NCBI GenBank assembly: GCA_031274425.1 | Contig: JAISQE010000187.1 | Coordinates: 1 to 38,725, forward strand | Direction of reading: 5' to 3' | DNA length: 38,725 nt | Origin: Synergistaceae bacterium | GTDB lineage: Bacteria; Synergistota; Synergistia; Synergistales; Aminobacteriaceae | In this document: in pieces, positions 1 to 38,725 of the stretch | How the letters are laid out: each line of letters opens with the position of its first letter | How positions within the stretch are numbered: the first letter of the stretch is position 1 | Made by a program: the position numbers and the translations under genes | Notes under the pieces: model-generated | Databases searched by the model: none | Told to the model about the DNA's origin: nothing | What the model saw: only the letters and a program-made list of their open reading frames with translations

Positions 1-702
1 CTTGAGGTAATCCAGGACGCGGCGAGCCGTGAGGTTCAGGATTAGATCTTCGGGGAACTTCATGTCCTCGAGCATCTCGACGGCGGGCCCCATCTCCCCC
101 ACCCTGTAGCAAATATGGGCGTCGGAGTTGACGGCGACGCGCACGCCGTGTTTCATGCAGAGCTTCGCGATCTTTTCGCAGTTTATCCTGTTCCGAGCCC
201 CGAGGTGAAAGGCATGGTGGTTGTTGATCTCCACGATCTTGCCTTTCGCGCCGAACTCTCGGATCACGCGTTCGTAGTCGAATTCGTAAGCCGTGGTGTC
301 GGGGTGGCCGATCATGTCCACAAACGGATTTTCCGCCAATTTCAGATACATTTCGGTGTGGACCTTGGGGTTCGCGGGCTCCACGACGTTTTCGTGGAGG
401 CTCGCGATGACCCATTCCAACCGGGAAAGCAGTGACCGATCCGCGTCGAGCCTTCCATCCATATCGATAACGTTGGCTTCGATGCCTTTGACGATGGTGA
501 CGCCCTTTATCGTCCGCGGGAGGGCGGAAAGATTTTGAAAATGAATGAAATGAGAGGCCCCTTCCATCGCGCTGCCGTGATCGGTAATGGCGATCAACTC
601 CAAATCTTTTTCCTGGGCCGATTCGGCCATTTCTTTGATCGTGCTGTAGGCGTGCCCGGATGCCAGAGAGTGAGTGTGCAAATCCGCGCGTAATCTAATC
701 AA
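1..702 (-). CDS. PHP-domain phosphoesterase (YcdX-like), 3' end cut by window edge
   Basis: Polymerase-and-histidinol-phosphatase fold protein, a metal-dependent phosphoester hydrolase related to E. coli YcdX; the physiological substrate is unknown. The first metal motif H-x-H sits at residues 9 and 11, followed by the family block around SGHAYST. Further metal ligands are visible in TDHG, in the IEINNHH segment, and in NSDAH near the C terminus. Start is TTG at 702-700: a GAGGA ribosome binding site lies 9 bases upstream, overlapping the stop codon of the preceding gene. All 234 codons to position 1 are open with no stop; YcdX is about 245 residues, so only a few codons are missing. It is the last gene visible of the long minus-strand cluster. 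Family certain, role unknown. Confidence 0.88.
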   Translation of the reverse strand, partial: MIRLRADLHTHSLASGHAYSTIKEMAESAQEKDLELIAITDHGSAMEGASHFIHFQNLSALPRTIKGVTIVKGIEANVIDMDGRLDADRSLLSRLEWVIASLHENVVEPANPKVHTEMYLKLAENPFVDMIGHPDTTAYEFDYERVIREFGAKGKIVEINNHHAFHLGARNRINCEKIAKLCMKHGVRVAVNSDAHICYRVGEMGPAVEMLEDMKFPEDLILNLTARRVLDYLK

Positions 703-714
703 AATCTCTAATCC

Positions 715-1572
715 TCAATCTCCAAGATCAAGAGAAAGAACCTCCGTCGCGCTTGGGTCGTCTCGGTCGAGGCGTAGCTCGAAGGCGGTGACGAAGCCGC
801 CGATGCTCTGAGAGTGGAGCACGAACTCGACTTGTCCGTCGCCGTTCAAATCGATGAAAAAGCCCGCCAGCTGCTCTTCCTCTTCCACGTAGGCATCCGT
901 CAGCTTCAGGCTTTTTTCGCCCCAAGCCAACAACCCTCCGTAAACTTTTTCGCCTGCCTCGTCCAGGCCGGGAGAGAAGGTCACGGACAGCTTTTTCGAA
1001 GGTTCCGAGGGCTCGAAAACAAACACGATGTTTCCCTTCTCCACTGTGCGCCGGGTGGGGGCGCTCACGGCGTTCCAACCGTCTTCGACGCCGATGGACA
1101 TCACGCCGGGGGGCATTTTCAGCTCTTTCCCCGTCCCCATTTCCATCTCCACGTCGATGAAAGTCTCCGCCGAGGCCGCGCTAGTGGAATACTGCGTCCC
1201 CATCACCGTCCCGGCTCCTATTTTCCGCCCCTCCGCGGAGTAAAACGCCAATCGCGCGCCTCCGCGGACGAGGGGCGTCGAACAAGGGACGGGTTCCAGT
1301 AGCTCTACGCCCTCCTCCGGGGTGATCGCGCGCCCGTTCACCATGATGGGCAGCGCCGTGTGCTCGTACCATTTTCCCTCTTTGAAGGCCCCCATCAACC
1401 AAACGCTGACCCCGGAGTCCCAAGCGTAGGAAAACACCACAGGAGAATAGTCGCGCGTCTCCGCACCGGCTCCGCCTGCCGCGAAAAGAAAGCTCAAGAA
1501 GAGGAAACTCGAAAGGATCGACGCGTGATGGAACCGGGCGCGTGGGGCTTGAACGGATATGTTTTTTTTCAT
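715..1572 (-). CDS. Secreted protein of unknown function within the V-ATPase cluster
   Basis: I do not recognise this 285-residue protein. It has a basic N terminus, then a hydrophobic stretch (about residues 18-33) ending in AGGAGAE, typical of a signal peptide. The mature part has no transmembrane helix and looks beta-rich. Near the C terminus, FIDLNGDGQVEF resembles a dockerin/EF-hand type calcium loop or the start of an FG-GAP-like repeat, so it may bind calcium outside the cytoplasm. The ATG is one base after the V-ATPase B stop, preceded by AGAGGA, so it is very likely co-transcribed. It occupies the place where subunit D normally follows B, but it is not a D subunit: D is a cytoplasmic coiled coil. 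Presence of the gene sure, function open. Confidence 0.8.
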   Translation of the reverse strand: MKKNISVQAPRARFHHASILSSFLFLSFLFAAGGAGAETRDYSPVVFSYAWDSGVSVWLMGAFKEGKWYEHTALPIMVNGRAITPEEGVELLEPVPCSTPLVRGGARLAFYSAEGRKIGAGTVMGTQYSTSAASAETFIDVEMEMGTGKELKMPPGVMSIGVEDGWNAVSAPTRRTVEKGNIVFVFEPSEPSKKLSVTFSPGLDEAGEKVYGGLLAWGEKSLKLTDAYVEEEEQLAGFFIDLNGDGQVEFVLHSQSIGGFVTAFELRLDRDDPSATEVLSLDLGD

Positions 1573-1573
1573 C

Positions 1574-3064
1574 TCAAATCCTCTTTTCCAAGTTCTCCAG
1601 ATCTTTCGGGAGCGCCGCTCCCACGGAGATCTTTCGCTCCAAAAGCTTTCGGGGCAGGCGAGACAGTTCCTCGATGGGCAGCTCGCTCAAGGCCTCCCAT
1701 GCCTTCGCCTCGGATTGAGCGAGGGTCCTTCTCGCGAATCGCCGTCCCCGCCCTTGATCGACGAACGACGCTTCGAAAACGTCGCCGAACCTCAGACAGC
1801 GTTTCTCCAGGTCGGAAAGCCCGCCCTCCGGGGCAAAAGACCTGGGATCGAAGCGCGAATTAAAGCCCAAATTAAAGCCTAAATCAAAACTCAGTTCCCT
1901 CGCCTTGGCGTAGGCGGCATAGAGCTGTTCGGCGAGGACTCGGTGGGAGTCGAAGGTTTTGCCGCGGCCTATCCCTTTGTTCATCGGCCGCGACAGCGAC
2001 GCCGTCACGTCCAAAGGCGGAAAGACGCCCTTGGCGTGCAGCCTCCGGTCCAAAACAAGCTGTCCGTCGGTGATCTGTCCGGTCAGGTCGGCCACCGGGT
2101 GAGCGATGTCGTCGTTCGGCATGGTGACTACCGGAAGCTGCGTCACGCTGCCCGGCCGTCCCGCGACGCAGCCGGAGCGTTCGTAAATCTGGGCCAGGTC
2201 GGAATACATGCCGACGGGATACCCGCCCCGCCCCGCGATATCCCCCCGCGCCGTCCCGATTTCCCGCAGGGCCTCGCAGTAGTGGAGCATGTCCGCCATG
2301 ACGACGAGCACGTCGTAGCCTCTAACGAAGGCGAAATACTCGGCGATGGTCAGGGCGACACGCGGCGTCAGAAGACGCTCCGCGAGCGGATCCCCGGCCG
2401 TGTTCAGAACGAAGACCCCTCCGTCCGCCGCGCCGTCGCGCTCGAAGGCCTCCATGAGGAGATCCGCCTCGCGTCCGGTGACGCCTATGGCGGCGAACAC
2501 CACGAGGAACTCGTCGTCTTTGCCGGGAATCGTCGCCCCGGCGGCTATCCGCGCCGCGATCTCGCACGCGGGCAGGCCCGGCCCCGCGAACACGGGCAAT
2601 TTCTGTCCGCGCGCCAACGTGTTCATCAAGTCCAGCGCGGATATCCCCGTTTCGATGACGCCGTTGGGGGTCGTTCTGTCGGCGGGGTTGATCGGCGAGC
2701 CGTCCACCGGGAGAAATTCTTTGACGCCGTAGAGCTTTTTCCCGCCGACAGGCTGACCGCGACCGTTCAACACTCGGCCTCGCAGGGCCTCCCCCACTCC
2801 GACCTTGGCGACGTCGTGCTCCATCCACACCGTCCGCCCCGCTTCGAGCCCCACCGTGTCGTCGAAAATTTGAACGACGCAAAGGTCGTCCTTGAATTGA
2901 ATCACCCGCCCCAACCGCGCGTCCGCGCCGGACTCCACCGTCACCAGCTCGCCGTACCCGACGCCCGTCATGTTCTCGACGAATAGAAGGGGGCCCGCAA
3001 TATCTCGGATTCCGCGCGAGCCCTTTCTATAGAGCTGTTTATGGTCTTGTCGAGGAAACGTCAT
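1574..3064 (-). CDS. ntpB: V/A-type ATPase subunit B (non-catalytic)
   Basis: Regulatory, nucleotide-binding subunit of the A3B3 head of a V/A-type rotary ATPase, on the cytoplasmic face. The 496-residue protein shows the family blocks in order: DIAGPLLFVE (residues 21-30), NGRGQPVGG, GSPINPADR, ETGISALDLMNTLARGQKLP, VVFAAIG, a TPRVALT/AEYFAF block and PDDDI-like PNDDIAHPV. The arginine finger expected to reach into the A site is present (Arg359 in SLSRP). As in the family there is no P-loop lysine. An in-frame 12-base triplication near residues 391-403 adds a period-four LGFN segment. ATG at 3064 overlaps the subunit A stop (ATGA), implying translational coupling; an upstream in-frame extension to 3127 lies inside subunit A and lacks the family signature. 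Confidence 0.95.
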   Translation of the reverse strand: MTFPRQDHKQLYRKGSRGIRDIAGPLLFVENMTGVGYGELVTVESGADARLGRVIQFKDDLCVVQIFDDTVGLEAGRTVWMEHDVAKVGVGEALRGRVLNGRGQPVGGKKLYGVKEFLPVDGSPINPADRTTPNGVIETGISALDLMNTLARGQKLPVFAGPGLPACEIAARIAAGATIPGKDDEFLVVFAAIGVTGREADLLMEAFERDGAADGGVFVLNTAGDPLAERLLTPRVALTIAEYFAFVRGYDVLVVMADMLHYCEALREIGTARGDIAGRGGYPVGMYSDLAQIYERSGCVAGRPGSVTQLPVVTMPNDDIAHPVADLTGQITDGQLVLDRRLHAKGVFPPLDVTASLSRPMNKGIGRGKTFDSHRVLAEQLYAAYAKARELSFDLGFNLGFNSRFDPRSFAPEGGLSDLEKRCLRFGDVFEASFVDQGRGRRFARRTLAQSEAKAWEALSELPIEELSRLPRKLLERKISVGAALPKDLENLEKRI

Positions 3065-4836
3065 TGTATCGCCTCCCGGTCGGTCGCCGGTCGGGCGGCA
3101 AGTTCGGCGGAAAAGCGTTCCAGCCACTCCCGCCCCTTATCCGTAAAGTCCGGCAGGTCGCGCAGAGCGATCAGCTCCGGCCTCATGGACACGCCGACGA
3201 CGTCGTCATAACGTAGCCCTTCCCTCAACGCCCTCCGCACCCTGTCGTCCAGCGCTTCGAGGAGCCGCAGCAACGCCGCGGCCCGAGCCGGCGGCGAACA
3301 GGCGTCCCGGGCGTCCTGCCGCAAATAGACGATTTCAAGGGTCTCGGCGTGGAAAAGGAGCCATTTATCCTCATCGGACAGCACCGTTTCGGAAAACGCC
3401 TTTCGGCCCGCAAAGCGTGCCGCGTCGGCAAGTTCCTCCCCTCGGGACAAAACGTCTCTCAGGTATTCTTTCAACTCCGGCCAATCCTGCCCCGCCTCCT
3501 GGGTCAGAGCCTCGGAAAGCGCCTCTTCGTAAAGCGAATGGCTTCGACGTCGATCAATGGCGGGGAAGCGGCGAGCCTGGGCGAGAGCCTTGTCCAACAC
3601 CCAAAAAGCGCCGGACAACCTTAGGCCGGTCTGGGTCGCCGGCTCGGAAAGATCTCCTCCCTCCGGCGAAAAAGTGCCGATCGCGCTCACCGAACCGCGG
3701 CGCGAGACGGCGCCCAGGGTCTCGACCTGCCCCGCCCGCTGGCGGCAGCCGGACAACCGACTCTCAAGGCAAGCCGGGTACCCTCCCGCGCCGGGGGTTT
3801 CCCCGAGGCGGCTCCCGACCTCCCTCAAGGCCTCCGCCCACCGGGACACGGAATCGACCAGGACCACCGCGTCGTACCCCATATCCCGATAGTACTCGGC
3901 CAAGGTCATCCCGAGATAGACGCTGGTCTCCCGCGACGCCGCCGGCATGTTGGACGTGTTCGCCACGAGAGCCGCGCGCTCCGCCAAGGGCAATCCCTCG
4001 GACACGTTTTCGGAAAATTCCTCCAGAAGCTCCGCTATTTCGCCGCCCCGGCCTCCGCATCCCACATAGATCACCACGTCGGCGCGACAGCATTTTGCCA
4101 GAGACCGCTGCAGGGCGGTCTTCCCCGCGCCCAACCCTCCGGGCATGGCGGCCGCGCCGCCCAAAGCCATGGGAAAGAGCGTGTCCAGCGCCCTTTGCCC
4201 AGTGAACAGCGGGCGATCCAAGGGCAGGCGCTCCTTGGCGGGCCTGGGGACGCGAATCGGCCACCGCTGCGTCAGGGTCAACTCGGTCCCGTTCTCCAAA
4301 CGACACACGCAATCCCGCAAGGCGTAATCCCCCTCCGGCGCGATCCACGCCACCGCCTCCGGCGACGAAAAAGCCGGGGGGACCAAAATACGATGGAGAA
4401 AGCGGCTTCCCTCCGCCACCGTTCCCAGAACGTCTCCTCGCGCCACCGCGTCTCCCTCCGACGCCGACGGCTCGAAACGCCATAATTTCTCGTTTCGCGA
4501 GGCGGCCACGCCCTGCCTCGGGCGAAGAGGCCGCCCCACGCCGTCCAGAACCTCTCCCAAAAAACCGGGCCCCAGGTCCACGCTCAGGAGTTCCCCGGTG
4601 AAAAGCACCTCTTCCCCCGCGGACAGCCCCGTGGCGTCCCCGTAGATTTGGATGTCGGCCTCCCGCCCCCGGATTCGAACGACCTCCCCCAGGAGCCCCG
4701 CTGGGGACTTCGTCACCGGGGACTTTGCCCCAGGGATTCGAACCGCCTCGAACATGCGGACGGGAAAATCCGTCTTCGCGACGACGACTGGCCCCGAGAC
4801 CCCCGTTATCGAGCCCTTCGACAAATCCTCTTTCAT
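3061..4836 (-). CDS. ntpA: V/A-type ATPase subunit A, catalytic glutamate replaced
   Basis: The subunit that normally hydrolyses or makes ATP in a V/A-type rotary ATPase. At 591 residues it has full family length. Visible blocks: N-terminal barrel (GVSGPVVVA), the P-loop GGLGAGKT (residues 233-240, Lys239), YVGCGGRGGE (257-266), NTSNMPAASRETS, DSVSRWAEALRE (328-339) and SPEGGDLSEPAT. The family motif GCGERGNE reads GCGGRGGE here, so the general-base glutamate (Glu261 of Enterococcus NtpA) is Gly262, codon GGC at 4051-4053; the adjacent arginine is kept. The GYP region (GGYPACLESRLSGCRQRAG) is also divergent. The ATG at 4836 has GGAG upstream and lies 13 bases after the E stop. A weak 15-base repeat (AKSP/TKSP) sits at residues 37-45. 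Assembly as a head subunit is likely; normal catalysis is doubtful. Confidence 0.93.
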   Translation of the reverse strand: MKEDLSKGSITGVSGPVVVAKTDFPVRMFEAVRIPGAKSPVTKSPAGLLGEVVRIRGREADIQIYGDATGLSAGEEVLFTGELLSVDLGPGFLGEVLDGVGRPLRPRQGVAASRNEKLWRFEPSASEGDAVARGDVLGTVAEGSRFLHRILVPPAFSSPEAVAWIAPEGDYALRDCVCRLENGTELTLTQRWPIRVPRPAKERLPLDRPLFTGQRALDTLFPMALGGAAAMPGGLGAGKTALQRSLAKCCRADVVIYVGCGGRGGEIAELLEEFSENVSEGLPLAERAALVANTSNMPAASRETSVYLGMTLAEYYRDMGYDAVVLVDSVSRWAEALREVGSRLGETPGAGGYPACLESRLSGCRQRAGQVETLGAVSRRGSVSAIGTFSPEGGDLSEPATQTGLRLSGAFWVLDKALAQARRFPAIDRRRSHSLYEEALSEALTQEAGQDWPELKEYLRDVLSRGEELADAARFAGRKAFSETVLSDEDKWLLFHAETLEIVYLRQDARDACSPPARAAALLRLLEALDDRVRRALREGLRYDDVVGVSMRPELIALRDLPDFTDKGREWLERFSAELAARPATDREAIQ

Positions 4837-4849
4837 TTTCGCGTCTCCA

Positions 4850-5488
4850 TCACTCAAAAAATCCGGTAAAAACGTCTCCGAGCCCGGCGGCAAAAGAGGG
4901 ACACAAACGCCTCCATCGCGTTCGAAACGTGTTGTCGACGAGGCGCGCGCCTTCCCTCCATATACTTTCGCTTTCTTTCGCCTCGACCAGGACAAGGCCT
5001 CCCCAGGCGTTTTGCAACTCTTCGCGAACCTCCAGCACGTTCCCGCTGGGCTTCAAAAAGGCGGAATCCCCCTTCTCCACCCACGCGATCGAGGGAAAGG
5101 GGAAGACATCCCGCGCCTCCGCGACCAGGGTCTCCATCGCGTCCCCGTATCCAGGCGAACGGCGAAAGGCCTCCAGACGCGCGCGCACCCTTTTTTCCAG
5201 GTGTTCGAAAACATCGTCTTGCAGCTCGACCTTGTAGGCTTTTTTTTGAAGCTCCACACGGCGGCGATTGGCCTTCAGCCCCTCGTCCAGAAGTTTTTCG
5301 CAGGAACGGCGCAGATCGTGAACGATGCGCTCCACCTGAAGGCGGCGCGCCGTGATCATGTCCGCGAGGTCTTCGTCCACGGAGCGTTTCAGAGCGAGAT
5401 AGCGCTCTCGGTGCTGCGCCAACAGGGCATTCTTGAACCCCGCCAGATCATCGGCCCCGGAGGTCTCCGAGAGTTGGGCGCTGGGCAA
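4850..5488 (-). CDS. ntpE: V/A-type ATPase subunit E (peripheral stalk)
   Basis: Peripheral stalk subunit linking the A3B3 head to the membrane I subunit. The 212-residue protein has a long charged helical N-terminal half (about residues 15-105, coiled-coil like) and a globular C-terminal half with the family signature around GGLVLVEAKES and ARLVDNTFRTRW (VEGGVVL and DNTFEARL in typical members). It starts at TTG (5488-5486); GAGGA lies about 11 bases upstream inside the end of the K gene, and there is no in-frame ATG before the coiled coil. The gene follows K with a one-base gap and precedes A by 13 bases, the usual I-K-E-A-B order seen in bacterial V-ATPase operons. Confidence 0.87.
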   Translation of the reverse strand: MPSAQLSETSGADDLAGFKNALLAQHRERYLALKRSVDEDLADMITARRLQVERIVHDLRRSCEKLLDEGLKANRRRVELQKKAYKVELQDDVFEHLEKRVRARLEAFRRSPGYGDAMETLVAEARDVFPFPSIAWVEKGDSAFLKPSGNVLEVREELQNAWGGLVLVEAKESESIWREGARLVDNTFRTRWRRLCPSFAAGLGDVFTGFFE

Positions 5489-5489
5489 T

Positions 5490-5711
5490 TCAAGCCATCC
5501 TCATGATGATCATGATGGCGACGACGAAGCCTAAAATCACCATCGTCTCGGGGATGGCCTCCAGAATGATGATGGTTCCGGAGGTCTCCGGTTTTTCCGC
5601 GACAGTTCCCGCCCCGGCGCTGCCGATGCGCGCCTGGGCGTAGGCGGTGGCCAGCGCGGGAATGGCGACGGCCAAAGCCGCGGCCAGTGCCATGATCGCT
5701 TTCTCAGTCAT
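5490..5711 (-). CDS. ntpK: V/A-type ATPase subunit K (membrane ring proteolipid)
   Basis: Ring-forming proteolipid (c-type) subunit that carries the transported ion through the membrane. With 73 residues it is a single helical hairpin: helix 1 about residues 4-26, a polar loop (GTVAEKPET) and helix 2 about residues 42-72. The essential carboxylate is the Glu of IPET in helix 2. Helix 1 has no clear Na+-type Pro-x3-Gln pattern, so H+ versus Na+ cannot be decided by eye. ATG at 5711 overlaps the last 8 bases of the I gene. An upstream extension to 5789 reads through the I gene and is not needed. Confidence 0.92.
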   Translation of the reverse strand: MTEKAIMALAAALAVAIPALATAYAQARIGSAGAGTVAEKPETSGTIIILEAIPETMVILGFVVAIMIIMRMA

Positions 5712-7668
5712 TGTACAGCCTCCTTCTTTTGGCAAACGGTTTGTACTCGAGGGTTCCATCCTCGTAAAATTTTCCCATGAACTCCACATAGTGAAGCCGC
5801 GCCGCGTGCAGGGCGGACCCTCCGATGGCGAGAACGAAGTTCAAAAGATGAATGGCGAACGCCATGAAAAGCCCCAGTATGGAGACCCCGAAGATGTCCA
5901 CGAACGTGCTGGCGACCATCGCCAAAATGGCGGACGACAGGCCGATGGCGGCGATGCGGACGTAGCTGATGATATTGCCGATGGTCCCCAGGGACTCGAT
6001 GATTCCCCCGATCCCTCCCCCGCGCACCAAAAAAATCACGCCGAAGACGAGAAGGGTGACGGGCACGGAGAAAAGCGCGCTCGACAACCGCGAGCGCAGC
6101 ACCACCAGCGCCGCCACCAGGGCGAGGATCACCAGCAGGCTTCCGGCTCGCTCCATCCAGAGATGGCGGCGTCGATTTCGAATCCCTTGGATCATGCCGA
6201 TAAGAAGCCCCAAACAAACGTGAGCGCCGCCCAAAGCGACGCTGAACGCCATGACCGTCAGCACCGCCTCGGACCTCTCCACCCAAAGCGGCTCCATGTG
6301 CAACAAGCGATGGCCGGCGTCTCCGAAAAATTCGCCGTACAGGGCTCCCCACACGATGCTCCAGAACGCGACGAAAATGAGAATGACCCCCACGTCCCGC
6401 AGCACCTCCGAACGTTTTTGTTTCAGGTGCCGGCCCAGCCATAAAACAAGCACCCCGTAGCCGATGTCGCCTACCATACAGCCCGCGAAAAAAGGGAAAA
6501 AGACGCCGATCAACGGGGACGGGTCGTAGGCGTTGTAGTGCGGCACGCGCAGGAGCTTCAAAAACAACTCGAAGGGTTTGAAGATAGATCTGTTTCGCAA
6601 CGCGGTCGGGACCGCGCCGTCCTTGGCGGGATCGGGGGGCCTGGAGCGCAGGATGACGGCGTCGCCGAAGTCCTCTTCCAGTATCGCCCGAGTGCGCGGG
6701 AGGTCGTCCTCCGGAATCCAGCCCTCCAAGCTGAAAAACTCCGCGTTTTCAGTGGCGGACGCCTCCATCAGAAGCTGTTCCAGGCGTTCGTTCAAAAGAA
6801 CGTAAACGGCGGCCAGATTCGCCCCCCACTGAGCGCCCAGTTTCTGCAGCTCCTGCCTGTTCTCCCTCATTTGCGCCGGTATGGTCTGCGACATTTGCTT
6901 GATCCGCGACGCCGCCTCCAAAAGAGAGTCGTTATCGGACTCCATCCCGTCGCTCGATTCGCCGTCGAGGGGCGCGGCGGCGGGAATGGACTCGAAGCGC
7001 TCCGGAAGTTTCCAAAGCGAGCCCTCCATGTTGGCGACGATCCGGTCGATATTGGACCGCACCTCGTGAGACGCGCTGGTCACAAGGAACGAGGAGCCGT
7101 CCTTGAGTTCGAAAGTGTGATAGCGAAACCAGGGTTTTTCATGGCCGCTGGGCAAGAGATCCAATTCTCCGTTCACCTTGGAAACAAGTATATGCTGCTC
7201 TTGACGCGACAGCCTCCAAATGGCCACCTCGCCTCGAGAAAAACGTTCCTGTTCCAAAAACGCGCGGGCGTGAGTCAAGATGAGATTGGTTTTGCGCAGC
7301 TTCATGAAGACGCTTTGCAGGCTTTCCCGGTTTTCTCGGATTCGGGAAAGCCGTGACTGGATACGCTCGAGGCTCCTGTCGATCTCGGTCATCATGGGCT
7401 CCAGATCGCCGAAAAGATTGTAGCGGACGTTTTCGATAAACGCGTCGGTCAATTTCCTCCACTCGTCCCATCTGAGGGCCTCGATCAGGCCCAGCACCCT
7501 TCCCCTCTGGTCCCGCAGCTTTTCCAGCAGACGGCCCCGCGCGTCGGCGGTCCCGTCGTCGGGCACGTTGTCGAGATGAAAAACCCCCAGCTCGTAGAGC
7601 CTCGCCACAATCGACGGCTTCTTATCCCCCACTCCCCACAAAACGACCCTGGCCATGCGTTTTATCAC
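5704..7668 (-). CDS. ntpI: V/A-type ATPase subunit I (membrane a-subunit)
   Basis: Large membrane subunit forming the ion half-channels and anchoring the stalks. The 654-residue protein has an N-terminal cytoplasmic half (about residues 1-330) with coiled coils, then about seven or eight transmembrane segments. Family blocks are intact: YNAYDPSPLIGVFFPFF then GDIGYG, the essential arginine in NIISYVRIAAIGL, and HYVEFMGKFYEDG near the end. The channel side of this complex therefore looks functional even though the A subunit is not standard. Start is GTG at 7668 with GGAGG 9 bases upstream, overlapping the previous stop (GTGA); an ATG four codons later is the alternative. Confidence 0.94.
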   Translation of the reverse strand: MIKRMARVVLWGVGDKKPSIVARLYELGVFHLDNVPDDGTADARGRLLEKLRDQRGRVLGLIEALRWDEWRKLTDAFIENVRYNLFGDLEPMMTEIDRSLERIQSRLSRIRENRESLQSVFMKLRKTNLILTHARAFLEQERFSRGEVAIWRLSRQEQHILVSKVNGELDLLPSGHEKPWFRYHTFELKDGSSFLVTSASHEVRSNIDRIVANMEGSLWKLPERFESIPAAAPLDGESSDGMESDNDSLLEAASRIKQMSQTIPAQMRENRQELQKLGAQWGANLAAVYVLLNERLEQLLMEASATENAEFFSLEGWIPEDDLPRTRAILEEDFGDAVILRSRPPDPAKDGAVPTALRNRSIFKPFELFLKLLRVPHYNAYDPSPLIGVFFPFFAGCMVGDIGYGVLVLWLGRHLKQKRSEVLRDVGVILIFVAFWSIVWGALYGEFFGDAGHRLLHMEPLWVERSEAVLTVMAFSVALGGAHVCLGLLIGMIQGIRNRRRHLWMERAGSLLVILALVAALVVLRSRLSSALFSVPVTLLVFGVIFLVRGGGIGGIIESLGTIGNIISYVRIAAIGLSSAILAMVASTFVDIFGVSILGLFMAFAIHLLNFVLAIGGSALHAARLHYVEFMGKFYEDGTLEYKPFAKRRRLYND

Positions 7669-8144
7669 GAGATCCCGCCTCCGTTCCGCGGAGTGTCGGC
7701 GAGAACCGGGACGTTTTTCGAATCCTCGGGCGGTCCCGTAATCTCTTCATTAATCTCTTCATCAATCTCTTCCTTGAGCTCTTCAAACGAGGGAAACAGG
7801 TGATCGAAAGCGTCTTTCGCCAAAACATCGAGAAATTTTTCGTCATGCAACCGCTGGTAAAGATTTTTTTTCCAGGCGGCGAGCTCCGTTTCCAACCGCT
7901 CTCGATCTCGGGCGAGGCGGTCCTCGACGTTTTTCGCCTCCATGCGGACGATTTCGATCGTTCGGTCGGACATGGCGTTCAAACGCCACAATGTTTCTTC
8001 TTTGAAACGCTCGAACTCGACTTTTTTACTCTCCATATCGTCGGCCAACTGGCTGCGCAGGGCCTCCAATTTCTCCCGAGTCTCGACGAGGGGGTCGGAG
8101 GAATCGGAGGGATTGCCTGGCGGGGCAAGAAATTTATCCGACAT
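7665..8144 (-). CDS. Coiled-coil protein, probable V-ATPase G/H-type stalk subunit
   Basis: A 159-residue, highly charged protein with a long predicted helix from about residue 20 to 130. It lies immediately before subunit I, where the small coiled-coil partner of subunit E (G/H-type) is usually encoded. Assignment rests on position and coiled-coil character, not on a diagnostic motif. The C-terminal part contains a degenerate 12-base repeat giving EELK-EEID-EEIN-EEIT. I chose ATG at 8144 because AAGGA lies 10 bases upstream; the ATG at 8153 is too close to that site. It overlaps the CBS gene stop by 11 bases and the I start by 4. Confidence 0.72.
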   Translation of the reverse strand: MSDKFLAPPGNPSDSSDPLVETREKLEALRSQLADDMESKKVEFERFKEETLWRLNAMSDRTIEIVRMEAKNVEDRLARDRERLETELAAWKKNLYQRLHDEKFLDVLAKDAFDHLFPSFEELKEEIDEEINEEITGPPEDSKNVPVLADTPRNGGGIS

Positions 8145-8598
8145 TGCGGTCATATCCTTCGAGCATGAAATTCCAGAGCATTTTACGATCGATGATGCCG
8201 ACCAACACCCCGTCCTCCACGACGGGGAGGCGGCGGAGGTGTTTTCGTATCATCAAATCGGCTATGGACATCAGGCTCACGTAAGGTTCGACGGCCACGG
8301 GAGACTTGGTCATATAGTCCTTGACCGGAAGCATTCCCAGTTTCTCCAGCTGCCTCACGAACTCTTCCTCCTCCCCGCTCAAAAACGAGCTTTGAGTGAG
8401 GACTTCCAGATAGGACGGGGTCGCGGCGCGCAAAATATCGGTCTCGGACAAAAAACCGACGAGGCGCCAATTCATGTCGACGACGGGCAAGCCGGCCACG
8501 TTATGGTAATAAAAAATATCGATGGCCTCGCTGATGGTGCTGTGCTCCATGACAACCGTCAGGTCGCGATCCATGAGTTCACCGACTGTAGTGATCAT
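8134..8598 (-). CDS. CBS-domain pair protein
   Basis: A 154-residue stand-alone tandem CBS module: repeat 1 about residues 7-60 (GELMDRDLTVV to SETDILRAA) and repeat 2 about residues 95-150 (DYMTKSPVAVEP to GIIDRKMLWNFM). Such pairs bind adenine nucleotides or related ligands and regulate partner proteins; no catalytic domain is attached. ATG at 8598 overlaps the stop of the glycosyltransferase gene (ATGA), and its 3' end overlaps the ATPase stalk gene. Location at the head of the ATPase set suggests an adenylate-sensing role for that complex, but this is inference. Confidence 0.88.
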   Translation of the reverse strand: MITTVGELMDRDLTVVMEHSTISEAIDIFYYHNVAGLPVVDMNWRLVGFLSETDILRAATPSYLEVLTQSSFLSGEEEEFVRQLEKLGMLPVKDYMTKSPVAVEPYVSLMSIADLMIRKHLRRLPVVEDGVLVGIIDRKMLWNFMLEGYDRNVG

Positions 8599-10334
8599 CC
8601 GCGGTCCTCCCCTTTCCAAGTATAGAGGCCTACGCGCGTCGCCAGAACGCGAACGACAAAAGCGACCAATTTCAAATCCTTTTTCCACCGATAAGGCTCC
8701 TGGCATAGCCTGAAAAACCATTCCAAACCCAGTCTTTGCATGATCCGCGGCGCGCGTTTCAGGTGACCGGACAACACGTCGAAGGCCCCTCCGACTCCCA
8801 CAGCCAACACATTGCCCAGGCGGTCGGCGTGACGGGCCACCCATTTCTCCTGCCGGGGAATCCCCATCGCCACGAAGAGGATCCTGGCCCCGGAGCGGGC
8901 GACGGCGTCCGCCACGGCCGGGTCGTCCATGGCGAAATAACCGTCCCGCGCCCCCGCCACCGCCAGTCCGGGATATCGTCCCGCCAACGCTTTGGCGCAA
9001 GCCGACGCCGTGTTGCCTCGAGAACCCAGAAAATAAACCGGCCACTTCTCAGCCGCCGCGATCCGGCAAAGCTGCTCGGCAAAATCGATGCCCGTCACCC
9101 GCTCCTGTATGGGCATCCCCAAAAAGCGCAGCCCCCACAAAAGACCGACCCCGTCCGATAAAACCATCGCCGAACGCCTCAAAATACGATGGTATTCGGC
9201 ATCGCGAACGGCTTCGTCCATCCCCAGGGCGTTGACGGTCGACACCCATCTCGTTTCCCCGGAGGACAAAAGCACGCCCCTGGCCCTCGCCAGGGCGTAA
9301 TTAAGCGACATATTGTCGATGGGGACGCCCCACAACCGGGGTTTCGCGTGGGACAGAGGAGAACGGCTCCGATACTTGAAGATCAGCGGGACAAGCACGA
9401 CGAGAACAAAGGCCCCCGTCACGCCCCACCAGACCCATGCCGCGTAATCTCCGGGATACTGGAACAGAGCCGTGGCGATCCCCAGAAAAGCGCAGAGGCC
9501 GGCGATAAAACGCACCGCGTCGGGGTGCTCCAAGCCGCTCCGAATCAATTTACGGTAAAGCCGCTCCGTGCCGTGCGGGGCGTCGGAGAAAACCAGGTTC
9601 ACCCAATACAGCGAGGCCTCCGCCATGGGAATGGCAAAAAGCCCCAAAGACAGATAAAGCATCGAACTGAACACGATACCCTTGCTGACCCCCAGAATCG
9701 CCGTTCCCGCGGCCAAAGTACCCCACATCGCCGACATGGCCTTGCCCGCCTGACGATAAAAATTGCTGAAACGACTCCAAAACGCGCCCAACAGGAGCAG
9801 TCCGGCGAAAGATATAAAAAAGGCGTCCTGCATTCCGCGCACGGCCAACACCACGGAGATCAGCATCAGCGAAAACGTCACCGCCAACATATATCCGACG
9901 AGGCCGGGGATGGCGTCCAATTGTTGGAGAATGACGGGGAAAAGCGCAAACCATATCGTGGTCACGATAATCGACATCAAAGGCGTCAGGTAGATGTACT
10001 CCCCGTCGATGAAACTGATGAAGCTGATGGAGGGGCCGAAAAGGGCGCAGCAAAAACCGATGAGAAGATACCCCAACCGTCCCGGCCTCCCCGGCCAGAA
10101 GTTTTCCGACAACCCGACGATCCCGGCGAGAAAGGCGGCCCCCACCACAAAGCGCGACTGAGGGGAGCCGAACCAGATCGCCAGCAGCATCCATCCGCCG
10201 GCTAAAATAAGGTCGCGCAAATAACCATATTGACGCGGATCGAAAGACCTTTTCGCCGCGTACTGAACGAAGACGCATATAACGGCCGCGCTCACGCAGC
10301 CCAATATCATCTGCAAATTGTAGGAGACGATCAA
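8595..10334 (-). CDS. TagA/WecG-family (GT26) glycosyltransferase fused to a degenerate WecA/TagO-like membrane domain
   Basis: A 579-residue two-part protein. The C-terminal part (about 330-560) is a complete WecG/TagA/CpsF glycosyltransferase: VNALGMDEA, LSDGVGLLWG, GIDFAEQL, GMGIPRQEKW-type AMGIPRQEKW and GGAFDVLSGHLKRAP, expected to add a sugar to a polyprenyl-linked saccharide. The N-terminal part (about 1-320) has about nine to ten membrane helices and follows the WecA/TagO polyprenyl-phosphate sugar-phosphate transferase layout, but its active-site motifs are gone: DDxxD is SENFW (76-80), the DGLDG loop is LDAIPG (139-144), FMGDTG is SAMWGT (201-206) and HLHHRLL is TERLYRKL. It probably positions or binds the lipid substrate. 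I prefer the TTG at 10334 (GGAGG 10 bases upstream); a GTG at 10346 sits directly on that site. Confidence 0.88.
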   Translation of the reverse strand: MIVSYNLQMILGCVSAAVICVFVQYAAKRSFDPRQYGYLRDLILAGGWMLLAIWFGSPQSRFVVGAAFLAGIVGLSENFWPGRPGRLGYLLIGFCCALFGPSISFISFIDGEYIYLTPLMSIIVTTIWFALFPVILQQLDAIPGLVGYMLAVTFSLMLISVVLAVRGMQDAFFISFAGLLLLGAFWSRFSNFYRQAGKAMSAMWGTLAAGTAILGVSKGIVFSSMLYLSLGLFAIPMAEASLYWVNLVFSDAPHGTERLYRKLIRSGLEHPDAVRFIAGLCAFLGIATALFQYPGDYAAWVWWGVTGAFVLVVLVPLIFKYRSRSPLSHAKPRLWGVPIDNMSLNYALARARGVLLSSGETRWVSTVNALGMDEAVRDAEYHRILRRSAMVLSDGVGLLWGLRFLGMPIQERVTGIDFAEQLCRIAAAEKWPVYFLGSRGNTASACAKALAGRYPGLAVAGARDGYFAMDDPAVADAVARSGARILFVAMGIPRQEKWVARHADRLGNVLAVGVGGAFDVLSGHLKRAPRIMQRLGLEWFFRLCQEPYRWKKDLKLVAFVVRVLATRVGLYTWKGEDRG

Positions 10335-10368
10335 AAGCGGCGGCACCTCCGAAACAAACGACGCTCTT

Positions 10369-10839
10369 TTACCCTACGCGAATGTTTTTCAAGAGATTGG
10401 CCATCTCGATGGAGTTGACGGCGCAATCCGCTCCTTTGTTGCCCGCCTTGCTGCCGGCGCGCAAAAGAGCTTGTTCCAGGGTGTCGCAGGTCAGAACGCC
10501 GAAAAGGACGGGAACGCGCTGCTCCAGGCCCACCTGGGCCAAGCCCTTGGACATCTCCGCCGAAACGTAGTCGAAATGAGGGGTATCCCCTCGAATGACG
10601 GCGCCCAGCGCGACGATCGCGTCGTATTTTCCCGAAAGAACAAGCTCCTTGGCGATCAGAGGAAGCTCCCACGCGCCCGGAACCCAGTAAATCTCTATAT
10701 TCTGGTGCGAGACGTCGTGGCGCAAAAAAGCGTCTTTCGCGCCCTCCAGGAGTTTGTTGGAGATCAATTCGTTGAAGCGCGAGACGACGATCGCCACCGA
10801 AAGCCCCGTTCCTATCAGTTTTCCTTCCACTACCCGCAT
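10369..10839 (-). CDS. ribH: 6,7-dimethyl-8-ribityllumazine synthase
   Basis: Cytoplasmic enzyme of the penultimate riboflavin step, condensing 5-amino-6-ribitylamino-uracil with 3,4-dihydroxy-2-butanone 4-phosphate. The 156-residue length is normal. Family blocks: [34 protein letters not shown] (with the phosphate-contacting Arg and the catalytic His of HFDYV) and [13 protein letters not shown]. It is the last gene of the ribD-ribE-ribBA-ribH set, separated from ribBA by 64 bases holding two small stem-loops, and has its own GAGGAGG site 8 bases before the ATG. Confidence 0.97.
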
Positions 10840-10860
10840 GACGGCATCCTCCTCTATTTT

Positions 10861-10899
10861 AAGCTCTTATTTCAGCTTTGGGGCGGAGCCCCCGGCTCC
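10861..10899 (-). other. Two small stem-loops between ribBA and ribH
   Basis: Positions 10885-10899 form a perfect 6-bp stem (GGAGCC / GGCTCC) with a 3-base loop just after the ribBA stop. Positions 10861-10878 form a weaker 5-bp stem (AAGCT / AGCTT, 8-base loop) before the ribH ribosome binding site. Neither is followed by a T tract on the minus strand, so they are more likely an mRNA stability or translation element than a full terminator. No FMN riboswitch signature is seen here. Confidence 0.4.
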
Positions 10900-10903
10900 C
10901 GCG

Positions 10904-12190
10904 TTACAGCAAATGCAACAGATGTCCCATCTTGCTTTCTTTGGCGGTCATGTATCCCTTGTTGAACTCGTTGGGTTCGATCACCAGCGGCACCCGATCC
11001 ACAATCCGAATGCCGTGCCCCTCGAGTCCGATGATCTTTTGGGGGTTGTTGGTCAAAAGCCGAATTTGTTTCAGGCCGAGATCCGTCAAAATCTGGGCCC
11101 CCGTTCCGTAGTCCCGCAGGTCCGGCGCGTAGCCGAGGGCGATGTTGGCGTCGACCGTATCCATTCCCTCTTCCTGCAGTTTGTAGGCCCTCAATTTGTT
11201 GACGATCCCGATGCCGCGGCCCTCCTGGCGCATGTAAAGCAACACCCCCACGCCCTCGCTCTCGATCATTTTCAGAGCGGCGTGCAGTTGAGGTCCGCAG
11301 TCGCAGCGCAAAGAGCCGAAGACGTCCCCCGTCAGACACTCGCTGTGGACGCGGACCAACACGCCGGCGTCCGGCGAGACGTTGGCGATATCCCCCTTGA
11401 CCAAGGCGATATGGATGTGACTGTCGTTTTCCTCCAGGGTGTTGCGATAGGCGTAGGCTCGAAACTGCCCGAACTCCGTCGGCAAACTGACTTCGACGAT
11501 CTTTTCCACCAATTTTTCGCGCATGCTGCGCCACGCGATAAGGTCTTTTACGGTGATCAGCTTCAGTCCGTGGCGGGCGGCAAAAGGGACGAGGTCCGGA
11601 AGACGCGCCATCATGCCGTCGTCGTTCATCACTTCGCAAATCACTCCGGCCAGCGGCAACCCCGCCAACCGCACCAGGTCTATCGCGGCTTCCGTATGGC
11701 CCGCGCGTTTCAGAACGCCGCCCGGTTTAGCCGCCAGAGGGAACAGGTGCCCCGGACGGTAAAAGTCCTCCGCGCGCGCTTCGGAGTCCGCCAGAAGCCG
11801 TGCCGTGATCGCGCGCTCCTCGGCGGAAATACCCGTCGTGATGCCCACTTTCGCGTCGACCGTCACTAGAAACGCCGTCCCGTGCTTATCGGTGCCCTTC
11901 TTCGTCATCGGCTCCAACTGGAGGCGCTTGGCGATCTCCTCGGAAATCGGGGCGCAAATCAACCCCCGCGCGTAACGGGCCATGAAATTGATCTGATCCG
12001 TCGTGGCGTGCGCCGCCGCCATCACGAGATCGCCCTCGTTTTCGCGAGACTCGTCGTCCACGACCAGAACCATGCGCCCCTGGCGGATATCCTCGATTGC
12101 GTCCTCGATCGAGGCGAATTGCGCGACGCCCCGTTTTACGGCGTCGAGCGTTTCCGCCGACTCCACACTTTTATCGGTAACCAAGCTCAC
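10904..12190 (-). CDS. ribBA: Bifunctional 3,4-dihydroxy-2-butanone 4-phosphate synthase / GTP cyclohydrolase II
   Basis: Supplies both precursors of riboflavin: the N-terminal domain (about 25-225) converts ribulose 5-phosphate to dihydroxybutanone phosphate, and the C-terminal domain (about 230-425) opens GTP. Visible motifs are [15 protein letters not shown] (acidic metal site), GHTEAAIDL, and the cyclohydrolase zinc cysteines in [19 protein letters not shown] followed by RQEGRGIG. The 428-residue length is normal for the fusion. Start is GTG at 12190 with GAGGAG 6 bases upstream, overlapping the ribE stop by 20 bases. Confidence 0.97.
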
Positions 12191-12842
12191 ACATCTCCTC
12201 GAGAGTCAATTTGCCGGAAGACCTCGGGCTTTTAGGTCCGGAACCCGCGGAGCCCAGCAATCGCTCCACATATTTTCCGACGATGTCGGTTTCCACATTG
12301 ACGACCTCTCCCGGCTTGAGCCGTCCCAGCGTGCAACCCTCCAGGGTCGTCGGGATCAGGCCCACGGAAAAACTTTCGGAACCCGCGTCGATCACGGTCA
12401 AACTCACCCCGTCGACGGCGACGGAACCCTTCGTCACGATATAGCGCATCATATCCTTCGAGCCCCTAGAGGCTCGAAAACGCGCCTCCTTTGTCCGGGC
12501 CGATCCCCAAAGTTTTTCCAGCGTCGCCGTTCCGTCCACGTGCCCCAGCACCAGATGACCGTCCAGCCGACCGTCCAGCTTCATCGCCCGCTCCAAATTG
12601 ACGAGGCTCCCCCGGGTCAGCGAGGGAAAACGCGTCCGCGCAACCGTCTCCGGCATCATTTCCACGTCGAAGACGCCGCCTCGCAGGGCCACGACGGAAA
12701 GACACGCCCCGCTGACCGCCACGGACTGACCCAAAATCAGCTCGGGAGCTATCCTCGAACACTCGACGGAAAGCCGAAAAACCTCCCCCGTCTCTCGCAC
12801 CTCCCGCACCGTTCCAATCGCCTCTACAAGACCGGTGAACAT
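12171..12842 (-). CDS. ribE: Riboflavin synthase, alpha subunit
   Basis: Dismutates two 6,7-dimethyl-8-ribityllumazine molecules to riboflavin. The 223-residue protein shows the two-fold repeat of the family: [10 protein letters not shown] at the N terminus, SGACLSVV (repeat 1), then [19 protein letters not shown] (repeat 2) and GLIPTTL. The tail ([16 protein letters not shown]) is a low-complexity extension. ATG at 12842 has GGAGGGAG about 8 bases upstream and overlaps the ribD stop by 19 bases; longer in-frame reading toward 13001 lies inside ribD and is not supported. Confidence 0.96.
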
Positions 12843-13966
12843 CGAAAAACTCCCTCCACGAGCAAATCGTTTCCCGCGCGTCGCGTGCGCATCTCCCTCA
12901 GGCGAACGACATCCTTCATAAAGTCGAAGCGAAGCTCGTCCCCCAAACCGCGCCCCTCGCCCATGAGGGAGCCGGACATGAAAAAGGCCAGAGAATCGCA
13001 CCGTTCCGTTTCGATGAAAGCGGAAAGAACCCTGGGGCCGCCCTCGACCATCACCGACTGTATGTCGCGCCGGGCGAGCTCTTTAAGCGCGGCGTCCACG
13101 TCGACCCTGGGCCGGGCGGGCAAGACGCAAACTTCCGCCCCCGCGCGCTCCAGAGCCCGTTTTTTCTCCAAGTCGCCGCATCCGGTCAGGATGAGACATC
13201 CTTCTTTTCTAAAAATACCAGCTTTTTTAAAAACACCGGCATCTTTTAAAACTCCGGCGTCCGGAGGCAACGAAAGATTCGTATCCAATATTATGCGCAA
13301 AGGCGATTTACCGCAAGTATGGCGCACCGTCAACTGGGGGTCGTCCGCGAGGATCGTGCCCACCCCCACGAGAACGGCGTCGTGTTCGGCGCGCATCAGG
13401 TGCGCCCACCCGCGCGCCGTCTCGCCGGTAATCCACTTGCTCTCGCCGGAGGGAAGCGCCATTCTGCCGTCCAAGCCCGTCGCGGCCTTCAATGTGACCC
13501 ACGGACGATTCAGGGTTTGACGCCTGAAAAACCCCCGATTCAACCATTTGCATTCTTTTTCCAGGCAGGGCAAAGAGACCTCGACGCCGGCGGCCTTCAG
13601 TATTTCGAGTCCCCTGCCCCTCACCTTGGGGTTGGGGTCTACCGATCCCACGACGACGCGGGCGACGCCCTCTTCCACGAGGCGCGGAGCGCAGGGCGGA
13701 GTTTTACCGAAATGGGAACAGGGTTCGAGGGTGACGTAGGCCGTAGCTCCCCTGACGTCCTCGCCCTTTTTCGCCGCGTCGTCCAGAGCCGCCACTTCGG
13801 CGTGGGGGCCCCCGCAACGAGCGTGGTATCCCTCACCGACGACGCGTCCGTCTTTCACCAACACGCAACCCACCTTGGGGTTGGGAGGGGCTCCGTCCAT
13901 CCCCCGCCAAGCCAAGGAAAGCGCGCGGTTCATATAGTATTCGTCCGCCTTGTGCCGCGTGACCAT
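12824..13966 (-). CDS. ribD: Bifunctional pyrimidine deaminase / reductase RibD
   Basis: Carries out the deamination and side-chain reduction after GTP ring opening in riboflavin synthesis. The N-terminal deaminase has the zinc site HAEVAAL and PCSHFGKTPPC; the C-terminal reductase (from about residue 150) has GLDGRMA, GESKWITG, VGVGTILADDPQLTVR and VEGGPRVL. The 380 residues include a triplicated 18-base segment at 13208-13261 (DAGVLK / DAGVFK / KAGIFR, residues 236-253) that is not usual in the family and probably forms a surface loop. ATG at 13966 follows the HD-domain gene by 38 bases with only a weak ribosome binding site. Confidence 0.96.
   Translation of the reverse strand: MVTRHKADEYYMNRALSLAWRGMDGAPPNPKVGCVLVKDGRVVGEGYHARCGGPHAEVAALDDAAKKGEDVRGATAYVTLEPCSHFGKTPPCAPRLVEEGVARVVVGSVDPNPKVRGRGLEILKAAGVEVSLPCLEKECKWLNRGFFRRQTLNRPWVTLKAATGLDGRMALPSGESKWITGETARGWAHLMRAEHDAVLVGVGTILADDPQLTVRHTCGKSPLRIILDTNLSLPPDAGVLKDAGVFKKAGIFRKEGCLILTGCGDLEKKRALERAGAEVCVLPARPRVDVDAALKELARRDIQSVMVEGGPRVLSAFIETERCDSLAFFMSGSLMGEGRGLGDELRFDFMKDVVRLREMRTRRAGNDLLVEGVFRCSPVL
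13208..13261 (-). repeat. Three 18-base degenerate tandem units inside ribD
   Basis: Reading on the minus strand the units start at 13261, 13243 and 13225 and encode DAGVLK, DAGVFK and KAGIFR, followed by a fourth trace (KEG). The reading frame is kept. The units are AT-rich compared with the surrounding GC-rich gene. Confidence 0.85.
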
Positions 13967-14004
13967 AAGTTTTTCGCTCTTCGGGGGTTCGAGAGGGAGA
14001 GGCC

Positions 14005-14574
14005 CTACCCCAGTCCGATTTCCTTTTCGATCGGGCGCATGGCCGCGATGGTGGTCTCGATGACCTCGTCCAGCGATATCCCCATCATCTCGGCGCCTTT
14101 TTGGATGACGCTCCTGTCCACGCCTTTGGCAAAGGCTTTGTCTTTCCATTTTTTCTTCACGGACTTGAGTTCCAGGTCCGAGAGGGACTTGGACGGGCGC
14201 ACCAGCCCCGCCGTGATGATCAGCCCCGTGAGCTCGTCGATGGTGAAGAGCGTCTTTTCCATGTCGTTCTTCGGCTCCACGTCCGAACATATACCCCATC
14301 CGTGAGATTGCACGGCGTGGATAATCTCTTCCTCTATACCGGCCTCCCGCAGCAGTTCGGGAGCGAGATTGCAGTGACGCGTCGGTTCGTTCATCGTTTT
14401 TTCCCAATCGATGTCGTGCAAAATTCCGACCACGCCCCACAATTCCTCGTCGCCGCCCATCTTGCGCGCGAAATGGCGCATGGTCCCCTCAACGGCGCGC
14501 GCGTGCTTCATGTGGCTTTCGTCGCTGTTGTGCTTCCTGAGTAGTGCAAACGCCTCTTCTCTTGTCGGTGTCAA
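14005..14574 (-). CDS. HD-domain hydrolase
   Basis: A 189-residue HD-superfamily protein of the COG2316 type (predicted metal-dependent phosphohydrolase). The metal ligands are visible: His24 (MKHARAVEG), the HD pair at residues 53-54 (ILHDIDWE), a later His (TRHCN) and HSHGW-like QSHGWG followed by a possible Asp in IDELTG. The substrate is unknown. Start is TTG at 14574 with GGAGGG 8 bases upstream; the first ATG (Met22) would cut away the conserved helix before the first histidine. It lies 26 bases after the redoxin gene and 38 before ribD. Confidence 0.85.
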   Translation of the reverse strand: MTPTREEAFALLRKHNSDESHMKHARAVEGTMRHFARKMGGDEELWGVVGILHDIDWEKTMNEPTRHCNLAPELLREAGIEEEIIHAVQSHGWGICSDVEPKNDMEKTLFTIDELTGLIITAGLVRPSKSLSDLELKSVKKKWKDKAFAKGVDRSVIQKGAEMMGISLDEVIETTIAAMRPIEKEIGLG

Positions 14575-14600
14575 TTGAATTTCCCTCCAAATTTTCGCGG

Positions 14601-15176
14601 TTACAAATATTTTAACAGGTCGTCGGTTTCCGGAATATCCACGATATCTTCCGAGTAGTGGGCAAAAAGTATTTTTTGGTTTCCGTCCACGACGAAAACG
14701 GCGGGGAGTTGCTGTTCGTTGCCTTCGTACACGCCGTGCGCGATACCCAGCTCGGCTGCGCGCGCGAGTCTTTTTTCGAGTTTTTCCTCGAACTTTTTGG
14801 GACGAGGAGGCGTGCCGGAGGGTATGCCTCGCAGAAAATGCCCCAGGTGCATGTATCCGATGTCGAAGAGCCGATAAAGCGTCCCCTCCGGGTCGCAGAT
14901 AATTTCGAAGGCCACATCCCGCTTTTCGATCTGAGAGCGCAGGGTCTCCGCGGCGCTCTGCAGCACCACGTAAAGCTCCGCCCCCTTCTCGTAAAATTTG
15001 CCCTGATCCGCGACGAGGTCGCGGAACTCGAGCTGGGTCGTCCTGCAGCCGTAATAGCGCAGGAAAAAAAGGACCTTCTTTTTCCCGTCGCCGGCGTAAA
15101 AATTTTTTTCTCCGCTCCAGGGGGTCATAAAATTGAAGTCGGGGACAACGCTTCCCGTTTGGTATCGTTTGGTCAC
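14601..15176 (-). CDS. Redoxin-domain (peroxiredoxin-like) protein with one active-site cysteine
   Basis: A 191-residue thioredoxin-fold protein of the AhpC/TSA-Redoxin group. It starts GSVVPDFNF (the usual VGxxAPDF entry) and has FFLRYYGCRTTQLEF at the active-site position. Related proteins often show C-x-x-C there; here Cys44 is kept while the second position is Thr47, so a 1-Cys or alternative resolving mechanism is expected. The C-terminal part has AVFVVDGNQKILFAHYS, the usual strand before the end of the fold. Start is GTG at 15176 with GGAGGAG upstream; an adjacent in-frame TTG is possible. First gene of the long minus-strand cluster. Confidence 0.85.
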   Translation of the reverse strand: MTKRYQTGSVVPDFNFMTPWSGEKNFYAGDGKKKVLFFLRYYGCRTTQLEFRDLVADQGKFYEKGAELYVVLQSAAETLRSQIEKRDVAFEIICDPEGTLYRLFDIGYMHLGHFLRGIPSGTPPRPKKFEEKLEKRLARAAELGIAHGVYEGNEQQLPAVFVVDGNQKILFAHYSEDIVDIPETDDLLKYL

Positions 15177-15232
15177 CAAACTCTCCTCCTTCCACACCCT
15201 TCTCCTTCCAAACAAACCCTTCTTGTTCGTCG

Positions 15233-15249
15233 TTGCCGCGAAACGGCAA
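15233..15249 (-). other. Stem-loop in the leader of the minus-strand cluster
   Basis: TTGCCG / CGGCAA make a perfect 6-bp stem with a 5-base loop, lying just downstream of the predicted transcription start. It is not followed by a T tract. It could protect the 5' end of a long transcript; there is no FMN riboswitch consensus around it. Confidence 0.4.
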
Positions 15250-15259
15250 TCACTGGGCT

Positions 15260-15265
15260 ATTATA
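15260..15265 (-). promoter_or_regulatory. Probable promoter -10 box of the redoxin-rib-ATPase cluster
   Basis: The minus strand reads TGGAGTATAATAG here, giving a perfect TATAAT hexamer. No good -35 hexamer is found 16-18 bases upstream. The same TGGAGTATAATA string lies before moxR (34709-34720), which supports its being a real promoter element. It would give a leader of about 77 bases. Confidence 0.5.
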
Positions 15266-15273
15266 CTCCAGCG

Positions 15274-15303
15274 ATGACGGGCATCATGAGGGAATGGTAG
15301 AAT
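15274..15303 (+). promoter_or_regulatory. Possible waaA promoter
   Basis: ATGACG (15274-15279) and TAGAAT (15298-15303) are 18 bases apart, matching four and five of six consensus positions. It overlaps the divergent redoxin promoter. The leader to the waaA ATG would be about 40 bases. Weak evidence. Confidence 0.3.
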
Positions 15304-15349
15304 AAGCGCCGGTAAAATCTTCTGTTTCGAGATCGAGGGAGGATATCGA

Positions 15350-16678
15350 ATGGAGTCGTCCGATTATCCGGGGAACGACGCCGCCCCGCAAGCGCGCGAA
15401 GCCCTCGCGGCTTGGCCTTATCGGTGGGGGATGTCTTTTTACAGGGCGGGCATCTCCGCGTTTTTCGCGGGGGGCGGACTCTCCTGGCTCAAGAGAAAAT
15501 ACAAAGTCGGCCTGGAGAACCGCATGGGGAACTTCGGAACCGGCGTTCCGAAAAACGCCCTCTGGGTTCACTCGGTCTCGGTGGGAGAGGTTCAGTCGGC
15601 GATCTCCCTCATCGAGGCGGCAAAGGAGAGGTCGAATCTGCCCTGCCTTCTCTCCACCGTCACGACCACGGGACGGGCGATGGCGGAGAAGTTGGCGCCG
15701 TCTACGGCGGGGACGATCTACAGTCCGTGGGATACGCCGCGCTTCGTGAAAAGAGCGCTGGACGCTCTCGCGCCCAGGGTCTACGTCGCGATGGAGACGG
15801 AGCGATGGCCGACGCTGTTGGCCGAACTGCACACGCGAGGGATCCCGACGTTTCTCGCGAACGGGCGCCTCTCCGCGGAGAGCGCCAAAAAACTTCGACG
15901 GCAGCGACGGTTCTGGCGAGGGGTGTTGTGTTGTTTCGACCGCCTGATGGTGCGTTTCGGTTCCGACAAAGAAGAGTTTCTGAGCCTGGGCGTGCCGGAG
16001 GAAAAGATAGTCGTGACGGGGGACTGCAAAATCGACGCGATGCTCGCCCGCAAGGTCGAAACGAACGGGCTGGCCCACCGGCGGTGGACGCGCCTACGGA
16101 ACGGGGACGCTCCCCTGTTTCTCGCCGGGAGCACGCACCCCGGCGAGGACGAAATCGTGCTCGCGGCTTTCGGAAAAATACGCGAAACGCATCCTCGAGC
16201 ACGCCTCGTCATCGTGCCCCGTCACCCTCAACGAGCGCTTTACGTCGTGGCGGAGGCGCTGCCCTACGGGAAAGCGGATCTTTTCACGAACCTCAGGCCG
16301 GACTGGGACATCGCCGTCGTGAACAAAATCGGGGTGCTGTTCGAACTCTATGCCGTCGCCGACGCGGCCTTCGTGGGAGGGAGCCTGGTCCCCAAAGGAG
16401 GCCAGAACCCCATGGAGCCCGCCCTGTTCGGTATCCTCGCGGCCCACGGTCCGGACATGAGCGACTTCCCCGACGCCGGCCGGATGGACGCCATGGGCGC
16501 GGGCCACGTGGTGCGTCACGCCGCGCAGCTTGCGGAGGCATGGCTGCGCGCGCTGGAACCGGACGCTCGAGCGCGGACGCGGCAAGCGTGTAAAACGTAC
16601 TTCGCCTCCGTCGGCGGGGCCTCGCTGCGCAGTTGGAACGTCATCGAGGAATATCTCGAAACTCCCGGCCGGTCATGA
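15350..16678 (+). CDS. waaA: 3-deoxy-D-manno-octulosonic acid (Kdo) transferase
   Basis: Inner-membrane-anchored glycosyltransferase (GT30) that adds Kdo to lipid IV-A during lipopolysaccharide core assembly. The 442 residues show the family blocks WVHSVSVGEVQSA (catalytic Glu of SVGE), TGRAMAEKL, YSPWDTP, METERWP (usually ETEIWP), LANGRLS, VTGDCKIDA, AGSTHPGEDE and GGSLVPKGGQNPMEPA (the nucleotide-sugar site). An unusually polar N terminus precedes the membrane-facing helix. ATG at 15350 has GGAGG about 8 bases upstream. Its presence is the clearest sign of an LPS-containing outer membrane. Confidence 0.95.
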   Translation: MESSDYPGNDAAPQAREALAAWPYRWGMSFYRAGISAFFAGGGLSWLKRKYKVGLENRMGNFGTGVPKNALWVHSVSVGEVQSAISLIEAAKERSNLPCLLSTVTTTGRAMAEKLAPSTAGTIYSPWDTPRFVKRALDALAPRVYVAMETERWPTLLAELHTRGIPTFLANGRLSAESAKKLRRQRRFWRGVLCCFDRLMVRFGSDKEEFLSLGVPEEKIVVTGDCKIDAMLARKVETNGLAHRRWTRLRNGDAPLFLAGSTHPGEDEIVLAAFGKIRETHPRARLVIVPRHPQRALYVVAEALPYGKADLFTNLRPDWDIAVVNKIGVLFELYAVADAAFVGGSLVPKGGQNPMEPALFGILAAHGPDMSDFPDAGRMDAMGAGHVVRHAAQLAEAWLRALEPDARARTRQACKTYFASVGGASLRSWNVIEEYLETPGRS

Positions 16679-16702
16679 TCATCAGGCATCGACCCGATGA
16701 TC
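16677..16702. terminator. Inverted repeat between convergent waaA and proS
   Basis: GATCATC (16677-16683) pairs with GATGATC (16696-16702) across a 12-base loop. It sits in the 33-base gap between two convergent genes, where a bidirectional terminator would be expected. There is no T tract on either side, so this is tentative. Confidence 0.3.
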
Positions 16703-16711
16703 CTCAACTCT

Positions 16712-18148
16712 TCAATACGCTTTCGCGAAAATCGTTTTGCGTCCTTCCCGACCGGTAAAGATACACTTGCCCGTCGATGAGTCCGCTAGAGGAATACAAC
16801 GCGGGGTGGCTCCGGTCTCGTCTTTGATGCGGCGTTCGTCCTCGGGGCCGCCCGCGAAATAGGCCTCCACAAACCCGCCCTTTTCTTCGAGCAGCGTCTT
16901 CATCTCGTCGTAGCTCTCGGCGAACGACGTGTTTTTCTCCCGAAAGGCTTTCGCCTTGGCGTAAAGAGAGGACTGAATGTCGTCCAGAAGTTTCAGGACC
17001 GTCGGCGTCAGCGCCTCGTGCGCAATGTCGAGCTTTTCGCCGCTATCGCGCCGCACGGCTCTCACCGTTCCGGCCTTCATGTCTTTTTCTCCCAACTCCA
17101 GCCGCAACGGCACTCCCCTTTGCAAATGATGAAAGAAACGGTCTCCCGGCCTCATGTGGAACCTCGTGTCCACCGCGGTACAGGCGCTTCCCAACGCGTC
17201 GTTCAACCGCGCCGAAAACTCCCTTGCCCTCGGCAGGAGTTCGTCATCGAGAAGCCGCTCGTCCGTTCCTATAGGCAGAAGCACCGCTTTTGTCGGAGCG
17301 ACTCTGGGCGGCAGGATCAGTCCGTCGTCGTCCGAGTGCGTCATGATGATCGCTCCGATCAAGCGCGTGGACACGCCCCAACTGGTGGTCCAGCATTCCT
17401 CCAGGTCGCCGTCTTTATTCTGGAAGCGAATATCGAACGCCCGCGCGAAATTTTGTCCGAGAAAATGGCTTGTCCCGGCTTGCAGCGCTTTCGTATCGCT
17501 CATCATCGTTTCGCACGTGTACGTGTCGACCGCGCCCGGAAAACGCTCGCCAGGGGTCTTTTCGCCCGGAACGACCGGCAGCGCCAGAACGTCCTCCATC
17601 ACTTGACGGTAGACGTCGAGCATACGCAACGTCTCCTCCACCGCCTCCTGGGACGTGGCGTGCGCGGTGTGACCCTCCTGCCACAAAAACTCCGACGTGC
17701 GCAGGAAAAGGCGCGGGCGTTTTTCCCATCTCATGACGTTGCACCACTGATTGATCAGCACCGGCAAGTCGCGCCACGATTGGATCCACTTGCTGTACAT
17801 GTGGCCGATGACGGTTTCCGACGTGGGCCGGATGGCGAAAGGCTCCTCCAATTTCTCTCCGCCCGCGTGAGTGACCATGGCGCACTCCGGCGCGAACCCC
17901 TCCACGTGCTCGGCTTCCTTTTCGAGAAAGGAGTTTGGGATCAGGAGCGGGAAATAGGCGTTGACATGCCCGGTGCGTTTGAAGGCGTCGTCGAAGTGAC
18001 GCTGCACGGATTCCCATATCGAGTAACCCGTGGGGCGAATCACCATGCAACCTCGGACCGGCGCGTAATCCGCCAGTTCCGCCGTTTTGACGACATCCAA
18101 GTACCACTGTGAATAGTCTTTATCGCGCGAAGTGATGTTGCGAGCCAT
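16712..18148 (-). CDS. proS: Prolyl-tRNA synthetase, archaeal/eukaryotic (short) type
   Basis: Charges tRNA-Pro. The 478-residue protein is the ProS type without the bacterial editing insertion: motif 1 around the PTGYSIWESVQ region, motif 2 FLRTSEFLWQEGHTAH, motif 3 GDRFFHHLQRGVPLRLELG-like anticodon entry, and TSWGVSTRLIGAIIMTHSD for the class II ATP site. The C-terminal zinc-type domain ends in the typical aromatic tail (IFAKAY). This form occurs in archaea, eukaryotes and scattered bacteria. ATG at 18148; it follows the patatin gene by 19 bases on the same strand. Confidence 0.96.
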   Translation of the reverse strand: MARNITSRDKDYSQWYLDVVKTAELADYAPVRGCMVIRPTGYSIWESVQRHFDDAFKRTGHVNAYFPLLIPNSFLEKEAEHVEGFAPECAMVTHAGGEKLEEPFAIRPTSETVIGHMYSKWIQSWRDLPVLINQWCNVMRWEKRPRLFLRTSEFLWQEGHTAHATSQEAVEETLRMLDVYRQVMEDVLALPVVPGEKTPGERFPGAVDTYTCETMMSDTKALQAGTSHFLGQNFARAFDIRFQNKDGDLEECWTTSWGVSTRLIGAIIMTHSDDDGLILPPRVAPTKAVLLPIGTDERLLDDELLPRAREFSARLNDALGSACTAVDTRFHMRPGDRFFHHLQRGVPLRLELGEKDMKAGTVRAVRRDSGEKLDIAHEALTPTVLKLLDDIQSSLYAKAKAFREKNTSFAESYDEMKTLLEEKGGFVEAYFAGGPEDERRIKDETGATPRCIPLADSSTGKCIFTGREGRKTIFAKAY

Positions 18149-18167
18149 ATTTACTTGTCGAACCCCC

Positions 18168-20285
18168 TTAAGGCAAAGGATAGTGGTCCCATATAGGGAT
18201 GCCCAGGAAGAACCCCACCTTGAACTCCTCGCTGCCGTACATCGCGGCCAGCTTGATGTTCACGATGTTGTTCGGAATGGTGAAGGCCAGGCCGAGTTCC
18301 CAGGGCGTAGCCACTTTCTCGTAATCCTTGTCCATCGCGTAGCCGTAGCTTCCGAACACCTCCGCGGCAACGATGCCCCAGACGCTGCGTTTCAGAATGC
18401 GACGGAACGCGACGTTGATCCACGCCATGCGCTCCGCCTCGATGGGGCGGTCCGCGATGGAATAAAGCTCCTCCGCCGCTCCCAGATACGCGGCGTGCCC
18501 TTCCCTGTCCAGATTTCCCTCCGCGTACCCGAAGCGCAGATAGGTGCGCCACATCTGCCCCACTTGAATGGGTTTGAAGTAGGTTATTCGATAGAGGATC
18601 TCATCCATGTCGGCCCACCAGGCGTTCAGGCGCCACGCTTCTCCTTTCGTGGGGTCGGCCGGGATGTCCAGGGTGTCGTACGCCGCGAAGAAAGTCGGCC
18701 CCACGGAGCTGTTGCCGCCCTCGCCGTCGATGTACTCGTAGGCCAGGCCAATTCCCATCTGTACGGCCCCCGCGTGGAAAAGACGCTGCCCGCCGACGGA
18801 ATAGCGATCCCAATTTCGATGACCGCCCGAGGTGTCCATCTCCCATTTCTGAGCGGCCAGATTGATCTCCCAGGAACTCAAGGGCTCGGGGGCCGTCAGG
18901 TAACTCAGGTCGAAACCCCATTGTTCTCCCAGACGAACGACTCCCCGCAGGGCGTCCAGGTCGTGGAAGACCCCTCGGGCCGTGCCCTTCAGGTAAAGCC
19001 AGCGAGACGTGTCCAAGTTGGTGGTATAACCCGAAAGGCCCACTTCCAAGTCAGAGCGTTTACGGATGTCGAGCACGAGCACGACGTCGTCTCCGCTGCG
19101 CTGAAGGCTGTAGTCCACCGTGGCGATATCCGGCGCGGCCATCAAACGATCCACGGATTCCTGCACGTCGTCGGCGTCTAGGGGCTTCCCCACCCAGCGC
19201 AAAAAGCGCTTGCGCAACTGCCCGTCGAGAGGGGCCGGCAACCCGTGGACGCGCACATCGCGGATGATCGCGGGACGCGAGGAGGGCGGCGTTTTCGTGA
19301 CGACGTTCGGAACGCTGTTCGAAAGGGCTCTAATCTCGTCGATGCTCTCGAGCGCGGCTTCCCTGCCTCGCTGGATGATCTTGCCCGTGGAGTCGTCGTC
19401 CAGAAAGGAGAACTCCTGCACCCTCGGCGCGACGACAAGATCGGCGTGCGGAAACTCCAACTCGGTCCTCTGCCGCATCACGATCGTCAAAGACTGGTCG
19501 ATGACGTCGATAAAGGTATCGATAGGCCGATCTTTGGAGGGAATATCCGACACGTCCACCCCGATGACCGGCAATCCCGGAAAAAGCTCCTTTGCCGTAT
19601 CGATCGGAAGATTGGAGGCCAAACCGCCGTCCACCAGAAGGCGTCCGTCGATCTCCCAAGGCTCGAAAAGCGCCGGAATCGACATCGACGCCCGCATCGC
19701 GGAGGGCAGGCTGCCCGAGCGCAGAACAACCTTTTCTCCCGTTCGAATGTCCGTCGCGACGGCCGCGTAGGGAATGGGAAGCTCGTTGAAGTCCGTGACC
19801 TCCACGTGTTTCATCAATTGGGTGTAGTACTGAAACAACTTGTCTCCCGTCAAAATCCCCAAGGGGCCGCCGCGTTTGCCGGTCTTTTTGTACGTGAGGG
19901 CGGAAATCGTGTTCATCTTAGCCTGCCGGTCGTCCCCGGTGAAAACAAACATAGGGCCCGTATTTTCCGACAGGAGAGCCGGCAGGTCCAGCTCGGAGAT
20001 GACCTCCCGCAGCGCCTTCGCGTTGTAGCCGCTGGCGTTCAAAGCCCCGATGAGAGAACCGATGCTGGTCCCCACAATGCCGACGACGGGAATCCCCTGT
20101 TCCTCGAGCACCTCGATGACCCCGATATGGGCGAATCCTCGCGTGCCGCCGCCGGAGAGCGCCAGAACGACCCCCGCGTCCGCGGGGAAAGGGGCCGAAA
20201 AGAAAATCGAAAAAAAGGCCGAAGGGAAGGACAACGTGAAAGCCAGAACCCAAGTCCTCCAAAACGCGCATGAAAATTTTTTCAC
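18168..20285 (-). CDS. Patatin-POTRA-beta-barrel protein (type Vd autotransporter, PlpD-like)
   Basis: A 705-residue exported lipase-type protein. Domains in order: signal peptide (about residues 1-36, ending FPADA), patatin phospholipase (about 38-330) with oxyanion loop SGGGTRG, nucleophile Ser74 in GTSIGS and catalytic Asp219 in VDGGL, then a single POTRA-like segment (about 345-420) and a 16-strand-type beta barrel (about 425-705) rich in alternating aromatic strands. This is the PlpD/FplA architecture, in which the barrel anchors the patatin domain at the outer membrane. The nucleophile motif has Ile where most patatins have Ala. Start is GTG at 20285 with GGAGGGG 6 bases upstream; this start places the lysine pair at the N terminus. 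Confidence 0.9.
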   Translation of the reverse strand: MKKFSCAFWRTWVLAFTLSFPSAFFSIFFSAPFPADAGVVLALSGGGTRGFAHIGVIEVLEEQGIPVVGIVGTSIGSLIGALNASGYNAKALREVISELDLPALLSENTGPMFVFTGDDRQAKMNTISALTYKKTGKRGGPLGILTGDKLFQYYTQLMKHVEVTDFNELPIPYAAVATDIRTGEKVVLRSGSLPSAMRASMSIPALFEPWEIDGRLLVDGGLASNLPIDTAKELFPGLPVIGVDVSDIPSKDRPIDTFIDVIDQSLTIVMRQRTELEFPHADLVVAPRVQEFSFLDDDSTGKIIQRGREAALESIDEIRALSNSVPNVVTKTPPSSRPAIIRDVRVHGLPAPLDGQLRKRFLRWVGKPLDADDVQESVDRLMAAPDIATVDYSLQRSGDDVVLVLDIRKRSDLEVGLSGYTTNLDTSRWLYLKGTARGVFHDLDALRGVVRLGEQWGFDLSYLTAPEPLSSWEINLAAQKWEMDTSGGHRNWDRYSVGGQRLFHAGAVQMGIGLAYEYIDGEGGNSSVGPTFFAAYDTLDIPADPTKGEAWRLNAWWADMDEILYRITYFKPIQVGQMWRTYLRFGYAEGNLDREGHAAYLGAAEELYSIADRPIEAERMAWINVAFRRILKRSVWGIVAAEVFGSYGYAMDKDYEKVATPWELGLAFTIPNNIVNIKLAAMYGSEEFKVGFFLGIPIWDHYPLP

Positions 20286-20316
20286 TTGTACCCCTCCTGC
20301 CCAAATCCAAAACAAC

Positions 20317-20332
20317 AGAGGCGGCAGCCTCT
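20317..20332 (-). terminator. Stem-loop between cheX and the patatin gene
   Basis: AGAGGC / GCCTCT make a perfect 6-bp stem with a 4-base loop. On the minus strand it is followed by GTTGTTTTGG, a weak T-rich tail. It could end the lpxL-cheX transcript. It lies only 32 bases before the patatin start, so it could instead be part of that gene's leader. Confidence 0.45.
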
Positions 20333-20368
20333 ACAGAGAACCGCCACCCCGCTTCCTTACAAAACGCC

Positions 20369-20398
20369 TATATTCGAACGCCCTTTCGTTGACGTCAA
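20369..20398 (-). promoter_or_regulatory. Palindrome TTGACGTCAA and possible patatin promoter
   Basis: TTGACGTCAA (20389-20398) is a perfect 10-base palindrome overlapping the cheX stop. Its first six bases give a good -35 (TTGACG) on the minus strand, with AATATA 18 bases downstream as a poor -10. It may be an operator, or a chance match. Confidence 0.3.
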
Positions 20399-20886
20399 GC
20401 GGCGCTAAAAGACAAAACGAGATAGAGTATGCCTTCCGGCTGCAAGGCAAACGGCAAGGTGAAACACTTGATCCCGGGGGCTTGGCTCGGGATGTTCTGG
20501 ATGTTGTCCCCCGCCATGAGTTGAGGAGGAGTGACGTCCACCCCCGGAAGAGCGGCCTGAATCAAAGCGCGCCCGCTCACCATATTGGAAAGTTCGCCAA
20601 CGACGCTCATCGCCACGGCATCGTCCTTGTTGGGAGCGATCATGCCCCCCGACATGGCGGTGACGACGGCGTTGAACCCTCCGCCGTTCAACATGATGAC
20701 CACAGTTCCCTGCACGCCGCTCCCGACGATGCCGATTAGGGACGCAGCGCATATATTGGACACTTTCACTCCCTGAGAGACCTGCGACTTGTTCAGCGCC
20801 ACATCAAGGCCGACTTCACGCCCTACAGAGATTAGAGATGAACCAAATGTATTGACGAGAACGGCAAGCTTATCCATATCGGCCAT
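20395..20886 (-). CDS. CheX-like chemotaxis phosphatase-family protein
   Basis: A 163-residue CheX/CheC-family protein; CheX dephosphorylates CheY-P. The signature E-x2-N is present once, Glu98 and Asn101 in VGELSNMVSG, as in CheX (CheC has two such sites). The family alpha/beta core is visible (GIVGSGVQGTVVIML). Start ATG at 20886 has GGGAG about 11 bases upstream; an upstream TTG at 20937 lacks a site. No other chemotaxis or flagellar gene is in the window. It lies 57 bases after the RNase H-fold nuclease gene and is probably in the lpxL transcript. Confidence 0.8.
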   Translation of the reverse strand: MADMDKLAVLVNTFGSSLISVGREVGLDVALNKSQVSQGVKVSNICAASLIGIVGSGVQGTVVIMLNGGGFNAVVTAMSGGMIAPNKDDAVAMSVVGELSNMVSGRALIQAALPGVDVTPPQLMAGDNIQNIPSQAPGIKCFTLPFALQPEGILYLVLSFSAA

Positions 20887-20943
20887 ATTATTGACTACTC
20901 CCTTCCATCCCTCTATTTCCGCTTCAGAACCCGACAACAGTCT

Positions 20944-21429
20944 TTAAAATCGATCTTCTTCAATATTTTCCATTTCAACAACCGATCTCGCAATGCCCCG
21001 CAAAACGATCGCCAACGCGGCAAAATCGTCTATATTTCTCGGCGGTACCCGCAAGGAATACGGCAGGCATTTCTGCCATAGAGCGGGACGATGAAAACGC
21101 CAATAAAGGTCCCGCGCCGCTATTGTCGTCCCTTCCTCGTCGACGTGAACGATCTTCAAATCGAGCTGCGCGCATCGCGAAGCGATTTCCCCACTTCCGG
21201 TTCCATCTCCCAAAGCGACGTACTCCAGCCTCGGTTCGGCGACGGGAAAAAACCGCTCGCACGCCCACGCCGCAAGTTCTTTTTCCCATTTATCGGCCGG
21301 ATGCTTCAGCACGCCTAAAAAAGCTTCCAACTCCGGCGCCGGACATATCCCCGAAAGGATCAACGTTCCCTGAGAAGTCGCCAAAGCCCATCCTATTTTA
21401 TCTCGTCCGGGATCAATCCCCAAAATCAT
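20944..21429 (-). CDS. RNase H-fold nuclease, YqgF/RuvC-like
   Basis: A 161-residue protein with the RuvC/YqgF-type acidic triad: Asp6 in ILGIDPGRDKIGWAL, Asp97-Glu98 in HVDEEGTTIAARDLYW (compare WDERLTT of YqgF) and Asp134/135 in NIDDFAALAIVL. It is longer than the true RuvX at 26405 and differs in the middle, so it is a separate paralogue whose substrate is unknown. The start region is duplicated: GGAATGATTTT occurs twice 13 bases apart, giving an upstream ATG that opens a 9-codon reading frame overlapping the true ATG (21429). Confidence 0.75.
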   Translation of the reverse strand: MILGIDPGRDKIGWALATSQGTLILSGICPAPELEAFLGVLKHPADKWEKELAAWACERFFPVAEPRLEYVALGDGTGSGEIASRCAQLDLKIVHVDEEGTTIAARDLYWRFHRPALWQKCLPYSLRVPPRNIDDFAALAIVLRGIARSVVEMENIEEDRF

Positions 21430-21445
21430 TCCAAAAAATCATTCC
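21422..21445 (-). repeat. 13-base duplication of a start-codon region
   Basis: The 11-base unit AAAATCATTCC (plus strand) lies at 21422-21432 and again at 21435-21445. On the minus strand this places two ATG codons in different frames at the start of the YqgF-like gene. The upstream ATG has the better spaced GAGGA-like sequence but meets TGA after nine codons. Confidence 0.7.
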
Positions 21446-21478
21446 TCTATTTTTTCTGTTCCCTCCGCGAACCCGAGC

Positions 21479-22408
21479 TCAAAAACGCAAGACGGACTCC
21501 CATTTATCCAATAGCCACATCCACTGTTCCGGGTACTCCATAATCCACTTACCCAGAATATTATTACACATCTTCAACGACTTTTCCATATTTGCCCCGA
21601 AAGGATTGCCCTCCTCGTCGCAAAAATCGCTCAAAATTTCTTGAATACGAATCGTGTGCCGTACGCCGTCGGCATTTCGTACGGTCACGGCGGGAACGAC
21701 GGGAGCCCCGAATTTTCGGTGCATCTTGACGATTCCCGTCGCGGTGCTTGCGGGCAGTCCCAAAAAAGGGACGAGAACCCCTTCTTTTCTGGCGTCCAGA
21801 TCTTGCAGGAAGGTCAAAACGCTCCCCTTGCGCAACGCGCAAAAAGCCTCCCGCAAAGCGAGTCCCTCGCTGGGGACCATCTTCATCCCCATATCGACGC
21901 GCTGCTTGCCGATCAAATCGTTCACCCCGCCTTTGTTTCGCTGCGGAGTGTAGATGGGCGCGATCTCGTACCCCTCGGCCGCCAGTCGAGCGCCGGCCAG
22001 CTCCCAATTACCCATATGCGCCGTCATGAGGAGAACTCCCCTGCCTCGTTTCAGCGCCGCATCGAGGTGTTCCTTCCCCTCGATCGAAACCAAGGAGGTT
22101 AGGCGCGGGCGAAGTTTCGCCATACGCGCGAACTCCACAATGGATTTGCCCATATTGACGTAAGATCTTCCGACGACCTCCCGAGCCGGAGTCACCCCCA
22201 TTCCCAGAGCGGACACGCATCGCGCTTCCGCCCTGTCCACCTTGCGTTTGCCGAAAACCCAGAGGCCCCTGCCCAACAAGGCTCCCAAGTTCAGAGCCGC
22301 CCAATGCGGCAAAATATTGACGAAACGGACGGCGAAACACAAAAAAAACTTGCTCAACAGCGACGCTCTTCCCCCTCGCGAGTTTATTTTCGTCTTACAA
22401 ATCTTCAT
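21479..22408 (-). CDS. lpxL: Lipid A biosynthesis lauroyl/acyl transferase (LpxL/HtrB family)
   Basis: Membrane-bound acyltransferase adding a secondary acyl chain to Kdo-lipid A. The 309-residue protein has an N-terminal membrane helix (about 17-52) and the catalytic H-x4-E motif at His131 and Glu136 (TAHMGNWELAG), with the following blocks IYTPQRNKGGVNDL, FLQDLDARKEGVLVPFLG and the C-terminal YPEQWMWLLDKW. ATG at 22408. It has its own promoter (TTGCGA-17-TACAAT) giving a leader of only about 14 bases. Together with waaA it shows that the cell makes Kdo-lipid A. Confidence 0.93.
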   Translation of the reverse strand: MKICKTKINSRGGRASLLSKFFLCFAVRFVNILPHWAALNLGALLGRGLWVFGKRKVDRAEARCVSALGMGVTPAREVVGRSYVNMGKSIVEFARMAKLRPRLTSLVSIEGKEHLDAALKRGRGVLLMTAHMGNWELAGARLAAEGYEIAPIYTPQRNKGGVNDLIGKQRVDMGMKMVPSEGLALREAFCALRKGSVLTFLQDLDARKEGVLVPFLGLPASTATGIVKMHRKFGAPVVPAVTVRNADGVRHTIRIQEILSDFCDEEGNPFGANMEKSLKMCNNILGKWIMEYPEQWMWLLDKWESVLRF

Positions 22409-22428
22409 ACCGCCATATTTTAAACTTT

Positions 22429-22457
22429 ATTGTACGTGCACCGCGTTGTTCTCGCAA
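22429..22457 (-). promoter_or_regulatory. lpxL promoter
   Basis: Minus strand: TTGCGA (22457-22452) and TACAAT (22434-22429) with exactly 17 bases between, matching four and five of six consensus positions. Transcription would begin near 22422, 14 bases before the lpxL ATG. Confidence 0.6.
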
Positions 22458-22493
22458 GAAGCAATCCGCATCGCGCCGGGCCGTCAAATAAGT

Positions 22494-22499
22494 TATAAT
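22494..22499 (+). promoter_or_regulatory. Probable -10 box for the CXXC / 4Fe-4S pair
   Basis: A perfect TATAAT in a locally AT-rich stretch, facing the CXXC-protein gene and divergent from the lpxL promoter. No good -35 is visible 16-18 bases upstream (the stretch is GC-rich), so an activator may be needed. The leader would be about 65 bases. Confidence 0.4.
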
Positions 22500-22549
22500 T
22501 TTCGCGAGCGAAATCAGCATGGCTTTTTGTTCCGTGCAACGGTCAGGGG

Positions 22550-22570
22550 TTGGAATACAGTTGGAATACA
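22550..22570 (+). repeat. 11-base direct repeat before the CXXC-protein start
   Basis: TTGGAATACA occurs at 22550-22559 and 22561-22570, ending on the A of the ATG. It covers the ribosome binding region, which otherwise lacks a GGAGG-like site. Confidence 0.7.
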
Positions 22571-22716
22571 TGTCGAAGAAACGGCAAAATATGCTTCGCG
22601 CCGTGTTGTTGGCGCTCTCCGTCGTTTTTATCCTGATGGGCGGATATAGGGGAGAGATAAAGACCGTCTTCATAAAAGCCGCCAATCTCTGTTTGGAGTG
22701 TATTGGAATTGGCTGA
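22570..22716 (+). CDS. Small CXXC membrane protein (CD1871A-like)
   Basis: A 48-residue protein: basic start (MSKKRQ), one membrane helix (about residues 9-24), and a C-terminal CLECIGIG with Cys41-x2-Cys44. The CLECIGIG ending is the hallmark I associate with the CD1871A family of small CXXC-motif proteins. It is encoded 17 bases before a NapH-like polyferredoxin, so the pair probably works in electron transfer or thiol redox at the membrane. I chose the ATG at 22570 over a start at 22519 because only the shorter form puts the basic residues directly before the helix. Confidence 0.75.
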   Translation: MSKKRQNMLRAVLLALSVVFILMGGYRGEIKTVFIKAANLCLECIGIG

Positions 22717-22733
22717 CCAACTCGGGTGCGGCA

Positions 22734-23591
22734 ATGGGTCGTAAAATCGCGCAATGGCTGTCGCTTCTGGGGAGCAACGCTTATCTTCCCGGTTTTTTAA
22801 AGGGGCGCATTTATAAAGGAGAATTGAAATCCATCTGCGTTCCGGGCTTGAATTGTTACTCCTGCCCCGGAGCGGTGGCGTCTTGTCCTTTGGGAGCGTT
22901 GCAGGCCGTCCTCGGGTCTTATCGATATAGGTTCAGTTTTTACGTAACCGGGCTGTTGTTGGCTTTCGGCCTTTTGTTTGGACGCTTCGTCTGCGGTTTT
23001 CTGTGCCCCTTCGGACTGCTGCAGGAACTTCTGCACAAGATTCCATTTTTCCGCGTGAAAAGGCTTTGGAAAGGGCTTCTTTACGTCAAATACGTTCTTC
23101 TGGCCGCCTTCGTCATCGGAATGCCCCTTTGGGCAAGAGGCGAAATGGGGCTCGGGGACCCGGCCTTCTGCAAGTATATTTGCCCAGCGGGAACGTTGAC
23201 GGCGGGGATTCCGCTTCTGGCGACGAACCCGATCCTGCAGAACTCCATCGGACGGCTTTTCGCCTTGAAACTGAGCATCGCTTTCGCAAGCGTTCTCGGC
23301 TGCCTCGCGAGCTACCGTTTTTTTTGCAAGGCCCTTTGTCCGTTGGGGGCCCTCTACGGTTTTTTCAACAAAATCGCCGTTTATCAAATCCGATTTGAAG
23401 AAAAGAACTGCTCTCGTTGCGGGGAATGTTTCCGAGCTTGCAAAATGGCGGTCGATCCATCCCGTGCCCCGAACCATTCGGAATGCATCCGCTGTGGGGA
23501 CTGCGTAAAAGCCTGTCGTTTTTCCGCGCTCAGCTCCGGTTTTGCGGGCGATTTGCTCTCTCGAAAACAGAGCGCCGCAAAAACGCCATGA
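22734..23591 (+). CDS. Membrane 4Fe-4S polyferredoxin (NapH/NosR-like)
   Basis: A 285-residue integral membrane electron carrier. N-terminal cysteine cluster C35, C41, C44, C51 (CVPGLNCYSCPGAVASCP), about four membrane helices with CGFLCPFG, CKYICPAGTL and CKALCPLGAL membrane-side cysteine motifs, and two C-terminal ferredoxin clusters (CSRCGECFRACK and CIRCGDCVKAC). This is the 4Fe-4S-binding-domain (PF12801-like) architecture of NapH/NosR/RdxA proteins that pass quinol electrons outward. The ATG at 22734 has no strong site; a GTG at 22698 overlapping the CXXC gene is the alternative. Confidence 0.85.
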   Translation: MGRKIAQWLSLLGSNAYLPGFLKGRIYKGELKSICVPGLNCYSCPGAVASCPLGALQAVLGSYRYRFSFYVTGLLLAFGLLFGRFVCGFLCPFGLLQELLHKIPFFRVKRLWKGLLYVKYVLLAAFVIGMPLWARGEMGLGDPAFCKYICPAGTLTAGIPLLATNPILQNSIGRLFALKLSIAFASVLGCLASYRFFCKALCPLGALYGFFNKIAVYQIRFEEKNCSRCGECFRACKMAVDPSRAPNHSECIRCGDCVKACRFSALSSGFAGDLLSRKQSAAKTP

Positions 23592-23684
23592 CGCGCGCCT
23601 CGCGCTCGAGCGAGATTATATCTTTAATATCTTAATTTTATCTTAGGCGAATATCCAGGAGAATATCCAGAGGGAGAGATTTTT
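23592..23684 (+). promoter_or_regulatory. alaS upstream region with 12-base direct repeat
   Basis: A 93-base AT-rich gap. It contains GAATATCCAG at 23649-23658 and again at 23661-23670, and repeated TATCTT elements just upstream. The sequence CGCTCGAGCG is a short palindrome. The alaS ribosome binding site (AGGGAGAG) follows the second repeat. I cannot fix a promoter here with confidence. Confidence 0.35.
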
Positions 23685-26408
23685 ATGCGGCACCGAAGCG
23701 GGAAAGAAATACGAGAACTTTTCATAAATTTTTGGAAAGAAAAGGGAAGCCACCATTATCCCAGCTTTTCCCTGATACCGGACGACCCGTCCCTGCTCTT
23801 CACCATAGCGGGCATGGTCCCCTTCAAGGCGTATTACCTGGGTATGCGCCCGCCGGAGCACCCCCATGCCGTCACCTGCCAGAAATGCGTGCGCACCAAC
23901 GACATCGAAAACGTCGGGCGCACCGCGCGGCACCATACGTTTTTCGAGATGCTGGGTAATTTCGCTTGGGGCAGTTATTTCAAAAAAGAGGCTATCGCCT
24001 GGGCCTGGGAGTTTTTGACGCAGGTCGTCGGACTCGAGCCCGAAAGAATGTACGCGTCCGTCTACAAGGACGACGAAGAGGCCTTCGACGCGTGGCGCGA
24101 CATCGTCGGGCTTCCGGATGCCCGCATCCGGCGTTTCGATCAGGACGAGAACTACTGGTTCATGGGCGAGCAGGGGCCCTGCGGGCCCTGCTCGGAAATC
24201 TATTACGACCGGGGCGAAAAGTACGGCTGTTCTTCCCCCGACTGCGGCGTGGGCTGCGATTGCGACCGGTTCATGGAGATCTGGAATCTCGTTTTCACTC
24301 AGTACGACCGCCAAAAAAACGGTTCTCTGGTCCCTCTGCCCCGCAGCAACATCGACACGGGAATGGGACTAGAGCGCCTGACCTCCATCGTGCAAGGCGT
24401 GGACACGGATTACGAGACCGATCTTTTTATGCCCCTGATCGAGCACACCTGTAAAAAAGCGGGGATCCGTTACGGCGCCAGCGCCGTCGACGCCGGGAAC
24501 AAAAACGACATGGCGGCGCGAGTGGTGGCCGACCACGCGCGGTCCGTGGCCTTCATGCTGGCCGACGGCGTGCTGCCCGCCAACGACGGCCCCGGTTACG
24601 TGCTGCGCCGATTGCTGCGCCGCGCCGCGCGTTACGGGCGTCTGCTGGGGTTCGAGGGAGGGTTTCTGAAAGAGTACATGCCCATTCTCATCGACGTTAT
24701 GGGCGAGCCCTACCGCGAGCTGGTCGAGCACCGCCTGACCATCGAGGAGATCATCGACGTGGAGGAAAATCGTTTCGAGAAGACCCTGATGCAGGGCACC
24801 GAACTTTTCGACGCCGAGGCCGCGCGCCTCAAGTTATCCGGCAAGGCGGCGCTTCTTCCCGGCGACGTGGCCTTCGCCCTTTACGACACCTATGGATTTC
24901 CGCTCGAACTGACGCTGGAGATGGCGGAGGAGCAGGGGATCTCCGTGGATCGGGAGGGTTTCGAGAAAGCTATGGAAGCTCAGCGCGAACGGGCGCGCTC
25001 CAAGAGCAAACAGAAAAAAAGCTCCCTCTCGGGCGACGTTTACACGACGCTGGAAAATGAGCTGCCGGCTACCGTCTTCACCGGCTATGCCGAACGCGAG
25101 GGAAAAGCTCGAATCCTGGCGCTCCTCACGAACGAAGGACGAGTGGAGAAATTGGAAAAATCCGAAGCGGGAACGGAGTTCGAGATGGTGCTGGACGTCA
25201 CCCCCTTCTACGCGGAACGGGGCGGCGAGGTGGGAGATACGGGACGCATCTATATCGAGGATGCCGCGGGCGTCGCGAATATGGAGGTTACGGACGTCGT
25301 CCCTCACGGGCCCCTGACCGTCCACAAGGTCAAGTTGAGCGACGCCGGAGGCGTGGGAGCGAGCTTAAATATGGGAGCGAGTCTGGGTATGGAAGTGAGC
25401 TTGGGTATGGAAGTGCGTTGCGAAGTCGACGACGAACGACGCTCCGCCATCCGCCGCAACCACACCGCGACGCACCTGTTGCACGAGGCCTTGGGACGGG
25501 TGTTGGGCGGACACGTCCGTCAAGCGGGTTCGCTGGTCACGGATCGTACCCTGCGTTTCGACTTCACGCACCACAGCGCTTTGAGCGGCGAACAAATCGG
25601 GGAGGTCGAGCGTATCGTCAACGAGCGGATTCTGGCGAACACCCCCCTGGAGGTGACGGAATGCGGCCGGGAAGAGGCTCGTGAGCGGGGCGCCAAGGCT
25701 TTGTTCGGCGAAAAGTACGGGGACGTCGTGCGCGTCGTCGCCGTGCCCGGCTTTTCGACGGAGCTCTGCGGAGGGCTGCACGTCCGAGCCACCGGCGATA
25801 TCGGCCTTTTCAAGATCGTTCGCGAGGAAAGCATCGGGTCGGGGACGCGGCGCGTCTCCGCGCTGACGGGCATGAACACCTTGGAACTGCTGCAGCGGAC
25901 GTCGCTTTTGACGACTCGTTTGATGGGGGCGCTGTCCGCGGACGAATCGAACCTGTTGGCCAAAACGGAGGCCCTGCTGGACGAAACCCGACAACTGCAG
26001 CGCCAGTTGCAGGAAATCCGCGTCAAAGACCTGACCCAGAGCGCCGACAACGCTTTCGAGGAAAAGGAGATACAGGGCGTCGTGCTGCAGACGGGCAAAT
26101 TCCCTGGGGCCGCCCCGGAGACGCTGCGCGAGGTCGGGGACAAAGCGAAAGCCCGCCGCACCCCCACAGTCGTCGTGATGGCCTCCGTGGCGGATCAAGA
26201 CTGTCGTCTGGTCGTGACGGCCGACGCCGCCGCGGTGAAAAAAGGCGTCGACGCCGGGGCCATCGTCAAGGAGACCGCGGCCCTCTTGGGCGGGCGCGGC
26301 GGCGGACGGCCCAATATGGCGCAGGGCGGCGGGAAGGACCTGGACCGTCTGGACGAGGCTCTTTCGAAGATCGAGATCTTGCTGACGGAGCAGTTGAAAA
26401 TCCGATGA
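23685..26408 (+). CDS. alaS: Alanyl-tRNA synthetase
   Basis: Charges tRNA-Ala and edits mischarged Ser/Gly. The 907 residues carry the class II catalytic core (RELFINFWKEKGH-like start, FTIAGMVPFK, ENVGRTARHHTFFEMLGNFAWG, DTGMGLERL), the editing domain with zinc residues HTATHLLHE (about 593) and CGGLHV, and the C-terminal C-Ala/DHHA1 region (LLGGRGGGRPNMAQGGG). Just before the editing domain an 18-base unit is repeated three times (GASLNM / GASLGM / EVSLGM, residues 557-574), replacing the usual short linker. ATG at 23685; the stop overlaps ruvX (ATGA). Confidence 0.97.
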   Translation: MRHRSGKEIRELFINFWKEKGSHHYPSFSLIPDDPSLLFTIAGMVPFKAYYLGMRPPEHPHAVTCQKCVRTNDIENVGRTARHHTFFEMLGNFAWGSYFKKEAIAWAWEFLTQVVGLEPERMYASVYKDDEEAFDAWRDIVGLPDARIRRFDQDENYWFMGEQGPCGPCSEIYYDRGEKYGCSSPDCGVGCDCDRFMEIWNLVFTQYDRQKNGSLVPLPRSNIDTGMGLERLTSIVQGVDTDYETDLFMPLIEHTCKKAGIRYGASAVDAGNKNDMAARVVADHARSVAFMLADGVLPANDGPGYVLRRLLRRAARYGRLLGFEGGFLKEYMPILIDVMGEPYRELVEHRLTIEEIIDVEENRFEKTLMQGTELFDAEAARLKLSGKAALLPGDVAFALYDTYGFPLELTLEMAEEQGISVDREGFEKAMEAQRERARSKSKQKKSSLSGDVYTTLENELPATVFTGYAEREGKARILALLTNEGRVEKLEKSEAGTEFEMVLDVTPFYAERGGEVGDTGRIYIEDAAGVANMEVTDVVPHGPLTVHKVKLSDAGGVGASLNMGASLGMEVSLGMEVRCEVDDERRSAIRRNHTATHLLHEALGRVLGGHVRQAGSLVTDRTLRFDFTHHSALSGEQIGEVERIVNERILANTPLEVTECGREEARERGAKALFGEKYGDVVRVVAVPGFSTELCGGLHVRATGDIGLFKIVREESIGSGTRRVSALTGMNTLELLQRTSLLTTRLMGALSADESNLLAKTEALLDETRQLQRQLQEIRVKDLTQSADNAFEEKEIQGVVLQTGKFPGAAPETLREVGDKAKARRTPTVVVMASVADQDCRLVVTADAAAVKKGVDAGAIVKETAALLGGRGGGRPNMAQGGGKDLDRLDEALSKIEILLTEQLKIR
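25353..25406 (+). repeat. Three 18-base degenerate tandem units inside alaS
   Basis: Units begin at 25353, 25371 and 25389 (a fourth trace at 25407) and encode VGASLN, MGASLG and MEVSLG. They lie in the linker just before the zinc-binding editing domain and keep the frame. Confidence 0.88.
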
Positions 26409-26827
26409 AACGCGTCCTGGCTCTCGACATCGGCACGGTGAGAATCGGCGCGGCCGTGACGGACCCCCTGGGTCTTTTCGCGCAGGGAATCGCCGTGTGG
26501 CAGGTGCGCGAAGACTGGCGGGCAAAATTTGAAACGTGTCTCGCGCGATACGATCCCGAACTCGTCCTGATCGGGATGCCCCGCAGGACGAACGGGAACT
26601 ACGGCCCCGAGGCGGAAGCGATGAGTCAACTTGTGGAGGAGTTGCGGGCCGCGTATCCCGACCGACGCTTCGAGACCTGGGACGAACGTTACACCACGGT
26701 CATCGCCCAACGCGCGCTGCTGGAGGCCGACGTCTCCCGCGGCAAGCGGAAGGAACGCGTCGACAAGGTCGCGGCGGCCCTCATCCTTCAGAATTGGTTG
26801 GACGCGCAACGAGCATACCCAAAATAA
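26405..26827 (+). CDS. ruvX: Pre-16S rRNA nuclease / Holliday-junction-resolvase-like RuvX (YqgF)
   Basis: RNase H-fold nuclease that trims the 5' end of 16S rRNA precursors. The 140 residues show the acidic triad of the family: Asp8 in LALDIGTVRIGAAVTD, the ETWDERYTTVIAQ block and DKVAAALILQNWL. GMPRRTNGNYGPEA is the typical G-x-P block. It overlaps the alaS stop by four bases, a common alaS-ruvX arrangement. Confidence 0.95.
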   Translation: MKRVLALDIGTVRIGAAVTDPLGLFAQGIAVWQVREDWRAKFETCLARYDPELVLIGMPRRTNGNYGPEAEAMSQLVEELRAAYPDRRFETWDERYTTVIAQRALLEADVSRGKRKERVDKVAAALILQNWLDAQRAYPK

Positions 26828-26887
26828 AGAATATGATGAGATAATGAGGCACAGTGTTTCCAAATTCTATTTTCGGGAGGAATCGTT

Positions 26888-27952
26888 ATGAGGAAATTTG
26901 TCGTTTTGATTGCAATGGCGGCGACGGTAGGGATGGTAATGGCGGTAACGTTGTTGGCTTGCGGCTCCGCCGAGGCGGCCGACGCAAAGGTCATCAAGCT
27001 GGCGCACCTGAACGCGCAGCAACCCTTCGAGGTTGGAACGGCCGCGATGGCCGCGGTCTTCAAGAGCGTGGTGGAGGCGGACAGCAACGGAGCTTTGAAG
27101 GTGGAAATCTATCCGGCCGGACAGTTGGGCAACGAACGCGAGACCATGGAGCAGGTCCGCCTGGGCGTCGTGCAGAGTTACATCGCGTCCGCCGGGGGCA
27201 TGGCCACCTTCTACCCTCTGTATAGCGTTCTGGACATCCCCTTTGCCATCCCCAACTCCGCGGTTGCCTGGGCCGTGTTCGACGGAGAGTTCGGGAAATA
27301 TTTCGCGAGCGAAATCGAAAAGACCTCGGGCTTCAAGGTGTTGGGTTTCGGCGATTCCGGATTTTTTCAGTTGACGAACGGGAAACGCCCGATCAACCAG
27401 ATATCCGACATGCAGGGGCTCAAGATGCGAACCATGTCGTTGCCCTCTCACGAGAACCTGATGAAAACCTACGGCGCGTCGCCGACGACCATCGCGTGGG
27501 CGGAGGTCTACACGGGACTTCAAACCGGCGTTGTGGACGGGCAACACAATCCTATCCCCATCATTTTGACGGGAAAACTATACGAGGTTCAAAAGTATCT
27601 GACCATCACCAATCACCTTTACAGCACCTATTGTTGGGTCGTGAACAGCGATTTTTATAAGGGCCTGACGGAGGAAGAAAAAGACATCGTCAACGCCGCG
27701 GCCGTAGCGGGAATCGTCGCCGGGCGGGGTCTCAACCGAGTGATCGAGGCCTCCGACAAAGGGCTTCCCGCGCTGATCGAGGCCGGCATGGAGGTCAATA
27801 CCCCTCCTCCCGCGGCGATGGCCGAATTTAGGGAATTGGGACGCAAAAACTCTCTCGAGTTTATCGAAAAAACCTTCGGGGAAGAGGGGAAACAGTTGGC
27901 CGACAGGTTCATAAAGGCCATAGACGACGTCCGCAAAGCCGAAAAGCGGTAG
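26888..27952 (+). CDS. dctP: TRAP transporter substrate-binding protein (DctP family)
   Basis: Periplasmic receptor of a tripartite ATP-independent transporter for a small carboxylate; the actual substrate cannot be read from the sequence. The 354 residues begin with a signal region ending TLLACGSAEAADA. LLAC (Cys25) fits a lipobox, while AEA before ADA also fits signal peptidase I. The family carboxylate-binding arginine lies in GLKMRTM, and the following block SPTTIAWAEVYTGLQTGVVDGQHNP is the typical DctP stretch. GGGAGG lies upstream of the ATG. First gene of a dctP-dctQ-dctM operon. Confidence 0.95.
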   Translation: MRKFVVLIAMAATVGMVMAVTLLACGSAEAADAKVIKLAHLNAQQPFEVGTAAMAAVFKSVVEADSNGALKVEIYPAGQLGNERETMEQVRLGVVQSYIASAGGMATFYPLYSVLDIPFAIPNSAVAWAVFDGEFGKYFASEIEKTSGFKVLGFGDSGFFQLTNGKRPINQISDMQGLKMRTMSLPSHENLMKTYGASPTTIAWAEVYTGLQTGVVDGQHNPIPIILTGKLYEVQKYLTITNHLYSTYCWVVNSDFYKGLTEEEKDIVNAAAVAGIVAGRGLNRVIEASDKGLPALIEAGMEVNTPPPAAMAEFRELGRKNSLEFIEKTFGEEGKQLADRFIKAIDDVRKAEKR

Positions 27953-27981
27953 CTTCGGGAACAGCGGGGGACAGCGGCGAC

Positions 27982-28581
27982 ATGAACGGCGATAACGTCG
28001 CGATGGAGAAAAAAAAGATAGAGAAAAAAAGCTCTTTTTTTGACCGCATCGTGCAATGGGGCAACGCCTTGGAAAAAATCTTGGAGTTTCCCCTTTTTAT
28101 TCTGGCTGTGTCCATGTTTTTCATCGTTTTTTGGGGCGTGATTTTCCGTTACATCCTGCGCAGCCCTTTGAGCTGGTCGGAAGAGCTGTCCCGTTACCTG
28201 ATGATATGGATGGCTCTTTTGTCCGTTTCCCTGGGCTTGTGGCGTCATGAGCATATCGGAATCAGCATGTTCATCAAGAGACTTCCGCGTTTCATCGCGA
28301 AATGCGTTATTTTTCTCTCCAACGGGCTGATTCTGTATTTTTTGTACGTGTTGCTGTTTTACGGCGCTAAAATGACGGAAGGCGGAAAAGCGCAATTTTC
28401 CACGGCGCTGGGCACCAGCATGTATTGGTGGCTGATGGCCGTCCCGGCCAGCGCTTTTTTCTGCGTCATTTTTTTGCTGGGGAAGATGATCGTCGACATT
28501 CGACGCACGGAGCTGGACGAGATCCTGATGTCCGAGGATATTGTGGACACCGTCAAACGCGAAGAGGGGTTGGAATTTTGA
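27982..28581 (+). CDS. dctQ: TRAP transporter small membrane subunit (DctQ family)
   Basis: The small integral subunit that pairs with DctM. The 199-residue protein has a charged N terminus (KKKIEKKS), four membrane helices (about residues 38-60, 68-92, 106-130 and 146-168), and the family WSEELSRYLMIWMALL block. ATG at 27982 has GGGGGA about 10 bases upstream; an ATG seven codons later is possible. It ends 19 bases before the dctM start. Confidence 0.93.
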   Translation: MNGDNVAMEKKKIEKKSSFFDRIVQWGNALEKILEFPLFILAVSMFFIVFWGVIFRYILRSPLSWSEELSRYLMIWMALLSVSLGLWRHEHIGISMFIKRLPRFIAKCVIFLSNGLILYFLYVLLFYGAKMTEGGKAQFSTALGTSMYWWLMAVPASAFFCVIFLLGKMIVDIRRTELDEILMSEDIVDTVKREEGLEF

Positions 28582-28600
28582 GGCAAAAGGAGACGGGACT

Positions 28601-29893
28601 ATGTCGGGAATTCTAGGCGCGGCCTTCGCTATTCTCATCATCGTCGGAATGCCCATTGGGTTTGTGCTGGGGGTCGTGGGACTCGTAGGCATCTTGAACA
28701 TGAACCTTCCCCCATCGATCATGCAATTAGTCCCTCAACGTTATTTCGCGGGCGTCGACATGTTCACGCTGATGGCGATGCCGTTTTTCATCATCGCGGG
28801 CGATATCATGAACCGCACGGGCATCACGGGACGCCTCGTCAAGTTCAGCAACGTTCTGGTGGGACACCTGCGGGGAGGCCTCGCCCACGCCAACATCCTC
28901 GCTTCGGTTTTTTTCGCGGGCATCACGGGAGCCGCCGTCAGCGATACGGCCGCCATCGGCTCCATGCTGATTCCCGCTATGGTGGACGAGGGATACGACA
29001 AGCCTTTTTCCGCCGCGATAACGGCGGCGTCGTCCATTATCGGACCGACCATCCCGCCTTCGAACATCATGGTCATTTATGGGGCCTTCATGCAGGTTTC
29101 CATCGCCGGGCTTTTCATGTGCGGGGTTGTGCCGGGACTGTTGCTGGCGGGCGTGTTGATGGTCATGACGGTGCGCATCGCCAAAAAACGGGGGTACCCC
29201 GTGGGAGAGCGGCGGGCGACGCTCCGCGAGATGGGGGCGGCCTTTAAAGACGCTTTTGTGGCGTTGCTCATGCCCTTGATCATTTTGGGGGGAATCCTGT
29301 CGGGGATGTTCACCCCCACGGAGGCGGCGGCCGTCGCGGTGGCGTACGCCCTTTTCGTCGGGTTCGTCGTGTACCGCAACCTGACGTTGGGCGATCTTTA
29401 CCCCATGTTCATCAAGATGGCGCGCACGACAGGGATCGTTTTCCTGGTCATCGCCTGCGCCTCCATATTGGGCTGGGTGCTGACCATTGAGCAGATACCG
29501 GAAAAAATCGCGCGCGCCATGCTTTCGATCAGCAACGACAAATGGGTCGTCATGTCGATGATCCTGGCGCTGATGCTCCTGATCGGCATGTTCATGGATA
29601 TCGCGGCCGCCTTGATCATTCTTGGACCTATCCTGCATCCTTTGGCGGTTCAACTGGGGTTCCATCCTCTTCACTTCGGCATTATCATGGTGCTTTCCCT
29701 GAACATCGGATTGATGACTCCGCCGGTGGGGGCCTGTCTTTTTGTGGCCTGCGGGATCAGCAAGCTGACGATCGAGACGATCAGCAAGGAGATATTTCCT
29801 TTCATTCTCGCAGAGATATTCGTCTTGCTTCTGATCACCTTCGTGCCGGCTATCCCATTGTTTCTGCCGAGGTTGATGGGACTCGCCCCATGA
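28601..29893 (+). CDS. dctM: TRAP transporter large permease (DctM family)
   Basis: Main sodium-dependent translocation subunit, 430 residues with about 12 membrane helices. It starts MSGILGAAFAILIIVGMPIGF. Family blocks: FFIIAGDIMNRTG, GITGAAVSDTAAIGSMLIPAM, SSIIGPTIPPS, GGILSGMFTPTEAAAVAVAYAL and GLMTPPVGACLFVACGI. ATG at 28601 has AAGGAG 8 bases upstream; the longer frame from 28541 is inside dctQ. Confidence 0.96.
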   Translation: MSGILGAAFAILIIVGMPIGFVLGVVGLVGILNMNLPPSIMQLVPQRYFAGVDMFTLMAMPFFIIAGDIMNRTGITGRLVKFSNVLVGHLRGGLAHANILASVFFAGITGAAVSDTAAIGSMLIPAMVDEGYDKPFSAAITAASSIIGPTIPPSNIMVIYGAFMQVSIAGLFMCGVVPGLLLAGVLMVMTVRIAKKRGYPVGERRATLREMGAAFKDAFVALLMPLIILGGILSGMFTPTEAAAVAVAYALFVGFVVYRNLTLGDLYPMFIKMARTTGIVFLVIACASILGWVLTIEQIPEKIARAMLSISNDKWVVMSMILALMLLIGMFMDIAAALIILGPILHPLAVQLGFHPLHFGIIMVLSLNIGLMTPPVGACLFVACGISKLTIETISKEIFPFILAEIFVLLLITFVPAIPLFLPRLMGLAP

Positions 29894-29975
29894 GAATCCG
29901 CGCGGCCGCAACGCGGCGCTTCGGCGAACGATTACCGGAGAACGATTATAAGAAGTAAATTGGGAGGAACTTGAA
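29894..29975 (+). repeat. Gap between dctM and ptsH with a 9-base direct repeat
   Basis: GAACGATTA occurs at 29926-29934 and 29940-29948 (14-base period). A GC-rich inverted region (GCGGCCGC, CGCGGCGC) precedes it. No T tract follows, so no terminator is called. GGGAGGAA serves as the ptsH site. Confidence 0.45.
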
Positions 29976-30233
29976 ATGGCCGAAAAAAAAGTGACCGTCA
30001 AAAATCGGCATGGCCTGCACGCCCGCCCGGCGGCGGCCTTCGTGCAAAAGGCTTCGAGCTATCCCTTCGCGATCCTGATCGAGAAGGCGGGGAAGAGTTC
30101 GGACGCGAAAAGCATCCTGGGCATCATGTCCTTGGCCGTTCAGAAGGACGACGAGGTCATTCTGAAGGCCGATGGAGACGAAGCGGCCCTGGACGCTCTG
30201 GAGTCGATTTTGCTCGACGCGGATTCGGAATAG
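29976..30233 (+). CDS. ptsH: Phosphocarrier protein HPr
   Basis: Small phosphotransferase carrier, 85 residues, taking phosphate from enzyme I. His15 is in the typical NRHGLHARPAA block, and Ser46 in DAKSILGIMSLAV matches the regulatory serine site used by HPr kinase in many bacteria. It follows the TRAP operon on the same strand and is 31 bases before the EIIA gene. No enzyme I, HPr kinase or sugar EIIB/EIIC is in the window. Confidence 0.95.
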   Translation: MAEKKVTVKNRHGLHARPAAAFVQKASSYPFAILIEKAGKSSDAKSILGIMSLAVQKDDEVILKADGDEAALDALESILLDADSE

Positions 30234-30264
30234 AGAAATAAGCACGGAAAGGAAAGGTACCGCC

Positions 30265-30738
30265 ATGTTCGGCTTCGGTTCTAAGAAATTGAAATTGGTC
30301 GCCCCCCTCACGGGGACTGAGGTGGCTTTGACGGATGTCCCCGACCCCGCGTTCGCCACGAAGATTTTGGGAGACGGAGTCGCGATCGACCCCACGGGCG
30401 ACACCGTCAAAGCCCCCTGCGATGGAGAGATCACGGCGCTTTTCCCGGCCTGCCAGGCCGTCGGCGTCAAGACGCGGGAGGGAGTGGAGTTGCTGATCCA
30501 TCTCGGCATCGATACGGCCGAACTGAAGGAAGAATCCTTCGAGGGATTGGTGAAGCAGGGCGATATCGTAAAGCAAGGACAGCCTTTGATCCGCTTCGAC
30601 GCGGCTAAAATCAAGGCCGCCGGCAAAGCGGCGGTCACTCCGTTTCTGGTGACGAACCCGGACAAAATCAAGTCGATGACGCTATTCCCCGGCCCCTACA
30701 CGGCTGGGGAAACCTTTATCATGGAGTTGGGTCTATAA
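30265..30738 (+). CDS. crr: PTS EIIA glucose-family protein with transfer histidine replaced
   Basis: A 157-residue soluble EIIA(Glc)-type domain, VAPLTGTEVALTDVPDPAFATKILGDGVAIDP at the start. The phosphorylated histidine is kept (His79 in ELLIHLGIDTAEL, E. coli His90). The neighbouring histidine of the active site (E. coli His75) is Gln64 (PACQAVGVKT); the spacing of 15 residues is exact, so the alignment is secure. In E. coli the His75 to Gln form accepts phosphate from HPr but is defective in passing it on, from my knowledge of the literature. A regulatory rather than sugar-transport role is likely. ATG at 30265 has doubled GGAAAGG sites. Its stop overlaps the convergent hypF stop by six bases. 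Confidence 0.92.
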   Translation: MFGFGSKKLKLVAPLTGTEVALTDVPDPAFATKILGDGVAIDPTGDTVKAPCDGEITALFPACQAVGVKTREGVELLIHLGIDTAELKEESFEGLVKQGDIVKQGQPLIRFDAAKIKAAGKAAVTPFLVTNPDKIKSMTLFPGPYTAGETFIMELGL

Positions 30739-33030
30739 AAACCGCGCGGCGTAAGCCGCTACCACGGCCTGCCCCGCGGAGACGCCCTCGTCGTTGGGGG
30801 GGAGCGTACGGTGCGTCAACACGGGTGCCTCTCGCTTTCGGAGTTCTTCGCGGGTCAGGTCGAGCAGCAACCGGTTTTGCCACACTCCGCCGGAGAGCGC
30901 GACGCGCTCGATCCCCGTTTTTTCCCTCAAAAGAACACAGACGTCCGCGACGGCGCGAGCCAAGCCTCGGTGAAACGCCGCCGCCGGGTTTCCCGCGCCC
31001 TTGGACGCGCGGGACGCCGGCGAGCCGAGCAACGATTTCACCGCCCCTCGCCAGTCCAGGCGGATAAAGCCTCTCTCGTCCGCTATGTCGAAGTTCAAGA
31101 TCCCGTCTCCCTCCGCGGCGTTTTCCAGGGCCATCGCCGCCTGCCCGTCGTAGGTCGCCGTCGGGCATAGGTTCAAAAGAGCGGCAAATCCATCGAAAAG
31201 CCTCCCGCACGAGGTCGTGACGGGCGACGTCCCCGCGACGGCGAGGACGGGGTCGATCAGGGTGCGAAACTCGGGCCAGAGGGCCGACGCGATTTTTTTC
31301 GCGTCCTCCGCGCCGACGGCTTCGTTCAGAAGAGCCAGGGCGTAACGCCAGGGCTGGCGGATGGCGCTTTCCCCTCCCGGCAGCCGAGCGGGACGGAGAG
31401 AGCCCATACGCGTGAAACCCCCGGCGTCGCCGACCAGAAACTCCCCTCCCCAGAGCGTGCCGTCGTCGCCGTAACCCGTTCCGTCGAACAGGACCCCGAT
31501 GACGGGATCGAAATAGGCGTTGTCCAGCAACGCCGAGGCCAGATGGGCGTGATGGTGCTGGACGGGACAGAGCGCGCTTTCGGGGCCGAGGAACTCCTTC
31601 GCCAAATTCGTCGCCGCGTAACCGGGGTGCTTGTCGAAAGCCAGGACACGCGGCTCGATTCCGTAGAGGCCGATGAAATGCCGGAGGGAGCTTTTGTAAT
31701 AGCTCGCCGTCTCCAGTCGAGCCAGGTCGCCCAGATACTGTCCCGGAAAGAGATCTCGCCCCCGCGTCAGCGTATAAGTAGACTTCAACTGTGCGCCGGC
31801 GGCCAGAATATCAGGGGCGTCCAGGGGCAGGGTCATCGGGTTGGGCACGTAACCCCGAGCGCGGCGTAAAAAGATCGGCGGGGATTTCACCGTCTCGTCC
31901 GAACCCGGCTCCGCGGGCATCAGAACGGAGTCGTCGATGGCCGTGTGGATGGCTCGGTCGTGGCACAGGAAAAAATCCACAATGCCCGAAAGCGCGGAAA
32001 ACGCGTCCTCGTCGGAGGAGACGATGGGGGCGTCGCCCAGGTTCGCGCTGGTCATGACCAGCGCCTCGAATTTTTCCATGATCAGGTGGTGCAAAGGAGC
32101 GTAGGGCAACAAGATCCCCAGCCGCTTGTGCCCGGGCGCGACCAGGGGCGAGATCGAAACGTCGGCACGGGCGGGGCAGAGCACGACGGGCCTCTGTACC
32201 CCGAGGAGCAGCCGCTCCGCGTCCGGGGAGACCTGGGCGACGCCGCGAGCCGCGTCGAGATCGCGGACCATCAGGGCGAAGGGCTTGTCCGGCCTGCGTT
32301 TTCGAAGACGCAGTTCCCGAACGGGATCGTCCTGGGGCAGACACGCGATGTGGAACCCTCCGACGCCCTTGACGGCTACCAGCTTCCCCGCCGATATTTC
32401 GGAGATCAGCCTTGTTATCGCGTCCTCTCCCCGGCGGAGCGTCCGCCCCTCCGGACCGCAAAAACGAACCTGGGGGCCGCAGACGGGGCAGGCATTGGGC
32501 TGGGCGTGGAAGCGCCGGTCGGCGGGGTCGCGATATTCCCGCCGGCAGTCCGGGCACATCGGAAAATCCGCCATCGTCGTCAGAGGGCGGTCGTAGGGAA
32601 GCGCCCGGATGAGGGTATAGCGCGGGCCGCAGTTGGTGCAGTTGACGAAGGGGTAACGATAGCGCCGGTTTTTGGGATCGCGCATCTCGGCCAAACAATC
32701 CGGGCAGACGGCCAGATCGGCCGGGATCAAGACATTCCGGCCACTCGACCGGGCGCTGGGGACGACGGAAAAATCCGCGAAGGTCCGGCGCGGCAGGGGA
32801 ACGCGCCGGACGCGCACGTCCGTCACCACCGCGGCGTCGGGATGCTCCTCCCAGAGGGCGCGCAGGTATTCGTCGACGGAAGACTCCTCTCCCTCGACGA
32901 CGATCTCCACTCCGCCCGACGTGTTGCGCACCGTCCCGCCCAGCCCCAGGGCTTTCGCCTCCCTGACGCAAAAAGGACGGAACCCCACGCCCTGCACGAC
33001 TCCCGTGACCGTCAGCTCCGCCCGTTGCAT
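30733..33030 (-). CDS. hypF: Carbamoyltransferase HypF
   Basis: Makes the thiocarbamate from which the cyanide ligands of [NiFe]-hydrogenase are formed. The 765-residue protein has the acylphosphatase domain (VQGVGFRPF, residues 10-18), two C-x2-C-x18-C-x2-C zinc fingers (CPDC...CTNC, CPDC...CPVC), the YrdC-like ATP domain (AVKGVGGFHIAC), and a C-terminal Kae1-like domain with VQHHHAHLAS and GVLFDGTGYGDDGTLWGGEF. ATG at 33030 follows lplA by 24 bases. No other hyp or hydrogenase gene is in the window. Its 3' end overlaps the EIIA gene tail by six bases. Confidence 0.97.
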   Translation of the reverse strand: MQRAELTVTGVVQGVGFRPFCVREAKALGLGGTVRNTSGGVEIVVEGEESSVDEYLRALWEEHPDAAVVTDVRVRRVPLPRRTFADFSVVPSARSSGRNVLIPADLAVCPDCLAEMRDPKNRRYRYPFVNCTNCGPRYTLIRALPYDRPLTTMADFPMCPDCRREYRDPADRRFHAQPNACPVCGPQVRFCGPEGRTLRRGEDAITRLISEISAGKLVAVKGVGGFHIACLPQDDPVRELRLRKRRPDKPFALMVRDLDAARGVAQVSPDAERLLLGVQRPVVLCPARADVSISPLVAPGHKRLGILLPYAPLHHLIMEKFEALVMTSANLGDAPIVSSDEDAFSALSGIVDFFLCHDRAIHTAIDDSVLMPAEPGSDETVKSPPIFLRRARGYVPNPMTLPLDAPDILAAGAQLKSTYTLTRGRDLFPGQYLGDLARLETASYYKSSLRHFIGLYGIEPRVLAFDKHPGYAATNLAKEFLGPESALCPVQHHHAHLASALLDNAYFDPVIGVLFDGTGYGDDGTLWGGEFLVGDAGGFTRMGSLRPARLPGGESAIRQPWRYALALLNEAVGAEDAKKIASALWPEFRTLIDPVLAVAGTSPVTTSCGRLFDGFAALLNLCPTATYDGQAAMALENAAEGDGILNFDIADERGFIRLDWRGAVKSLLGSPASRASKGAGNPAAAFHRGLARAVADVCVLLREKTGIERVALSGGVWQNRLLLDLTREELRKREAPVLTHRTLPPNDEGVSAGQAVVAAYAARFL

Positions 33031-33054
33031 GAGAACCTCGGAATCAACCCAAAC

Positions 33055-34038
33055 TCATATTTCCGGCGAAAGGAGGGAGGCGATATCCCCGGCGTCGGAG
33101 CCGGCGAAGATTTCGTGGGTATCCAACCCCTCCAGGGCCTTCGCGACGCTTTCCTTCGTGTAGGGGCGGCCGACGAGGCGCGACAAAAGCGGCGAGTAAT
33201 CCCCGCTGCCGAAATAATCGCCGCGAAACGAGCACTCGACCACCGATCCCTCGTCCACGACCAGGAAGGCCTCCGCCCCTCCCCAGGGGAAACGCGCCCT
33301 CTTGCGCTCCGTAAAGCGCGGGGATTCGCCGTAGTTCCATTCCCACCTGGAGTATTTTTCGTCCCTGAGCTTTTCGACCTCATCCAAAGCGTCCCGCTCC
33401 AGCGTCAGGGGCGTCAACCCCTCGACGCCCTGCTGAAGCCGCTTCTGAAACTCGGCGACCGGCAAAGGGGACGGCAGGTAGGGCATGATGTTGCCGACTC
33501 TGCTGCGAATGGATTTGACGGCTTTGCTCTGGAACTTGTCCTCGGAGGGCCGCAGGGCTTGCGACAAGATCTCCAGGTCGGCGTCGTAAAGCAGCGTTCC
33601 GTGGTGCAGCATGACGCCGCCCCGGCGAAACTGAGCGCCGCCCGAAACCTTCTTCCCCTCGATGGCGAGATCGTTGCGCCCCGAAAGTTCGGCCGCGACC
33701 CCCAGCGTCGCCAGCGCCCGAATGATCGGCCCCGTGAAGAACGCGAAGTCGAAATCCCCCGACGAGTCCGGCATGACGAAGCTGTAGTTGATGTTCCCCA
33801 GATCGTGGTACACCGCGCCCCCTCCGGAGTTTCGCCGAACCACATGAATGCCGCGCTCCTCGACGAACGCGGTGTTGATCTCCTCGAGGGTGTTCTGAAA
33901 ACGCCCGACGATAATGGACGGCTCGTTCTGCCACAGCATGAAAAACCGCGACTTGTCCCTTATGGCCCGAAGGCAAAGGTATTCCTCCAGCGCCAGGTTG
34001 TATTGCGGTTTGGTGTTCTTGTTCTCGACAACGTACAT
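33055..34038 (-). CDS. lplA: Lipoate-protein ligase A
   Basis: Attaches lipoate (or octanoate) to lipoyl domains using ATP. The 327-residue protein shows the LplA pattern: NLALEEYL, QNEPSIIVGRFQN, VVRRNSGGGAVYHDLGNINYSF (lipoyl-adenylate loop), GRNDLAIEGKKVSGGAQF (catalytic lysine) and LHHGTLLYD, plus an accessory C-terminal domain. ATG at 34038 has GGAGG 7 bases upstream. Transcribed with hypF. Confidence 0.94.
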   Translation of the reverse strand: MYVVENKNTKPQYNLALEEYLCLRAIRDKSRFFMLWQNEPSIIVGRFQNTLEEINTAFVEERGIHVVRRNSGGGAVYHDLGNINYSFVMPDSSGDFDFAFFTGPIIRALATLGVAAELSGRNDLAIEGKKVSGGAQFRRGGVMLHHGTLLYDADLEILSQALRPSEDKFQSKAVKSIRSRVGNIMPYLPSPLPVAEFQKRLQQGVEGLTPLTLERDALDEVEKLRDEKYSRWEWNYGESPRFTERKRARFPWGGAEAFLVVDEGSVVECSFRGDYFGSGDYSPLLSRLVGRPYTKESVAKALEGLDTHEIFAGSDAGDIASLLSPEI

Positions 34039-34065
34039 GTCCGCACCTCCAGAAAAACTTTCGTT

Positions 34066-34071
34066 TATAAT
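34066..34071 (+). promoter_or_regulatory. TATAAT in the divergent lplA / adenosyltransferase gap
   Basis: A consensus -10 hexamer on the plus strand in the 90-base gap between divergent genes; the overlapping sequence also reads TATTAT on the minus strand. No good -35 is visible for either direction, so orientation is uncertain. Confidence 0.35.
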
Positions 34072-34128
34072 ATCACTCGGAATTATTGAGACGCGGACAA
34101 GGACGCAAGCAAAGATGAAATATAAATT

Positions 34129-34695
34129 ATGAAAGACATAATGATGAAAGATAAAAAACAAGAACACACGACGCGTTTGTCGGCGGGCGTCATTGTCGAC
34201 AAATCCAACGCGCGCATCGAGTTCCGAGGGCGTCTCGACAGCTTGAGCGCCGCTGTCGTGGCCCTGCAGGTCACGGGGCGGCGAGAAGGCCGGGACTCTT
34301 TGGTCGAGGAGTTGGAGGAGGTTCGCGCGAAGATCTACGACGTTCTATCCTGCGAGGTTACGGGCAAGCCCTGCGAGGGCCTGGCCCTTTGGGGCCTGGA
34401 CTCCGAGGAGATACGGAAGCGCTCCCACCGCCCCGCGAAATATTTCGGACTGGGGCACATTCGCCCTCACCACACGATGGGAGTCATCGCCGCGGGACTC
34501 AACGAGCTGAGAACGAAGGTTCGGGAGACGGAGCTCTCCGCCTGCCGGGCCTTTTACGCGCCCGAAGGGCCGGAACGTTTGGACATCGTCACGGTGCTGA
34601 ATCGCCTCGGCAGCGCTCTTTATATATTGACGTACAAATATCTCCCGGAGGGTTACGCCCAAACGGTGAGATCGCCCGAAAAAAAAGGCCCTTGA
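34129..34695 (+). CDS. Cobalamin adenosyltransferase-like protein (EutT/PduO-type)
   Basis: A 188-residue protein matching the cobalamin adenosyltransferase fold, which makes adenosylcobalamin from cob(I)alamin and ATP: IVDKSNARIEFRGRLDSLSAAVVALQV at the start, SHRPAKYFGLGHIRPHHTMG in the middle, and DIVTVLNRLGSALYILTYKYL at the end (the R-LNRLSS-type helix of the family). Closest in pattern to EutT. It stands alone rather than within an ethanolamine or propanediol locus. The ATG at 34129 has a weak site; ATGs 4 and 5 codons later are alternatives. Confidence 0.82.
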   Translation: MKDIMMKDKKQEHTTRLSAGVIVDKSNARIEFRGRLDSLSAAVVALQVTGRREGRDSLVEELEEVRAKIYDVLSCEVTGKPCEGLALWGLDSEEIRKRSHRPAKYFGLGHIRPHHTMGVIAAGLNELRTKVRETELSACRAFYAPEGPERLDIVTVLNRLGSALYILTYKYLPEGYAQTVRSPEKKGP

Positions 34696-34718
34696 CCGTT
34701 GCTTATTTGGAGTATAAT
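34692..34718 (+). promoter_or_regulatory. moxR operon promoter
   Basis: TTGACC (34692-34697) and TATAAT (34713-34718), 15 bases apart, slightly short. The -10 is in the string TGGAGTATAATA, identical to the one before the redoxin cluster. The -35 overlaps the stop of the adenosyltransferase gene. Confidence 0.55.
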
Positions 34719-34769
34719 ACCCCCGCGAGTTGCAAGAGATTTGCGCGTTAAATTAATCAGAGGCAGTTG

Positions 34770-35720
34770 ATGAGCATGTCTAACGTTCCTTTCGCCGTCG
34801 TCAATCCACGCATAAAAGAGGCGCTTATACATCTTTCGCCGTCGTTGCACGGCAAGGACGACGCTTTGATAAAGGTGCTGGCTTGTATTTTTTCGAACGG
34901 GCATTTGTTGCTGGAGGACCTCCCCGGCCTGGGCAAAACGACCCTGGCCATAGCCGTGGCTCGGGCGCTGGGTTTGGATTTTGGCCGCGTTCAGTGCACA
35001 AACGACCTTTTGCCCACGGACGTCACGGGGCTCAACATTTTCAGGGCGGAAAAGGGCGATTTCGAGTTTCACCCCGGCCCCATCTTCAACAATCTGGTGC
35101 TGGTGGACGAGATCAACCGCGCGACGCCCAAGACTCAAAGCGCGCTTTTGGAGGCTATGGGCGAGGAGCAGGCCACGATCGACGGCACAACCTACCGCCT
35201 GCCGCGCCCTTTTTTCGTCGTCGCCACACAAAACCCCGTGGAGCACTCCGGGACGTTTCCCCTGCCGGAATCCCAGATGGACCGTTTTATGATGAAGGTC
35301 TCCATCGGCTACCCCCTCAAGGACGCGGAACGCGAGATTTTGCGCGTCGGTAGCCAAAAGGACAAGCTCTCGGACATCGAGCCCATGTTTACCCCCGACG
35401 AGATCTTGCGGCTTCAGGCAAGCATAGAACGGGACGTGACCGTTTCCGACAAAATTCTGGACTATATGCTGAACTTGACCGAAAAAACCCGCATCTCTCC
35501 CAATATCGCGGCCGGGATTTCGACGCGGGGCGCGATGTCGCTTCTGCAGCTCGCGAAAACGCTGGCATGGATGCAGAATCGAGACTACGTGATCCCCGAG
35601 GACGTCAAAGCCATGGCCGAGGACGTCCTGTTGCACCGCCTGCAGTTGCGGCAAGGGTCGGAGGAGACCAAACGCGAGATCTTGAGCGCGATTTTCTCGG
35701 AGGTTCCGACCATCGTATGA
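34770..35720 (+). CDS. MoxR-family AAA ATPase
   Basis: A 316-residue AAA+ ATPase of the MoxR/RavA group, thought to act as a chaperone for membrane or metal-containing complexes. Walker A GLGKTT (about residues 52-58), Walker B VLVDEINRA (about 110), sensor ATQNPVEHSGTFPLPESQMDRFMMK and the C-terminal lid TRGAMSLLQLAKTLAWMQNRDYVIPEDVK are all intact. I chose ATG at 34770 (GAGG 7 bases upstream) over the TTG at 34767. First gene of the moxR - DUF58 - transglutaminase operon. Confidence 0.93.
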   Translation: MSMSNVPFAVVNPRIKEALIHLSPSLHGKDDALIKVLACIFSNGHLLLEDLPGLGKTTLAIAVARALGLDFGRVQCTNDLLPTDVTGLNIFRAEKGDFEFHPGPIFNNLVLVDEINRATPKTQSALLEAMGEEQATIDGTTYRLPRPFFVVATQNPVEHSGTFPLPESQMDRFMMKVSIGYPLKDAEREILRVGSQKDKLSDIEPMFTPDEILRLQASIERDVTVSDKILDYMLNLTEKTRISPNIAAGISTRGAMSLLQLAKTLAWMQNRDYVIPEDVKAMAEDVLLHRLQLRQGSEETKREILSAIFSEVPTIV

Positions 35721-35769
35721 AGTTCGCGTCAACGCGTCTTCCGGTTTTCGCGGCGGGGAGCCGCCGGGC

Positions 35770-36654
35770 ATGAAGCGCATCATTCGGACTCGCCGGTCGG
35801 GGATGGTCTATATCGCCGTCTCGATATTCCTGGGGGTTGTGGCGGTGAACAGCGCCAACAACCTGCTGTATCTCGTCACGGCGGTGTTGTTGGGGTATAT
35901 GTTGGCCTCGGGGCTTGCCGGACGCGGCAACATCCGCAACGCCCAGGTGTCCGTATCCTTCCCCGACGAGGTTTACGCCCAAACGCCCTGCGTCGCCACC
36001 GTGCGGATCGTCAATAAAAGCCGTTTCGTTCCCCTTTTTCTCATTGAGGTGGCTTTGGAGGAAAGAAAAGGGCGCGTTTTTTTCCCGATCGTCCAGCCGG
36101 GCAAGTCCGAGAGCCGTTCCTTTTTCACCGTTTTTCCCTTTCGGGGGCGGCATGACGTCGAGGACATCGAGCTTTCGTCCGTCTATCCGTTCAATTTTTT
36201 CGTGCGCTATTGGCCCGTCGATTTCGAGACCTCCGTGACGGTGTTTCCCTGTCCCCTCCGCTGCGACCTGGAGCTCGTTTTCGTCCGCAGGAGCCGACAG
36301 GACGACGAAGGGGAGGACGCGGCCTCGAAGGAGGAGACGGATATCGTCGGAGTGCGCCCCTACGTGGAGGGCGACTCCATGAAGCGTATCCATTGGAAAT
36401 CCTCCGCCCGCACGGGAAAATTGAAGACCCGGCTCTACGATGGAACCTCCTCGCAAAGCGGACGCGTCATCGACTTGGATCGCCTGGTGGAAAGAGACGT
36501 GGAGCGTGGGCTGTCCATGGCGGCCTACGCGATAACGGAGTCCATGAGGTCGAAATTGCCCGTCGGGATGCTCAGCCGACAGGAGATCATCCTGCCGGCC
36601 GCGGATTTTCCCCATAAAAAAGATCTTTTGACGAGGTTGGCTTTATATGAATAG
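35770..36654 (+). CDS. DUF58-domain membrane protein
   Basis: A 294-residue protein with one or two N-terminal membrane helices (about residues 12-52), a beta-rich middle, and the DUF58 signature GVRPYVEGDSMKRIHWKSSARTGKL near residues 197-219. The usual partner of MoxR ATPases, of unknown biochemical function. ATG at 35770 has GGGGAG about 9 bases upstream. The stop overlaps the next gene by eight bases. Confidence 0.9.
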   Translation: MKRIIRTRRSGMVYIAVSIFLGVVAVNSANNLLYLVTAVLLGYMLASGLAGRGNIRNAQVSVSFPDEVYAQTPCVATVRIVNKSRFVPLFLIEVALEERKGRVFFPIVQPGKSESRSFFTVFPFRGRHDVEDIELSSVYPFNFFVRYWPVDFETSVTVFPCPLRCDLELVFVRRSRQDDEGEDAASKEETDIVGVRPYVEGDSMKRIHWKSSARTGKLKTRLYDGTSSQSGRVIDLDRLVERDVERGLSMAAYAITESMRSKLPVGMLSRQEIILPAADFPHKKDLLTRLALYE

Positions 36655-38641
36655 ACTCTTGAAAACACAGGAAATCGGTACGGGCGTTTCCCTGCGGGCT
36701 ATTTTGAACGCCGCGGTCGCGATTTGCGCGGTCTTGGCGTTTTTCATGGGAAGCGAGTTGATCGGGGCCCTGTACGCCTGGGGCTTTCTGGCGTTGATGG
36801 CGTTTGCCTTTTTCATCGAATGGCAAGACCTGCCCCATCCGCCGCGGCTTCTGATCAACTTGGCGACTCTGGCCGCCCTCGGGGGCATCTTCACCCGCAT
36901 GAGACGCAACTATATCATCGAGGCGCTGATGGAGTCGCTTCTTTTGATGATCGCCGTCAAAATGCTGGAGGACAAGAAAGCTCGCGACTACGTTCAGATC
37001 GTGTTGCTCGGCCTGGCCACGGTCGTCTGCTACGCGATGCTTTCCGCGGAAAAAGCCTTCATCGTCTATTGTTTCGGGTTGGGCTTGCTCTCCACCCTGA
37101 CCCTGCTCCTCTCCACCTGGCTCGACAAGGAGCCCGGCGCTTTTTTGAGCCTCAAAGAAATACGGCAGCTTTTCACTCGCACAGGCGCTCTCTTTGTCGT
37201 CATGCTGCCCCTGTGCCTCCTGCTCTTTTTCGGCCTGCCCCGCACGACGGCGCCTCTTTTCGGAATGCGAGGCCAGTACGGGATCACCTCCACGGGCTTT
37301 TCCGATCAGGTTCAACTGGGCGACGCCAGTAGCATTCAGTCAAACAACAAGCTCGCCTTTCGCGCGGAGATGCGGCCCTTGGGCGACGAAAGGACGCTCT
37401 ACTGGCGCGGGACGGTGTTGGATCTCTTCGACGGAAGAGCGTGGATTTCCTCGCGGAACAACGTGGACAGAGGGTCTTTCAGCCCGGACCCGGACGCGCC
37501 GCGCGTCGAGCAGCAGATCTTTTTGGAGGCCGGAAACCGCGGCTACCTTTTCGCGTTGGATCAGCCCTTCGTCATCCGAGGCGTCGACGTCATATCGGAC
37601 GGAGACGGCGCTTTTCGTCACAGATCCCGCTCCGTCGGCCGTCGCGTGCAGTACGACGCCGTGTCGGTCTTATCTTCCCAGATGAAGCCCCTCAATGGCG
37701 CCATCAACAAAAGGCGCTACCTGTCGCTGCCCGACTCTTTCAGCCCGCGCCTTCAGGCGCTGGTGGCGGACAGAACGCGCGGCATGAGCGACCGGGAAAA
37801 AATCTCCGAAATACTGAGTTTCTTGGCGTCGGAATTTTCGTATTCCCTCGAAGGCCTTCCCAACACGCGGGATGCCCTCGAACAGTTTATCTTCGTCGAC
37901 AAAAAAGGCAACTGCGAATACTTCGCGGCGGCATTGAGCGTGATGTTGCGCATGGCGGGCGTCCCCACCCGATTGGTGGCCGGATATCGGGGCGGCGTCT
38001 ACAACGAAGCGGGAGGGTATTACATCATACAAGAACAGAACGCCCATGTTTGGGTCGAGGTGTGGGATACGGAAGCCGGAGCCTGGACGCGCTACGACCC
38101 CACCCCGGTCGGAGTGGGCGCTGGCTCCGGCCTTTCCGCTTACGATACCTTTGCGCTGTACCTGGACTTGCTCGACTATCAATGGTCGAAGCTGGTCGTG
38201 AACTACAACTGGGAAACGCAGGCGGAGCTGGTGCAGAACCTGAGAGAGATCATCCGCAATCCCCGCGCCTCGTTGACCCCCACGCGCGACGGCTTCCGTC
38301 GTCTGGGCTCCGCGCTGTCCGCTCCGGCCATCGCCCTCGCCGCGTCGTCGGCTTGCGTCGCGCTCCTCTACCTCGTGCGCGGCTTGAGAAGACGCCGCCC
38401 GGAAATGGCTTTACTGAAGGACTTTTCGCGCGCGATGCGACGCTACGGCTACCGCCGGCACGAAAGCGAGGGCCTCTCGGAGTTTCTGGCGCGCGTGGAC
38501 GACGCCGGACTGCGGCTCCGCGCCCTGCCTTTTGTCGCGGCCTTCGAAGAACACTACTACAAAGACCTTCCCTTAGACGCCGCAACCTCTCGATACTTAC
38601 GCAATCAGATCGAGAAAATATCGAGAAGCCGCGGGAGTTAA
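36647..38641 (+). CDS. Transglutaminase-like membrane protein (TgpA family)
   Basis: A 664-residue protein: about six N-terminal membrane helices (residues 18-200), a periplasmic transglutaminase-like core and one C-terminal helix (about 556-580) followed by a DUF4129-like tail. The catalytic triad is complete: Cys423 (KKGNCEYFAAAL), His467 (QNAHVWVEV) and Asp484 (RYDPTP). It completes the moxR-DUF58-tgpA trio found in many bacteria. The N-terminal DUF3488-type membrane block is intact. ATG at 36647 lies within the DUF58 gene end. In Pseudomonas the homologue is essential; its substrate is not known. Confidence 0.94.
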   Translation: MNRLLKTQEIGTGVSLRAILNAAVAICAVLAFFMGSELIGALYAWGFLALMAFAFFIEWQDLPHPPRLLINLATLAALGGIFTRMRRNYIIEALMESLLLMIAVKMLEDKKARDYVQIVLLGLATVVCYAMLSAEKAFIVYCFGLGLLSTLTLLLSTWLDKEPGAFLSLKEIRQLFTRTGALFVVMLPLCLLLFFGLPRTTAPLFGMRGQYGITSTGFSDQVQLGDASSIQSNNKLAFRAEMRPLGDERTLYWRGTVLDLFDGRAWISSRNNVDRGSFSPDPDAPRVEQQIFLEAGNRGYLFALDQPFVIRGVDVISDGDGAFRHRSRSVGRRVQYDAVSVLSSQMKPLNGAINKRRYLSLPDSFSPRLQALVADRTRGMSDREKISEILSFLASEFSYSLEGLPNTRDALEQFIFVDKKGNCEYFAAALSVMLRMAGVPTRLVAGYRGGVYNEAGGYYIIQEQNAHVWVEVWDTEAGAWTRYDPTPVGVGAGSGLSAYDTFALYLDLLDYQWSKLVVNYNWETQAELVQNLREIIRNPRASLTPTRDGFRRLGSALSAPAIALAASSACVALLYLVRGLRRRRPEMALLKDFSRAMRRYGYRRHESEGLSEFLARVDDAGLRLRALPFVAAFEEHYYKDLPLDAATSRYLRNQIEKISRSRGS

Positions 38642-38660
38642 AAACATCGGGGGTGCGGGG

Positions 38661-38725
38661 ATGCGTTTTCAAGCCGCCAGGGCGATCAGGGGGGCCAAAG
38701 CGGGGGTTACGGGGGGGGTGTTGCC
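38661..38725 (+). CDS. Start of a next gene, cut by window edge
   Basis: An ATG at 38661, 19 bases after the transglutaminase gene, opens 21 codons to the window end, preceded by the G-rich GGGGGTGCGGGG. The residues (MRFQAARAIRG then AKAGVTGGV) are too few to identify a family. Confidence 0.4.
   Translation, partial: MRFQAARAIRGAKAGVTGGVL

Follow-up and report, generated by a model that had tools for sequence, protein, structure and literature searches.

The window analysed in this work is a stretch of 38,725 nucleotides from the draft genome of a Synergistaceae bacterium (207 contigs, 93% complete). On its minus strand it carries an operon of the V/A-type ATPase, in which homologues of both head subunits, A and B, lie next to genes for the peripheral stalk and the membrane sector. 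In gene order, the features are as follows:

8134–8598, minus strand: CBS-domain protein (Pfam CBS, 4e-26), an upstream neighbour conserved in synteny
7665–8153, minus strand: putative H/G-type peripheral stalk subunit, charged and coiled-coil-like, occupying the slot between CBS and I that it has in canonical operons
5704–7668, minus strand: subunit I, the a-type stator (Pfam V_ATPase_I, 9e-28), with Arg571 and Arg624 intact
5490–5711, minus strand: subunit K, the c-ring hairpin, 73 aa (Pfam ATP-synt_C, 1e-15, on a longer 99-aa ORF), with Glu55 and Gln26 intact
4850–5488, minus strand: subunit E of the peripheral stalk, 212 aa, 28% identical to canonical E (6e-24)
4837–4849: junction between E and A, 13 bp, in place of C and F (operon comparison)
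3061–4836, minus strand: subunit A homologue, 591 aa, ATG at 4836 (NCBIfam NF003220, V-type subunit A, 2e-169), with P-loop and Walker B kept and the catalytic Glu changed to Gly
4120–4122, minus strand: P-loop Lys239 of A, intact, invariant in alignments
4051–4053, minus strand: Gly262 of A, codon GGC, replacing the catalytic Glu
4042–4044, minus strand: Gly265 of A, replacing the conserved Asn of the GCGERGNE motif
3853–3855, minus strand: Walker-B Asp328 of A, intact, invariant in alignments
1574–3064, minus strand: subunit B homologue, 496 aa (NF003235, 4e-155), with the arginine finger Arg359 (1988–1990) intact
1573: end of B, where D, the next gene in all full operons, is absent and an unrelated 285-aa ORF (715–1572) stands instead

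The H gene was assigned by its position and weak similarity (37% to its homologue in genome G023); it gave no family match. In the membrane sector, the alignment shows that K retains the ion-binding Glu55 plus the helix-1 Gln, and that I retains both key arginines, which correspond by motif to Arg563 and Arg622 of T. thermophilus. The Na+ ligands of Ilyobacter are Gln32, Glu65 and Ser/Thr66 (PMC2359735), and a ring of the Na+ type is suggested for the K subunit of the window.

Several neighbouring genes were also recorded. The minus-strand ORF that directly follows B (715–1572) has a hydrophobic stretch near its N-terminus and no Pfam or NCBIfam match; the same place is taken by an ankyrin-repeat-like protein in G001 and by another ORF in G002. 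Riboflavin genes (RibBA-type and RibD-type; 10907–14440, minus strand) lie upstream of WecG, and in G001 ribB/ribA-like and ribH-like genes likewise precede it. A 715-aa protein (18171–20315, minus strand) carries a patatin-like phospholipase domain at its N-terminus (Pfam, 3e-33), and its long remainder towards the C-terminus has no match at the threshold used.

The catalytic motif and the central-stalk genes

The first-pass annotation had read the family motif GCGERGNE of subunit A as GCGGRGGE, with glycine for both the catalytic glutamate and the Asn three residues further on, and had described the P-loop lysine, the arginine next to the lost glutamate and the arginine finger of B as intact. 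Examination of the ORF and the alignments bears this out: GCGGRGGE sits gap-free on GCGERGNE in a HMMER alignment to solved A subunits, residues 262 and 265 are glycines, and Lys239, Arg263 of A and Arg359 of B are all in place. An AF2 model of the A monomer, with no hexamer predicted, reached a mean pLDDT of 86.6 and had T. thermophilus A as its best PDB match (TM 0.89), so the fold is kept. Subunit A of the window is 51% identical to the canonical copy of genome G008.

The annotation had proposed that either the complex does not hydrolyse ATP in the usual way or another acid substitutes for the missing one. The former agrees with our analysis, since loss of normal hydrolysis is the likely consequence of the substitution, and we consider it likely that the complex no longer splits ATP at the usual rate. 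The latter, an unorthodox hydrolysis with another acid in the place of Glu262, could draw on the conservation of the P-loop, Arg263, the Walker-B Asp and the arginine finger of B, but it is very unlikely. The gap-free alignment places no other Glu or Asp at the position, which also disposes of a misaligned or shifted acid at residue 262; Glu266 is the ordinary glutamate of the motif, and no new conserved Asp or Glu was seen near the active site when the A alignment was judged by eye. Moreover, the residue is glycine in two genera and alanine in a third.

The loss of the glutamate was thus read correctly, but what the annotation missed is that the whole central stalk (C, D and F) is lost as well. 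The direct orthologue of the window system is the Synergistota V/A-type operon (H-I-K-E-C-F-A-B-D), with which it shares gene order and the WecG and CBS flanks. Full orthologous operons occur in other families of the order and also within the family itself, in genera g2, g3 and g7. They read WecG-CBS-H-I-K-E-C-F-A-B-D and are usually followed by rlmH, ybaB and recR homologues; the short contig of g6 shows E-C-F-A-B-D. In the window operon C, F and D are all absent, and A follows E after 13 bp, compared with about 1300 bp, occupied by C and F, in full operons. Because the entire central stalk is missing from the operon, rotary catalysis is probably excluded on grounds other than the glutamate.

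We searched 24 genomes for D (PF01813) and C (PF01992), joining contig-end fragments in G075 and G078 before counting. Genomes whose third operon lacks C, F and D (hereafter rotorless) carry two D and two C genes, whereas those with a complete third operon carry three of each; the number of A genes is three in both groups, save similar contig-end gaps. The A:D:C ratio is therefore 3:2:2 in rotorless genomes and 3:3:3 or 2:2:2 where the operons are complete; the incomplete G001 shows one C. In the source genome these family searches found no third D and no spare C, and its two D genes both belong to the other V-ATPase operons, which rules out relocation of C or D elsewhere in the genome. No F was found in the window operon at the level of the operon check.

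Distribution of the two losses among relatives

The same arrangement, E followed by A without C and F, and B not followed by D, was observed in G001, G002, G071, G072, G074, G075, G077 and G078. In total, the rotorless third operon occurs in ten species of six genera, with all ORFs intact. In each case it is the same three genes that are missing, and never I, K, E, A or B. A contig edge as the cause of the missing D was ruled out, since further genes follow B on the contigs; in G072, G074 and G075 the very next one is rlmH. All nine rotorless copies compared retain the P-loop Lys and Thr, Arg263, the Walker-B Asp and, in B, the arginine finger.

Catalytic glutamate is a different matter. Following the checks proposed with the first-pass annotation, we found both a clade that shares the change and canonical copies in the same genome: contigs C111 and C96 each carry another A subunit in which GCGERGNE is intact, which makes the window copy the third. 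The orthologous A of both other members of the window genus has glycine (GCGGRGGE and GCGGRGSE), two species of g17 have NCGGRGNE, and the third genus (g10, genome G023) has alanine (CGARGSD).

The annotation had also argued that sequencing error does not explain the glycine, and the relatives agree. Although the genome is a draft in 207 contigs, the probability of a sequencing or assembly artefact is practically negligible: other species show, on separate contigs, both the substitution and the gene losses, and the genus members use different glycine codons (GGC, GGG and GGA). A chance origin of Gly262 is ruled out by the same comparison.

Arranged by content, the operons form a series. G073 has the full subunit set and a normal motif. 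G071 (GCGERGNE), G074 (SCGERGNE), G075 (GCGERGNE) and G072 (LCGERGTE) lack C, F and D and keep the glutamate, and the window genus and g17 have neither rotor nor catalytic Glu. In G023 the operon is split between contigs L217 (1–4258; WecG-CBS-H-I) and L239 (1–4140; K-E-A-B-rlmH); its A gene comprises 493 codons from the first start codon, with the bulge domain and the rotor sleeve gone, yet the ORFs of A, B, E, K and I are all unbroken, and K is 86% identical to that of the window. Finally, a search with subunit I showed that the operon is absent from most other genomes of the family (61 of 83). As it is wholly absent there, it must be dispensable in many species of the family.

Two first readings were dropped. 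G023 first appeared to have only subunit I left, until a search for K found K-E-A-B on the other contig. Likewise, the A gene of G002 seemed to be disrupted by a TAG, but it is an open ORF, because the TAG stands upstream of the gene start. On contig L217 of G023, WecG-CBS-H-I is followed by an apparent GGDEF-type gene on the other strand, as judged from frame translation.

How often the rotor was lost depends on the tree consulted. In the tree of A, the nine rotorless copies tested form one clade (100/99), and the complete G073 is their sister. G073 falls beside rotorless G074 and G075 in three other trees, built from I alone, from I+K+E+CBS and from the C111-type A as a species marker. Constraining the rotorless copies to one clade gave an AU p of 0.026 for the I tree, a rejection, and of 0.08 for the marker, close to one. 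Two explanations fit: repeated loss of the same three genes, or distortion of one of the trees by the fast A branches. On the I+K+E+CBS tree, loss of the glutamate amounts to three changes. The glutamate losses lie within a larger group from which the rotor was already gone or was lost several times. The third operon of G073 (L053, 9600–13600) is complete, although G074 and G075, its nearest relatives by subunit I, have no rotor. Both of these carry rlmH behind B, but no rlmH was found behind D in G073.

Rotor-contact loops, rates and selection

Subunits A and B could in principle still turn if the window A, B, E, I and K borrowed D, F and C from another V-ATPase. D and C of other operons do exist in the cell. 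For the parts of A that would meet a rotor, retention is given here as the share kept of residues conserved in 24 rotor-bearing copies, with a baseline of 0.70 outside marked motifs:

3754–3819, minus strand: sleeve loop of A, VGSRLGETPGAGGYPACLESRL, rotor-facing by F1 homology; degenerate compared with canonical RLEEMPGEEGYPAYL, retention 0.47 versus 0.70 elsewhere
3361–3420, minus strand: DELSEED-like rotor-contact loop of A, corresponding to E. hirae 476–486; degenerate, retention 0.37

In the ranking of A, the DELSEED-like loop, which touches D (PMC3879392), falls in the lowest about 1% of windows and the sleeve in the lowest 5%. The sleeve of B decays too (0.60 versus 0.84). Additionally, the alignment shows deletions in the A sleeve of G074 and G075, the sleeve is gone in G023, and the catalytic glutamate is missing in g1, g17 and g10. 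As the rotor-contact loops decay, a hybrid motor with paralogous D, F and C is unlikely. In the A subunit of G002 (L014/L022), about 30 extra residues, APTSAFAPIFASTFDSIFDPILAPTLASNRS, are inserted into the DELSEED-like loop.

The head has also changed its pace. The A/I distance ratio is 2.09 (1.51–3.43) for rotorless pairs and 0.59 (0.47–0.69) for rotor-bearing pairs; the species pairs are non-independent, and the ranges nonetheless do not overlap. Relative to WecG, A rises from 0.62 in rotor-bearing to 2.38 in rotorless copies and B from 0.53 to 2.05, which means that both evolve about four-fold faster than in rotor-bearing relatives. The ratios for I (1.04 and 1.16) and E (2.15 and 2.14) are essentially unchanged.

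Such acceleration is what decaying genes would show, and it brings in the main rival reading: a third V-ATPase, redundant because two canonical ones coexist with it, lost its rotor and is now a relic in slow decay, as in sister genera without the operon. The absence of the whole operon from 61 of the 83 family genomes points the same way. We nevertheless regard this reading as rather improbable. The ORFs are all intact in ten species and six genera, I and E show no acceleration, and it is always the same three genes that are gone while I, K, E, A and B survive. It is worth stressing that dN/dS, obtained by a simple Nei-Gojobori count among the three species of the window genus (g1) that share the glycine, is 0.23–0.25 for A, 0.19–0.24 for B, 0.13–0.16 for I and 0.03–0.09 for K. 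These ratios show purifying selection on all tested subunits; by this measure, A is under purifying selection even after the loss of the glutamate (about 0.25), and the values for I, A and B (0.13–0.25) following that change speak against mere decay.

In our assessment, the window system is probably a non-rotary, non-hydrolysing derivative of a V-type ATPase that is kept for its membrane sector, and the complex likely does not couple ATP to ion transport. Held through E and H to subunit I, the A/B head would sit as an immobile cap that may bind nucleotide, and the selected role would lie in the I-K sector. Without the d-type plug (C) and the shaft, ions could pass, driven by pmf or smf; the sector might, for example, serve as a leak or relief path or be structural. 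As a single mechanism, this combination of a static cap with a selected I-K function is the likeliest that we can name, and we put it forward only tentatively.

Proton flow through isolated Vo of T. thermophilus is blocked with the help of the d (C-type) subunit, whose contact with the soluble part of a keeps this Vo closed below about 120 mV (PMC7367684). The window operon has no d-type subunit, and therefore such a block would be absent unless A and B supply one. A more specific version is conceivable, if somewhat doubtful on present evidence: a non-rotary membrane device in which the c-ring/I ion path, freed of shaft and plug, lies under an A/B ring able to bind nucleotide but not to split it, and acts as an ion conduit, perhaps a nucleotide-sensitive one.

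Comparison with known systems and meaning

Our searches of open papers turned up no V-ATPase described as lacking D while retaining A, B, E, I and K. Compared with its direct orthologue, which has C, F and D, the window operon lacks all three, has lost the glutamate and has an accelerated head. The ProAD survey of rotary ATPases treats A, B, D, I and K as the essential core and sets incomplete sets aside (PMC11738941); the window operon lacks the D of that core.

Partial likenesses exist. The rudimentary A-type synthase of Nanoarchaeum equitans (NeqA-NeqB) resembles the window system in keeping A, B and membrane subunits after the loss of several others. Its five remaining subunits include D. 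It is the sole rotary ATPase of its cell, whereas the window complex coexists with two complete V-ATPases, and no loss of its catalytic glutamate has been reported, in contrast to the window A. That five subunits remain is documented (PMC5498576), and whether they form a working synthase has been doubted (PMC3149612, PMC6349945).

The F1-like ATPases of Mycoplasma (types 2 and 3) are additional rotary ATPases that evolve fast, lack some subunits and accompany a normal copy (PMC3369863, PMC11864180). In being an extra, fast-evolving and subunit-poor copy next to a normal enzyme, the window system is like them. However, they keep the shaft (gamma) and catalysis without the normal membrane sector and peripheral stalk, while the window system is the reverse: E, I and K are kept and the shaft is lost. 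Isolated Vo of the Thermus V/A-ATPase is similar in that a membrane ring, I/a and EG stalks stand without a working motor (PMC7367684), but it keeps d (C) and lacks A3B3, whereas the window operon lacks C and keeps A and B.

In the textbook view, rotary ATPases are all-or-nothing machines with D in their essential core. Ten species, however, keep both halves without the axle, and several of these rotorless species then lose the catalytic residue too. If the complex is functional, it would be a natural test of what a membrane sector and an A/B head do without rotation, and also of how a cell tolerates or exploits a passive ion path through the c-ring. Should it be decaying, the operons would give a rare view, in graded steps (full, rotorless, rotorless and without Glu, with a stripped head, absent), of the order in which a motor is disassembled. 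As far as the sequences allow us to judge, a molecular motor seems to have been kept here as something other than a motor.
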